Assembly (NCBI RefSeq): GCF_017161565.1
Contig: NZ_CP066796.1
Span: forward strand, 2,232,001 to 2,296,000
Direction of reading: 5' to 3'
DNA length: 64,000 nt
Source: Erwinia amylovora
Lineage (GTDB): Bacteria; Pseudomonadota; Gammaproteobacteria; Enterobacterales; Enterobacteriaceae
Below the pieces are notes generated by a model, which saw nothing but the letters and a program-made list of their open reading frames with translations, did not search any database and was not told the origin of the DNA. The position numbers were made by a program, and so were the translations under genes. Positions 1 through 64,000 of this stretch are shown here, one piece after another. Positions within the stretch are counted from its first letter, which is position 1; every line of letters starts with the position of its first letter.

Positions 1-231
1 CAATTTCCTTGCTGCTGCTTCAGTAATGTCACTTGTGAAATTAATCAATTCGAGTGGCTTAACGATATTCGGATCGCCGCCGCAATTAATATACAATGCA
101 TATTGCGCAATAATGTGTTGATATATAAGATTATAAAATTTTTTATATGGCCGGTATGCGCTTCTCTGCAAAAAAACGTTTTTCCATACTTCAATTGAAT
201 CCTCTGAAGGTAGATTTATTTTAGAGACCAT
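1..231 (-). CDS. Partner gene of the ATPase, cut by window edge
   Basis: An ATG at 231 on the minus strand opens a reading frame of 77 codons that runs without a stop to the window edge, so only the N-terminus is visible. It overlaps the last 11 bases of the upstream ATPase gene, which implies translational coupling and a shared job. The visible part is rich in Tyr, Asn and Ile and has a short motif NCGGDP around residue 52. No catalytic motif is visible. In Septu-type and related defence pairs the gene after such an ATPase is an HNH nuclease, and that is my inference here, not something the sequence shows. AT-rich like the ATPase gene. Confidence 0.6.
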   Translation of the reverse strand, partial: MVSKINLPSEDSIEVWKNVFLQRSAYRPYKKFYNLIYQHIIAQYALYINCGGDPNIVKPLELINFTSDITEAAARKL

Positions 232-1906
232 TTTTCTTTCCTAACCTCATGATTTTCATAATCATCTCTTCGTTTACCTGCCCCTGCAGCATTTCAATCA
301 GCTGTTCAGGCTCGTGTATTTTAACCATTTCTTTTAGCCAAATATCAAATGGTTTAGATTCTGATTTATCTCCAAAGACGTAAGTAGAAATCCTCTGCAT
401 ATTTCCACCAAATGTTTCAAAGGGTGGCTTAACAATATCCAATCCATACCCTTCATCCCGGAATATATGAACGCAATTGGATGGGACTTCTCGAACAATG
501 GCTAAGGAATGAGTCGCAAGTATCGCTTTAGATTTGAATGGCTTAAGTGTCTTTTTAAGTAAAGATATAAATTCAATTTCAAGATTTGGATGCAAGAATA
601 ACTCGGGTTCGTCTATCACCACTAAACTATTTTCGCGAATGGCTCCAACTACATTGATCACAATGAATGTGAAGAGACTTTGACCCGAGCTAAGATCAAT
701 CAGTTTATTATTCTTTACAAAAAATACTCCAGCCTGGAATATGCAGTATTCGTCTAAAACACTGGATTTTATATTTACCGCCAGCTTCGGGTGTAATATC
801 AAATAAAATTCATCTTTGATTTCAATTATATCTTCAGCAGGGAGCTGACTATGTTCACCTCCCCGAACTTTCACTGCTATGTGGTCATATTTCAGTTCAG
901 TTTTTAATGATGTATCTACCGATGAGAATTTACTTACCCACCAGGAATTTTTACTATTATTTTTATCCTGGTAAATACAATCTATAATAGATTTAGCAGC
1001 GTCTTCTTTTGGTAAATTTCGACTTATACCGACCGTTTTGTTTTTCCTTTCCTTCCTGAAACCAAAGTACTTATAGGCATCCGTGTCAATTAAATTATCC
1101 TTCTTACTTAAAGCCAGAATAAAGTCTTCGAAAGGGCTATAAGAAATTAATATCAGCCTTCTTATATTAGGTCTTACATCAAAGGGGGTATGTTTGATCT
1201 TCTCTAATATTTTTAGATCCCCGCTGCCTATTTGCAACCAGTATTCTACAAGAGACTTTAAACTAAATGACTTTCCTATTCCGTTTGGACCAATCAACAC
1301 GTTTATATCATAGGGTAATAATTCCGATTCAAAATTTAATGAGATAGTTCTCACCTCTCTATTTTCAGTTAGCAGATTTAATTTAAAATTATTGATTTCT
1401 TGTTCATTACCATCCAATATCCGCCAACCATCCTGATAAGATTTATTCGCACCACTCTCTCTAAGTAAAGAGTTGTTAAAACCTTCTGTTTGTGACAATT
1501 CGATTGCTTTATGATCGTTTAAAATATTGATCACATAGCCTGCATCTCTGATATCGCTAAGGAAGGATTTAGTTATGTTATCTTTCGATCTGGAGTGCGT
1601 AATTTTGTAAAAATCGATATCTGAAACGACTGAGATATAATTTTCTCCGGGAATAGGAAAAATGCCATCCCAACCTTCCTTGCACAACTTATCGAGGTGA
1701 CTGGCTGTATATGAAATGTTTTCAATCAAGATTTTAAGCTGGAAATTTAAGCTGATTTCTCCATTTATGTATAATGCAGCATTCAGCGTTGTTTTATAAC
1801 TATAATCGTCCCAGTTATTACCACTGAGTGAAAGATAATCTTTTTCTTTATTAATCAAAGGAGCAGAAGATACCCATGATCTTCCAGGCGTGTAGACAGC
1901 TTTCAT
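221..1906 (-). CDS. SMC/ABC-type AAA ATPase (PtuA/OLD-like, candidate defence gene)
   Basis: A 561-residue protein with an ABC/SMC-type ATPase domain: Walker A GPNGIGKS near residue 203, a signature-like LSSGQS near 405, Walker B VVIDEPE near 431 and an H-loop ATHS near 464. The N-terminal 180 residues are unassigned. Only about 95 residues follow the H-loop, so there is no room for the TOPRIM nuclease of true OLD proteins; a GGN motif after the H-loop and the short tail fit the AAA_21 class that includes PtuA of Septu. Such ATPases usually act with a nuclease made from the next gene, and here the next ORF overlaps the stop. Strongly AT-rich, which suggests horizontal acquisition. Defence function is inferred. 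Confidence 0.8.
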   Translation of the reverse strand: MKAVYTPGRSWVSSAPLINKEKDYLSLSGNNWDDYSYKTTLNAALYINGEISLNFQLKILIENISYTASHLDKLCKEGWDGIFPIPGENYISVVSDIDFYKITHSRSKDNITKSFLSDIRDAGYVINILNDHKAIELSQTEGFNNSLLRESGANKSYQDGWRILDGNEQEINNFKLNLLTENREVRTISLNFESELLPYDINVLIGPNGIGKSFSLKSLVEYWLQIGSGDLKILEKIKHTPFDVRPNIRRLILISYSPFEDFILALSKKDNLIDTDAYKYFGFRKERKNKTVGISRNLPKEDAAKSIIDCIYQDKNNSKNSWWVSKFSSVDTSLKTELKYDHIAVKVRGGEHSQLPAEDIIEIKDEFYLILHPKLAVNIKSSVLDEYCIFQAGVFFVKNNKLIDLSSGQSLFTFIVINVVGAIRENSLVVIDEPELFLHPNLEIEFISLLKKTLKPFKSKAILATHSLAIVREVPSNCVHIFRDEGYGLDIVKPPFETFGGNMQRISTYVFGDKSESKPFDIWLKEMVKIHEPEQLIEMLQGQVNEEMIMKIMRLGKKNGL

Positions 1907-1933
1907 TAGACCAACGATCCTTGCTGCGAAATT

Positions 1934-1969
1934 AAAAAAAAATACTCACCCGTCCTTAAGGAGTGTGAG
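1934..1969 (-). terminator. Terminator-like hairpin in the ATPase leader
   Basis: On the minus strand CTCAC and GTGAG pair around a nested palindrome TCCTTAAGGA and are followed by nine T residues. The element lies only 28 bases upstream of the ATPase start codon, so it could end a small upstream transcript or attenuate the operon. The stem is short and partly mismatched. Confidence 0.45.
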
Positions 1970-1973
1970 ACCC

Positions 1974-2052
1974 AGTGCGCACACATCAAAAAATATGATG
2001 TTTACTATATAGTTAAAAGTCAATATATTTTTGATGAATAGCCAGGCGCACT
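1974..2052. repeat. Imperfect inverted repeat with operator-like core upstream of ATPase
   Basis: AGTGCGC at 1974-1980 is matched by GCGCACT at 2046-2052, and ATCAAAAAATAT by ATATTTTTGAT further in. Inside lies a perfect short dyad, ACATCA-7-TGATGT at 1983-2001. A TTGACT hexamer on the minus strand is nearby without a convincing -10. It could be a regulatory site, a structured leader RNA, or the decayed end of a mobile element. Confidence 0.35.
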
Positions 2053-2770
2053 AACTCTGCCTGTTTGATATTATTCACCTTCAAGATCGAATCAAGTTAC
2101 GCACAATCAACACCAAAACCCAGGGGTTGCCTTATAGCGACGACATTTTTCACCCTGTCCGCTTCAATTACATATCAGGTTGCGGTACTATTTTTTTTGC
2201 AATTGATTTATTTATATCAGCTGTTTAAATGAATGACTCTTTGACGTTGGCTTAATGTTAGCCTGCCAACCTGTACAGTTACCGCTTTTATGGCACAAAG
2301 GCCGGTGAGCGTTTTAAACGTTTCAGAATAGGTAGACATAATTTCACTTATCTATATAGCTGATAAAAATAGAATATTTTCATTAATGCTTGTCTAAAAC
2401 GGCTCAGTAAAGACCGATCGTTGAAAAAATTATCAGCACGTTGTTTATACTGCGAATTTATTGAATTTTTCAATCACCCTATCGATAGTTGGTTTGATTA
2501 GGCGACAGAATATTTGATGTCATGGTGTTTCTAAGACCACATGACATTTTAGCATCTGCTGACAGCCATATATTCCACTTCATGTTGTCTTAAAAAATAC
2601 TTGACGCACAGAAATAAATTACTATATTCATGACTATAGGATGCTTCCTACTAATGCAGAAACCTACATTCTGATGGCCTTTGCACCACATTTTCCAGGC
2701 TCGCCAGCCCTGAGTCACTTCTGTATCAAAATATTTTGCGTTCAACATGATAAATCCAAAAGGAAAATGC

Positions 2771-3244
2771 ATGAAATTATGGAATAAAACCCTCCTTGCC
2801 TCTGCTATTTGTCTGCTTATCTCAGGCTGCGATGATGCATCAAAGGTAGATGCAAACCTCGATAAAGCAAAGGACAATGCCGCACAAATCAAAGATGCTG
2901 CTGCAGATAAAGCCAGCGCACTAGAAAAAGATGTGGACAAGCATATTGACGCTATTAAGCAGGAAGCATCAACCCAGGCGCAGCAGCTAACCGATAAGGC
3001 TAAAGCGATCAAAGCTGAAGCAGACAGTAAGGCAGCCTCTCTGTCAGACGAGGCCCGGAACAAAGCCGAAGCCATCAAGGCTGATGCAAAACAGCAAAGC
3101 GACCGGATCGTAGAGCAGGCAGGTCAGATTAAGGATAATGCCATCGCCGGTGCTAATACTCTGGCCTCAGACGCAGCCGGGCAGGCAAAGGAAATCAAAG
3201 ACAGTATTCAGCCCAAACAGGTTGACAGCCCCCAACAACAATAA
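2771..3244 (+). CDS. Alanine/lysine-rich coiled-coil lipoprotein
   Basis: I chose the ATG at 2771 because AGGA sits 7 bases before it and it opens directly into a signal peptide; an in-frame ATG at 2747 lacks both. The product is 157 residues with a lipobox LISG-C and the lipidated cysteine at residue 20. Asp at +2 and +3 after the cysteine is the classic Lol-avoidance signal, so the mature lipoprotein should stay in the inner membrane, facing the periplasm. The rest is a run of A-K-A-E/D repeats with no Pro until the tail, which should form one long helix or coiled coil, resembling LEA-like 11-mer proteins. No enzymatic motif. A stress or envelope-spacing role is only a guess. Confidence 0.8.
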   Translation: MKLWNKTLLASAICLLISGCDDASKVDANLDKAKDNAAQIKDAAADKASALEKDVDKHIDAIKQEASTQAQQLTDKAKAIKAEADSKAASLSDEARNKAEAIKADAKQQSDRIVEQAGQIKDNAIAGANTLASDAAGQAKEIKDSIQPKQVDSPQQQ

Positions 3245-3274
3245 TTGCCAATAATGGCTGATAAGGAGCCGGGA

Positions 3275-3454
3275 ATGGGAATGTTATCCTGGGTTATCCC
3301 CGGCTTTTCTGGCGTAATAGCCGGCGGCTGGGATAGCATCCCGTTCAGATTGGCTAAGGCTGGTGGGTTCAATTTTAGCAATATGGTGGTTGCCATCATT
3401 GTCTCAACCGTCATTTTAAGGGGGCTGTATGCCCCCTTTTTCTTGCAAGGATAA
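3275..3454 (+). pseudogene. Decayed GlsB/YeaQ/YmgE-type small membrane protein
   Basis: An AGGAG at 3263-3267 precedes an ATG at 3275. The product starts MGMLSWVI like YeaQ/YmgE proteins, then jumps to the family's C-terminal half (a GVIAGGW stretch, a GGFN motif and a hydrophobic segment). Roughly 25 residues holding the first transmembrane helix and its loop appear to be missing. The 3' end also looks shifted: the frame reads through a strong terminator at 3418-3441, whereas another frame stops at 3417-3419 just before it. I read it as a remnant of a transglycosylase-associated-family gene with an internal deletion. Family identity is from recalled family pattern, not an alignment. Confidence 0.55.
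3418..3441 (+). terminator. Rho-independent terminator
   Basis: AAGGGGGC (3418-3425), loop TGTAT, GCCCCCTT (3431-3438) and a T run to 3441. It overlaps the end of the YeaQ-type remnant and lies just before the DUF421 gene. Confidence 0.85.
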
Positions 3455-3458
3455 AAAT

Positions 3459-4118
3459 ATGATTTACTATGCGATTGTTCTGACCAAATTTATAATCGGC
3501 TTTGTTGTAGTTATTTCGCATCTTAATTTTTCCGGTAAGACTCAACTCTCTCAAATGACTCCGGTTGATTTCATTGGCAACTTTGTTCTTGGTGGCATAA
3601 TAGGCGGTGTTATTTATAGTGATGCTATCCCTATGCATCAGTATATTTTGGTTCTTCTGATCGGAGTAAGCCTGATATCCCTGCTAAACTGGGTAAGTAA
3701 GCATATCTGGTTTTTCCGCTCCTTTACCATTGGCGAGCCAATACCCATTATCAAAAATGGTAAGTTTCTGATGGACAACATTTTAAAAAGAAAAAACAAA
3801 ATTGATATATTGAATGTTGCATCACAACTTCACTCACAGGGAGTTCACTCTTTCCAGGAGATCCGCTATGCGCAAATTGAACCAAGCGGCTCGCTTTCAG
3901 TCGTCTGTGAAGGAGGAAAAATGCCTTCCATCATATTAATGAAAGATGGAACCCCCAGATTTTCGGAATTAAACGGCATCGAGAAAGATGAAGACTGGCT
4001 TAACAGCAAGCTTGAGAGAATAGCCGTTAAACGTGATGACGTTTTTATTGCTGAATTTTGGGATGGCAAGCTGACATTCATACTGAAAAATGGTGATGTT
4101 AAGCGTGACGTAGAGTGA
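3459..4118 (+). CDS. DUF421 (YetF/YcaP-type) membrane protein
   Basis: The ATG at 3459 has AAGGA 7 bases upstream; the longer frame from 3429 begins inside the preceding terminator and is unlikely. The product has 219 residues. Three hydrophobic helices fill roughly residues 1-75, with the D-F-I-G-N-F motif typical of DUF421 in the loop between the first two. A basic linker and a cytoplasmic alpha/beta domain follow, including I-x-N-G-K near residue 100. The family is widespread, mostly of unknown function; B. subtilis members are linked to spore and cell-envelope traits. It stands alone, with a weak terminator behind it. Confidence 0.8.
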   Translation: MIYYAIVLTKFIIGFVVVISHLNFSGKTQLSQMTPVDFIGNFVLGGIIGGVIYSDAIPMHQYILVLLIGVSLISLLNWVSKHIWFFRSFTIGEPIPIIKNGKFLMDNILKRKNKIDILNVASQLHSQGVHSFQEIRYAQIEPSGSLSVVCEGGKMPSIILMKDGTPRFSELNGIEKDEDWLNSKLERIAVKRDDVFIAEFWDGKLTFILKNGDVKRDVE

Positions 4119-4158
4119 ATAACCCGCCCGGCTTAGGTTAAATGCGGCAGAGCTGTAC

Positions 4159-4195
4159 AGCCCGCGACGGCAAGAATGCGCGGGCTGATTGTTTT
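4159..4195 (+). terminator. Probable terminator after the DUF421 gene
   Basis: AGCCCGCG (4159-4166) pairs perfectly with CGCGGGCT (4179-4186) across a 12-base loop, followed by GATTGTTTT. The T tract is interrupted, so efficiency is uncertain. Confidence 0.6.
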
Positions 4196-4253
4196 CTGTC
4201 TGGTAGTTTAGATAAATGTCGGCTCAAAGCGTAAATGTGAAATGAAAGCCGTC

Positions 4254-4277
4254 CGGCAGTTCGGCAGTTCGGCAGTT
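4254..4277 (+). repeat. Octanucleotide tandem repeat, three copies
   Basis: CGGCAGTT is repeated three times without interruption, followed by a degenerate fourth copy CGACAGCA. It lies in intergenic DNA, not in any supported gene. Confidence 0.8.
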
Positions 4278-4619
4278 CGACAGCATGACGCAGTTTGCCA
4301 CCCGCCCCCCCGACTTCGCGTGCCCGTGTTAAAAGCTTCAGATCACGCCATGCGTTATTTATTGCGTTCACCTCCCGTCCGACTATGTATGCGCCAGCGC
4401 TCCAGCCCCGTTTTTTTTCTGACTCAATGTGAGCAGTGCGGCTGATAATGTGCAATCGCGTATTGTCACTATAACGCTTTCACTTTCAGGTTTGTGAGGT
4501 TTGATACTGATCAAGTTTAAACACCGCTGGACGTTTCCGTCAGTATCACCGACGCTAACCTTTATCACCATCTTGAGTTAGTCTGTGCAACAGCCCCGTA
4601 AACCATGTAAGGAGTTTTC

Positions 4620-6077
4620 ATGACTCAACCCGAAGTGCGATCCCTGACGGTCAACGAGGCGCTCGATGCCCTTGAAAGCCAGTACCACTCGGCGGTAGAT
4701 GCCCTGCGAACTGCCATCACCGCTTTTATCGCCGACGGCAGCCTGCCGGACCCGGCCCAGCGCGCCGCCGGGCTGTTTGTTTATCCGCAGCTTCGCGTTA
4801 AATGGAACGGTAGCGCACCGTCGCAGCGCCTCACCCGTGCGTTTGGCCGCTTTACCCGTGCAGGCTGCTACAGCACCACCATTACCCGCCCGTCGCTGTT
4901 GCGTCACTATCTGAGTGAACAGCTCAATATGCTGAGCGGCGAATATCCGATTGAGATCGCGGTGCTACCGTCACAACAGGAGATCCCCTTCCCGTACGTG
5001 ATTGATGGCTCCGATCTCATGCTGGATCGCAGCATGAGCGCCGGTATCGCCAGGCACTTCCCAACCACCGAACTGTCGCAAATTGGCGATGAAAACGCTG
5101 ACGGGCTGCTACCAGCGGGAGAAACCTTCCCGCTGTCGCACTTCGATGCGCTGCGCACGGATTTCTCGCTGGCGCGTCTGCGCCATTACACCGGTACCCC
5201 GGTTGAGGATTTTCAGCCCTATGTGCTGTTCACCAACTACACGCGCTATGTCGATGAGTTTGTCTTGTGGGCCTGTGCGCAAATTGCTGACCCCGCTTCG
5301 CCATACCAGACGCTCTCTTGCGCGGGCGGCATCAGCATTACCCGCGACACGTTACATCCCGAAAAGGCGGTGTCCGATCTGGCGTGGAAAAAGCATCAGA
5401 TGCCCGCATGGCACCTGACCGCCCGCAATGGTCAGGGCATCACGTTAGTCAATATTGGCGTAGGTCCATCGAATGCCAAAACTATCTGTGACCATCTGGC
5501 GGTACTACGTCCGCATGCCTGGCTGATGATTGGTCACTGCGGTGGCCTGCGCGAAAGTCAAACCATCGGCGACTATGTGCTGGCACATGCTTACCTGCGC
5601 GATGATCATGTACTGGATGCGGTTCTGCCGCCGGATATCCCGATCCCGAGTATTGCGGAGGTTCAGCGCGCGCTGTACGACGCCACCAAAGAGGTGAGCG
5701 GCATGCCGGGTGAAGAGGTGAAGCAGCGGCTGCGTACTGGTACGGTGGTGACCACTGATGACCGAAACTGGGAGCTACGCTACAGTGCTTCAGCACTGCG
5801 TTTTAATCTCAGTCGTGCGGTAGCGGTGGATATGGAAAGCGCTACTATTGCCGCCCAGGGTTACCGCTTCCGCGTCCCTTATGGCACGCTGCTTTGTGTC
5901 TCAGACAAGCCGTTACACGGCGAGATCAAGCTGCCGGGCCAGGCAAATCGTTTCTATGAAGGGGCCATTTCCGAACACCTGCAAATTGGCATTCGCGCCA
6001 TCGATCTGTTGCGCGCGGAAGGAGATCGCCTGCACTCGCGCAAACTGCGCACCTTTGATGAGCCGCCATTCCGTTAA
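4620..6077 (+). CDS. amn: AMP nucleosidase
   Basis: Cleaves AMP to adenine and ribose 5-phosphate in the cytoplasm, part of purine salvage and control of the adenylate pool. The 485-residue product matches the length of E. coli Amn (about 484) and shares its two-part architecture: an N-terminal AMP-nucleosidase-specific domain, then a nucleoside-phosphorylase-like domain with the phosphate/ribose-binding G-H-C-G-G segment and the V-D-M-E-S-A motif near residue 404. AAGGAG stands just before the ATG. It is the first gene of the conserved backbone and is followed by a tRNA-Asn a few kb on, as in E. coli. Transcribed alone. Confidence 0.95.
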   Translation: MTQPEVRSLTVNEALDALESQYHSAVDALRTAITAFIADGSLPDPAQRAAGLFVYPQLRVKWNGSAPSQRLTRAFGRFTRAGCYSTTITRPSLLRHYLSEQLNMLSGEYPIEIAVLPSQQEIPFPYVIDGSDLMLDRSMSAGIARHFPTTELSQIGDENADGLLPAGETFPLSHFDALRTDFSLARLRHYTGTPVEDFQPYVLFTNYTRYVDEFVLWACAQIADPASPYQTLSCAGGISITRDTLHPEKAVSDLAWKKHQMPAWHLTARNGQGITLVNIGVGPSNAKTICDHLAVLRPHAWLMIGHCGGLRESQTIGDYVLAHAYLRDDHVLDAVLPPDIPIPSIAEVQRALYDATKEVSGMPGEEVKQRLRTGTVVTTDDRNWELRYSASALRFNLSRAVAVDMESATIAAQGYRFRVPYGTLLCVSDKPLHGEIKLPGQANRFYEGAISEHLQIGIRAIDLLRAEGDRLHSRKLRTFDEPPFR

Positions 6078-6084
6078 TATCCTC

Positions 6085-6115
6085 TGTGACACCTGTCACT
6101 GTTACAGGTGTCACA
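6085..6115. promoter_or_regulatory. Perfect palindrome, probable activator site (UAS) for the butanediol dehydrogenase gene
   Basis: Arms TGTGACACCTGT (6085-6096) and ACAGGTGTCACA (6104-6115) pair perfectly over a 7-base spacer. The site centres about 100 bases upstream of a sigma-54 promoter, the usual distance for an enhancer-binding protein. The AcoR-type protein encoded at 7403-9334 is the natural candidate. It could also act as a hairpin ending the amn transcript, but there is no T run. Confidence 0.65.
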
Positions 6116-6186
6116 AACTGCATCATTTTCGCGCTCTCACTGTTACGGATATCCTTATTTACCCCTGACAATCCACTTCCCGATTG

Positions 6187-6202
6187 TGGCACGCTTTTCG
6201 CA
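6187..6202 (+). promoter_or_regulatory. Sigma-54 (-24/-12) promoter
   Basis: TGGCACGCTTTTCGCA: GG at 6188-6189 and GC at 6200-6201 are separated by exactly 10 bases, as sigma-54 RNA polymerase requires. Transcription should start near 6213, about 70 bases ahead of the butanediol dehydrogenase start codon. Confidence 0.85.
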
Positions 6203-6282
6203 TTAACCTGCCAGAGCGCCCGCGCCGGTCACTGCCACGGTGACAATGGGCAGGCAATTAACCAATCTCAAGGGAAAAGAAG

Positions 6283-7338
6283 ATGAAAGCAGCTCGTTGG
6301 CATAAAGCCCATGACATTCGGATTGAAGATATTGAAGAACCCCTGGTCAGCGCTGGCAAGGTAAAAATTAAAGTCGCCTGGACGGGCATCTGCGGCAGCG
6401 ATCTGCATGAATATCTCGCTGGCCCGATCTTTGCACCTGTCGGTAAGCCGCACAAACTCAGTCATGACGTTGCCCCGATTGTGATGGGCCACGAGTTCTC
6501 CGGCAAGGTTGTCGCGGTGGGCAACGGTGTGACTAAAGTGAAAGTGGGTGACCGCGTGGTGGTTGAGCCTGTCCTCTCCTGCCGTACCTGTGAAGCCTGT
6601 CGCGAAGGGAAATATAATCTGTGCGCGGATCTCGGTTTTCATGGACTGTCCGGCGGCGGCGGTGGGTTTTCCTCCTTTACCGTGGTCGAAGAACATATGG
6701 TGCATCCCATGCCAGAGGGACTTTCGTATGAGCAAGGGGCGCTGGTCGAACCGGCAGCCGTGGCGTTGCACGCGGTACGGATGAGCAAGCTGAAGGCCGG
6801 AGATAAAGCGGCGGTTTTTGGCGCGGGACCGATTGGCCTGCTCATGATTGAAGCCTTGCGTGCAGCAGGTGCATCAGAGATTTACGTGGTCGAGCTGTCG
6901 CCGCAGCGGGCAGAAAAAGCGCGCGAGCTGGGAGCCAATGTGGTTATCGATCCCAGCCAGCAGGACGCGGTGGCTACCATTCGTGAACGGAGCAAAGGCG
7001 GGGTAGATGTTGCTTTCGAGGTGACCGGCGTACCGGTGGTGCTGAAGCAATGTATCGACAGTTCGCGTTACGAAGGCGAAACAATCATCGTTTCCATCTG
7101 GGAAGGCGAGGCTTCGTTCCACCCCAATACAGTGGTGCTGGCAGAGCGTAACGTAAAAGGTATCATTGCCTATCGGCATATTTTCCCGGCGGTGATGGAG
7201 CTAATGACCCAGGGATATTTCCAGGCAGAAAAGCTGGTGACAAAGCGCATCGATCTCGCGGACCTGGTGACTGAGGGATTTGAAACGCTGGTGAAAGAAA
7301 AAAACCAGGTGAAAATACTGGTTCGTCCACCACAATAA
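6283..7338 (+). CDS. 2,3-butanediol dehydrogenase, zinc-dependent MDR type
   Basis: A 351-residue medium-chain alcohol dehydrogenase. Catalytic zinc ligands are Cys37 (in GICGSDLHE) and His70-Glu71 (in GHEF). The structural zinc lobe is present with Cys100, 103, 106 and 114, and the NAD-binding GAGPIG is near residue 180. This pattern fits R,R-butanediol dehydrogenases (BudC/BdhA type), which interconvert acetoin and 2,3-butanediol using NAD(H). Transcription from a sigma-54 promoter and a convergent AcoR-type activator gene support a role in acetoin/butanediol metabolism. Other polyol substrates cannot be excluded by sequence alone. Confidence 0.85.
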   Translation: MKAARWHKAHDIRIEDIEEPLVSAGKVKIKVAWTGICGSDLHEYLAGPIFAPVGKPHKLSHDVAPIVMGHEFSGKVVAVGNGVTKVKVGDRVVVEPVLSCRTCEACREGKYNLCADLGFHGLSGGGGGFSSFTVVEEHMVHPMPEGLSYEQGALVEPAAVALHAVRMSKLKAGDKAAVFGAGPIGLLMIEALRAAGASEIYVVELSPQRAEKARELGANVVIDPSQQDAVATIRERSKGGVDVAFEVTGVPVVLKQCIDSSRYEGETIIVSIWEGEASFHPNTVVLAERNVKGIIAYRHIFPAVMELMTQGYFQAEKLVTKRIDLADLVTEGFETLVKEKNQVKILVRPPQ

Positions 7339-7353
7339 TCACCTCGTTATTGT

Positions 7354-7393
7354 CGCCTGGGTAGGCTAAGCGCCTGCGCCACCGACCCAGGCG
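7354..7393. terminator. Hairpin between convergent genes
   Basis: CGCCTGGGT (7354-7362) pairs with ACCCAGGCG (7385-7393) between the dehydrogenase gene and the convergent regulator gene. No T tract on either side, so bidirectional termination is plausible but not certain. Confidence 0.45.
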
Positions 7394-7402
7394 CTGGCAG
7401 CT

Positions 7403-9334
7403 TTATTGTGGTTGTGGAGAAGTAATGCCAAAGCGCTGCATACGGCGATACAGCGTCATGCGGCTGATCCCCATCTGACGTGCGGCAGCGCTGTGGTTCC
7501 AGCGGGCGGCACGCAGATGCTGGATAATCCGCAACGCATCTTGCGACAGCTCGGGTTGTTCGCAGAGGCTGTGCGGCAAAAGCGCCGGTTCCCCGACATT
7601 GTCAGGCAGATCGACAACCTCGATACGCCCGCGTTCACACATGGCTGTGGCGTAGGCCAGCACGTTACTCAGTTCGCGCAGATTGCCGGGCCAGGCGTGC
7701 TGATGCAGGCGCTGCCGAGCTGCCGGAGAAAGCTGCACCTGCGCATCAAGCATATTGCCTATCAGCCAGTCAAGATCGCTACGCCGACGCAGCGGCGGCA
7801 ACGATATTTGCGCCCCCTGTAAACGATAGAACAGGTCGGCACGGAAACGCCCCTGCTCGACCAGACGTTCAAGCGCGTGATGAGAAGCAGAAATGACCCG
7901 AATATTGACCGCAACAGGACGTGATGCTCCTACCGGCAGCACTTCCTGTTCAGCCAGTACCCGCAACAGGCGTGTCTGCATCGTCAGCGGCATATCACCG
8001 ATTTCATCAAGAAACAGCGTGCCACCGTCAGCCTCCTGAATCAGGCCACGCCGCCCCTTGCTGCCCGCACCGGAGAAACTGCCCGGCAGATGGCCAAACA
8101 GCTCGCTTTCAATCAGTTCCGCCGGGATTGCAGCGCAGTTGACGGCAATGAACGGCCGGTTGCCGCGCTCGCCCGACTGATGAAACGCTTTAGCAAAGTA
8201 CTCTTTCCCGCTGCCGGTTTCACCGTGCACCAGCAAATGTAAACGTGTATTTAACAAACGTGCTGCGCGCTGCAGTTGCTGCTGCAAATCCGCATCGCCG
8301 CCGCACAATGCTGCCAGCGGGGCGGGCAAGCTTCGCGCTGCCGCGGACGTCTGCTGTCCGCCCCGACCGTCCGGCTGCCGTGCACTGGCATGGAGGACCG
8401 ATCCGCTACTGCACAAAACCAGCGTCCTCTGGCTGGCGTTGGCAGCGGACAGCCACTGGGGCAAATTATCGATGGAGGTGCTGAACAGCTGGTCGATCGG
8501 TGTGCCCAGCAGGGTGCTGCGCCCGTGGTAAATAGAAGGACAGTCGGCGAGTTCCTGCTCCAGCATGCGGCGGGCGCGCGGGTTGAAGCCGGTTACCCGC
8601 CCGGCAGTGTCAAAAGCAATCTGGAAATCCGCGCAAACCTCGTCGAAAGGATAGGATGGGCTAAGCTTCAGCACCCAGTCAGCACGATGGCAATGCATCA
8701 GCCAGGCATTTTCAATCTGTTGCGCGGCCAGTTGGGCAAGCTGTAACGCCAGCTGCTGGCTGGACTTTGGCTGTGGGGAGGACAGGGCGGAGATATCCAG
8801 TACCGCAATAAGCTGGCCCCTGGAGTCAAACAGCGGCACGGCGCTACAGGTCAGTGCAATATGCATTGCGTCGAAGTGATCCCCGCGATGCACGGTTAGC
8901 GCCCTGCCCGTCGACAGCGCAGTACCAACCGCACAGGTCCCCATAAAGGCTTCGGACCACTGAGCTCCAGGGAACAGTCCGGCACGGCGCAGTCCGTTAT
9001 CCCCCGTATCATCACCGAGAAAATCTACCACTACCCCTTGCGCGTCGGTCAGCAGCACCACATAGCCAGCCGGAACAATTTGCTGATAAAGCGCTTTTAA
9101 AACATGACGGGCGATGCAGCGAAACTCTTCAATACGTTGACGATGTTCACGAAGTTGCGCCCACGGCAAAATATGCGCTTCCTGCATCCGACTCGGTTCA
9201 AGCCTGTGTAACTCGACACAGCGCAACCAGGAGTCGCGGATTGCCTGATCATACTGACGCAATGCCACAGACGGCGGTCTGCCGTCAATACTGGCTACCA
9301 CGGTGGCAATATGTTCGCGTTGGCTCTGGTTCAC
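7403..9334 (-). CDS. AcoR-type sigma-54-dependent activator
   Basis: Enhancer-binding regulator. I prefer the GTG at 9334 because AGGAG lies 8 bases before it; the ATG at 9367 (11 residues longer) has no ribosome site. Domains in order: N-terminal region, GAF sensor around residues 55-200, PAS-like linker around 220-310, AAA+ domain with Walker A GETGSGKE and Walker B GGTLFLDE, and a C-terminal Fis-type helix-turn-helix (SAAARQMGISRMTLYRR). The sigma-54 contact loop reads GSFSGA instead of the usual GAFTGA. The family senses acetoin or similar small molecules. Its convergent neighbour carries a sigma-54 promoter and an upstream palindrome, so it is the likely target. Confidence 0.85.
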   Translation of the reverse strand: MNQSQREHIATVVASIDGRPPSVALRQYDQAIRDSWLRCVELHRLEPSRMQEAHILPWAQLREHRQRIEEFRCIARHVLKALYQQIVPAGYVVLLTDAQGVVVDFLGDDTGDNGLRRAGLFPGAQWSEAFMGTCAVGTALSTGRALTVHRGDHFDAMHIALTCSAVPLFDSRGQLIAVLDISALSSPQPKSSQQLALQLAQLAAQQIENAWLMHCHRADWVLKLSPSYPFDEVCADFQIAFDTAGRVTGFNPRARRMLEQELADCPSIYHGRSTLLGTPIDQLFSTSIDNLPQWLSAANASQRTLVLCSSGSVLHASARQPDGRGGQQTSAAARSLPAPLAALCGGDADLQQQLQRAARLLNTRLHLLVHGETGSGKEYFAKAFHQSGERGNRPFIAVNCAAIPAELIESELFGHLPGSFSGAGSKGRRGLIQEADGGTLFLDEIGDMPLTMQTRLLRVLAEQEVLPVGASRPVAVNIRVISASHHALERLVEQGRFRADLFYRLQGAQISLPPLRRRSDLDWLIGNMLDAQVQLSPAARQRLHQHAWPGNLRELSNVLAYATAMCERGRIEVVDLPDNVGEPALLPHSLCEQPELSQDALRIIQHLRAARWNHSAAARQMGISRMTLYRRMQRFGITSPQPQ

Positions 9335-9643
9335 GGGGCTTTCTCCTGTGGGCAACGGGGAGGACATGATTTATTTCGGCGCAAACAGGACACGCTGATT
9401 ATAAATCACTTGCCTGATTTTGCTAAAAACCGGGTCACAGCATCTGCGTTTTTACTTCAGAGGGACGATCGTCAGAACACCTGCGAACAATGCCGTTTCG
9501 GGTTCCCTTAGCTGGGCAACCTGCCGTTGGCCTGTTAAAGCCCGCGAGACAACGCCGATAATTCACTACCAACCAAAGCAGCCAGATCGGGGTGAGAAAT
9601 CATGTTAACGGGGCACGATCCTGTCGGCTTCCCTCATCAGGCG

Positions 9644-9778
9644 CTACGCTGTCGTGCTGGGCGTAACCGGTTGCGCCTGAAGCGGGCGTGTGGCACAGCT
9701 GCGGATGGTCAGAGCAAAAATGATGGCAATAACAACCAGCACAGCACACAGCAGCGGAAAAGAAATCAGTTTTTTCAT
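9644..9778 (-). CDS. Small putative single-pass membrane protein (44 residues)
   Basis: ATG at 9778, stop at 9644-9646. The product begins MKKLISFPLL, continues through one hydrophobic helix of about 20 residues (LLCAVLVVIAIIFALTI) and ends in a short polar tail rich in Pro, Thr and Gln. The basic N-terminus, clean helix and soluble tail are the layout of small enterobacterial inner-membrane proteins. No strong Shine-Dalgarno sequence, so expression is uncertain. Not recognised. The opposite-strand frame at 9602-9913 looks like an artefact. Confidence 0.45.
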   Translation of the reverse strand: MKKLISFPLLCAVLVVIAIIFALTIRSCATRPLQAQPVTPSTTA

Positions 9779-9951
9779 TATGTTAGCTTAATTATGGCTC
9801 AGTACTATTATCATACAATTGTTGATGGCAAAACTGAACCGTTTGCAGGCACCCAAACGCCCGTCACCGGGGGCGGTGGGCAGCTAAGCCCCATTCCGCA
9901 CAGCAGGTGCTGATTTATTCAGCAGTTAATCCCGATGAACGAAAACAGGCT

Positions 9952-9980
9952 TTGACATCCTCAGGAACGCTGTATATGAT
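9952..9980 (+). promoter_or_regulatory. Sigma-70 promoter of tRNA-Asn
   Basis: TTGACA (9952-9957), a 17-base spacer and TATGAT (9975-9980), followed by the GC-rich discriminator GCGCCCC typical of stringently controlled stable-RNA genes. The expected start is about 10 bases before the mature tRNA. Confidence 0.9.
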
Positions 9981-9998
9981 GCGCCCCGTTACGACAAT

Positions 9999-10074
9999 TC
10001 CTCTGTAGTTCAGTCGGTAGAACGGCGGACTGTTAATCCGTATGTCACTGGTTCGAGTCCAGTCAGAGGAGCCA
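9999..10074 (+). tRNA. tRNA-Asn (anticodon GTT)
   Basis: Seventy-six bases with encoded CCA. Acceptor arms TCCTCTG and CAGAGGA pair fully, the T-arm carries GTTCGAGTC, and the anticodon GTT is at 10032-10034. A near-consensus promoter precedes it and a strong terminator follows. In E. coli several asn tRNA genes lie in the same amn-yeeO neighbourhood and serve as island integration sites. Confidence 0.97.
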
Positions 10075-10083
10075 GATTAAAAA

Positions 10084-10115
10084 AGCCCGCTCGGGGAAAC
10101 CTGAGCGGGCTTTTT
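10084..10115 (+). terminator. Rho-independent terminator of tRNA-Asn
   Basis: AGCCCGCTC (10084-10092) and GAGCGGGCT (10103-10111) form a perfect 9-bp stem, followed by a five-T run. Confidence 0.95.
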
Positions 10116-10280
10116 ACTTTCAACGTTTGGCTACATCCCGGTTTGCTAAATATAGAAAGCCACCGTGTTTCTGAAGCCTCCCGTGTATAACTGCTGACCC
10201 TGCTTCTGAGCGTTCAGTAGCATGTTATCAACGCCGGTGACGGTTGCGTATTATCTCTTTTAAGACGGGTTATGTGACAT

Positions 10281-10754
10281 TCACTCAGCCCTCTTCTTAA
10301 GTGGGTAGGTCACCAGAGGCTTGATTTCCTTAAGTACAAACATACTTTGCATCTCTTTGATCCCCGGTAACCTGCGCACCACAGCCATGGCAAATTCGGC
10401 GTAGGAGTCCAGATCGGACGCCACTACCTGCAACAGAAAGTCGGCATCGCCACCCACGCTGTAACAGGCAACCACATCTTCCAGGGCTGTCACCTCCTGC
10501 TCGAACTTTTTAGCATCAGCTTCGCTGTGGCTGTCAATCGCTACCCGGATAAAGACCATCACGCCCAGGCCTATTTTTTTTCGGTTGAGCACGGCACGGT
10601 AGCCCTGGATGACCCCCTCTTCTTCCAGCTTACGCACCTTACGCCAGCAGGGCGATGCCGACATTCCTATCTTCTCTGCTAACTCCTGGTTAGTTACGCG
10701 AGCATCGGCTTGCAGGTGTTTGAGAATTTTCATTTCTGTCGGACCAAGTGCCAT
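10281..10754 (-). CDS. Lrp/AsnC-family transcriptional regulator
   Basis: I take the ATG at 10754 as start: AAGGA lies about 10 bases upstream and the product then begins MALGPTEMKIL, aligned with Lrp family N-termini. It has 157 residues. An N-terminal winged helix-turn-helix (ELAEKIGMSASPCWRKVRKLE) is followed by the alpha/beta RAM domain that binds amino acids. It is divergent from an eight-gene operon of amino-acid-like chemistry and a LysE-type exporter. By analogy with Lrp-type regulators next to exporters it should sense the exported or precursor amino acid and control that operon. Palindromes in the shared intergenic DNA are its likely operators. Confidence 0.9.
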   Translation of the reverse strand: MALGPTEMKILKHLQADARVTNQELAEKIGMSASPCWRKVRKLEEEGVIQGYRAVLNRKKIGLGVMVFIRVAIDSHSEADAKKFEQEVTALEDVVACYSVGGDADFLLQVVASDLDSYAEFAMAVVRRLPGIKEMQSMFVLKEIKPLVTYPLKKRAE

Positions 10755-10789
10755 ACCGGTAAATTCCTTTCTTTTTCGCGGCAAAAACA

Positions 10790-10802
10790 GGAAATTATTT
10801 CC
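10790..10802. promoter_or_regulatory. Palindrome GGAAATTATTTCC in divergent region
   Basis: A perfect 13-base dyad between the Lrp-type regulator and the divergent operon. Its size and AT-rich centre fit an Lrp/AsnC-type site. Confidence 0.45.
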
Positions 10803-10803
10803 A

Positions 10804-10820
10804 GATAACATTTTGTTATC
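10804..10820. promoter_or_regulatory. Palindrome GATAACATTTTGTTATC, probable operator
   Basis: GATAACA and TGTTATC arms are perfect over a 3-base centre. A half-site GGTAACA recurs at 10831-10837. The spacing between sites is close to one or two helical turns, as Lrp-type octamers often require. Confidence 0.55.
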
Positions 10821-10916
10821 ACCCAATATAGGTAACAATTTCCCTTAAAGCCACTGCATAATACATTTAATCACTTAATGATTCTTCGCAAGCAGCATGA
10901 GGAGAAAGCGACCCCC

Positions 10917-11273
10917 GTGTTAATGCATATTGTACTGTTTACATTGAAAAAAGAACTTGACTGGACCTCTGAAGAGGTAATCGATGCCGAGAGAGCGACC
11001 CATGCACACCCAAATTTTATTGATGAAATCAAGGGTTGGGCCTGTGGCAGGAATACCACGCAACGTGAGATCGCAGCTGATTTTATGGTGATGGGCCTTT
11101 TTGAAAGCCGTGACGATCTTAACGCCTATCTGATTCATCCTGACCACCAGGCCGGCGTAAAAAAATGGCAAGCCATCGCAGACTGGAAAGTCGTTGATAT
11201 TGAGCTTAACAGCCATTCTACGCTAAACAGGGGTTTGCTTGCGCGACTAAATGAACTCACTGCCGTTTGCTAA
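10917..11273 (+). CDS. Dabb (stress-responsive A/B barrel) domain protein
   Basis: First gene of the operon. GTG at 10917 and ATG at 10923 are both possible starts; GAGGAG lies 13 bases before the GTG. The product has about 118 residues and opens with the family's M-H-I-V-L-F strand. A dimeric alpha/beta barrel fold is expected, related to EthD and small monooxygenase or cyclase proteins. The F-x-x-x-x-D-L-x-x-Y-x-x-H-P-x-H motif near residues 65-80 is typical. Dabb proteins in natural product clusters act as cyclases, isomerases or chaperones; the substrate here is unknown. An open frame extends upstream to 10878 but has no ribosome site. Confidence 0.7.
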   Translation: MLMHIVLFTLKKELDWTSEEVIDAERATHAHPNFIDEIKGWACGRNTTQREIAADFMVMGLFESRDDLNAYLIHPDHQAGVKKWQAIADWKVVDIELNSHSTLNRGLLARLNELTAVC

Positions 11274-11297
11274 AAAGACGCTTATAAAGGACTGAAG

Positions 11298-11720
11298 ATG
11301 AAGTTTGAAGCCAGCCAGCATCGCTGCACGATTGTAATTGACAGAGATCTCCCAGCCGGCCTTGCGATAAATGCAGCCAGCGTCATCGGCATTAGTTTTG
11401 GTCGCACGGTTGGAAATCTTGTCGGCCCTGATATGCAAAGTCAGGATGCAGTGAATTATCCGGGAGTGATTTACAGCCCCCTTCCCGTCCTGCTCGCAAC
11501 GGGAGATTATATTCATCAGCTGCTAAATAATGCTGAAAGCGATGACGAAATTTACGTTATGCCCTTTAGCGCATTAGCCCAGTCGTGCAAGAATTATGAT
11601 GAGTACGGAGAGCGAATTTCTTCGGTAAACAGTAATAACATTGAATTAGTGGCAATAGGGTTGATCGGCCCAAAAAAGAAAATCACCAAAATGACAGGGA
11701 ACCTGCCACTTTATAAATAG
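11298..11720 (+). CDS. DUF2000 family protein
   Basis: A 140-residue protein whose N-terminal half carries the DUF2000 pattern: a CTIVIDRDLPAGLAINAAS stretch, a G-x-x-x-G segment, the GPD motif and a Y-x-x-L-P-V-L strand. The family has a peptidyl-tRNA-hydrolase-like fold and no proven activity. It lies 24 bases after the Dabb gene and about 100 bases before the AMP ligase gene, all in one direction, so it probably contributes to the same pathway. Its function cannot be stated. Confidence 0.7.
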   Translation: MKFEASQHRCTIVIDRDLPAGLAINAASVIGISFGRTVGNLVGPDMQSQDAVNYPGVIYSPLPVLLATGDYIHQLLNNAESDDEIYVMPFSALAQSCKNYDEYGERISSVNSNNIELVAIGLIGPKKKITKMTGNLPLYK

Positions 11721-11823
11721 TGTTAAAGCAAACCATCCCGGTAAGTCAGCAGCAGATATGCTGCTGACTGTATCTGAGTATTCAAATCTTAACGTTCAAC
11801 ACTTCTCTATAGAGGCTGGCAAG

Positions 11824-13233
11824 ATGTACGCGATTTTTAAAGATGGTATAATTGAGAAGGCAAAGGAAACTTATAATCAACACCTGAAATTTGAAGCAGG
11901 AGAAATTAGCTTAAAACAACTTCATACCCTGCAAGAAAATGCACTCAGAGAGAATATTAAATACGTAGTAAATAACTCTCCCTTTTATCGTGAACGTTTA
12001 CAGGGTTTAACGGCAGCTGACATTGATACCCTGACGACCGCAAAAATAAGCTCTCTGCCTTTCACCACCAAGGATGATCTGAGAAGCCACGGTGCATCAT
12101 TAGCCTCTGCTCCCCTGCATCAAAGCTGGATTTACTGTGAAACAACCGGCACAACGGGAAATCCCACACCCTGTCCGCGTAATGAGGTCGATTCAATTCA
12201 CAATAATACGCCGCTGATAATTCATTACCGGGATATATTTGCACAGCACGGTGAAAATCATATCGTGGGGGTAATGGGGCCAAGCGAGCTGCACTCAACC
12301 GGCGACACGTTCGAAGATGTCTTTCGCAGCATGGGCCACAGCGTGGTCAAGATGTGGCCGCGTTCGCCTGTCGTTGGCATGAAACGTGTCTTGGCATTGA
12401 TCAACGAATTACGCATTACCGCCCTGGTCTGCACCCCCGCCGTGGCTATTTCCGTGGCGCGCTTTATCAAAGATTCCGGTCAGGATCCGGCCACTACCAG
12501 CGTAAGGTTAATTCTCACCGTAGGTGAGCTGACCACTCCGGCGCTGTTAAGGAACATTGGTGATGTATGGGGCGCGCATGTTTACAGCTGTATGTACGCC
12601 TCACAGGAGTCATCCATTCTTGCGGTCTGCGCCAGCGACAGTCATCTTTACACCATCCCGTTAAACAATTACTACGAAATTATCGATCCTGTCAGTGGTA
12701 AGGGTTACGACATCACTAAAGGTCAGGTGACCGGTGAGCTTGTTATTACCCATCTTTATCAGGGTCAGAAACCTCTTATTCGCTACCGCACTGGCGATAT
12801 GGTTCGCTCAACTTATATGCCTGACGGCAGTCAAAAAATTGTTCCCATTGGGCGCGTGCGTGATGTACTTACCCTCAACGGTACAGCTTACTGTGCATGG
12901 GATTTAGAGGCAGCGCTTCTTGAGCATCTGAACGGCTGTCTGGACTATGCCATTCAGATTGACAGAAAAGACCATGCCGATGTCCTCAACATTACGGTCG
13001 AGATGTTCAACAAAGATGCCGACGTCGCCCCGGTCCTTAGTAAGGTTAAGGCCCATCTGAAGCAAAAGATTGCCGGCGTTGAAATCAGTCTCGTCATTGG
13101 CGAAACCAGCGGTGTGACTGGCACTTCGGCTATGGTGAGCTGGAAAGCAGCCCGTATTCATGATTTGCGGCCCGCTGCCGACAACAGCGATCGAGAAGCG
13201 GCTCTGGCGTTGATCAACCGGGGATTTAAATAA
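11824..13233 (+). CDS. PaaK-like AMP-dependent ligase/adenylation enzyme
   Basis: ATG at 11824 with AGAGG 7 bases upstream; the longer frame from 11758 has no ribosome site. The product has 469 residues. It belongs to the phenylacetate-CoA-ligase branch of ANL enzymes: the AMP-binding loop is TTGTTGNPTP near residue 105, and the Y-R-T-G-D motif lies in YRTGDM near 323. The C-terminal mobile domain is present. Such enzymes activate a carboxylic acid as an acyl-AMP and load it on CoA or another acceptor. No carrier protein gene lies nearby, so transfer to CoA or straight to an amine is likely. The next gene starts inside its stop codon. Confidence 0.8.
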   Translation: MYAIFKDGIIEKAKETYNQHLKFEAGEISLKQLHTLQENALRENIKYVVNNSPFYRERLQGLTAADIDTLTTAKISSLPFTTKDDLRSHGASLASAPLHQSWIYCETTGTTGNPTPCPRNEVDSIHNNTPLIIHYRDIFAQHGENHIVGVMGPSELHSTGDTFEDVFRSMGHSVVKMWPRSPVVGMKRVLALINELRITALVCTPAVAISVARFIKDSGQDPATTSVRLILTVGELTTPALLRNIGDVWGAHVYSCMYASQESSILAVCASDSHLYTIPLNNYYEIIDPVSGKGYDITKGQVTGELVITHLYQGQKPLIRYRTGDMVRSTYMPDGSQKIVPIGRVRDVLTLNGTAYCAWDLEAALLEHLNGCLDYAIQIDRKDHADVLNITVEMFNKDADVAPVLSKVKAHLKQKIAGVEISLVIGETSGVTGTSAMVSWKAARIHDLRPAADNSDREAALALINRGFK

Positions 13234-14201
13234 TGAAGCAGGACGTCCCCAACAAAACCAGTCAGTCAGCACCGGCCCACCATTGCTGGAGCTACCTCAA
13301 TGGCGAGTTCGTTGAGGCCAGTGCCGCCCTACTGCCTGTCACAACACAGGCGTTTAATTATGGAACCGCAGTATTCGAGGGGATCCGTGGTTATACCAGC
13401 GTTATTGATGGGCAAGTCAACGTCTTTCGGCTGGATGACCATCTCACCCGACTTTGCCAGTCAGCCTCGCTGCTGTTAATTGATGACCTGCCTGAACACC
13501 AGGCATTGAAAGAGTTAGTGCTGACGCTCCTGAAGCGTAACGAAGCCAGTAATGACTGTTACATCAGGCCGATTGCGTATAAACGCCATCTTCTGCCGGG
13601 TAGTGGTTTCGGCGTGAAGCTTTCAGGCGTCAGCAGCGGACTGTCAGTCAACAGTCTGGATATGCAAGCCTATGTTAAGCAGGACGGTATTGCCTGTACC
13701 CTCTCTGCCTGGCGTCGTGTTGCCGACAGCTCGATACCTGTCAGAGCCAAAATCACCGGCAGTTACGTTAACTCAGCACTGGCAATGGAAGCAGCACACC
13801 GCGGGGGATATGACGATGCCATTATGCTTAACCAGCACGGCTACGTTGCTGAAGCGACCACATCTAATGTCTTTATAGTCAAGAGCGGAAAGCTGATCAC
13901 CCCGCCGGTGACTGCACATATTTTGCAAGGCATCACGCGCGACACGGTTATAACGCTTGCCTCAGATTTCCTTGGTCTGGAAGTGATTGAGCGCGACATA
14001 TTACCCTCGGAGTTATTAACGGCTGATGAATGTTTCCTGACGGGTACTGGCGTCGAAATATCCCCTGTAGCCCGGATTGATCATCACCGGCTTCACAGCA
14101 TGGACTCGCAGAGTATATCCCTTTCGCTGAAAGAACTTTATGAGAAAGCGGTTCGCGGGGAATTGAACGCCTTTAACCACTGGCTGACGCGTATTTGTTA
14201 A
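13233..14201 (+). CDS. Class IV (branched-chain-type) aminotransferase
   Basis: Overlaps the ligase stop by one base (TAATG), which implies coupled translation. A 322-residue PLP enzyme of the IlvE/D-amino-acid-transaminase fold. FEGIRGY appears near residue 50, the PLP lysine is expected in the A-K-I-T-G-S-Y motif near 170, and the E-A-T-T-S-N-V-F phosphate-binding segment near 210. It resembles branched-chain aminotransferases, but its place inside this operon rather than with ilv genes suggests it makes or consumes a pathway-specific amino acid. Donor and acceptor are unknown. Confidence 0.85.
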   Translation: MKQDVPNKTSQSAPAHHCWSYLNGEFVEASAALLPVTTQAFNYGTAVFEGIRGYTSVIDGQVNVFRLDDHLTRLCQSASLLLIDDLPEHQALKELVLTLLKRNEASNDCYIRPIAYKRHLLPGSGFGVKLSGVSSGLSVNSLDMQAYVKQDGIACTLSAWRRVADSSIPVRAKITGSYVNSALAMEAAHRGGYDDAIMLNQHGYVAEATTSNVFIVKSGKLITPPVTAHILQGITRDTVITLASDFLGLEVIERDILPSELLTADECFLTGTGVEISPVARIDHHRLHSMDSQSISLSLKELYEKAVRGELNAFNHWLTRIC

Positions 14202-14226
14202 GTTAAATAGTCTATTTAGGTGAGAA

Positions 14227-14808
14227 ATGAGCTACCATTTCATGAATATAGGGCTGGACCGTGCGGTGGATTTTCCAGTCCACACATTAGGTCCGGCCGG
14301 AACAAGCAGTGAATATGCTTCGCAGTTTTTCAATGACTGGATGAATGAAAACTACGAGAAATGCCCGCGCGAAATTCATCTCAATGACTCCTACGAGTGC
14401 GCAAGAGAGAATATTAAAGATGAAAAGGGTTTATTGATCGTCGCTAATGCGTACCCGAATATCAATGAATTTTACATGGATACCAAGTTAAAGCTGCTGG
14501 CAACGTTTTTTTATGACACTCCGCTTTATGGTTTAGTCGCTAATAAAACCCTACCTGACCGGCCATTATATATTGCTTCGCACCCGGCGCCCATCCCGTT
14601 AATAGAAGAGTTATTACCTGCGGGGATATCTGTCGAACGGATAGTAAAAATGTCATCTACCAGTGCGGCTGCACACGCTGTGGCCATCGGTGAAGTGGAT
14701 ATCGCTTTAACAACGGAAGTGGCCGCCCGAATACACAACCTTGACTTTGTTTCACCTACGCGCCCCATCCATATGCTCTGGTCGGTGTTTGCTTCTCATA
14801 TTCGATAA
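14227..14808 (+). CDS. Prephenate-dehydratase-fold protein (BacA-like)
   Basis: A 193-residue protein with the family's opening motif HTLGPAGTSSEYA near residue 20 and an S-S-T-S-A-A-A segment near 142 at the usual place of the active-site Ser/Thr cluster. There is no C-terminal ACT domain, so it is not the normal bifunctional or regulated dehydratase of phenylalanine synthesis. Length and the lone catalytic domain fit the BacA/AerD group of prephenate decarboxylases used in bacilysin and aeruginosin pathways. It may instead act on another acidic substrate. The aminotransferase gene directly upstream is consistent with a nonstandard amino acid route. Confidence 0.65.
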   Translation: MSYHFMNIGLDRAVDFPVHTLGPAGTSSEYASQFFNDWMNENYEKCPREIHLNDSYECARENIKDEKGLLIVANAYPNINEFYMDTKLKLLATFFYDTPLYGLVANKTLPDRPLYIASHPAPIPLIEELLPAGISVERIVKMSSTSAAAHAVAIGEVDIALTTEVAARIHNLDFVSPTRPIHMLWSVFASHIR

Positions 14809-14825
14809 TTCATCAAGGAACAAAA

Positions 14826-15371
14826 ATGTCCATCCTTAAAATGCACACTCTTGACAGCGCACCGGCGGCCAGCCGCCCGTTGTTGCAAAGCTCCATTGAT
14901 GGTTTTGGCTGGATCCCCTGGCAAAGCGCGTACATGGCGGAGTCACCCGCCCTGCTCGCGTCTTATCAGTATGCCCATGACGCCTTTTCCCAATGTTCTC
15001 TGAACGAAGAGCAGCGCGCGATTGTCTGGATTACTACCGGTACCCTTAATCAATGTGATTATACGGTTCAGGCCCATAACTGGATCGCGCAACATAAAGG
15101 CGTCGCGGAGGAAACGCTGAAAACACTGGCTCACGCGCCTGAAACCCTTCCCGACAAGCTGGCCGTGTTATATCGCTTTACATGCCAGGTGGTTCTGGCT
15201 CAAGGCCAAATCCCCCAACAGGCGGTGAGGGAAATGCTGGCTGCTGGCTACAGCCAGCAGAATGTACTGGACGTGATTCTGGGCGTATCTCAGAAAACCA
15301 TGTCAACGCTGCTGAACAGCATTGCAGGCACGCAGATTGAGCCACAGTTTCAATCTGTTACAACACGCTAA
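14826..15371 (+). CDS. AhpD/carboxymuconolactone-decarboxylase-like protein
   Basis: A 181-residue all-helical protein of the AhpD-like superfamily. The family's active site is C-x-x-C followed by H; here the segment reads NQCDYTVQAH, so the first Cys and the His are kept and the second Cys is Thr. Thiol-disulfide peroxidase chemistry is therefore unlikely, and a decarboxylase or isomerase role, or a non-catalytic one, is possible. It sits 17 bases after the BacA-like gene and 19 before the ornithine cyclodeaminase-like gene, so it is firmly in the operon. Confidence 0.7.
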   Translation: MSILKMHTLDSAPAASRPLLQSSIDGFGWIPWQSAYMAESPALLASYQYAHDAFSQCSLNEEQRAIVWITTGTLNQCDYTVQAHNWIAQHKGVAEETLKTLAHAPETLPDKLAVLYRFTCQVVLAQGQIPQQAVREMLAAGYSQQNVLDVILGVSQKTMSTLLNSIAGTQIEPQFQSVTTR

Positions 15372-15390
15372 AAGAGAGAGATAACTCAGC

Positions 15391-16392
15391 ATGCAATTCA
15401 TCGGTCGTAAGCTGGTTGAACAGGCATTGTCCCCGGCCAAAAGCTTACAGTTAAGCCGTGATGCGTTTGCCCTGCTCGGTCAGGGCAAAGTCAGACAGAC
15501 ACTGCGCAGCGTTATCGCCAGTGATGACGGTAGTTTGATGGGCACAATGCCCGCCTGCATTACCGGTGGGCGGTACGCCGGTTTTGGACTTAAAACGGTA
15601 AAAGTTGATTTTAGTCACTCTACCCGCCGCACATCCCATGAAGGATGTATTTTGCTTTACGATGCCTCGGATGAAGGCGATATGGTTCTGGTTGATGCCG
15701 CCTCGGTGACGGAATTACGCACAGCGGCTGCTTCCGCACTGGCCACGGACGTTCTGGCAGCCAGCAGTGCAAGCCGTCTCGCTATTTTAGGGACAGGCGT
15801 TCAGGCAAGAAAGCATTTCCTGATGATGCTGGCGGTTCGGCCGATCGCGCATCTCACCCTCTGGGGACGAAGCGAAGCGAGCGCATCGGCGTTTGCCTGC
15901 TGGTGCCGCCAGCAGTCTGGGTTGCCTGTCACCATTGCATCGACGCCGGCTCAGGCCGTTTCAGATGCGGATATTATCTGTACCCTGACCGCTTCGAAGG
16001 AGGCATTCCTTCATGCCGCTGACCTTCCTGCTCGTTGCCATATTAATGCCATTGGCGCTTCTGCTCCCGGCTTTCAGGAAATTTCGCCCGAAGTTTACTC
16101 CGCCGTAGAACTCTATGTTGATTCCAGAGAGGCAGTATGGAGTGCGTCCACCTGCATGCTGCAGGCGAGAGAACAGGGATTTTTACCTCAGCACAATGTG
16201 GGCATTGAGCCAGCAGAATGGCTAAAAACTGATCGTCATTCGCCCCCCAGATCTGAACGAACGTTGTTTAAATCCGTGGGCCTTGCCGTTCAGGATTTGG
16301 TATTTGCCCGTGAAATCGTCAATCAGACTAACGCATCCCTTAAACGAGATTGCAAATATTCTGCATCACACATTTCTTTTCCACAGGAATAA
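15391..16392 (+). CDS. Ornithine cyclodeaminase / mu-crystallin family protein
   Basis: A 333-residue NAD(P)-binding protein. The Rossmann motif LGTGVQARKH lies near residue 135, and the N-terminal substrate half has the K-T-V-K-V segment near 70. The family includes ornithine cyclodeaminase, alanine dehydrogenase and the SbnB-type imine reductases of siderophore pathways. All act on the C-N bond of an amino acid. Its place in this operon suggests a reductive amination or cyclisation step, or imine reduction. The expected proline-forming role cannot be told from sequence. Its last residues read close to the exporter start. Confidence 0.8.
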   Translation: MQFIGRKLVEQALSPAKSLQLSRDAFALLGQGKVRQTLRSVIASDDGSLMGTMPACITGGRYAGFGLKTVKVDFSHSTRRTSHEGCILLYDASDEGDMVLVDAASVTELRTAAASALATDVLAASSASRLAILGTGVQARKHFLMMLAVRPIAHLTLWGRSEASASAFACWCRQQSGLPVTIASTPAQAVSDADIICTLTASKEAFLHAADLPARCHINAIGASAPGFQEISPEVYSAVELYVDSREAVWSASTCMLQAREQGFLPQHNVGIEPAEWLKTDRHSPPRSERTLFKSVGLAVQDLVFAREIVNQTNASLKRDCKYSASHISFPQE

Positions 16393-16394
16393 CT

Positions 16395-17021
16395 ATGTTA
16401 GGAAGCGCACAAATAATTTCTTACATCGCCGCGCTGGGATTAGCTGCGGCCATCCCCGGGCCGGGTATGACTGCGCTGGTGGCGCGCAGCGTCAGTGGTG
16501 GCGCTGTGGCCGGCTTTACCATGCTGGGCGGACTCATTCTTGGGGACTTAATTTATCTGTCTACGGCAGAATTTGGCCTGGCGGTGATCGCGCATAATTA
16601 CACATCGCTGTTAACGCTGATCAACTGGGCAGCGGCGCTCTATCTGTGCCTGCTCGCATGGCAGTTTTGGCGCCATCAGCCTGAGGCTGTGAATATCGAT
16701 CAAAAATCGACAAAGCGAGAGTTGGCGTCCGCCTGGTTTTCAGGACTGTCAATAACGCTGGGAAATCCCAAGACCATTGCATTCTATCTGGCTATCCTGC
16801 CGCTGGTCGTCTCTCTTGATAACGTATCCTTTACAACCTGGGGGATGATGCTGGTGCCGCTAACCGTATTTGTGCTGCTGGCCGTGGGCGCAGTTTTTAT
16901 CCTCGCTGCACTTAAGGTCCGTCGGTTCCTGACCAGCGCTAAAGCGCAACAGCGTCTGTTCAAAACAACAGGGGTTATCATGATGCTCGCGGCATTTGGC
17001 ATGGTAGTGAAGACGCTCTGA
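16395..17021 (+). CDS. LysE/RhtB-type amino acid exporter
   Basis: The ATG at 16395 lies 2 bases after the preceding stop with AGGA before it; the longer frame from 16350 overlaps the upstream gene and is rejected. It has 208 residues and six hydrophobic segments. The first helix ends with the family's signature P-G-P, and the G-N-P-K-T motif is near residue 128. LysE/RhtB proteins export amino acids and derivatives by proton exchange. As the last gene of the operon it is the natural exporter or self-protection gene for the pathway product, and such exporters are often controlled by Lrp-type regulators. Confidence 0.85.
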   Translation: MLGSAQIISYIAALGLAAAIPGPGMTALVARSVSGGAVAGFTMLGGLILGDLIYLSTAEFGLAVIAHNYTSLLTLINWAAALYLCLLAWQFWRHQPEAVNIDQKSTKRELASAWFSGLSITLGNPKTIAFYLAILPLVVSLDNVSFTTWGMMLVPLTVFVLLAVGAVFILAALKVRRFLTSAKAQQRLFKTTGVIMMLAAFGMVVKTL

Positions 17022-17182
17022 GGCTCACTGTTGCCATTGGCCGTTAAACGGGGGGATGAACAGGGACCGATCGTTAATGATGAGTTGACCCATGCGATGG
17101 AAAGTGTAAAAAGGGGTTGCAATCACTTGCCAGCTGCCAGCACTGGCGCAATCCAATAAGCACATCTGACCAGGACAACGTA

Positions 17183-18061
17183 ATGAAAACAAAAAGGTAT
17201 CTCTCCTTCTTACTGAGCTGTGCGCTGCTTGGCTCCACCCTTACGCCACAGGCTGCCGTTGCAGAAGAAAAGTTCGCCTGGGGCGAGCGCTGGCTACATC
17301 TGCCAGCAACGCCGGCACCTGATGCCAGCCTGAAAACGGGTTATGCGCAAGTGAATGGTATTGCACTGTTCTATGGCACCGTTGGCCAGGGCAGTCCGGT
17401 TATTTTTCTTCATGGCGGTCTGGCTAATTCCGACTATTGGGGCAATCAGATCCCGGTAATTGCACGCACGCATCAGGTCATCGTGGTTGACAGCCGCGGA
17501 CACGGGCGCAGTTCACGCGACAGCCGTCCGTTTGGCTATGACCTGATGACCGACGATGTCGTGGCGTTGATGGACCAGTTGAAGATCGCTAAGGCAGATA
17601 TTGTCGGCTGGAGTGATGGTGCGATCATCGGCATTGATGCCGCAATGCGATACCCCGACCGCGTTGGCAAAGTGTTTGCTTACGCGCCCAACACCACTAC
17701 CGCCGGGGTGCGTACAGATACTGCCAACAATCCGCTGTTTGCCCGCTATATTACCCGCGCCAGCGGCGAGTACCGTCGGCTATCTAAAACGCCACAGCAA
17801 TATGAAAACTTTGTCGGGCAAATCGGCGAAATGTGGCAATCACAGCCTGACTGGAGTGACGATCGGTTGAAGAAGATCCACACTCCGATTTTGATTGCGG
17901 ATGGCGATCATGATGAAAGTATTATCCGTTCACATCTGGAACATATTGCCGCGACGATCCCACAAGCCGGGCTGCTGATTATGCCTGACAGCAGTCACTT
18001 TGCTTTTTTACAGGCCCCAAAAGAGTTCAATGATGCGCTGGTTAACTTCCTCGCCAGATAA
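17183..18061 (+). CDS. Secreted alpha/beta hydrolase
   Basis: ATG at 17183, preceded by AGGA; a longer frame starts at 17117. The first 27 residues form a Sec signal peptide ending A-V-A-E, so the enzyme is periplasmic or exported. The 292-residue product has the oxyanion motif HGG near residue 80, the nucleophile elbow G-W-S-D-G near 152 and the catalytic histidine in DSSHF near the C-terminus. Substrate unknown; candidates are esters or lactones. It lies 160 bases after the exporter gene and may be a separate unit. Confidence 0.8.
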   Translation: MKTKRYLSFLLSCALLGSTLTPQAAVAEEKFAWGERWLHLPATPAPDASLKTGYAQVNGIALFYGTVGQGSPVIFLHGGLANSDYWGNQIPVIARTHQVIVVDSRGHGRSSRDSRPFGYDLMTDDVVALMDQLKIAKADIVGWSDGAIIGIDAAMRYPDRVGKVFAYAPNTTTAGVRTDTANNPLFARYITRASGEYRRLSKTPQQYENFVGQIGEMWQSQPDWSDDRLKKIHTPILIADGDHDESIIRSHLEHIAATIPQAGLLIMPDSSHFAFLQAPKEFNDALVNFLAR

Positions 18062-18343
18062 TACTTAACCGCCTGTTCACCCGGTCAAGACAATGTCCTC
18101 AGGCGGGATCGACTCAATGCCAGTCCGGCGCTTAAAGAGAGTGGTGGCGCGAGGGGAATAACCAGAGATGATCTCCCTTATAACAGTGTTGAACCATCCA
18201 GCTTTAGGTTGATGCTGGCAACAGACGGCTGCAGGCATGACGGTCCGACGCGTTCAGCCGCTGACGGCAGCACATGCGGTTAATTGTTGCCAGCCTTACT
18301 GGCCTACTGTAATGGTCAGTCGCCTTGATCATTGAGGTTAACT

Positions 18344-19444
18344 ATGTCCGCACTTTTTACCCCGTTTAAACTGAAAGATGTCACCTTGCGTAACCGCATT
18401 GCCGTAGCACCGATGTGCCAGTACAGTGCTGAAGATGGCCTGACTAATGAATGGCATCAGGTTCACTATCCGTCAATGGCTCGCGGCGGGGCCGGACTGG
18501 TTATTGTTGAAGCTACGGCGGTTTCGCCGGAAGGTCGCATCACTCCAAACTGTACCGGGCTGTGGAACGATCGTCAGGCACAAGGTATGGCGCAGATCGC
18601 CGCCTCAATAAAAGCTGCCGGTGCAGTACCGGGCATTCAGATCGCTCACGCCGGGCGCAAAGCCAGCGCCAACCGTCCATGGGAAGGTGACGACCATATC
18701 GCCGCCGGTGACAGCCGCGGTTGGCAAACCCTCGCCCCATCCGCCATTGCTTTCGGTCATCATCTGCCTAAGGTGCCGAAAGCGATGACGACAGAAGATA
18801 TTACCCGGGTAAAAAGTGATTTTGTCGCCGCAGCAGGTCGCGCACGTGATGCAGGCTTCGAATGGCTCGAACTGCATTTTGCCCACGGCTATCTCGGCCA
18901 GAGCTTTTTCTCACCGCATACTAACCAGCGCACAGACCAGTATGGCGGCAGTTTCGCCGGCCGCAGTCGCTTCCTGCTGGAGACCCTTGCGGCGGTGCGC
19001 GAAGTGTGGCCGGAAAACCTGCCGCTGACCGCACGTCTTGGCGTAATTGAATATGACGGACGAGATGAAGAGACGCTGACCGAGTCGATTGAACTGACCC
19101 AACTGCTGCACAATAACGGTCTCGACATGCTCAATATCAGTATCGGCTTCACCGTGGCAGAAACCGAAATCCCGTGGGGTGCTGGCTTCCTTGCTCCGGT
19201 AGCGCAGCGCGTGCGCCACGCAACCGGTTTGCCGGTCGCCGCTTCCTGGGGCCTGGAAGCACCTGATGTAGCTGAACGCGCTATCGCTGAACAGCAAATG
19301 GATTTGGTGATGATGGGCCGTGCGCTGCTCACCGACCCGCACTATCCGTACTATCTGGCTAAACAGCTGAAGGCAGAACGCCCTTCCTGGGTGCTGCCAG
19401 CACCCTACGCACACTGGCTGGAACGTTACCGTTTAGGTGAATAG
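18344..19444 (+). CDS. Old-yellow-enzyme family NADH:flavin oxidoreductase (YqjM-like)
   Basis: ATG at 18344 with GAGG 6 bases upstream. A 366-residue TIM-barrel FMN enzyme. The thermophilic-like OYE signature APMCQYS (the Cys tuning FMN) is near residue 25, IAHAGRK near 100 and the histidine pair motif HFAHGYL near 180. The MGRALL phosphate-binding segment is near the C-terminus. YqjM-type enzymes reduce activated C=C bonds of enals and enones with NAD(P)H, in detoxification of electrophiles. It is monocistronic. Substrate not deducible. Confidence 0.88.
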   Translation: MSALFTPFKLKDVTLRNRIAVAPMCQYSAEDGLTNEWHQVHYPSMARGGAGLVIVEATAVSPEGRITPNCTGLWNDRQAQGMAQIAASIKAAGAVPGIQIAHAGRKASANRPWEGDDHIAAGDSRGWQTLAPSAIAFGHHLPKVPKAMTTEDITRVKSDFVAAAGRARDAGFEWLELHFAHGYLGQSFFSPHTNQRTDQYGGSFAGRSRFLLETLAAVREVWPENLPLTARLGVIEYDGRDEETLTESIELTQLLHNNGLDMLNISIGFTVAETEIPWGAGFLAPVAQRVRHATGLPVAASWGLEAPDVAERAIAEQQMDLVMMGRALLTDPHYPYYLAKQLKAERPSWVLPAPYAHWLERYRLGE

Positions 19445-19741
19445 TTGCTGATCTAAAGGAATATTCGCACCGCAATCGTTAAGCGGTAGCCGTGCGGATA
19501 ACCCGGACGACAGTTTCCCTTGCAGGTCAGTGCCGGTGAAATCAATATGGCAGAAACTGCCGGCGAATTAGTTTTTTCTGCTGACGGTCAGCTGTCGTAA
19601 CCCATCGTTACCAACGCCGGCGCGGTGGCTTTGTATCAGCATATTTAACCAGGCATCGTTTCACAAAGCGATCATGCTTGTTTCCGGTGAAATAGTTCTG
19701 AGGTCTATCCTTAACTCAGGGGATGGAGCATCGCGCTGCGT
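19445..19741. other. Intergenic region with a coding-like remnant
   Basis: No intact gene. From about 19510 one frame reads QVSAGEINMAETAGEL and then FSADGQLS before a stop, and continues in the same frame for about 15 more sensible residues. This looks like eroded coding sequence, but I do not recognise the family. Confidence 0.3.
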
Positions 19742-21211
19742 TTAATATGGATCGTTTTGTGCGTTACCCCCTTTCGCCTGCGGCCTGTACTTCCACAGCC
19801 AGCGCCCGCTGTCCATGCGCCGATAGAAGGATCTACCACGGATTATCCAGTCCAGAACCATCCCCAGCCAGATACCCACTACGCCCAATCCGAGCACGAT
19901 CCCCAACAGATAACCGGCAATAATTCGCCCGCACCACATGCTTAACAGTGAAATCCACATGGTGTAGCGCGCATCACGCGCTCCTTTCAACCCGGCAGGC
20001 AGCACCCAGGACGCTGCCCAGAAAGGCATAAAGGCGGCATTAAGCCACACCAACACTTTCACTATGTGAACAACCGATTCATCCTGAGAGTAAAACCGCG
20101 CCAGTAGCCCGGCAAACGGCACGGTCATCAGCGACAAAGCGCTAAGGACCAGGGTCGATAGCCAGAAGATATAGCGCAGCACCCGTTCCGGCTGGCCCAG
20201 CTGCCCCCGGCCAAGACGCGTTCCGACAATGATGGTTGCAGCCGAACCCAGCGCATTACCCGGCAGGTTAATCAGCGAAACGATTGAGATAGCGATAAAA
20301 TTACCCGCGATCACATCGGTTCCCATACCAGCAACAAATACTTGCGTCAGTAATTTGCCACCGTTAAATAATACCGACTCAATGCTCGCCGGAACCCCAA
20401 TGCCCAGCACTTCACGCAGAATGCCGCTATTAAGACGGGTAAAATAACTCTTGAGTGAGATTTTTAACGCCGGAACAAAACCGATCGCCAGCACGTAAAT
20501 CACCGCTGCCGCCCCGATGTAACGCGAGATGGTTAACCCCAGACCGGCACCAACAAATCCCATGCCATGCCACGAGAAACAGCCGTAGATCAGCACGCTG
20601 CTGATGGCAATGTTAAGGATATTCATCCCGCCGTTAATCAACATGGGTATGTTGGTATTTCCCGCGCCGCGCAATGCGCCACAGCCTATCAGGGCAATTG
20701 CCGCAGCCGGGTAGCTCCAGGCCGTAACCTGAAGATAAGAAAGCGCCAGCACTTTCACCTGCGGGTCGGCTTTTCCCGCAATCAAATCAACGATCTGCGG
20801 ACCAATAAACTCAATCGCCAACGCCAGCAAAACGGCAAACCCTGTCATGATAATCAGCGACTGCCGCGCCGCCGCTACCGCCCTGTCGCGATTGAGCCTG
20901 CCAAGACTAAAAGCCACCACCACGGTTGTGCCAAGATCAATGGCGGCAAAAAAGGAGATCACCACGATATTAAAGCTGTCCGCCAGCCCCACGCCGGCCA
21001 TCGCTTCTTTACCGAGCCAGCTGACGAGGAAAGTGCTCAATACTCCCATCAACAGTACGCACAGGTTTTCAAAGAAGATAGGCACCGTCAGCGGCGTAAT
21101 TTCACGCCAGAATATCACCCGCCAGGCACGCCGTTTCGGATACCACGCGCTACCTTTGATTGCCTGCAGCAATGAGACGCTGAATTTTTGCAAGATGATT
21201 CCAGTTATCAC
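19742..21211 (-). CDS. yeeO: MATE family exporter YeeO
   Basis: A 489-residue integral membrane protein with 12 predicted helices and the DinF/NorM-type MATE fold. It matches E. coli YeeO closely over long stretches, including FWREITPL, the STFLVSWLGK segment, GCGALRGAGNT and the AGLKGARDARY region. YeeO exports flavins (FMN/FAD) and some dipeptides. Position near a tRNA-Asn and amn agrees with E. coli. The C-terminus is short and hydrophilic. It is followed on the minus side by intergenic DNA with no clear terminator. Confidence 0.92.
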   Translation of the reverse strand: MITGIILQKFSVSLLQAIKGSAWYPKRRAWRVIFWREITPLTVPIFFENLCVLLMGVLSTFLVSWLGKEAMAGVGLADSFNIVVISFFAAIDLGTTVVVAFSLGRLNRDRAVAAARQSLIIMTGFAVLLALAIEFIGPQIVDLIAGKADPQVKVLALSYLQVTAWSYPAAAIALIGCGALRGAGNTNIPMLINGGMNILNIAISSVLIYGCFSWHGMGFVGAGLGLTISRYIGAAAVIYVLAIGFVPALKISLKSYFTRLNSGILREVLGIGVPASIESVLFNGGKLLTQVFVAGMGTDVIAGNFIAISIVSLINLPGNALGSAATIIVGTRLGRGQLGQPERVLRYIFWLSTLVLSALSLMTVPFAGLLARFYSQDESVVHIVKVLVWLNAAFMPFWAASWVLPAGLKGARDARYTMWISLLSMWCGRIIAGYLLGIVLGLGVVGIWLGMVLDWIIRGRSFYRRMDSGRWLWKYRPQAKGGNAQNDPY

Positions 21212-21374
21212 CAGGGAAGGACACTTTCAGCCTGGTAAAGCCGCTAAAATTATGCAAAGTCTTTTTATGTTTCAAATTGCAGCGCACAGGAGGTAAGTAA
21301 AGCAGGACTGACGGATATATCGGGTTTGATTCATTTCGCCAGCGTTTTACGGATTTCCTTACGGGCAGACAGCA

Positions 21375-21402
21375 AAAAGCCGGACTGTCTCCAGCCCGGC
21401 TT
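21375..21402 (-). terminator. Terminator of tmaR
   Basis: On the minus strand AAGCCGG and CCGGCTT form the stem and are followed by a run of five T. It lies about 35 bases beyond the tmaR stop. Confidence 0.88.
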
Positions 21403-21435
21403 TAGCAGATCAAAGGTTACGTCCCCCCGGGTCAA

Positions 21436-21753
21436 TTACCCTTTGACTTCACCGAGGGTTTTCAGCTTCTTAGACAGGTCGCGACGTTCTTTCGACAGGT
21501 CAGCAACCTTGATAATGTATTCATCAACGCGATCTTCATAATCGCTGCGCATGCTGGTGATAATTTCCTGAACGGCCTCGATGCTCATACCTGGCTTGAT
21601 GTACTCACTCAGGTTGTCGAGCAGCAGCACGCGCTTCTGATTATCACGGATTTTCTTTTCGTTATCGTGAATTTCACGCTGCAGTTTGTTCTTACGACGG
21701 AACAGACGAACGAATTCCAGCACGTCCTGGAATGATTGCTTTGCGTTTTCCAT
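21436..21753 (-). CDS. tmaR: TmaR (YeeX), PTS Enzyme I polar localisation protein
   Basis: Start taken at 21753, with AAGGTG 6 bases upstream and the E. coli-like opening ahead of [18 protein letters not shown]. The 105-residue product is nearly all helix and highly charged, a coiled coil of the DUF496 family. E. coli TmaR clusters at cell poles and sequesters Enzyme I of the sugar phosphotransferase system, depending on Tyr phosphorylation. Residues in the central [13 protein letters not shown] segment are identical to E. coli. Monocistronic, with its own terminator. Confidence 0.93.
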
Positions 21754-21913
21754 GAAGACACCTTTCATTTGGGCCTGCGCTTACAGGCATCATTATTGTT
21801 GCTACCAGCTTAGCGGTCAACCGCCACCGATGGCAATTTTCACTTGCGGAACCGGATGCCTGCTATCTTACCCTGAAGCGGAACGTATCGCAGTAAGTTG
21901 TTGCTGAATCGCT

Positions 21914-23107
21914 CTATTTTCGCAGTGCCAGACTGATAAGTTCTGATAAGCGTTCCAGCTGGCGAGCCATTTCCATACTCAGCCAGACATAGCCATGTAT
22001 CGGTGTTTCCACCAGTTCATCACTCGCTGATTCGGCAATCGGCTGCCTCAGCTCACGGCCAATTTCCGCCAATTCTGCTCTGAGAGCAGCGATTTTCTCA
22101 CTATTCCCTTCCACTATCGCCAGCGATAAGGTGCGCAAGGTGGTTTCCGTCATCTGCTGCGCCCGGCGTAACGCCGGCGCGTTAAGCATGATCAGATGGC
22201 TTTGCCGCGATGCCCACCATGCGTTGAATTGCAGCTCAAGTGTGCAAATCAGATTCCGGTTCTGCGTCTGAATACCCTCAAAAACCGATCGCGGCGTGCG
22301 GGTTTCTTTACTGGAAGGTTCGATCAGCGTACGCATTTTAATCACCTTACCCAGCAAATGCTGTAACGGGCGCGCCAGACGAGGTTTATCGACCAGGTTG
22401 GGTGAAAATCCGGCGTGGTAAATGCGCGCTGTATCCCGCAGCAGATCGGAAAGCTGGATGCGCCAGTGGGTATAAGCTTTTTGCGGCCAGATGCTGGTAA
22501 ACAACAGGGCGAGCAGTGATCCAAGAATAACATCACCGCCGCGCCAGAGGGCGGTAGCCATATCTCCGGGTACACCGCCGCAAACAACCCCCAGCGTAAT
22601 GCCAATCAGCAGCGCGATGTAAGGATGTTTACCGAGAGCAAGATAACCACTGATAAACATGACGATGGCGCACCACAGCAGCATAAACGGTAAGGAGAAA
22701 AGCTCCAGTTTGATGGCAATCAGCCCGGCTATCGTACCGAAAAGCGTTCCACCAATGCGCTGTACAGCTCGTGGGAACACATTTCCCCATGAGGAGATCG
22801 GCCCCATCACCACCACCAGCGTGATCAGCGGCCAGCTGCCTTCCGGGATCTCAAGTGCCCGCACCAGCAGAAAAGACAGGATAAACGCCAGTGCGATACG
22901 CACGCCGTGCACAATGCGGTAGTGACGGTACAGGCTGAATTGAAAGGCCGACAGCGGCTTATCCGGTGGCAAAAGTGGCTCCGCAAGCAGGGGGAATAAC
23001 GCGGCATAATACCCTAAGATGGCATAAGTAACAGGAATTGAAATTGATTTCCACTTGATTTTGATACTTATTGGCAGCGGTGAGCTCAACAAATGCCGGC
23101 TTATCAT
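21914..23107 (-). CDS. yeeA: YeeA, FUSC-like inner membrane protein
   Basis: A 397-residue membrane protein of the FUSC/aromatic-acid-exporter type. N-terminal helices include a MGPISSWGN motif and a GGTLFGTIAGL segment; the cytoplasmic C-terminal half ends VETPIHGYVWLSMEMA, closely like E. coli YeeA (about 352 residues). The first 45 residues have no E. coli equivalent; a TTG near the PPDKPL segment with GGAG before it would give an E. coli-like start, so the true N-terminus is uncertain. Function unknown; the fold suggests efflux. Confidence 0.87.
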   Translation of the reverse strand: MISRHLLSSPLPISIKIKWKSISIPVTYAILGYYAALFPLLAEPLLPPDKPLSAFQFSLYRHYRIVHGVRIALAFILSFLLVRALEIPEGSWPLITLVVVMGPISSWGNVFPRAVQRIGGTLFGTIAGLIAIKLELFSLPFMLLWCAIVMFISGYLALGKHPYIALLIGITLGVVCGGVPGDMATALWRGGDVILGSLLALLFTSIWPQKAYTHWRIQLSDLLRDTARIYHAGFSPNLVDKPRLARPLQHLLGKVIKMRTLIEPSSKETRTPRSVFEGIQTQNRNLICTLELQFNAWWASRQSHLIMLNAPALRRAQQMTETTLRTLSLAIVEGNSEKIAALRAELAEIGRELRQPIAESASDELVETPIHGYVWLSMEMARQLERLSELISLALRK

Positions 23108-23551
23108 GCCGATATAATGCGTTAATCAGCTATTTACGGATAGCGGGTCAAATGCTTCATTTTTTACCCGTTGACCAGCAGCACGCCGGGGGAGCAGCAC
23201 CGTGGCCGGGCATAACAGAGTTAATCAACTAAGCTGGTGCATGCAGCCCGCATACGGTCTTAAAAGGGTGTTTATCAGGGCTTCGTTGACGAGGCAGAGA
23301 TTCTCTTCCCTGCAGGATCTGCTATTTAAGTCGTCAGTGAATATGGTTTACCATACGGGATCGAAAGATGCATAACCAGGTAGCCCTGATCCTGTGCTGA
23401 ACGCTGATAAGGACGCGTGGATGTCATTAACATGCCAGCGAACGCGCAAACGCCGTACAATGCGCCGATATCAACAGCAGCCATATCGCCCCTGTATGAA
23501 ATTTTGACCACACAAATCAAAGTATAACTTCAACCACAGGCAACCTTTACA
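23108..23551. other. Intergenic region between yeeA and sbcB
   Basis: About 440 bases between divergent genes, holding their promoters. A minus-strand frame at 23326-23520 (64 codons) has no ribosome site and no recognisable sequence. I see no RNA gene or repeat. Confidence 0.45.
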
Positions 23552-24979
23552 GTGAAAGATAAGCCAATACAGCCCACTTTCCTTTTCCACGATTACGAAA
23601 CCTTTGGCAAAAGCCCGTCGCTGGACCGTCCTGCGCAGTTCGCCGCTATTCGTACCGATATGGATTTCAATCTTATTGGCGAGCCGGAAGTGTTTTACTG
23701 CCGGCCGGCGGATGACTATTTACCGCAGCCGGAGGCCGTGATGATCACCGGTATCACGCCGCAGATTGCCCGCCAGCGCGGCCTGAGCGAAGCTGAATTC
23801 ACCGCCCGTATTCATCTGCTGTTTAGCGCAGCGAATACCTGTGTGGTGGGCTATAACAACGTACGTTTCGATGACGAAGTGAGCCGAAACCTTTTTTACC
23901 GCAACTTTTACGACCCTTACGCCTGGAGCTGGCAGCATGGCAACAGTCGATGGGACCTGCTGGACGTCATGCGCGCCTGTTACGCCTTGCGCCCGGACGG
24001 TATTACGTGGCCTGAGAATGACGACGGCTTCCCCAGCTTCCGCCTGGAACATCTGACGAAAGCTAACGGAGTCGCGCATGAAAATGCGCATGATGCGATG
24101 TCGGATGTCTATGCCACCATCGCGATGGCAAAACTGGTGAAGGAGAAACAGCCGCGCCTGTATGATTTCCTGTTCAGCCATCGTAACAAGCAGAAAATCA
24201 CTACACTGATCGACATACCGCAGATGAAGCCGCTGGTGCATATTTCTGGTATGTTCGGCGCAGCCAGAGGCAATGCCAGCTGGATTGCTCCGCTGGCGTG
24301 GCATCCTGATAACCGTAACGCGCTGATAACCTGTGACCTGGACGCAGATATGGCCCCGCTGCTGGAGCTGGACGCTGATGCGTTACGCGCGCGGTTGTAT
24401 ACTCGCCGCGACGAACTAAACGGTGCCTCGCCTGTACCGCTAAAGCTGGTGCATATCAATAAATGCCCGGTGGTTGCTCCGGCCAATACGTTGCGCCCGG
24501 AGGATGCAGAACGCATCGGCATCGATCGTCAGCGCTGTCGCGATAATCTCGCCCTGTTGCGGCAACATCCGGAAGTGCGTGAAAAAGTGGTTACGCTTTT
24601 TGCCGAAGCACCACCTTTTACCCCATCTGATGATGTTGATAGCCAGATTTACAACGGCTTTTTCAGTGATGCGGACCGTAACGCGATGAACATCGTGCGC
24701 CAGACCGCAGCGGAAAATTTGCCGGCGCTGGATCTCACCTTTAACGATGCGCGTATTGAAAAGCTGCTGTTTCGCTTTCGCGCACGTAACTTCCCCGGCA
24801 CGCTGGACGATAAGGAGCAACAACGCTGGTTGCAACACCGCCGTCAGATGTTCAGCCCCGAACGTGTGCAGGGCTATGTGCAGGAGCTGGAAATGCTGTT
24901 CAATCAGTACGAGGGAGATCAAGCCAGACAGGAGCAGCTCAAGGCCCTGTTTGCGTATATGCAGGAACTGGTGTCTTAA
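23552..24979 (+). CDS. sbcB: Exonuclease I
   Basis: The start is a GTG at 23552; the first residues then match E. coli SbcB just before FLFHDYETFG. A 475-residue 3'-5' exonuclease that digests single-stranded DNA, used in mismatch repair and recombination. The DEDDh site is visible: D and E in HDYETFG near residue 13, the D-L-L-D-V-M-R segment near 130 and the HDAMSDVYAT motif near 180. The SH3-like and helical C-terminal domains are present. In E. coli it lies in the same neighbourhood, near yeeX and yeeA. Confidence 0.95.
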   Translation: MKDKPIQPTFLFHDYETFGKSPSLDRPAQFAAIRTDMDFNLIGEPEVFYCRPADDYLPQPEAVMITGITPQIARQRGLSEAEFTARIHLLFSAANTCVVGYNNVRFDDEVSRNLFYRNFYDPYAWSWQHGNSRWDLLDVMRACYALRPDGITWPENDDGFPSFRLEHLTKANGVAHENAHDAMSDVYATIAMAKLVKEKQPRLYDFLFSHRNKQKITTLIDIPQMKPLVHISGMFGAARGNASWIAPLAWHPDNRNALITCDLDADMAPLLELDADALRARLYTRRDELNGASPVPLKLVHINKCPVVAPANTLRPEDAERIGIDRQRCRDNLALLRQHPEVREKVVTLFAEAPPFTPSDDVDSQIYNGFFSDADRNAMNIVRQTAAENLPALDLTFNDARIEKLLFRFRARNFPGTLDDKEQQRWLQHRRQMFSPERVQGYVQELEMLFNQYEGDQARQEQLKALFAYMQELVS

Positions 24980-25031
24980 ACCGGGGGATATCGCGGTGAA
25001 GGCATGGCTAACGAAGCCTGATAACGCTTAA

Positions 25032-25070
25032 AGACGAGGCGCCCCCTGATGGGGGGTCGCCCCGTTTTTT
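25032..25070 (+). terminator. Terminator between sbcB and plaP
   Basis: ACGAGGCGCCCCC and GGGGGGTCGCCCCGT form a GC-rich imperfect stem with a TGAT loop, followed by six T. It serves sbcB; the plaP transcript comes from the opposite side. Confidence 0.8.
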
Positions 25071-25071
25071 G

Positions 25072-26439
25072 TTACATCATGTCTTCACTGCACTGCGGCA
25101 CCGGATGACGGAAGCTGCGGGTAACAAAAGTCAGATACAGCAGGCCAATGGCGGCCCATACCAGCCCAAGCATCATGGAACTCGCTTCCAGATTCACCCA
25201 CAGTGCGCCCACGGTAAGAGCGCCCAACAGCGGCAACACCAGGAAGGTGAAGTTATCCTTCAGCGTCTTATTACGGCGCTCGCGGATCCAGAACTGCGAA
25301 ATCACCGAAAGGTTAACAAAGGTAAATGCCACCAGCGCGCCAAAGTTGATCAGCGCCGTGGCAGTCACCAGGTCGAAGGTGATGGATGACAAAGCGATCG
25401 CGCCAACCAACAGCACGTTAAGCGCCGGGGTACGCCACTTCGGATGGACATAGCCGAAGAAACGCACCGGGAACACGCCATCGCGTCCCATAACATACAT
25501 CAGTCGTGATACGCCGGCGTGGGCAGCCATACCGGAAGCCAGCACCGTCACGCAAGAGAAAATGAGAATGCCGAACTGGAATGCCTTGCCTGCCACGTAC
25601 AGCATGATTTCTGGCTGTGACGCGTCCGGGTCCTTGAAACGCGAGATATCCGGGAAATAGAGTTGCAGGAAATAAGAGACCACGATGAAAATCAGGCCGC
25701 CGATTAATGCGGTCATAAAGATCGCTTTCGGGATCACCCGCTCGGCATCTTTGGTCTCTTCGGACAGCGAACTGATACCGTCAAATCCAAGGAATGAGAA
25801 GCAAAGTATGGTCGCCCCGGTGATCATCGGCACGACGTGAGCGTTTTCCGACCAGAACGGCTTACTGCTGACTAAGGTGCCGGCTCCTACGCCGTGCGCA
25901 ACGCCCCAAACCACCATCCCCATGATAGTGACCATCACCACCACTTGCAGCACCACAATAACGCTGTTGAAGTTGGCAACGGTTTTAATGCCTTTGAGGT
26001 TAGAGAGGGTCATAAAACCCACCAGCAGCAGGACAAAGATCCACGACGGAACGCCGGGCACCAGCGCTTCCCAGTATATTTTTGCCAGCAGAATATTGAT
26101 CATTGGCATAAACAGATAATCAAGCAGCGAAGACCAGCCGACCATAAAGCCAACGTGCGGGCTGATGGCTTTCTGTGCATAGGTATAAGCCGAACCTGCT
26201 GAAGGGAAGCGGCGAACCAGCTGGCCGTAGCTCAGCGCGGTAAACAGAATAGCAATTAGCGCAAATGCGTATGCGGTAGCAACGTGACCATCAGTCAGGC
26301 CGGAGACGATGCCAAAGGTATCAAACAGCGTCATTGGCTGCATATAAGCCAGCCCCATCATCACGACAGGCAATAACGTCAGGGTTTTTTTCAATTTTGC
26401 ACGCGGCTGTGCGGCTGGAGTGACGGTATTATGCGCCAT
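25072..26439 (-). CDS. plaP: Low-affinity putrescine importer PlaP
   Basis: A 455-residue APC-family permease with 12 predicted helices, similar in length to E. coli PlaP (about 452). The first helix region has the family's G-I-V-S motif, and the [15 protein letters not shown] segment near residue 215 is the conserved helix 6/7 region of PuuP/PlaP. PlaP imports putrescine by proton symport and supports surface motility in E. coli. GGGAGG lies upstream of the ATG. Gene order sbcB-plaP-yeeZ-his matches E. coli, apart from lost genes. Confidence 0.9.
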
Positions 26440-26983
26440 GATTCAGCCTCCCCATAGCGTCAACCTTTCTGGGTTGAACCACAGGGAAACTTCGCTTAAT
26501 GCGATAGCTTTTCGAAAGAGGATTAAGGAATATACAGGCAGGAGTGGGAGTATTAACCGTTGCGGCGCCGTAGTCGTCGCGCTGGCGGATTCCAGCTCCA
26601 GCCGGAGTGAGATGGTGTAGCCCCATGTTTGTATCCTCAATGAACACATTACTGTGTATTTAAAAGCGTTTATCTATCCGGTTCTGGACCGGCCTCTTAA
26701 AAGACGAAGTTAATACCGCTTGCAAACGTAAAAACAACCGCCGCCGTTCAGGGGATCGGCGTCGGTCAGGTTTATTTATACCCTGAATCATCCGGGTTGT
26801 GGGAAGCAGCAATTGCGTGCAGCCAACGCACCACCTGAAGTATGACGGGCATATTGCAGGGGGCATATTCTGCACCATAGTAAGGCTGAATGACAAGTTA
26901 TACCGGCCTGCAAAAAGTAAATTCTTTGGCTAGTCAAAGTACCTCATCCTGAACGGCCATGCCGTTAGTGAAAGGCTGCCCGT
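26440..26983. other. Intergenic region upstream of plaP
   Basis: About 540 bases between the plaP start and the yeeZ stop. Short frames on both strands overlap each other and lack ribosome sites. I see no gene, repeat or RNA. Confidence 0.45.
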
Positions 26984-27811
26984 TTACGACATCGGCATTC
27001 GCGCCGGATCGGGATGGCGATAGGCAAACCCCAGCTCACGGCAAATTTTGCTACCGTCGATTAACTTGCCCTGATTTTGACTGTCATCGGCGAGGAAAGT
27101 CGGCGGCGTCAACCCCAGCTGGTTTGCTACCTGCGGATAGAACTGGTTGCGCGCCGGATGCAGTGGAGCGCTCAGGTTGTAGATATGCCCGCCCTCTGGC
27201 GCCTGCAACAGCAGGGTAATGGCGGCGATCACATCGTCAAGATGCACCAAATTCACCCCCTGCGATCCGTTTGCCAGGTTGGTCTTACCGGCAAGGAAGC
27301 GTCCCGGATGGCGTTCAGGTCCTACCAGGCCGGACAGACGCAGAATATCTACCGATGTGCCGGGCAGATGATGCAGCCAGCACTCCAGCTCCTTTAACGT
27401 GCGTCCGGCAGCGCTGACCGGAGCCAGTGGCGTGCTCTCACAGGTTGTGCCGGGACGCTCGCCGTAAACCGAAGTCGAACTGGTGAAGATCATGCGCGGT
27501 ATATTAAACGCCAGCGCGCTGTCCACCAGCTGCTGCACGGCATGCAGATAGCCTTCCCCCTCTACGGCCGTGCGGCTGGCCGGAAGCGTTATTACCAGCG
27601 CATCTACGTTAAGCAGCGCCTCAAGATCGTCAGCCTCACAGTTCAGTTCCGGCGTCAGCTCCAGCCGATATGCGTCGACGCCACACATCCTGGCTGCCTC
27701 AACTCCGTCCCGGGTGGTTTTGCTGCCGGTCACCAGCCAACCTGCCGCCGTTAGCGACATCGCCAGCGGCATTCCTAACCATCCCAGCCCAACAATGGCG
27801 ACTCGTTTCAT
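26984..27811 (-). CDS. yeeZ: YeeZ, SDR-fold protein
   Basis: A 275-residue extended short-chain-dehydrogenase-like protein. The N-terminal nucleotide-binding motif is GLGWLGMPL near residue 8; TSSTSVYG near 112 holds the family's S and Y region, but the usual Y-x-x-x-K is not kept, so catalysis may differ. It is the counterpart of E. coli YeeZ, which also lies just upstream of the his operon on the opposite strand. Substrate unknown. Confidence 0.9.
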   Translation of the reverse strand: MKRVAIVGLGWLGMPLAMSLTAAGWLVTGSKTTRDGVEAARMCGVDAYRLELTPELNCEADDLEALLNVDALVITLPASRTAVEGEGYLHAVQQLVDSALAFNIPRMIFTSSTSVYGERPGTTCESTPLAPVSAAGRTLKELECWLHHLPGTSVDILRLSGLVGPERHPGRFLAGKTNLANGSQGVNLVHLDDVIAAITLLLQAPEGGHIYNLSAPLHPARNQFYPQVANQLGLTPPTFLADDSQNQGKLIDGSKICRELGFAYRHPDPARMPMS

Positions 27812-27918
27812 CCTTTCGCTCCCGTTAACACAGACTTTAATCGCTCAAGGCTACGCCAGGCTTCAGCCAGAGACAACTCACGATTGATAAGAGATCCATG
27901 CAAGATGAAAAAAAAGGG

Positions 27919-27947
27919 TTGCGCCTCACGTTTATTCTGGTTAGGTT
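27919..27947 (+). promoter_or_regulatory. his operon promoter
   Basis: TTGCGC (27919-27924), 17 bases and TAGGTT (27942-27947). The TAGGTT -10 is the same unusual hexamer seen at the E. coli and Salmonella his promoters. Transcription should start about 35 bases before hisL. Confidence 0.85.
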
Positions 27948-27988
27948 ATTTCTCACGATATGAATATCCATTCATCCAAGAGAATTTT

Positions 27989-28036
27989 ATGGCACGCGTT
28001 CAGTTCAACCACCATCACCACCATCACCCTGACTAG
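27989..28036 (+). CDS. hisL: his operon leader peptide
   Basis: Fifteen residues, MARVQFNHHHHHHPD, with six consecutive histidine codons. Ribosome stalling at these codons when His-tRNA is short prevents the downstream attenuator from forming. The E. coli peptide has seven His and reads MTRVQFKH at its start, so this is a close variant. Confidence 0.97.
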   Translation: MARVQFNHHHHHHPD

Positions 28037-28098
28037 TCTTTCAGGCGATGTGTGCTGGAAGACATTCAGGATCTTCCAGCGGTGCAGAACGCAAAATC

Positions 28099-28135
28099 AG
28101 CCCCCGGAAGATCGCCTTCCGGGGGCTTTTTTTTT
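28099..28135 (+). terminator. his attenuator
   Basis: AGCCCCCGGAAG (28099-28110) and CTTCCGGGGGCT (28116-28127) form a perfect 12-bp stem with a 5-base loop and a nine-T tail, between hisL and hisG. Confidence 0.97.
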
Positions 28136-28203
28136 GGCCCTGATACCAGAATCACGCTGGCTTATAACAATAAACGCAGACTGGAAAAGAGGATTAACCA
28201 CCG

Positions 28204-29103
28204 ATGTTAGATAACACCCGTTTACGCATAGCTATGCAGAAATCAGGCCGTTTAAGCGATGAATCACGCGAATTGCTCGCACGCTGCGGTATCAAGATCA
28301 ACCTCCAGCAGCAGCGCTTGATTGCCTTTGCTGAGAATATGCCGATTGATATTTTGCGCGTGCGTGATGACGACATCCCGGGACTGGTGATGGACGGCGT
28401 GGTGGATCTGGGGATTATCGGTGAAAACGTGCTGGAAGAAGAACTGCTGACGCGCCGCGCCCAGGGCGAAGATCCGCGCTACCAGACGCTGCGTCGCCTT
28501 GACTTTGGTGGCTGCCGCCTGTCGCTGGCAATGTCGGTTGATGATGAATACAGCGGACCACAGTGTTTACAGAACTCACGCATTGCCACCTCTTATCCGC
28601 ACCTGCTGAAAAAGTATCTTGATGAACAGCGCGTCAGTTTCAAGTCCTGCCTGCTAAACGGTTCCGTTGAGGTTGCGCCGCGTGCTGGCCTGGCCGATGC
28701 CATCTGTGATCTGGTATCAACCGGTGCCACCCTGGAGGCAAACGGGCTGCGCGAAGTGGAGGTGATTTACCGCTCTAAAGCCTGCCTGATCCAGCGTGAT
28801 GGCGAGATGCCGGCGAATAAACAGCTGCTGATCGACAAGCTGATGACGCGTATTCAGGGGGTGATTCAGGCGCGCGAATCCAAGTACATCATGTTGCACG
28901 CGCCCGGCGAACGCCTCGAAGAGATCATCAACCTGCTGCCGGGTGCCGAACGTCCAACCGTGCTGCCGCTGGCCGGAGACAAGAGCCGCGTCGCCATGCA
29001 CATGGTCAGCAGCGAGACGCTGTTCTGGGAAACCATGGAAAAACTGAAGGCGCTGGGAGCCAGCTCCATTCTGGTGCTGCCAATTGAGAAGATGATGGAG
29101 TAA
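28204..29103 (+). CDS. hisG: ATP phosphoribosyltransferase
   Basis: First step of histidine synthesis: ATP plus PRPP gives phosphoribosyl-ATP. A 299-residue long-form HisG with both catalytic domains and the C-terminal ACT-like domain that binds histidine for feedback inhibition. The P-loop-like PRPP motif G-A-T-L-E-A-N is in the middle (near residue 178). First structural gene after the attenuator. Confidence 0.97.
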
Positions 29104-29110
29104 ACCGACA

Positions 29111-34650
<5,540 letters not shown>

Positions 34651-34657
<7 letters not shown>

Positions 34658-35262
34658 CAGAACAACAGCTGTCCCGGCTGGACTGGGAAAAAACTGACGG
34701 CATGATGCCAGCCATTGTGCAACACGCCGTTTCCGGCGAAGTATTGATGCACGGATATATGAATCAGCAGGCGCTGACCACAACGCTGACCAGCGGTAAG
34801 GTCACCTTTTGGTCACGCACCAGGCAGCGTCTGTGGACCAAGGGAGAAACCTCAGAAAATTTCCTGCATGTGGTGAGCATCACCCCGGACTGCGACAACG
34901 ATACGCTGCTGATACTGGCCATGCCGGCTGGCGCAACCTGCCATCTTGGCACGTCCAGCTGCTTCTCACCGGCGGCAGCGGACTGGACCTTCCTCTGGCA
35001 GCTGGAGCAGTTGCTGGCGGAACGCAAACATGCCGACCCGGAAAGCTCCTACACCGCGCGGCTGTACGCCAGCGGCACCAAGCGCATCGCACAGAAAGTC
35101 GGCGAAGAAGGCGTGGAAACCGCGCTGGCGGCCACGGTTAACGATCGCCAGGAGCTGACCAGTGAAGCCGCCGATCTGGTCTATCACTTGCTGGTGCTGT
35201 TACAGGATCAGAACCTGAACCTGTCGGCGGTCATTACTCATCTGCGCCAGCGCCACCCATAG
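34651..35262 (+). CDS. hisI: Bifunctional phosphoribosyl-AMP cyclohydrolase / phosphoribosyl-ATP pyrophosphatase
   Basis: Steps two and three of the pathway. 203 residues, GTG start overlapping the hisF stop by 7 bases. The cyclohydrolase domain has [17 protein letters not shown] and the zinc cysteine segment CDNDTLL with CHLGTSSCF. The C-terminal pyrophosphatase has [12 protein letters not shown]. Often called hisIE. Confidence 0.97.
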
Positions 35263-35316
35263 CTAACGTCACCGCCACTGGCCGGTTATCCGGCCTTATG
35301 GCATTCAGGAACAGCC

Positions 35317-35793
35317 ATGAGCACGTTTGAAAAACTGACCGCCCTGCTTAATCGCCATCAGGCCCGTTACCGGATTGTGGAACATGAAGCCACGGGAAAA
35401 TGCGCCGAGGTGGCGGCATTACGTGGCACCGAGCTGGGCCAGGGAGCGAAAGCGCTGGTGTGCCACGTAAAGGGAAATGGGGTGAAACAGCATGTGCTGG
35501 CGGTGCTACCGGCAGATAAACAGGCCAATCTTGCCGGACTGGCCAGCGCGCTGGGCGGCACCCGCGCTTCGCTGGCCAGTCCGGCCGAAGTCGAAAACTT
35601 AACCGGCTGCGTGTTTGGCGCTATCCCCCCGTTCAGTTTCCACCCCCAACTGCTACTGGTGGCCGATCCCAGCCTGTTTAGCCGCTATCAGGAACTGGCG
35701 TTTAATGCCGGACTGCTGGAAAAATCGATGGTGCTCAATGCCGAAGATTACCGGCGTATCTGCGCGGCGCAGTGGGTCGGGTTCAGCCGCTAG
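35317..35793 (+). CDS. YbaK/EbsC-family aminoacyl-tRNA deacylase-like protein
   Basis: A 158-residue protein of the YbaK/ProX editing fold. The family lysine is in the GAKALVCHV segment near residue 45, and the substrate pocket motif G-C-V-x-G-A-I-P-P-F near 100 is present. Such proteins remove wrongly attached amino acids from tRNA in trans. It starts 54 bases after hisI and could be read through from the his operon, though the function is unrelated. Exact tRNA and amino acid are unknown. Confidence 0.85.
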   Translation: MSTFEKLTALLNRHQARYRIVEHEATGKCAEVAALRGTELGQGAKALVCHVKGNGVKQHVLAVLPADKQANLAGLASALGGTRASLASPAEVENLTGCVFGAIPPFSFHPQLLLVADPSLFSRYQELAFNAGLLEKSMVLNAEDYRRICAAQWVGFSR

Positions 35794-36207
35794 CGCCTGG
35801 TTAGCCACCGCCGCATCACTAAAAGCCAAAAAATGTCTGCGTGGACTGGCATGCAGGAACGCTAAGCGCTGGCCAAATCGCAGCCGCACGGCGTGAAATC
35901 AATAGCTACCACTTTGGTCTGCCATCGCCACGTCACATCGAGGTTCGGACCGCGCGGTACAGGGACGAGTTTACCGGCACAGCGGTGGCAAATCCAATTG
36001 CGCCGGGCCAACGCCGGCACAACAGCCACCCTGAGCGTGTTAATCACGCTTAATGCCAGCATTTTAACCGCCAGTTTCCAACCATCGTTAAGGCGTTAGC
36101 AGATCCACTGACTCCGCTGCTGACACAAGCAGGAGCGGAGAGTGACTGGTGCCCTGACGCAAAAAAAGGCTTCCCAAAGGAAGCCTTTAATTCATCTGCT
36201 GACTAAA
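35794..36207. other. Intergenic region between the YbaK-like gene and gnd
   Basis: About 400 bases between convergent genes. A minus-strand frame at 35862-36062 reads ICHRCAGKLVPVPRGPNL followed by a W-R-W-Q segment and a C-G-C near its end, and could be a gene remnant, but it has no ribosome site and I do not recognise it. The gnd terminator lies at the right end. Confidence 0.4.
36161..36188 (-). terminator. Terminator of gnd
   Basis: On the minus strand AAAGGCTTCC and GGAAGCCTTT form a perfect 10-bp stem with a 4-base loop, followed by a T run. It lies about 20 bases after the gnd stop. Confidence 0.93.
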
Positions 36208-37614
36208 TTAGTCCAGCCATTCGGTGTGGAACACGCCATCTTTGTCGGTACGCTTGTAAGTATGGGCACCGAAGTAGTCGCGCTGCGCCTGGATCAGGTT
36301 CGCCGGCAGCACCGCTGAACGGTAGCTGTCATAGTAGGCGATAGCCGCAGAGAAGGTTGGCGTTGGGATGCCGTTCTGCACCGCGTAAGCCACCACGTCA
36401 CGCAGCGCCTGCTGGTACTCATCAGCAATGTTTTTGAAGTAAGGCGCTAACAGCAGGTTCGCGATATCGGCATTATCTTCGTAAGCATCGGTGATTTTCT
36501 GCAGGAACTGGGCGCGGATGATGCAACCGGCACGGAAGATCTTGGCGATTTCACCGTAGTTGAGATCCCAGTTATTCTCAGTAGAAGCGGCTTTCAGTTG
36601 TGAGAAGCCCTGCGCGTAAGAAACAATTTTGCCGAGGTACAGCGCACGACGCACTTTCTCAACAAATTCGGCTTTATCAGCGCTAACGGCCTGCACTTTC
36701 GGGCCAGACAGCACTTTAGAGGCCGCAACGCGCTGGGTTTTCAACGAAGAAAGATAGCGGGCAAACACCGATTCGGTGATCAGTGACAGCGGCTCGCCGA
36801 GATCCAGCGAGCTTTGACTGGTCCACTTACCGGTACCTTTGTTTGCCGCTTCGTCAAGGATCACATCGACCAGGTAGTGACCTTCTTCATCTTTCTTGGT
36901 GAAGATATCTTTGGTGATGTCAATCAGGTAGCTGCTCAGTTCACCTTCATTCCACTTGCTAAAGGTTTCAGCCAGTTCTTCATTGCTAAGATTCAGCGCG
37001 CCTTTCAGCAGGGAGTAGGCTTCAGCTATCAGCTGCATATCGCCGTACTCAATGCCGTTGTGCACCATTTTCACATAATGACCGGCACCGTCTGGCCCCA
37101 TGTAGGCCACACAGGCTTCGCCTTCGGCAACGGCTGCAATTTCGGTAAGGATTGGCGCAACCAGTTCATAAGCTTCTTTCTGACCACCAGGCATAATTGA
37201 TGGGCCTTTCAGTGCGCCCTCCTCGCCACCGGAAACGCCGGTACCAATGAAGTTGAAGCCCTGTTCAGACAGCTCGCGGTTACGACGAATGGTATCTTTG
37301 TAGAAGGTGTTACCCCCGTCGATCAGAATATCGCCTTTGTCGAGATGAGGGGTGAGGGAAGCGATGGTTTTATCGGTTGCTTCACCGGCCTGCACCATCA
37401 GCAGGATACGGCGCGGTTTTTCCAGGGAGCTGACAAACTCCTCGATGGTGTAATGTGGAACCAGCTTCTTGCCCGGATTCTCTGCGACGACTTCATCGGT
37501 TTTTTCACGTGAGCGGTTGAAGATAGAGACTGAGTAGCCGCGGCTCTCGATGTTAAGAGCCAGATTACGGCCCATTACCGCCATACCTACAACGCCGATC
37601 TGTTGCTTGGACAT
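36208..37614 (-). CDS. gnd: 6-phosphogluconate dehydrogenase, decarboxylating
   Basis: Oxidative pentose phosphate pathway: 6-phosphogluconate plus NADP+ gives ribulose 5-phosphate and CO2. 468 residues, the usual enterobacterial length. NADP-binding [10 protein letters not shown] near residue 10, substrate motif near [11 protein letters not shown] (129) and KMVHNGIEY near 184 with the catalytic lysine and glutamate. AGGAG lies upstream of the ATG. As in E. coli it borders the O-antigen locus and is often carried along in its exchange. Confidence 0.97.
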
Positions 37615-37942
37615 TACAAACTCCTGTCAGGAAGTGTGAACGGGGTGAAGTACACCTCGCAAATGGATGCCCTGATATTAACTTAAATAGAACACATGCA
37701 TAAAGCGATAGATGGGATAGGTAGAAAAAAGCATCAGGATAAAAGGGTCGTCAGGCTGCAGATGGAAATTTGTTTAAAAAAAAACCTAATGCGAGACGCT
37801 CTCCGGGAACAAATCATGAACCTCTCAAGAAAAAATGGGTGCATTTAACACAAAAAAGTATATGTTGACTTAAGAGAAATTATAAAAAACCTGTATACTT
37901 ATTAGAAAATCGAACAAAGAAAATGCTAAACAAGGTAACAAT
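37615..37942. other. AT-rich intergenic region between gnd and the O-antigen locus
   Basis: About 330 bases between divergent genes. The base composition drops sharply in GC from about 37700, marking the edge of the exchanged O-antigen DNA. A TATACT near 37901 may be a -10 box for the next gene, without a good -35. Confidence 0.45.
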
Positions 37943-39391
37943 ATGTTGATAAGTAGAATAAAATCTTTCATCTACCCTTACCTGTATAAGAGGCAAGACC
38001 TGAGTTTGCGCAATCAGGATATTATCATCAAACAAAATGATGAATTGATTCATCGTTTGAAAAAACTTCAGTCAGAAGCTGGTAGCCAAAAAGATGAGTT
38101 AGATAAAAGTACAGAATGGCTGCAAGGTGAAAACCCCAAATATCTCATCCAGCAAATGGCTGAACAATGCCTGCTGTTAAAAAATCAAGCTGCTATTGCC
38201 AAGCAAACCTTACACTGCCTTTCACGTAAGGTAAGATGTCGAAGCGACAAGATATCTTGCATTTTCCTCGTGCATAATATTACCGCCTGGGACAGTCTCA
38301 GCCCGGTATATAAGGCAATGCGAGATGACAGTAGCTTTCACCCAACCGTTGCAAGCATAAACAAGAAATTCCCAGGTGAAGTCTGTTTTGGTGGTGAAGA
38401 CGTAGTGCATGAAAAACTAATTGAACAGAACATAGAACACATTCGCCTTAACTCAGATGATTCTTACGAAGATCTTGATATACTCAAAACAATAAACCCG
38501 GATGTTATTTTCAGGCAATCGCAATGGGATGCGGATATCCCTCCGGCATTTGCATCGCAAGAAATAAATTTCGCGCATCTTGCTTACGTCCCCTACGAAA
38601 TCATGAATTTCCTCGGCAATGTCGATCCGAACATTGAAAACAGTGTATTCCATAAGCATTGCTCTATGCTTTTTGTGGCGAATGAGTATGCATATGATTC
38701 ACTTAAGGAGAGCTCCGGGATAAGTGAAGAACGGATTTTCGTCACGGGTCATCCTAAAGTTGAGAAGTTACTTTCATCAGAAGGAACTTGGCCCATTTCA
38801 TGGCCAGACGGGAGAAGGAACTATCGTGTTCTGTGGGGAGCTCATCATAGTATTGAGAAAAACTGGTCTAACTTCGGTACATTCCTGGAGATTTATCAAC
38901 AAATGCTTGAATGGGCGAAGGAGAATCCTCAAATAGATATTGTCTTTAGTCCTCATCCGGCCTTGCTTACTACATTAGAAAGCGAGAAATATGATCATAT
39001 CAGACATAAAATCGATCTGTTTTTCAAGGAATGGAATGATCTACCTAATACTATGCTATTCGAGAACAATACTTACGGAGCAATATTTAAAGCATCAGAT
39101 GCGTTAATAATTGATGGTATAAGCTGGCTGCTGGAATATCAAATATTGGAAAAGCCGGTGGTGTTTTTAGAACGTAATGACCACCTTCCATTCTTAACGA
39201 GCGGCGAGATAATTGCAAAAAGTGTTTGCCGGGTATCTGACTTCAATGGCGTAAAAGAAGCTATAAATAATTTTATGACAACTTCGCAAGATTGCTACAA
39301 ACAACAGCGCAAAACTACCTTAAATGAACTACTAAACATAAAAAAAGCTTCAGAAAACATATTAAAAGAAATAAAGGATTCTTTACGTTGA
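37943..39391 (+). CDS. CDP-glycerol glycerophosphotransferase-like (TagF/TagB-type) protein
   Basis: A 482-residue protein, AT-rich. Residues 20-90 are charged and helical, probably a coiled coil. From about 105 onward there is a GT-B-like fold of the TagF/TagB group: an HNITAWDSL strand, G-H-P-K near 280, WGAHHSIEKNW near 310, S-P-H-P near 345 and the D-A-L-I-I-D-G-I-S-W nucleotide-site motif near 393. TagF proteins transfer glycerol phosphate from CDP-glycerol; related proteins build LPS or capsule phosphates in Gram-negatives. It faces the O-antigen operon convergently and may decorate its product. No CDP-glycerol synthesis gene lies in the window. Confidence 0.7.
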   Translation: MLISRIKSFIYPYLYKRQDLSLRNQDIIIKQNDELIHRLKKLQSEAGSQKDELDKSTEWLQGENPKYLIQQMAEQCLLLKNQAAIAKQTLHCLSRKVRCRSDKISCIFLVHNITAWDSLSPVYKAMRDDSSFHPTVASINKKFPGEVCFGGEDVVHEKLIEQNIEHIRLNSDDSYEDLDILKTINPDVIFRQSQWDADIPPAFASQEINFAHLAYVPYEIMNFLGNVDPNIENSVFHKHCSMLFVANEYAYDSLKESSGISEERIFVTGHPKVEKLLSSEGTWPISWPDGRRNYRVLWGAHHSIEKNWSNFGTFLEIYQQMLEWAKENPQIDIVFSPHPALLTTLESEKYDHIRHKIDLFFKEWNDLPNTMLFENNTYGAIFKASDALIIDGISWLLEYQILEKPVVFLERNDHLPFLTSGEIIAKSVCRVSDFNGVKEAINNFMTTSQDCYKQQRKTTLNELLNIKKASENILKEIKDSLR

Positions 39392-39413
39392 ACAGGATAA
39401 ATATAGTTCTGTA

Positions 39414-39440
39414 TCGATTGATGAAATTATTATCAATCGA
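39414..39440. terminator. Hairpin between convergent genes
   Basis: TCGATTGAT (39414-39422) and ATCAATCGA (39432-39440) form a perfect 9-bp stem; outer ATATAG/CTATAT bases can extend it. It probably ends both converging transcripts, although the T runs are short. Confidence 0.55.
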
Positions 39441-39441
39441 G

Positions 39442-40569
39442 CTATATTAATTCGTTATAGGCGGCAAGCGTGCTGGCGATAACAATTTCAGAAGAAAATT
39501 TCTCTGAAATGATCTCTGTACCACGCCTGCCCATTTTTATTCTGGTCGAAGGGTATTGGAGCAGATAACCGATGCGTTCAGCGAGTGAATCAATATCATG
39601 TTTACTGACCAGGAAGCCATTTTCACCATCGATAACAAGACTTCCACAACCTCCGCTATCGTAGCAGACACACGCACGGCCAATTGCGCATGATTCGAGT
39701 AAAATTCTGGGGATCCCCTCGTTGTAGACAGAAGGTAAAACAACCAGATTCGCTCCGCTAATCAGCCGGGCAACGTCATCAGACTTGCCAAGCCATTCAA
39801 TCCACCCATTTTCTACCCACTTTTCTATTACTGAATCCTTGATGGCATCTTTATCATCAGTAACAGTAATCCCCGCCACAAGTATCCTGAAGTGAACATC
39901 TTGATCTTTGAGTTTCAGCTTTGCTTGAATGAGATCATAGAGACCTTTAGACCAAATTAGCCTGCTGGCAAACAATATTATTGGAATTTCATTGACGGGT
40001 TCAGGTTGATAACGAAATAGATCGGTATTAACCCCCGCGCCTTCAATGACTTCAGTTTGGTGAATGGGGCCGTGGGTTAACTTCAATAGCCTCTCTCTGT
40101 CAGAATTATGTTCGAAGATAAACAGAGCTTTTGGATTTTTGAAGATAACTTTATATATTTTTGTGATGAAATATTTCAATATTTTTAGAAGCGTAGTTTC
40201 GCCATCAAAAAGTCTCCCCAGGCCGACAAAGCTAAGAACAACAGGTTTTTTTTTATAAAATGAGTATAACCCACCAATAATTATTGGTTTGATGGTAATG
40301 CAATGTAATATATCCGGCGAGATGCTCTTCAGAATGGAAAAAAACTTATATACACTTCTTGTGAACCTTATCACACTAAGTGACTGGGAATGAACATTAA
40401 GCTTGTAGCATTTTAGTCCCAGGCCTTTAAGTTTTTCATAGATGATCTCATCATCAAAATTACAGATAATGTGAACCTCATAACCATTGTCTCTGGCTGA
40501 CAAAGCCCTTTCTAACCAATGTAAATCAAAGTACCAGTCAGTATTAACGAAATAGCAGATCTTATGCAT
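39442..40569 (-). CDS. wbbO: GT4 glycosyltransferase, WbbO-like
   Basis: A 375-residue GT-B glycosyltransferase. The N-terminal half begins MHKICYFVNTDWYFDLHWLERA, and the donor-binding half carries FASRLIWSKGLYDLI near residue 187 and the E-x7-E motif region around PSVYNEGIPRILLE near 280. It is the last gene of the cluster, in the position of Klebsiella wbbO, which adds a galactose to start the D-galactan I chain. Assignment rests on family, size and gene order. AT-rich like its neighbours. Confidence 0.7.
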   Translation of the reverse strand: MHKICYFVNTDWYFDLHWLERALSARDNGYEVHIICNFDDEIIYEKLKGLGLKCYKLNVHSQSLSVIRFTRSVYKFFSILKSISPDILHCITIKPIIIGGLYSFYKKKPVVLSFVGLGRLFDGETTLLKILKYFITKIYKVIFKNPKALFIFEHNSDRERLLKLTHGPIHQTEVIEGAGVNTDLFRYQPEPVNEIPIILFASRLIWSKGLYDLIQAKLKLKDQDVHFRILVAGITVTDDKDAIKDSVIEKWVENGWIEWLGKSDDVARLISGANLVVLPSVYNEGIPRILLESCAIGRACVCYDSGGCGSLVIDGENGFLVSKHDIDSLAERIGYLLQYPSTRIKMGRRGTEIISEKFSSEIVIASTLAAYNELI

Positions 40570-40582
40570 GCAAGAACACCAA

Positions 40583-44533
<3,951 letters not shown>

Positions 44534-44557
44534 TCAATGTAGACTCTTGATATAATT

Positions 44558-45298
44558 TTAAGCCATTGCAGTTTTATAGGCACTGATAACTTCACTGGAT
44601 CTACCAGTCATTTTTAAGCGATGATTTTCGATCCAGATAACTCGATCACATACTTTTTCGATATCGGATAAATTATGGCTAACAAAGAGAATGGTGACGC
44701 CCTTTCTTTTGAATTCATTTATAGTTTTGATGCATTTCCTTTGGAAGGCGATGTCGCCGACTGCCAGCACTTCATCAATAATTAATATGTCCGGATCGAC
44801 CTGCGAAATAACAGAAAAACCGAGCTTTGCCAGCATACCGCTAGAGTAGACTCGTATGGGTTCGTCAATGAATTCGCCTAATTCAGAAAACTCGATAATA
44901 TCGTTTATTCGGGCTTTAAGCTCTTTGCGGCGTAATCCCAAAAGAGTGGCGTTCAGCCTTATATTTTCTCTGCCAGTTAACTCAGGATGAAATCCACCAC
45001 CTAGCTCCAGCATCGATGCCACGCGTCCGACGACATTAACTTTCCCTACTGTTGGTTTCAATACACCAGCGACCAAACCGAGGGATGTACTCTTTCCAGC
45101 ACCGTTTCGGCCAATTAATGCTACGGACTCCCCTTTTTCGATCCTGAAGTTTATATGCTCAATTGCAAGATAACTGCGACCACTTAATAAACTCAAGGCT
45201 CTACGTGGATTGAAAATAAGCTCTTTAATGCCTGATCCGATGTGATGGTATAACGGGTATGATTTAGTTACATTAATGAATTCAATTACAACACTCAT
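44558..45298 (-). CDS. wzt: ABC transporter ATP-binding protein for O-antigen export
   Basis: A 246-residue ABC ATPase. Walker A GRNGAGKST near residue 63, signature YSSGMLAKLGF near 150 and Walker B ILIIDEVLAVGD near 170 are intact. It lacks the C-terminal carbohydrate-recognition domain of long Wzt proteins, so the chain is exported without reading an end cap, as in D-galactan I. Start overlaps the wzm stop by one base (TAATG). Confidence 0.92.
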   Translation of the reverse strand: MSVVIEFINVTKSYPLYHHIGSGIKELIFNPRRALSLLSGRSYLAIEHINFRIEKGESVALIGRNGAGKSTSLGLVAGVLKPTVGKVNVVGRVASMLELGGGFHPELTGRENIRLNATLLGLRRKELKARINDIIEFSELGEFIDEPIRVYSSGMLAKLGFSVISQVDPDILIIDEVLAVGDIAFQRKCIKTINEFKRKGVTILFVSHNLSDIEKVCDRVIWIENHRLKMTGRSSEVISAYKTAMA

Positions 45299-46065
45299 TA
45301 TAAAATCTCTGCAAATCTATGTTTGAGCTTATTGAAAACCAAGCTGCCAATAAGTAGGGAAATCGCAGCGTAGACATAAACCTCACTCACCAAAGCATAG
45401 TTAAGTGTATTATGCATAAATAATTCACGCCAACTGAGTATCATTGAGGCAAGAGGATTATAATCGATCAACCATTTATATTTTTGAGGAATCATTTCTG
45501 CAGAATATAAAATTGGTGTGCAATAGAACAGTAACATGATCCCCAGACTCACAAACCTCTCTAAATCACGGAAGAACAGATTGAGCGTTGAAAACATAAG
45601 GGCAACACCCAGCATTAATATAATTTGAGCCAAGCCGATTATTGGAATACCCCAGAGCCAATTAAGTGCTGGACGCATGTCATAGATAAATAGAAATACA
45701 AGTATAACTGGGATTGTACAGAGAAAGTGCAAGCATTCCATCAGCACATTACTTAGCGGGATCACAGAACGTGGAAAAACTGTTTTTTTAATTATTTGAG
45801 CATTGGATAAGAAAGAAAATAGTGCATTACTCGCCGAGCTGGCAAACCACTGCCACGGAAATAATCCAGTGATAATAAAAACGGTATAGTTGGGTATCTG
45901 AACTCTCATTATAAGCTTGAAGATGAAAAAATATATCATGGCAAACAATAGAGGATTTGCTATAGACCAAAGATACCCAAAGAAGCTGCTTTTGTATCTG
46001 ACTTTGAGTTCTTTTTGAGTTATGACTGTTACCAGATCATAAAGGTAACCTATATTAAACTTCAT
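45298..46065 (-). CDS. wzm: ABC-2 type O-antigen export permease
   Basis: A 255-residue inner-membrane permease with six predicted helices. An N-terminal amphipathic segment contains KVRYKSSFFGYLWSI, which is typical of Wzm/TagG. It forms the channel through which undecaprenyl-linked polymer crosses the membrane, with Wzt as motor. Its presence means that this O-antigen uses the ABC route, not Wzx/Wzy. Confidence 0.92.
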   Translation of the reverse strand: MKFNIGYLYDLVTVITQKELKVRYKSSFFGYLWSIANPLLFAMIYFFIFKLIMRVQIPNYTVFIITGLFPWQWFASSASNALFSFLSNAQIIKKTVFPRSVIPLSNVLMECLHFLCTIPVILVFLFIYDMRPALNWLWGIPIIGLAQIILMLGVALMFSTLNLFFRDLERFVSLGIMLLFYCTPILYSAEMIPQKYKWLIDYNPLASMILSWRELFMHNTLNYALVSEVYVYAAISLLIGSLVFNKLKHRFAEIL

Positions 46066-46137
46066 AAATTTCTCATCATTAGATTACTTCACGAGGAAGG
46101 TTGTACAGATTTAAAATTCAAACTAGCATTGAATTGA

Positions 46138-47073
46138 TCAGCTCGTAACAGAATCAGTACTTAGCTGCTGATGTACATAGAGATGCATGCTTTTCATCCC
46201 TTCATAAACTGGTATGAAGCTTCGTTTGCCAATTTTAGCTTGTACTTTAGAAATATCAAGGATGCTATAACTAATATCGCCGGCCTTTTTATCATGCATG
46301 ACTAACTTCAATTTATTGCCACTAATGACTTCAGCGTAGTGCAATATTTCTTTCAAACTCGTCCCTTTCCCTGAACCAATATTATATATATCATTCCAGG
46401 AGTTATTACTCTCGACTAAAGCGTGCGTTATTTCACAAACATCATCTATATGTATATAATCTTTGCAGATATCTACATCGCCATATATGTGCATATTTTC
46501 TTTCTTTAAAGCATTTTTTAGGGCTACGCCGATTATCCTGTTTAACTTTTGATATTGCCCATATACATTGGAAGGACGTAATATCAAATAATTGAATTTA
46601 GTGTTTATTCGATTTTCATATGCCAGATAACGTTCTGAAACTTCCTTTATCCATCCGTAAAAACTAACCGGAGATAATTCGTGCTGCTCATTGATTGGGG
46701 CATCAGATACGCCATAAATCGATCCGCCGGATGAAAAATACACCATTTTATGTACACTGTACTTTCTCATCAAAGAGATGGTATCAATTAAGCAAGATAG
46801 GTTTACTGACACTAAACTCTGGCAGCTACCAAAAGAATCCGTAGCTGAGATACTTGTCAACGAGTGAAATACAAGATCTATTTCGTGATTATTGAATACC
46901 TGCTCTAATTCAACCAAGTTCCTGATATCACCCACAATTATCTCAAGATTGGGATGTTCAATTACCGGCATCGAACGTCCAAAAGTGATAACTTTGTAGT
47001 TTTTATTGCAGTAAAAAGCAATCAGATTGGTTCCTATAAATCCTGAACCTCCTAATATCAAAACCGTCGGCAT
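46138..47073 (-). CDS. NAD-dependent epimerase/dehydratase (SDR), probable dTDP-4-keto-6-deoxyhexose reductase
   Basis: A 311-residue extended SDR. GGSGFIGTN near residue 8 binds NAD(P); SSGGSIYG near 115 and the catalytic Y-G-W-I-K near 141 are intact. rmlC and rmlD are absent although rmlA and rmlB are present, so this enzyme is the likely next step after RmlB. Known reductases of that type give dTDP-D-fucose or dTDP-6-deoxy-L-talose. Fucose in Erwinia LPS would fit. It is separated from rmlA by two hairpins. The exact sugar is inferred. Confidence 0.7.
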   Translation of the reverse strand: MPTVLILGGSGFIGTNLIAFYCNKNYKVITFGRSMPVIEHPNLEIIVGDIRNLVELEQVFNNHEIDLVFHSLTSISATDSFGSCQSLVSVNLSCLIDTISLMRKYSVHKMVYFSSGGSIYGVSDAPINEQHELSPVSFYGWIKEVSERYLAYENRINTKFNYLILRPSNVYGQYQKLNRIIGVALKNALKKENMHIYGDVDICKDYIHIDDVCEITHALVESNNSWNDIYNIGSGKGTSLKEILHYAEVISGNKLKLVMHDKKAGDISYSILDISKVQAKIGKRSFIPVYEGMKSMHLYVHQQLSTDSVTS

Positions 47074-47086
47074 GGTAACTCCCTCA

Positions 47087-47140
47087 ATTCACTTACTCTG
47101 TAAGTGAATATTTATTGAATACAGCATCCTGCTGTATTCA
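47087..47140. repeat. Two perfect hairpins between rmlA and the SDR gene
   Basis: ATTCACTTAC-3-GTAAGTGAAT (47087-47109) and TGAATACAGCA-3-TGCTGTATTCA (47116-47140) lie head to tail. Neither is followed by a T run on the minus strand, so they are more likely RNA processing, stability or translation-control elements than terminators. The SDR ribosome site (GAGGGAG) begins just past the second stem. Confidence 0.8.
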
Positions 47141-47192
47141 GCTCTTAATTAAATAAAATCTGCTCAAAAGGCCAATATTGAAGTTCTGATAT

Positions 47193-48059
47193 TTAGCCAC
47201 TAATGACGCTATAAAGATATTTGCCGTAATCTGTTTTCTCAAGTGATTTTGCCAAATCAGCTAATTGAGATTTGGTTATCCAACCTTTTCTGAAAGCGAT
47301 TTCTTCAAGGCAAGCTACTTTTAAACCTTGTCTTTTTTCAATGGTATGTATAAATTGTGATGCCTCGATCAAGCTATCATGAGTTCCGGTATCTAACCAC
47401 GCAAACCCGCGCCCTAATAACTCAACCTCAAGCAAGCCATCCTTAAGGTACATTTCATTTAGTGCGGTAATCTCTAATTCACCACGGTGAGATGGTGTTA
47501 CTTTTTTCGCCATCTCAACTACATTTTTATCATAAAAGTACAGCCCTGTGACTGCCCAATTTGATTTTGGATCCTCAGGTTTTTCTTCAATTGAAAGAGC
47601 TTTGAATTTTTGATCAAACTCTACAACACCAAAACGACCAGGATCTTTGACCTGATAGCCAAATACTGTTGCACCTGTTTTCTTTGTCGCTATATTCTCA
47701 AGAACAGGAGCAAATCCCTGACCAAAGAAAATATTATCACCTAAAACCAAAGCACATTCGTCGCCGTCAATAAACTTCTCGCCAATGATAAATGCCTGGG
47801 CTAATCCATCCGGGTTGGGTTGTATGGCAAATTGGAGGTTGATACCTAAATCACCACCGTCACCAAGCAATCTTTGAAACGAACTCAGATCCTGCGGTGT
47901 AGTAATGATAAGGATATCTTTAATACCTGCCAACATCAGCACTGAAAGAGGGTAGTAGATCATTGGCTTATCATAAACCGGCAAGAGCTGCTTCGATAAG
48001 CCTCGTGTGATAGGATGAAGGCGTGTGCCAGATCCCCCTGCTAAAATAATACCTTTCAT
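47193..48059 (-). CDS. rmlA: Glucose-1-phosphate thymidylyltransferase
   Basis: Makes dTDP-glucose from glucose 1-phosphate and dTTP. 288 residues. GGSGTRLHP near residue 8 is the nucleotide motif; [11 protein letters not shown] near 28, LGDNIFFG near 107 and the EEKP motif near 161 are also present. One base separates it from rmlB. Confidence 0.95.
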
Positions 48060-48060
48060 A

Positions 48061-49137
48061 TCAAAAAAATTCTTTTACCTCTAAGCCTAATCTTTCACCG
48101 GCGTACGATCCATCCAGAACCCGTTGCCACCACTCTGTATTTTTCAGATACCATTGCACGGTCTTCTCAAGTCCCGTTTCGAAGGTCTCTTCGGGTAACC
48201 AACCCAGTTCTTTTTCAATTTTTGTGGCATCGATCGCATAACGTAAATCATGTCCCGGACGATCCTGGACAAAAGTGATAAGTGTAGCAAAGTCGGCAAT
48301 ACCACAGGGCTTATCGACTACAAGACGATTCAGGATGCTGCAGATAGTATTCACAACTTCGATGTTCTGTCGTTCGTTATGACCACCAATATTATAAGTT
48401 TCACCAACGACACCTGTAGTGGCTACACGATATAATGCTCTGGCGTGATCTTCCACATAAAGCCAGTCTCGAACCTGTCTACCGTTACCGTAAATGGGCA
48501 GTGGTTTTCCTGCCAGCGCATTTAATATCGTCAGAGGAATTAATTTTTCCGGGAAATGGTATGGCCCATAATTGTTGGAACAGTTTGTTACCAGTACCGG
48601 TAGACCATAGGTACGCTGCCAGGCTCTGACCAGATGGTCGCTGGAAGCTTTCGAAGCAGAGTAAGGACTGCTGGGCGCATAAGCGGTTTGCTCGGTAAAC
48701 AAATCTTCAGTGCCGTGTAAATCACCAAATACTTCATCTGTAGATATATGATGAAATCTGAATGCTTCTTTTCTTTCGACAGGCAGCCCAAGCCAATACA
48801 TTCTCGCAGCTTCAAGTAAAACATATGTTCCGATAATGTTTGTCTCAATGAAGGCCGCCGGACCATCGATTGATCGGTCGACATGACTTTCCGCAGCCAG
48901 GTGCATAACAACGTCGGGTTCGAAGTCATTAAATGCACGTTTCAGGGACTCTGAGTCGCAAATGTCTGTTTTGGAGAAATGATAACGTGGGTTATCACTG
49001 ATTTCCTGCAAAGACTCTAAATTGCCTGCATAAGTAAGTTTATCAATATTTAATACAGTATCATCAGTATTGTTAATGATATGGCGTATGACTGCTGAAC
49101 CTATGAAGCCAGCACCACCCGTTACCAAAATTTTCAT
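48061..49137 (-). CDS. rmlB: dTDP-glucose 4,6-dehydratase
   Basis: Converts dTDP-glucose to dTDP-4-keto-6-deoxyglucose. Start at 49137, the usual [13 protein letters not shown] opening; a 25-codon upstream extension begins right after the ops hairpin and has no family match. 358 residues. Catalytic YSASK near 167 and TDEVFGD near 132 are intact. First gene of the O-antigen operon. Confidence 0.95.
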
Positions 49138-49212
49138 AGTATTTCTCAATACACTGCGGTTTTCTTTAATTGAGGTTAAGATGGGAAGCGGAGAAGGTAA
49201 GGTCATTCTCAT

Positions 49213-49257
49213 AAAAAAAGCACGCTACCGCCTCTGAGTTGCAGCTCTCAGCGTGCT
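49213..49257 (-). promoter_or_regulatory. ops (RfaH) element within a terminator-like hairpin
   Basis: The exact 12-base ops sequence GGCGGTAGCGTG lies on the minus strand at 49221-49232. AGCACGCT and AGCGTGCT (49250-49257 and 49219-49226 on the plus strand) form an 8-bp stem enclosing CTGAG/CTCAG, and a run of seven T follows. RfaH recruited at ops is expected to allow transcription through the long O-antigen operon. Confidence 0.88.
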
Positions 49258-49490
49258 GATGCATCTGACTATTGTCTGTTGTAAACAGCCACTTACTGGT
49301 AAGCCAAGTATGAATTATATCATTCGCATTTTATGAAAACTAATGAAAATGGTACATTCCCGGCACTGTTTTGGCCGATTTAGCAGTGTAAAGGCTACTG
49401 CTTCAGGCTGGATAAGATACTTAATCTAAGACTAAAAAGATATGACTTTCTGATGGTTAACAATACATTCAACAGTTTTTTTTAACAAAA

Positions 49491-49512
49491 AAACCCAGCA
49501 TTCGCTGGGTTT
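49491..49512 (-). terminator. Terminator of galE
   Basis: On the minus strand AAACCCAGC and GCTGGGTTT form a perfect 9-bp stem with a 4-base loop, followed by a T run. It lies about 20 bases after the galE stop. Confidence 0.93.
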
Positions 49513-49533
49513 TACTTAAGTTGATGCTATCGA

Positions 49534-50547
49534 TCAACTATAGCCTTGGGGATTCTGGCTCTGCCAGTTCCATGTATCACGCATCATCTCGTCAATACCG
49601 CGCGAGACGCGCCAGTTCAACTCTTTATCAGCCAGCGTGGCATCGGCCCAGAAAGCAGCCAGGTCGCCATCACGACGTGGAGAAATCTGATATGCGACCG
49701 TGCGGCCAGACGCTTTTTCAAACGCCTTAACCATTTCCAGCACCGAGTAGCCTTTCCCCGCGCCAAGATTATAGGCTTTATAACCTTCAATCGCCGAAAG
49801 ATGATCCAGTGCCTTGAGGTGTCCCTCTGCCAGATCCATCACATGGATGTAGTCCCGCACGCCGGTGCCATCCTCAGTCGGATAGTCATCACCGAATATG
49901 CCGAGTTTTTCCAGCCGACCGATGGCGACCTGAGCAATATACGGTAGCAGGTTGTTTGGGATACCGTTAGGATCTTCGCCAATCTGACCGGATTCATGAG
50001 CACCGACCGGATTAAAATAGCGTAATGCAATAGTTTTGAATTCAGGGTTAGCTTTGGCGTAGTCACGTAAAATCTGTTCAACCATCAGCTTAGACGTGCC
50101 GTAGGGGCTGGTGGTACCGCCAATTGGCGTGGTTTCAACATAAGGTACTGGCGCATCGGCTCCATATACGGTGGCAGACGAGCTGAAAATAAATTGATTC
50201 ACCCCTGCACTGCGCATCTCTTCCAGCAGTACCAGCGTACCGGTGACATTATTTTGGTAATACTCCAGCGGTTTGCGCGTCGACTCCCCTACAGCCTTAA
50301 GTCCGGCAAAGTGGATCACTGCGCTGATACGGTGAGCGCTGAAAACACTCCGCAAACAGCTACGATCGAGGAGGTCCCCTTCGAAGAAAGTCGCCGTTTT
50401 ACCGGTTAGCTTTTCAACACGATTAATTGACTCGCGCGATGCATTACTCAGATTATCCAGTATCACCACGTCATCGCCACGTTGCAGCAATGAGAGTACG
50501 GTATGGGATCCAATATAGCCTGCTCCCCCCGTGACTAAAATAGACAT
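49534..50547 (-). CDS. galE: UDP-glucose 4-epimerase
   Basis: Interconverts UDP-Glc and UDP-Gal, the galactose donor of amylovoran and the substrate of Glf. 337 residues. GGAGYIGSHT near residue 7, the SSSATVYG serine near 123 and the catalytic YGTSK near 148 are intact. In E. amylovora galE follows amsL and galF downstream of the ams operon; the order here is the same. Confidence 0.95.
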   Translation of the reverse strand: MSILVTGGAGYIGSHTVLSLLQRGDDVVILDNLSNASRESINRVEKLTGKTATFFEGDLLDRSCLRSVFSAHRISAVIHFAGLKAVGESTRKPLEYYQNNVTGTLVLLEEMRSAGVNQFIFSSSATVYGADAPVPYVETTPIGGTTSPYGTSKLMVEQILRDYAKANPEFKTIALRYFNPVGAHESGQIGEDPNGIPNNLLPYIAQVAIGRLEKLGIFGDDYPTEDGTGVRDYIHVMDLAEGHLKALDHLSAIEGYKAYNLGAGKGYSVLEMVKAFEKASGRTVAYQISPRRDGDLAAFWADATLADKELNWRVSRGIDEMMRDTWNWQSQNPQGYS

Positions 50548-50601
50548 TCAGACTCCTTCAGTCAGGCCGCGCAAGTGGCACGGCTGTGCTCAGATTTGGG
50601 A

Positions 50602-51498
50602 TTATTTGGCCAAAATTTTCTGGATCTCATCGCGGAACGCACGCCCCTGACTGTGATTACGCAAGCCCCAGGTAACAAAAGCTTTCATATAACCAAGTTT
50701 GCGCCCGCAGTCAAAGCTATCGCCACTGAGCAGTTGCGCATCAACAGGCGTTTTCTTATTCAAACTGACGATGGCATCAGTTAGCTGGTAGCGACCCCAT
50801 GCACCCGGCTCCAGCGCTTCCAGCTCGGGCCAGATATCGGCAGACAACACATAACGCCCTACTGCGGCGAGATCGGAATTCAGCGCTTCCGGGTTTTCTG
50901 GTTTTTCTACGAATTCCAGAATGGAGCTCACTTTACCTGGGAAGTCCAACGGCTCCTCGGTGGTAATCACTGAATACTCTGAAAGATCGGCGTCCGGCAT
51001 GTGGTGAGCCAGCACCTGGCTACGCCCGGTTTCTTCAAAACGCGCTACCATCGCCGCCAGGTTGTAACGCAACGGATCGGCGCTGGCATTATCCAGCAGC
51101 ACGTCAGGCAGCACCACCACAAACGCTTCATCATGCAGCATTGGACGGGCGCATAACAGAGCATTAGCCAGCCCCAGCGGCTGTGGCTGGCGCACGTTCA
51201 TGATCGTCACACCTGGTGGGCAGATAGATTTTACCTCGCTGAGCAAGGAGCGTTTAACGCGGGCTTCAAGCAAGGCTTCCAGTTCGTAGGAGGTATCAAA
51301 ATGGTTTTCAACCGCATTCTTGGATGCATGGGTGACCAGAACAATTTCCTTAATACCCGCTGCCACGCACTCATCGATAATGTATTGGATCATAGGCTTA
51401 TCGACGACGGGCAGCATCTCTTTAGGAATAGCTTTTGTTGCAGGAAGCATATGCATTCCGAGACCTGCAACCGGGATAACTGCTTTAAGCTTGGTCAT
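50602..51498 (-). CDS. galF: GalF, UTP-glucose-1-phosphate uridylyltransferase subunit/homologue
   Basis: Start at 51498 ([12 protein letters not shown]), with GGA about 8 bases upstream; a 39-codon extension is ignored. 298 residues. The nucleotide motif reads [19 protein letters not shown]: the Met-His at the place of the Gly-Thr-Arg of true GalU marks it as GalF, which is poorly active alone and thought to modulate GalU. Sits between the O-antigen and exopolysaccharide loci, as in many Enterobacteria. Confidence 0.92.
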
Positions 51499-51604
51499 AA
51501 TTTTTCCATATGAATGATGTTGAAACACAAATTCATTATGCATTAAAGAGATGATTCGCAAGTATAATCTTAATCCGAAAAAAATACAGCGGGCTTCGAC
51601 CATA

Positions 51605-51630
51605 AAAAAGGTCACCGTGAGGGTGACCTT
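51605..51630 (-). terminator. Terminator of the ams operon (after amsL)
   Basis: On the minus strand AAGGTCACC and GGTGACCTT form a perfect 9-bp stem with a CTCAC loop and a T run. It separates amsL from galF, so galF and galE probably have their own promoter. Confidence 0.92.
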
Positions 51631-51645
51631 GATATTAACGCCGGG

Positions 51646-52986
51646 TCAGAGCCAGCGGCTGAACCATTCAGGCATGATAAACAAATTATAATGACTGACC
51701 AGCGCAATAATTCCGACAAACACCGCTGAAACTGAAATCCACTGGCGTGCATACGGCAAGAAGCGGATTCCTATCACCGGTTTAATAAAGAACGGGTGGG
51801 CAAAGACGGATATCAGTACCTGAGAAATCGATAACGTTAACGCTACATACTCTACTTGTGGCCAGATCCATACCGATGCCAGGACCAGTACCACAATGAT
51901 GCTCGCCACAACGTTCCAGTAAAATTCGACATTGGTACGGCCATTCGCCTGAGAAATAGCTCCGGTCAATCCTCCCATCGGCCTTAGCATGCCAAACAGT
52001 AACATCAATGGGATCAGTTGCCCCACGGCTTCGTGCGCCGGCCCATATAGCACGCGTACAATTACCGGGGAAAGAATGCCGATGGCCAGATACATGATCG
52101 CGCTGAACAGCATGATAACGAAAGTGCCTTTGAGAAACAGCTGCTGCAGGCGCACAGGATCGTGTTGTTTCTCGGCAAAGCGCGGTAAAGCCAGACGGTT
52201 AATCACCGGTGTCACCAGCTTAAGGGGCTGAAGTATCAATTCTTTAGCCAGAGAATATACCCCGAGCAGCTCTGCACCCATCACTTTACCGACGATCAGC
52301 GAATCTGCCTGAGTACGCAGCTGATTAATGGTTTGTGAACCCAGCTGATAAATCCCGTATTTGAGCGAGCTGTAAAACGTGCCCTGGTCAAATTCGAATG
52401 TGGGCCGCCAGGATTTATCCCCGAACCAGATCATGCACCCAATGCGCAAAGCCGCATTGGCAAAAAGACCGAGGATAACCGCAGAGACGCCGAGCGGAGA
52501 GTAATAAAGCAATATCACCGTGAACGCAAAGGCAAGAAACTTGGTTACCATCTCTATTTTTGCCAGCAATATCATTCGCTTGGCTTTGATAAAATGTGCC
52601 TGATATTGCGATAGCGACCCCAGCACCAGAAAGTTCAGGCTGGTAAGCATAATCAGCCCGCCAAGCTGCGGAAGATGATAAAACCAGGAGATTGGCCAGG
52701 CAATAGCCACCAGCAGCAAGCCTGTCAGCATGCTAAGCAGGACGTTTACCCAGTAAATCGTGCTCTGCTCTTTACGGGTGATATTCTGTCGATGAACAAT
52801 ATAACTGCTCATTCCCATATCCTGCAGCACCATCGCCACCGCAAGAATAGCGTTGATAATGGCCAGAATACCCAGCTCGTGTGCTTCGAGTTTGCGTGCC
52901 AGCACGCCAAGCTGCACAACCTGTAATGCAGCGGCAAAGCAGGTGGCACCAAACAGCCAGATGGCCTGATTCTTTAAGCTGCTCAC
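51646..52986 (-). CDS. amsL: Wzx-type lipid-linked repeat-unit flippase AmsL
   Basis: A 446-residue membrane protein of the MATE/PST superfamily with about 12 helices. GTG start overlapping the amsK stop by 4 bases. It should move the undecaprenyl-PP-linked amylovoran repeat unit across the inner membrane for polymerisation. It is the last gene of the ams operon, as in E. amylovora, and of matching length. Confidence 0.9.
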   Translation of the reverse strand: MSSLKNQAIWLFGATCFAAALQVVQLGVLARKLEAHELGILAIINAILAVAMVLQDMGMSSYIVHRQNITRKEQSTIYWVNVLLSMLTGLLLVAIAWPISWFYHLPQLGGLIMLTSLNFLVLGSLSQYQAHFIKAKRMILLAKIEMVTKFLAFAFTVILLYYSPLGVSAVILGLFANAALRIGCMIWFGDKSWRPTFEFDQGTFYSSLKYGIYQLGSQTINQLRTQADSLIVGKVMGAELLGVYSLAKELILQPLKLVTPVINRLALPRFAEKQHDPVRLQQLFLKGTFVIMLFSAIMYLAIGILSPVIVRVLYGPAHEAVGQLIPLMLLFGMLRPMGGLTGAISQANGRTNVEFYWNVVASIIVVLVLASVWIWPQVEYVALTLSISQVLISVFAHPFFIKPVIGIRFLPYARQWISVSAVFVGIIALVSHYNLFIMPEWFSRWL

Positions 52987-54206
52987 GCTAACCGCTCCAG
53001 AATTTCTGCCAACTGGCGATAGGCAATATGCTGATTAAATTCAGTTTCAACCTTAGCGCGTGCCGCCAGCACTACCGGAACTACATCCGCCTCACCCTGT
53101 GAGAGCCTCAACAAGATAGCCGCCAGAGCCTGCGCATCGCCCTCAGGTGCCAGCCAGCCCGATACATTGTGTTCAATAAGCTCCGGTATACCGCTGTGTT
53201 CGCTGGAAACCACAGGCAATCCCACCGCCATAGCTTCCATCAGCGCAACCGGAATGCCTTCCATATCGCCGTCGGCGGCAGTCAGTGAAGGCAGCAGAAA
53301 AATATCTGCTTCATCCAGATAGCGTTTAATCTCTTCTTGCGGCTTAAAACCAACCAGCTTGACACAGTCTTCCAGATCGCCGTCAGCAATGGCGGTCTTC
53401 AGTTGAGCTTCAAGATCGCCGTAGCCAATGATAGTGTACTCGAAGCACCCGCCCTGCTGTTTCAAAATCCTGCAGGCTTCAATTGCCACGCCTAAACCTT
53501 TCTTTTCGGTCAGGCGCGCTACGGAGAGAATACGTAGCGGCTGATGTAGCGCATCGCGTAGCTTAAGGTTAAATTTTTCTGGCTCAATGCCCATGCGCGT
53601 AACGTTAATCTTCTCCGCCGGACAGCCCATAGCAATCAGTTTGTGCTGCCACAGACGGCTGATGGGTAGCAGCAACTCGTTTTGAGCAAATAGCCTGGGG
53701 TAATCCTTCTTATGCTCTTCCAGAATATGGCGACGAGAAATATCCGCACCGTGAAACACGGTAACCTGTTTGCCCTGCAGCACCTTCAGTTCACGCAGCT
53801 TATTGGCCAACGCGCCGGCATAGCCAAAATGGACAAGGAAAATATCTGCCGCAAAGGGCTTTTTGTTAGCGGCAACAATTGCCGGCAGCAGCAGCTTGCT
53901 GGATTGGGCGCCATATCGCCCGATATGGAATGATTTCAGCGTGCCGGGTTTAAGGATTTTTGGCAATATGATTGCCAGACGCTGTGCCAGCTTGGCTGTT
54001 TTGCCATCCTTATCATCAGGCAACAGATAATGCGTTTTGGCAGCGAGATTATAACGATCGAACGCGGCATGACGGTTAACCAAATCGCCTGGAAAAACGG
54101 CTATAATTTCAACGTCATAACCTATATCAATAAAATGCGTGACCTGATTCAGCACAAACGTTTCGGAGGAAACTGGAAATTGCATGGTGAAAAATGTGAG
54201 TTTCAT
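52983..54206 (-). CDS. amsK: Glycosyltransferase AmsK (GT4)
   Basis: A 407-residue GT-B glycosyltransferase. Opening MKLTFFTMQFP; HGADISRR near 155, VARLTEKKGLGVAIEA near 230 and PSLTAADGDMEGIPVALMEAMA near 305 hold the donor-binding motifs. It adds one sugar of the amylovoran repeat unit. Four bases follow the amsJ stop. Confidence 0.9.
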   Translation of the reverse strand: MKLTFFTMQFPVSSETFVLNQVTHFIDIGYDVEIIAVFPGDLVNRHAAFDRYNLAAKTHYLLPDDKDGKTAKLAQRLAIILPKILKPGTLKSFHIGRYGAQSSKLLLPAIVAANKKPFAADIFLVHFGYAGALANKLRELKVLQGKQVTVFHGADISRRHILEEHKKDYPRLFAQNELLLPISRLWQHKLIAMGCPAEKINVTRMGIEPEKFNLKLRDALHQPLRILSVARLTEKKGLGVAIEACRILKQQGGCFEYTIIGYGDLEAQLKTAIADGDLEDCVKLVGFKPQEEIKRYLDEADIFLLPSLTAADGDMEGIPVALMEAMAVGLPVVSSEHSGIPELIEHNVSGWLAPEGDAQALAAILLRLSQGEADVVPVVLAARAKVETEFNQHIAYRQLAEILERLA

Positions 54207-54210
54207 TAGA

Positions 54211-55458
54211 TCACCCTATGCTTTTGAGCACGTCTGCAGTAATTTTGTTGCCAAGGATCCTTTCCTGCTCGACCGCCCGTGCAACCTGCTGCTCTATCTC
54301 CTCGTAGTTATCCAGCACGCCGTTCACCTTGGCAATGATGCTGCCATCCATCAGGCTTTGTACGTCACTTGCCATTTCGGGCAGACCAAGCTGTTTCATC
54401 ACCCCCAAAGATTTGTGTTCGTAGTTGATCGCCACCGCCGGGGTGCCAAAGTTCATGGAAATGATTGCCGAGTGTAAACGCGTGCCAATGGTCAGGTGAC
54501 ATCCAGCCAACAGGATCCCTAACTCAAGATCGTTGAATTCATCCATGACGACGCGGTACTTGTCTTTCTGTTGCACATAGTCACCCAGGGTAATTGCCAC
54601 CATGCGGTCATCTCTGTGATAGCTATCAATACCGGTGCAGGTAGACAGGGCAACAACCTGATACCCCCTCTCAATCATGGCATTAATCACCTTACCGAAC
54701 GCCATTTCATATTCCTGCTGCGTGACGCCCAGGCGTTTGTCGAACGGAGCCAGTTCACGGACGGTAATGGCAATGGTTTTTGATGCGGCTATCTGGTTCT
54801 GCCAATGGATCAGGTTGTGACCAGGTGCATCCAGCGTGCGTGTACGTACCAGAAAGGCGGTGTCAGCCCCCGGGATCACTTTTTGCGTGGTGATCCCCGC
54901 CTTTTCCATCATTTCCAAACTGACGCTTTCGCGCAGTACCAGGCTGTTTACACGGGAGAAAACAAAATTAGCGATCTGATTAAACCTTTCCTTTTGGAAA
55001 GGTCCAACGCTGTGACCGATCATATAGACGGGTTTCTTTGCCAGCAGGGCACAAAGCGAGTGCTCAAACTGCAATGGCCCGTACAGGTCGACGAAAAATG
55101 AACCGCCTACCTGAATGACTGCGTCATACTGTTTTAATTTATCGGTAAACTGCTGCAAATATTCCGGTACGGCCAGGTTTTTAAAAAAACCGCTGCCCCT
55201 GATATGCGCCATCATAATTTTCGGCATCAGACGACGCTTAACTTTAGCGACCAGACTGTTCGACTTTTTAGTTTCAAGGAACAGCTCATCCGGCAAAATA
55301 TTCTGTTGCAGTAAATAGCTGGAGCTGGTGGGAAAGCGACTGATAATATCAATATCAAGATCGGTTCTTTCGAGGTGAAGCGAATCAATAATTCCGCGCA
55401 AAATAGCACCATCACCACGGTTCCCGCATGTGTGATTGCCAACTAACAAAATCTTCAT
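54211..55458 (-). CDS. amsJ: Polysaccharide pyruvyl transferase AmsJ
   Basis: A 415-residue WcaK-like protein. GNHTCGNRGDGAILRG near residue 7 is the family signature, and the C-terminal GTRLHSAI near 345 is the conserved donor-site segment. Amylovoran carries pyruvate ketals on its galactose branch; AmsJ is the expected enzyme. Lies between amsF and amsK as in E. amylovora. Confidence 0.9.
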   Translation of the reverse strand: MKILLVGNHTCGNRGDGAILRGIIDSLHLERTDLDIDIISRFPTSSSYLLQQNILPDELFLETKKSNSLVAKVKRRLMPKIMMAHIRGSGFFKNLAVPEYLQQFTDKLKQYDAVIQVGGSFFVDLYGPLQFEHSLCALLAKKPVYMIGHSVGPFQKERFNQIANFVFSRVNSLVLRESVSLEMMEKAGITTQKVIPGADTAFLVRTRTLDAPGHNLIHWQNQIAASKTIAITVRELAPFDKRLGVTQQEYEMAFGKVINAMIERGYQVVALSTCTGIDSYHRDDRMVAITLGDYVQQKDKYRVVMDEFNDLELGILLAGCHLTIGTRLHSAIISMNFGTPAVAINYEHKSLGVMKQLGLPEMASDVQSLMDGSIIAKVNGVLDNYEEIEQQVARAVEQERILGNKITADVLKSIG

Positions 55459-55606
55459 AACACCCCACGGTTTTTTGTAATCTTAGAAATTATTTTTTGC
55501 GATAATAAACCAATAGCTGCATGGAGTTATCCGAAAAAACGGATGAGCCAGCGCGTAACGCATTGCTGATATACCCGACAACATCAGGGAATGATCCCGC
55601 CAGTCA

Positions 55607-57838
55607 TCAGCTATTCTGTTTAAGTGCGAAATAGGGTACAGCCACCTGCTGGCCATTGATTACCAGCGAAATGTAACCTTCGGCCCGGGAGGTTTCGACC
55701 TTTGCGGCGTCAATATGTCGCGATTCGACCAGTAAATCGCCCTGCTCGTTCGCACCGATGCCTGCCAATCCGTTATGTAAAGAGAAACGGCGGACGGCGG
55801 AATGCACTTTCTCCCCTTTTGGCGGTTCGGAATGCACCATCCGGCTGTCAAAACGTGCACAATGTCCCGTTACGAAGCGATCCTTGGCGGTGGTTTTAAT
55901 CATCACGCCTGCAGAGCCTAACCACTGCGCGAGTTTAACAAATACACGCGTGTCGCTATCGTTCGAAGTGGTATACACCACGTCGTTGATCGGGCTGCTG
56001 CCCTCAACGCTCCAGCTGGCTTCAAAGCCATGTATTTTGCGTTGCAGATTAATGATCGCCTTACCGCCGGTATGGCGATCGTCAGTCACGCTCATTAATG
56101 CCTTAGTTCCGGAGCCATTACTGAACTGTGACTGACCAAAGACTTCGATTTCCCAGCTGTCTCCGACATCGGGGGTATGAATATTGCCCAGCTCATACCA
56201 CTTTTCTTGAGAACTGTGGTTTTCTATACGGAAACGGGAAGTCAGGTAGTTGTATTTCATGCTGCCATCAACGGCGATGCCATACGACTCCACGCGCGTT
56301 GAGCCACGTTCAAAAGAACTTAACCACTCATCATTGGCCAGTGAATTATCAATCCAGCTGCCGGACTGCAAATTGGTCTGACGCATGTTTAGCCGCGAGC
56401 AGTGCGCTATCAGTGGATTCTTACAGCCTTCAAGACTCAAGGCATCAACAATCCACTGGCCGTTGGAGAGATCTCCTGGAAATTCGGAATGCTCAATCCA
56501 GCCATTATGGATAATAGACTGCGTGCAGCGCGGTAAATTAAGCACTTTACCCTGACGACAGTGCTGCACGTTGAAATTGGATAACTCAATGGCAGTATTA
56601 TGATCCCAGTTGCCTTTTTTAGTGAATGACCATGAGCCGCGGATAACATCTCCGGTACATTTACTGGCATACCATTGATCGATCTTGCAATCGAGCGTAT
56701 CGATCAGGCTAAGCGATACACCACCGACGCCGGTAAAGCGCAGACAGGATCCGCGAAAATATTGCCCGGCCGGGCAAATATTATGGAAAAATCCCTGACC
56801 GTTCGGCGAATGTTCGATCTGACCTTCAAAACTGATATTACTTAGCTCAACCCAGCGGGCATTAACCTTGAACAGAAATTCTGATTTCCCGTCTGACACC
56901 AGCGTGGTCGCAGGAAAATAGCCAAAATTCACCGGTGCACCTGCCAGGCGCAGAAAACGAATATACTTAGCAGAAATATCGAATGATGAAATGAAGAAGC
57001 GCCCGGCTGGAAATTGGATCGATAGCTTTTGGTTATTATTCTGAGCCCAGTGATACATGGCCATCACGGCTGGCAGGCAGTCCTTTTTGCCATCAGCCAC
57101 GGCGCCAAAATCGAACAGAGTAATACGATTCATATCATCGCTTACGCGCCGCCAGTGGAAATCCTGACCTGAAGAAGCAATATAGCCGCCGTCATCTTCT
57201 GACGGCGTCATTTCGCCGACAAAAGCTCCGCCACCGACTTCCGTGCCATCATGCCAGCCTTTAAGACGTACTTTAGCCCCGGAGAACAGGGGACGGGTCT
57301 GACGCAGCGACGCAAAAGAGGAAATCTCGCCAATCAGCTGGTAACCCCCTGGTTGAGAGAGTCGGCGGCTGAACTCTGAAACGCCGTTGTTTTTCACGTC
57401 AGGAACGTAGAAAATCTGTTCGTCATTATCATTATGCAGCGCCATTGAGTATTCGCTTGCTGACCACAAAGCCCCCTTAGCCGCAACGAAGGTTTTCAAC
57501 GTCTCGCTGTTCAGATCAATAGGTTGGCTGAGTAAAGCGGTGCCGCCATTGGCATTTTTTACAAACACATCAATCAGATTCTGCGGCAGTGTTGGATCGG
57601 TACCCGCTTTGCCAATATAGAGTTTGCCCTTAAAATCACGCCAGAATTGTTCTGGCATAGTAAAGACGTCATCCGGGGAAAATATCGGCACGTCATTCTT
57701 AGGAATGGCATCTGGCGGCACTTTTTTTAACGTCAGGCCATGCAGATCTTCACTTCGCGCCCGTGCAGAAACAGAACTTAGCGCCGCTGTTGCCACGATA
57801 GTTGAAAATGCGGTTCGGATTAATTCTCTGCGTTTCAT
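55607..57838 (-). CDS. amsF: AmsF, secreted beta-helix protein acting on the polysaccharide
   Basis: Start chosen at 57838 so that the product opens MKRRELIRTAF, a signal peptide ending near S-A-R-A; an in-frame ATG 13 codons upstream (57877) is an alternative. About 743 residues. From about 240 there is a parallel beta-helix region (FDFGAVADGKKDCLPAV opening, typical of pectin-lyase-fold enzymes). In E. amylovora AmsF processes newly polymerised amylovoran units. 148 bases separate it from amsJ. Domain assignment is by pattern. Confidence 0.87.
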   Translation of the reverse strand: MKRRELIRTAFSTIVATAALSSVSARARSEDLHGLTLKKVPPDAIPKNDVPIFSPDDVFTMPEQFWRDFKGKLYIGKAGTDPTLPQNLIDVFVKNANGGTALLSQPIDLNSETLKTFVAAKGALWSASEYSMALHNDNDEQIFYVPDVKNNGVSEFSRRLSQPGGYQLIGEISSFASLRQTRPLFSGAKVRLKGWHDGTEVGGGAFVGEMTPSEDDGGYIASSGQDFHWRRVSDDMNRITLFDFGAVADGKKDCLPAVMAMYHWAQNNNQKLSIQFPAGRFFISSFDISAKYIRFLRLAGAPVNFGYFPATTLVSDGKSEFLFKVNARWVELSNISFEGQIEHSPNGQGFFHNICPAGQYFRGSCLRFTGVGGVSLSLIDTLDCKIDQWYASKCTGDVIRGSWSFTKKGNWDHNTAIELSNFNVQHCRQGKVLNLPRCTQSIIHNGWIEHSEFPGDLSNGQWIVDALSLEGCKNPLIAHCSRLNMRQTNLQSGSWIDNSLANDEWLSSFERGSTRVESYGIAVDGSMKYNYLTSRFRIENHSSQEKWYELGNIHTPDVGDSWEIEVFGQSQFSNGSGTKALMSVTDDRHTGGKAIINLQRKIHGFEASWSVEGSSPINDVVYTTSNDSDTRVFVKLAQWLGSAGVMIKTTAKDRFVTGHCARFDSRMVHSEPPKGEKVHSAVRRFSLHNGLAGIGANEQGDLLVESRHIDAAKVETSRAEGYISLVINGQQVAVPYFALKQNS

Positions 57839-57924
57839 AAAAGGTCCCGTGATTAAGTCAAAGTTTTCATTGCTCATTCACCCAGAAGGATTATCAGTTC
57901 ATATGTAGAATAATGATTCTTGTA

Positions 57925-58724
57925 TTATCCTTTACGATCTTTCTCGTAAAGAAACTGCATAACTTTTACCGGCATCAACCGTGTCATGGTGCGGATCAAA
58001 AATAAAGCGTACCCCGGATAAAGCCCGTTTGCTTAAGTGCTAATTTCAGGCGATACAGCTGAACTTCACTTTTGATGTAATTCCATCCACGCCTTTTGTT
58101 TACCATATCGCTACCTGCCCTGACCTTCATCAACACATCAGGGAGATTAGCCACCGGGTGACCCAGCGACATTATGCGCAGCCAAAGGTTATAATCTTCC
58201 ATATACAGATGATGCTGATAGCTGCCTGCGGAAATGACCTTATCCTTGCGGAAGACGACACACATATGGTTGAAAGGGTTTTTCATTCTGGCAAATTGAT
58301 GGATATCGTTATTGCTGAGTGGCAAACGCTTCAGCCGCTCTTTGCCATGCTCATCGAATTCGATAACTGCGGCACCTGATAAAACCACTTCAGGATGTGA
58401 TTCCATATATGAAATTTGTTTCTCAAAGCGCTCAGGCAAACAGATATCATCTGTGTCCATACGTGCCACAACATTATGCGTACAGCGTTCGAGACCGGCA
58501 TTTAGTGCTTTACCGAGACCCAGGTTTTTTTCCAGTGGCACAATAACCAACGGCAATAAATTTGCCCACCTGGTGGCAACGGCTTTCAGCGATTCACTGA
58601 CCGGACCATCATAAACTAAGACAATTTCATCAGCATTCAGCGTTTGTTGATGCAAGCTCTCAAGGCACTGTTCCAGATTCTCTGGCTTCTCTTTATTATA
58701 GAGTGAAATAAGGACTGAAAACAT
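57925..58724 (-). CDS. amsE: Glycosyltransferase AmsE (GT2), C-terminus broken by frameshift
   Basis: A GT-A glycosyltransferase: VLISLYNKEKPENLE opening, VYDGP near 37, the DTDD metal site near 92 and HHLYMEDYNLW near 170. In frame 0 it stops at 57996 (242 residues, ending RGTLYF). One base further on, the next frame continues LIRTMTRLMPVKVMQFLYEK and stops at 57925, as the family usually ends. A single T lost from the T5 run at 57998-58002 explains this. The restored product would be about 266 residues, near the length I recall for E. amylovora AmsE. Sequencing error or real mutation. Confidence 0.85.
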
Positions 58725-58736
58725 ATCACCTTCTTT

Positions 58737-59792
58737 TTAGTTCAGGATATCATTCCATTTCTTTAAAATTAGCTCAGGCCCGTAGTCAGCAGAATTTTGC
58801 CAGGCGGCTTGAGCGAAATTTTTTCGAAGTTGTTCACTCGCAATAAGCTGATTCAACTGAGCGGTAAATAGCTCGTTACTTTGGTAATCGACGACATAGC
58901 CATCATCTTTGATGATTTCTGCAGGCCCTGTTTTACAATCAAAAGCTATTGCAGGTAAGGCATAATTCTTCGCTTCGATTAACACCATTGGTAAACCTTC
59001 GTAGCGTGATGTCATAGCGATGACCCCGGACGAACGGTAATATTCGCTAATTTTCTTACTGGGGCTGACGATCTCTGCACTTTCTTCCAGATGATATTTT
59101 TTGATTTTTTCAAGTAGTTCTGCTTTCTCTTCACCATCGCCTACAATAAGTAACTTCCATCCCTGTTTGTGAACGTTTTTCCAGATATCAAGCAGTCGGC
59201 CAAAGTTTTTTTGGTATGTCAGGCGCCCTACGGCCAGCACTCTGTTCTGCTTCCGGGCGAAAACATCATCAAAGCGATTGAGGCTGTTTTCGTGGTGGAA
59301 GGGTGAGATGTTCCCGACGACATATACATTTTTTAGCGAAAAGGCCGAGGTAAGATAATTTTTATCATGCTGGGTCAGTACCACCACCTTTTCCGCCAGG
59401 CCATAACAGAATACCTTTAGCTTACGCACAGCGGCGCTAAACGTTTCTATTGAAACGTGATCGCAACAAATCAGTCTGGATTTAACACGGAATAACTTCG
59501 ACAACAGCAGCGCCTGTACAGAAAGTTTACCCATAGAAATGATCATCACGCCATCAGGACGAGTATTTTTTGCATAACGGATAAACTCAAACAGCTTGAA
59601 CAGACGCATCGAAGATTTTGGCTGGCGGATAGAGACTTTATTATCGACAGGGTAGTAAGGTTCACCTGAATTCAACGAGTACAGGGTTACGTCATAATTA
59701 TGATTACTTAATAAACTCGACAAGGTGCTGGCAACCCTGTCCGTCCCACCACTGTTGGAAATTCCATCAATAAGGATTAACAACTTGTACAT
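58737..59792 (-). CDS. amsD: Glycosyltransferase AmsD (GT4)
   Basis: The open frame extends to 59891, but I prefer the ATG at 59792: AGGA lies 8 bases before it and the product then opens MYKLLILIDGISNSGG like GT4 enzymes. 351 residues, the length recalled for AmsD. VGRLTYQKNFGRLLD near 190 and SRYEGLPMVLIEA near 270 carry the donor-binding motifs. It adds a sugar to the amylovoran repeat unit. Confidence 0.9.
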   Translation of the reverse strand: MYKLLILIDGISNSGGTDRVASTLSSLLSNHNYDVTLYSLNSGEPYYPVDNKVSIRQPKSSMRLFKLFEFIRYAKNTRPDGVMIISMGKLSVQALLLSKLFRVKSRLICCDHVSIETFSAAVRKLKVFCYGLAEKVVVLTQHDKNYLTSAFSLKNVYVVGNISPFHHENSLNRFDDVFARKQNRVLAVGRLTYQKNFGRLLDIWKNVHKQGWKLLIVGDGEEKAELLEKIKKYHLEESAEIVSPSKKISEYYRSSGVIAMTSRYEGLPMVLIEAKNYALPAIAFDCKTGPAEIIKDDGYVVDYQSNELFTAQLNQLIASEQLRKNFAQAAWQNSADYGPELILKKWNDILN

Positions 59793-59957
59793 GTGAAGCA
59801 TCCTGTTAAAAATTTCAGCCTGTATGCAGGTTAATGACTTGTCAGCTCTGGGCACTGTAAAATTAGCACAGATAAGATCAGTGCCGGGCAAGCAATCAGT
59901 GAATTTGCACCCGGCTGTTAATGTTTATTTCTGATCCATCCACGACATTTTATCCAG

Positions 59958-61085
59958 TCAGCTAAATATCCTGAATAATGGCGCAACGCTGTAACCCATA
60001 ATAGACTGAGCTGAAAGTATCGTGTTGTAAGCAAGATAATAAGTGGTAATGGAAAACAACATAAAGAAGTTCAGCAACAAATTACGTATGCGTAGCATCA
60101 GGAATGCAAATAACAGGGGTTCCGTATGGAGAAATAGATTACCAACCCTGCCACCGAAAATACTGAAATCGGAGAAGGTGATGCGTACCGCAGCGCCTAT
60201 GCTGTAAGCTATGAGAAGTATATAGACAAAACGGTCTTCCTTCATAATTCCCTTACGGAAATAATAAAGTGTAAACGCGCCAATGAATGCAATATTCTTC
60301 AGGTTCGCCAGGCCGAATACCGGGGAAGTTGTGTCAAAATTGGTTCCGCTATAACTTGCAGCACGTTCTCCCAGTACCGGGACGATCCCGAGAGAGTCCA
60401 GAAAGAGCTTTTTACCACCAATTATACCTAACGGTATCGATGCAATGACCAGTACCAGCGGCAGGTACTTACGCTCCCGAATAAAAAAGAAAGGGATAAT
60501 CATCACGATGGTGTAGCCGGTGGAATGAGACTGGGTACTTAATACGATAAAAAGTAAAGCCAGTAGATAATTACGCGCCACCAAACTGCATATGAAGGCA
60601 ATGGCAAAGGCACTGCATAACCCGAAACGGATTTGATTCATATCCTTGTTGATAAACAGGTGCGCCGAATAGAGACACAGCGAGCACAAGATCAACGGGG
60701 AATATTTTTTATAAACCCAGGCATTGGTCGACACGGCGATAAAACTGATAAACAACAGGAAGAAGTAGCTCTCATGGGTGAAACACGAGGCCACCCAGGC
60801 CAGCACCATGAAAAAATTCTCATAGCGGTAGATGTTCGCTACCGCCTGATAACCAGTCATGCCAGTTTGACGGGAAAAATCATGGAAAAATCCCACATAC
60901 TGTGAATCATCCATGCCAGAATCTGGCCCGCGTATACCGGCGAATAAAATTAGCGCAAATACCCCTATCAGGAAAAAGTAGTTAATCAAAATTTTCGTTT
61001 TAGCTTCGCTGGCCTGATTAATCATCGCCAGTTCAAAAAAGCAAAAAACGAGAATACTGTAGCTAACTATCCAATATATAGCCAT
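59958..61085 (-). CDS. amsC: Wzy-like polymerase AmsC (EpsG family)
   Basis: A 375-residue membrane protein with about ten hydrophobic segments and a large periplasmic region. The early GIRGPDSGMDDSQYVGFF segment is the EpsG-type signature near residue 50, and NQIRFG near 150 is also typical. It should polymerise amylovoran repeat units at the outer face of the inner membrane. Lies between amsB and amsD as in E. amylovora. Confidence 0.88.
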   Translation of the reverse strand: MAIYWIVSYSILVFCFFELAMINQASEAKTKILINYFFLIGVFALILFAGIRGPDSGMDDSQYVGFFHDFSRQTGMTGYQAVANIYRYENFFMVLAWVASCFTHESYFFLLFISFIAVSTNAWVYKKYSPLILCSLCLYSAHLFINKDMNQIRFGLCSAFAIAFICSLVARNYLLALLFIVLSTQSHSTGYTIVMIIPFFFIRERKYLPLVLVIASIPLGIIGGKKLFLDSLGIVPVLGERAASYSGTNFDTTSPVFGLANLKNIAFIGAFTLYYFRKGIMKEDRFVYILLIAYSIGAAVRITFSDFSIFGGRVGNLFLHTEPLLFAFLMLRIRNLLLNFFMLFSITTYYLAYNTILSAQSIMGYSVAPLFRIFS

Positions 61086-61115
61086 ATATTTACCCGTTAT
61101 TATTCTGCTCGACCG

Positions 61116-62021
61116 CTACTTTCCTGTTAAACGCGTCCGTAATTTATTCATCAGGCGCTTAAGGAAGTCATTGCGGTTATCTTTATTGGTCAAGAAAAAG
61201 TAGCGGGCAAAGCTAAGGCTGGCCTGCAATGATTTACCATCCATCTTATAACGCAGCGGTAATTTATAGGCTTTGTAGGTATAAACGTCGCGTCTGGTGA
61301 GATGCGGCTTCATTGCGTCCAGCCAGAACAGAGAATACTTAACCGATTCACCTTTATGCTGCGAACCAAATCGAGTCACCATATGATAATTAGCCAGCGG
61401 CTGAGCAATCATGACAAACTTAAAGCCCAGCTTGTCGGCACGGATGCATAAATCGTAATCCTGATGGCGGATGTATCTTTCATCAAAACGGATTTCAGCC
61501 GCATCTTCACGCTTCAGCACGATGGTACTGGTCTGGATAAACCCGTAGCAGCCAAAAAGATATTCGGCTATTGATTCATGTTCACCGACCGGCTTTAATG
61601 GCATGACTTTGAGGAAGCTGCCATCCTGAATAATATTGACCTGACTATAAATAATAAAGCGCCGATCGCCCTGCCCTTCCAGCCGTTCAATCAGGCTCAA
61701 ATTCTGTTGTAGCTTGTCTTTATGCCATTCATCGTCGGCGTCGAGAAAACAGACGTAGTCCCCGGTTGCCAGGTCGATACCGCGGTTTCTGGCCCCCGCA
61801 CCGTTCAGTTTTGTCTCAGAGAGTACTAAATTGATTTTTAGTCCGCTGTAGCGTTCACTGCTCACAACTTCTGCCAGTTTTTGCGCATCGGCAGATTTGT
61901 CATCGACAATAATGACGTCAAAATTTTTATAGCTTTGTTCGTTCAGACAATCAAGCGTGGTGATAATTGATTCTGATGCATTATATGCAGGTATGACAAC
62001 CGAAAAGGAAATGTCCTTCAT
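61116..62021 (-). CDS. amsB: Glycosyltransferase AmsB (GT2)
   Basis: A 301-residue GT-A glycosyltransferase. VVIPAYNASESI near residue 9, IVDDKSAD near 38, DADDEWHKDKL near 97 and RHQDYDLC near 183 match the active site of the family. It adds an early sugar of the amylovoran repeat unit. Follows amsA, 88 bases apart. Confidence 0.9.
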   Translation of the reverse strand: MKDISFSVVIPAYNASESIITTLDCLNEQSYKNFDVIIVDDKSADAQKLAEVVSSERYSGLKINLVLSETKLNGAGARNRGIDLATGDYVCFLDADDEWHKDKLQQNLSLIERLEGQGDRRFIIYSQVNIIQDGSFLKVMPLKPVGEHESIAEYLFGCYGFIQTSTIVLKREDAAEIRFDERYIRHQDYDLCIRADKLGFKFVMIAQPLANYHMVTRFGSQHKGESVKYSLFWLDAMKPHLTRRDVYTYKAYKLPLRYKMDGKSLQASLSFARYFFLTNKDNRNDFLKRLMNKLRTRLTGK

Positions 62022-62109
62022 TACCAGGCACCTTATTAAACATTCACAAACTCATACTAGCCGGCATCAGGGAACCTTTCGACGGGTGTCAAAAGGTTCC
62101 GCACGGCAG

Positions 62110-63999
62110 CTAGCTTTTCTCACCCTGCTGGTAGCTGTAGTCGTAATAGTCATAACCATAACCATAGTTATTGGCTGACTTACGCACTACGGCATTGAGG
62201 ATAATGCCTTTAATATCGATGCCGTTCTGAATAAAGCGTTTGTAACTGATTTCAACTTCCTTGACGGTATTGGTTTCAAAGCGCGCCACCATCAGTGAAG
62301 TGCCCGCCAGCTTGCCAATAATAGAGGCGTCGGTAACGGCCAGAATCGGTGGTGTATCAATCAGCACCAGGTCGTAATTTTGGCTGGCCCAGTGAACCAA
62401 CTCTTTCATGCGGCTGTTCATCAACAGTTCAGATGGATTGGGCGGTACCTGACCCCGTGCGATAAAATCAAAACCGTAATCTCCACGCTGCACCAAATCA
62501 GTATTGAAGGGGAGTTTACCGGACAGAATGTCTGACAAGCCGGTTTTGCTTTCCGCGCCGAGCAACTCGTGCGTATAGCCACGTCGCATGTCACCATCAA
62601 TAAACAGCACTTTCTCGCCGGTTTTCGCCACCAGCGTCGCCAGGTTGGCGCAGACAAAGGTCTTACCAATCCCCGGACTGGCACCGGTGATCATCAGAAT
62701 GTTATTTTGCGCGTCCATCATTGCAAAATGTAAACTGGTGCGCAGACTGCGGATCGCTTCAATTGACAGGTCAGTAGGATTGCCTAACGCCAGCAGCCTG
62801 TTATGCGGGTCAGTTCTCGCGTCCAGTTTGCGTTTCAGCAGCGTTTCCTGATCTTTCTTACGCTGCCATTCCGAAAGCGGCACGCTGGCGTAGACGTTCA
62901 ATCCCAGCTCTTCCAGCTGCTCAGGATTATCAATACCGTGATGGAACAGCGCCTTCATCAGGACTAATCCAACCGACACGACCAGCCCCAAGATCAAACT
63001 GCCGGCGACGATCAATATACTTTTCGGTGCAACTGGTTTTGCGGCGGTTTCCGCATGATCGATGATTCGTACATCACCTACGGTGCTGGCCTTACTAATA
63101 TTTAGCTCCTGCTGACGATTCAGCAGCTGCATATATATCTCCTGCCCCGCCTGCACATCACGCGTCAGACGAACAATCTCCTGCTGGGTTTGCGGCATCT
63201 GGCTGATCTTGCCATTCAGCTGTTTCTGCTGTTCATCCAGCGTTTGCCGTTTTTCCAACAAGGCGCGATAGGTCGGGTGATCCTTTTTGAACAACTGTGA
63301 GACTTCTGCTTCCCGGAAGGTTAACGCGTTCAGCTGTGTCTGAATGCTGACCGAAGAATCAAGGGCAGATTTTGCTTCCAGTGACATGTCGACCGAATCA
63401 TGCTTACGGCGGAAAACGTTGAGTTTATCTTCAGCCTGATCCAACTTGGCGCGTACATCCGGCAGTTGTTGAGCAAGAAACTGAATGCTTTTTTCGGCTT
63501 CTTCGGATTTGCGTGCGATGTTCTGGTACAGATAGTTGTTAATCACCTGGTCCAGTACCCGGCTTATCTGCACCGGATCCTCACCGCTATAGGTCAGCCC
63601 TAAAACGCCGGTATCTTTACCCATATCAGCCACAACCAGATTGTTGCTGATCATCTTAATAGCCTGCAAGTTGTTCAGTTTGCTGACGGTAAAACGGGTA
63701 CCCGCATCAGCCTCGATACTATTAACCAGCATAGTCACATCACCATGCTGCTCGAACTGACCGACTTTCCCTTTAAATAGCTCATTGCCATCTTTACTGA
63801 CGGTGTAACTATCCGGCCCGTCTACTTCTACGCTAAGCTCACGCTTATCCCACAGAGTGGGCACTTTAAGACGTGAAACAGCTATCTGTTGCGCTTTTTG
63901 TCCTATAATGCGCGACAGGCCAGCGCCTATCAGCGGGAAATGGTCCTGCTGTACCAGCACATCAAGGCCCAGATCGGCCACCGTTTTGCCCAGAACCAT
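62110..63999 (-). CDS. amsA: Wzc-type tyrosine autokinase AmsA, N-terminus outside window
   Basis: Regulates chain length and export of amylovoran by autophosphorylation. 629 residues are visible; the frame runs off the window edge, so about 95 N-terminal residues, including the first membrane helix, are missing. A long coiled-coil periplasmic region (about 140-290) is followed by a membrane helix near 345. The kinase domain has Walker A GASPGIGKT near 455, Walker A' FIDGDMRRG near 480 and Walker B LIDTPP near 560. The tail ends in a cluster of seven Tyr (YGYGYDYYDYSY), the autophosphorylation site. Confidence 0.93.
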   Translation of the reverse strand: MVLGKTVADLGLDVLVQQDHFPLIGAGLSRIIGQKAQQIAVSRLKVPTLWDKRELSVEVDGPDSYTVSKDGNELFKGKVGQFEQHGDVTMLVNSIEADAGTRFTVSKLNNLQAIKMISNNLVVADMGKDTGVLGLTYSGEDPVQISRVLDQVINNYLYQNIARKSEEAEKSIQFLAQQLPDVRAKLDQAEDKLNVFRRKHDSVDMSLEAKSALDSSVSIQTQLNALTFREAEVSQLFKKDHPTYRALLEKRQTLDEQQKQLNGKISQMPQTQQEIVRLTRDVQAGQEIYMQLLNRQQELNISKASTVGDVRIIDHAETAAKPVAPKSILIVAGSLILGLVVSVGLVLMKALFHHGIDNPEQLEELGLNVYASVPLSEWQRKKDQETLLKRKLDARTDPHNRLLALGNPTDLSIEAIRSLRTSLHFAMMDAQNNILMITGASPGIGKTFVCANLATLVAKTGEKVLFIDGDMRRGYTHELLGAESKTGLSDILSGKLPFNTDLVQRGDYGFDFIARGQVPPNPSELLMNSRMKELVHWASQNYDLVLIDTPPILAVTDASIIGKLAGTSLMVARFETNTVKEVEISYKRFIQNGIDIKGIILNAVVRKSANNYGYGYDYYDYSYQQGEKS

Positions 64000-64000
64000 A

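What the first reader, a model, noticed from the sequence alone, without database searches (positions are those of the whole stretch)
10281..17021. Uncharacterised eight-gene biosynthetic operon with Lrp-type regulator and LysE exporter
The genes run Dabb protein, DUF2000 protein, PaaK-like AMP ligase, class IV aminotransferase, BacA-like prephenate-dehydratase-fold protein, AhpD-like protein, ornithine-cyclodeaminase-like protein, LysE/RhtB exporter. All are on one strand, with gaps of 2 to about 110 bases and two start/stop junctions touching or nearly touching. A divergent Lrp-family regulator faces them. Each family is known, but I know of no named pathway with this set. The logic is amino-acid chemistry: acid activation, transamination, C-N reduction or cyclisation, export. 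No NRPS, PKS, carrier protein or ATP-grasp ligase is present, so the product should be small. It may be a nonproteinogenic amino acid or an acyl-amino acid with antimetabolite or signalling action.
Basis: partly seen in the sequence, partly recalled or inferred. Interest (0 to 1): 0.82.

Follow-up and report, generated by a model that had tools for sequence, protein, structure and literature searches.

The report
Dihydrophenylalanine operon with carried immunity gene
The eight genes most likely make and export 2,5-dihydrophenylalanine, a toxic look-alike of phenylalanine that the fire-blight bacterium is reported to produce, and a gene of unknown function inside the operon looks like its immunity gene, because relatives without the production genes keep it.

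The parts
9999..10074 (+). tRNA-Asn; the operon lies directly downstream of it, at a site where relatives differ
   Evidence: ARAGORN; three Erwinia relatives have the flank up to the tRNA and namA but no operon gene in the fetched stretch
10281..10754 (-). Lrp/AsnC-family regulator, 157 aa from ATG 10754
   Evidence: PF01037, PF13412, PF13404; start
10755..10877 (.). divergent promoter region; ACAATTTCC-N12-GCATAAT element shared with some relatives
   Evidence: on held-out loci 3 of 17
10878..11273 (+). Dabb protein; proposed to handle the BacA product
   Evidence: PF07876; tracks BacA also in two other Streptomyces gene sets
11298..11720 (+). DUF2000 protein, PTH2-like predicted fold; proposed immunity protein
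   Evidence: PF09391; model and fold match; retained without the enzymes
11824..13233 (+). PaaK-like AMP-forming ligase, 469 aa
   Evidence: PF00501; motifs TTGTTGNPT, YRTGD, WKAAR
13233..14201 (+). class IV (BCAT-type) aminotransferase
   Evidence: PF01063, NCBIfam branched-chain transaminase above cut-off; KITGSY motif
14227..14808 (+). BacA-like non-aromatizing prephenate decarboxylase (proposed)
   Evidence: relatives named BacA; alignment with the host PheA; no catalytic test
14826..15371 (+). AhpD/CMD-fold protein with C-x-Y-T in place of CxxC
   Evidence: PF02627; C-x-Y-T in 16 of 16 sequences
15391..16392 (+). ornithine cyclodeaminase/mu-crystallin-family reductase (proposed hydride donor)
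   Evidence: PF02423; GTGVQA motif
16395..17021 (+). LysE/RhtB exporter, 208 aa
   Evidence: PF01810; start

Best explanation
The operon makes, exports and protects against L-2,5-dihydrophenylalanine (H2Phe). The BacA-like enzyme decarboxylates prephenate without aromatizing it, Dabb handles the unstable dihydro-hydroxyphenylpyruvate, and the BCAT-type enzyme transaminates it to a dihydro-tyrosine. The PaaK-like ligase and the OCD-type reductase then swap the ring hydroxyl for hydrogen (activation, then hydride transfer), perhaps with the AhpD-fold protein. LysE exports the product, Lrp senses an amino acid, DUF2000 protects the cell. Shown here: gene set, order, motifs, the shared cluster with Photorhabdus, retention of DUF2000 (and in some genomes LysE) without the enzymes, a PTH2-like predicted fold. 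From print: H2Phe in Photorhabdus via decarboxylase and transaminase (passage); H2Phe synthesis by E. amylovora and E. pyrifoliae (title only). Inferred: the product of this strain, the role of each later enzyme, and DUF2000 acting on mischarged tRNAPhe.
For: All eight genes in order in 13 other loci, including 9 of 10 Photorhabdus loci found. One BacA homologue in each of two Photorhabdus genomes searched, directly after the transaminase. Review passage on the Photorhabdus pathway; title on dihydrophenylalanine synthesis by E. amylovora and E. pyrifoliae. BacA-like lacks the Phe of the PheA TRF motif. DUF2000: 15 of 24 positive genomes carry only Lrp-DUF2000, two remnants keep Lrp, Dabb, DUF2000 and LysE; 23 such loci lie in 13 location groups; dN/dS 0.05-0.19 in the five closest pairs; fold match.
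Against: No product measured. The locus tags of the characterised Photorhabdus genes could not be matched to L016. The enzyme that removes the hydroxyl is unassigned. Two of the four remnants (G847, G1007) and the pair-only G147 have a DUF2000 that is stopped or does not match to its end, and some Pantoea copies are cut (L046), so it is not kept everywhere. Sequence profiles do not link DUF2000 to PTH2. Streptomyces NRPS/PKS versions lack DUF2000.
Confidence: 0.75

Rival explanations
1. The cluster makes a different prephenate-derived amino acid (a dihydro-tyrosine, a cyclohexenyl-alanine, or an amide formed by the PaaK-like ligase), with H2Phe absent or an intermediate.
For: The core Dabb-PaaK-BCAT-BacA-OCD also occurs inside Streptomyces NRPS/PKS clusters with extra DUF1330 and PhzF genes, so the building block may vary. 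The ligase role is unexplained.
Against: The eight-gene version is the same in Photorhabdus, a described H2Phe maker, and H2Phe is reported from E. amylovora (title).
Confidence: 0.18
2. DUF2000 is not an immunity protein but an ordinary Lrp-controlled amino-acid function, recruited into the operon by chance proximity of the divergent promoter.
For: Pair-only loci outnumber full operons (15 to 4); distant DUF2000 genes sit beside unrelated genes (Aminobacter). No activity is known.
Against: Remnants keep Lrp, DUF2000 and LysE together after loss of the enzymes; Photorhabdus keeps DUF2000 in the cluster although no Lrp gene was found there; a DUF2000-LysE pair occurs in Azospirillum.
Confidence: 0.35
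3. The operon is a bacilysin/anticapsin-type pathway.
For: Relatives of the BacA-like protein are named bacilysin biosynthesis protein BacA.
Against: No cupin, SDR or ATP-grasp gene among the eight; a bacilysin-like Streptomyces set that has cupin and SDR genes looks different.
Confidence: 0.03

Closest known systems
L-2,5-dihydrophenylalanine pathway of Photorhabdus luminescens (Crawford et al. 2011; seen only as a review passage in PMC5897657)
   Same: Photorhabdus loci carry the same eight genes in the same order (9 of 10 loci); prephenate decarboxylase and transaminase are adjacent
   Different: Erwinia has a divergent Lrp gene not found in the Photorhabdus loci; protein identity 46-60%; the published genes could not be matched by locus tag
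Bacilysin/anticapsin pathway (bacABCDEFG)
   Same: BacA-type prephenate decarboxylase relative
   Different: no cupin isomerase, SDR reductase or ATP-grasp ligase
PTH2 peptidyl-tRNA hydrolases
   Same: predicted fold of DUF2000
   Different: no sequence-profile match; active-site residues not compared
Pantoea Natural Product 3 cluster (passages of PMC7744662 and PMC11350110)
   Same: eight genes, small product, Erwiniaceae
   Different: 8,487 bases and reported only in Pantoea by nucleotide search; gene content not seen

Membership tests
H2Phe biosynthesis cluster | non-aromatizing prephenate decarboxylase gene | tested here: met
   by sequence only: BacA-type relatives, altered TRF motif and FYMD block
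H2Phe biosynthesis cluster | transaminase gene adjacent to the decarboxylase | tested here: met
   13233-14201 and 14227-14808, 25-base gap; same in L016
H2Phe biosynthesis cluster | same gene set as the Photorhabdus cluster | tested here: met
   9 of 10 Photorhabdus loci have all eight
H2Phe biosynthesis cluster | identity with the published Photorhabdus genes | tested here: inconclusive
   paper not held, tags not found; only one BacA homologue in each of two Photorhabdus genomes
H2Phe biosynthesis cluster | H2Phe is produced | not testable with these tools
   species-level report seen as a title only
Bacilysin cluster | cupin isomerase, SDR reductase and ATP-grasp ligase beside BacA | tested here: not met
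   none among the operon's Pfam matches
PTH2 peptidyl-tRNA hydrolase | overall fold | tested here: met
PTH2 peptidyl-tRNA hydrolase | match to the family's sequence profile | tested here: not met
   no PTH2 match for any of 32 members at E <= 10
PTH2 peptidyl-tRNA hydrolase | catalytic residues and tRNA ester hydrolysis | not testable with these tools
   no PTH2 sequence was aligned; no assay
AhpD alkylhydroperoxidase | CxxC redox motif | tested here: not met
   C-x-Y-T in 16 of 16
PNP-3 cluster | gene content of MN807451 | not tested
   record not fetched; passages only

The most novel reading that the evidence does not exclude
DUF2000, a domain of unknown function, is an antibiotic-immunity protein: a PTH2-fold trans-editing hydrolase that, under an amino-acid-sensing Lrp regulator, discharges tRNAPhe mischarged with H2Phe. 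The Lrp-DUF2000 pair is a stand-alone immunity cassette carried by enterobacteria that do not make the compound.
Probability: 0.33. Interest if true: 0.82.

Novelty: new member of a known kind. Interest (0 to 1): 0.62.

Why it matters
It ties a reported phenylalanine-mimicking product of the fire-blight pathogen to a concrete operon and narrows the unexplained last step, reductive loss of the ring hydroxyl, to a few conserved genes. It also gives a first directly testable role for DUF2000, with a natural series from full operons through deletion remnants to carriers of the regulator and DUF2000 alone.

Tried and rejected
PNP-3, an eight-gene Pantoea antibiotic, was considered for its gene number; size and reported distribution differ and its gene content was not seen. 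Other named Pantoea clusters were not followed beyond passages and an outline. A 37%-identical ligase on Pseudomonas syringae-group plasmids sits in an unrelated gene set in the one record opened.

Full report
What is there. The window is G000:C1:2232001-2296000 of a 3,835,776-base genome in two contigs. The second contig has 28,381 bases; its first 15,000 bases match E. amylovora plasmids of 28.25-28.37 kb at 99.9-100% identity over 84-100% in the six rows listed, so the host is Erwinia amylovora. Eight genes on the + strand (10878-17021) and a divergent Lrp-family gene (10281-10754) are as described, with corrected starts for Lrp, the PaaK-like ligase and LysE.

It is a conserved unit. They also lie in L081 and, by annotation, in Pantoea eucalypti L099. 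L011 (Pantoea vagans) shows only 54% of the aminotransferase. The tenth Photorhabdus locus (L024, P. namnaonensis; also seen as L084) has nothing of the cluster after the ligase in the stretch held. Lrp is present in the Erwinia, Pantoea, Photobacterium, P. aeruginosa and L081 loci and was not found in the Photorhabdus loci. The unit is rare: with the window's own genome included, the ligase is in 2 of 60 relatives, 1 of 394 genomes of the order sample, 1 of 369 of the class sample and 7 of 314 of the family sample.

It sits at a variable site. Three Erwinia relatives have the left flank up to the tRNA-Asn region, and namA on the right, with other sequence and no operon gene between them in the stretches held (L034, L035, L036/L037). 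L086 and L087 carry only Lrp-DUF2000 between the same amn and MATE genes, with tRNA-Asn genes close by.

What it makes. In the alignment with the host's own PheA, none of the 12 BacA-type rows keeps the Phe of the PheA TRF motif (window: TRPI). An ANAY-x5-FYMD block is present in 15 of 15 relatives tested and in the window, and PheA has no such block. [quoted passage not shown] the original was not held). The two Photorhabdus genomes searched have one BacA homologue each, and in L016 it directly follows the transaminase. The title of Gehring and Geider 2012 says E. amylovora and E. pyrifoliae strains were differentiated by 'synthesis of dihydrophenylalanine' (seen in a reference list; paper not held). 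Recalled, from no call: Feistner's isolation of H2Phe from E. amylovora, its phytotoxic action, and the dihydro-tyrosine intermediate of Crawford et al. From these I read the operon as H2Phe biosynthesis.

Which genes do what. In three Streptomyces plasmid records opened, Dabb-PaaK-BCAT-BacA-OCD lie next to NRPS or PKS genes together with DUF1330 and PhzF-type genes; DUF2000, the AhpD-like gene, LysE and Lrp were not found in the stretches held. Two further Streptomyces records have Dabb with BacA and a class I/II aminotransferase but no PaaK-like or OCD gene in the stretch shown: one is bacilysin-like, with a cupin and two SDR-type genes, the other is aminotransferase-Dabb-BacA. So Dabb tracks BacA and probably acts on its product (inference). 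Going from a dihydro-tyrosine to H2Phe swaps a hydroxyl for hydrogen. The ligase keeps adenylation motifs (the P-loop pattern fails in 1 of 15 relatives, L012) and the OCD-type enzyme its nucleotide motif (15 of 15), so activation plus hydride transfer is the most economical proposal; it is untested. The AhpD-like protein has C-x-Y-T in 16 of 16 sequences and so lacks the CxxC pair.

DUF2000 as immunity. In the family sample 24 of 314 genomes have a DUF2000 orthologue (E <= 1e-30) and 7 of 314 the ligase, all 7 among the 24; two of those seven ligases are fragments. In the order sample, at a stricter cut-off, 3 of 394 have DUF2000. Sorted by the flanks fetched (tally), the 24 are 4 full operons, 1 truncated Photorhabdus locus, 15 divergent Lrp-DUF2000 pairs with none of the other seven genes, and 4 remnants. 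In remnants G909 (L079) and G990 (L080) Lrp, Dabb, DUF2000 and LysE remain at 60-86% identity, while the enzymes are reduced to the start of the ligase and the end of OCD; in L079 the four survivors are open frames. The other two are weaker: G847 (L053) keeps Lrp, Dabb and LysE and a DUF2000 with an in-frame stop; G1007 (L098) keeps Lrp, part of Dabb and DUF2000 residues 1-133, near a contig end. Among the 15 pairs, the G147 copy matches only to residue 129. Twenty-three orphan or remnant loci, five of them plasmid records, fall in 13 location groups. dN/dS is 0.05-0.19 in the five DUF2000 pairs with lowest dS, and mostly 0.3-0.4 where dS is near 1. On a Lrp+DUF2000 tree of 30 loci, operon or remnant versus pair needs 3 changes (shuffled labels: mean 9.1), or 9 losses if the operon was never regained; several branches have low support. 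An Azospirillum record has DUF2000 next to a LysE gene; an Aminobacter record has neither LysE nor Lrp beside it.

Regulation. An element ACAATTTCC-N12-GCATAAT lies upstream of Dabb in several full clusters and of DUF2000 in several pair-only loci (10 of 14 stretches of the set it was written from). On 17 further loci it matched 3, with no other match in 405,550 bases counted over both strands.

Verdict. Real and conserved, largely explained by a known pathway; the immunity reading of DUF2000 is the new and testable part.

Noticed in passing
L042, L043, L045, L046 (Pantoea plasmids): A stand-alone B3/4 (PheRS-editing-type, PF03483) gene lies one to three genes from DUF2000 (Pfam run on three of the four; all four by blastp). 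All four are one location group.
   Followed up: partly
L014 7992-13050: A PaaK-like ligase (37% identity) on a Pseudomonas syringae pv. actinidiae plasmid lies beside anthranilate synthase subunits, an iron-containing redox enzyme, a flavodoxin and an EamA transporter: a separate uncharacterised gene set.
   Followed up: no
L012 5460-12279: The full operon with Lrp lies on P. aeruginosa plasmid pNY8709-IMP, with IS21-type istB upstream and a replication gene downstream.
   Followed up: no
L013, L030, L031: The Dabb-PaaK-BCAT-BacA-OCD core lies in Streptomyces NRPS/PKS regions with DUF1330 and PhzF-type genes.
   Followed up: partly
L024 and L084 (Photorhabdus namnaonensis): Cluster seems cut after the ligase: no aminotransferase, BacA, AhpD-like, OCD or LysE match in the stretch held.
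   Followed up: no
window 17117-18061: An alpha/beta hydrolase gene directly downstream; most of its segment is missing at this site in G020.
   Followed up: partly
window 28012-28134 and 49221-49258: Rfam His_leader (+) and JUMPstart (-) elements.
   Followed up: no
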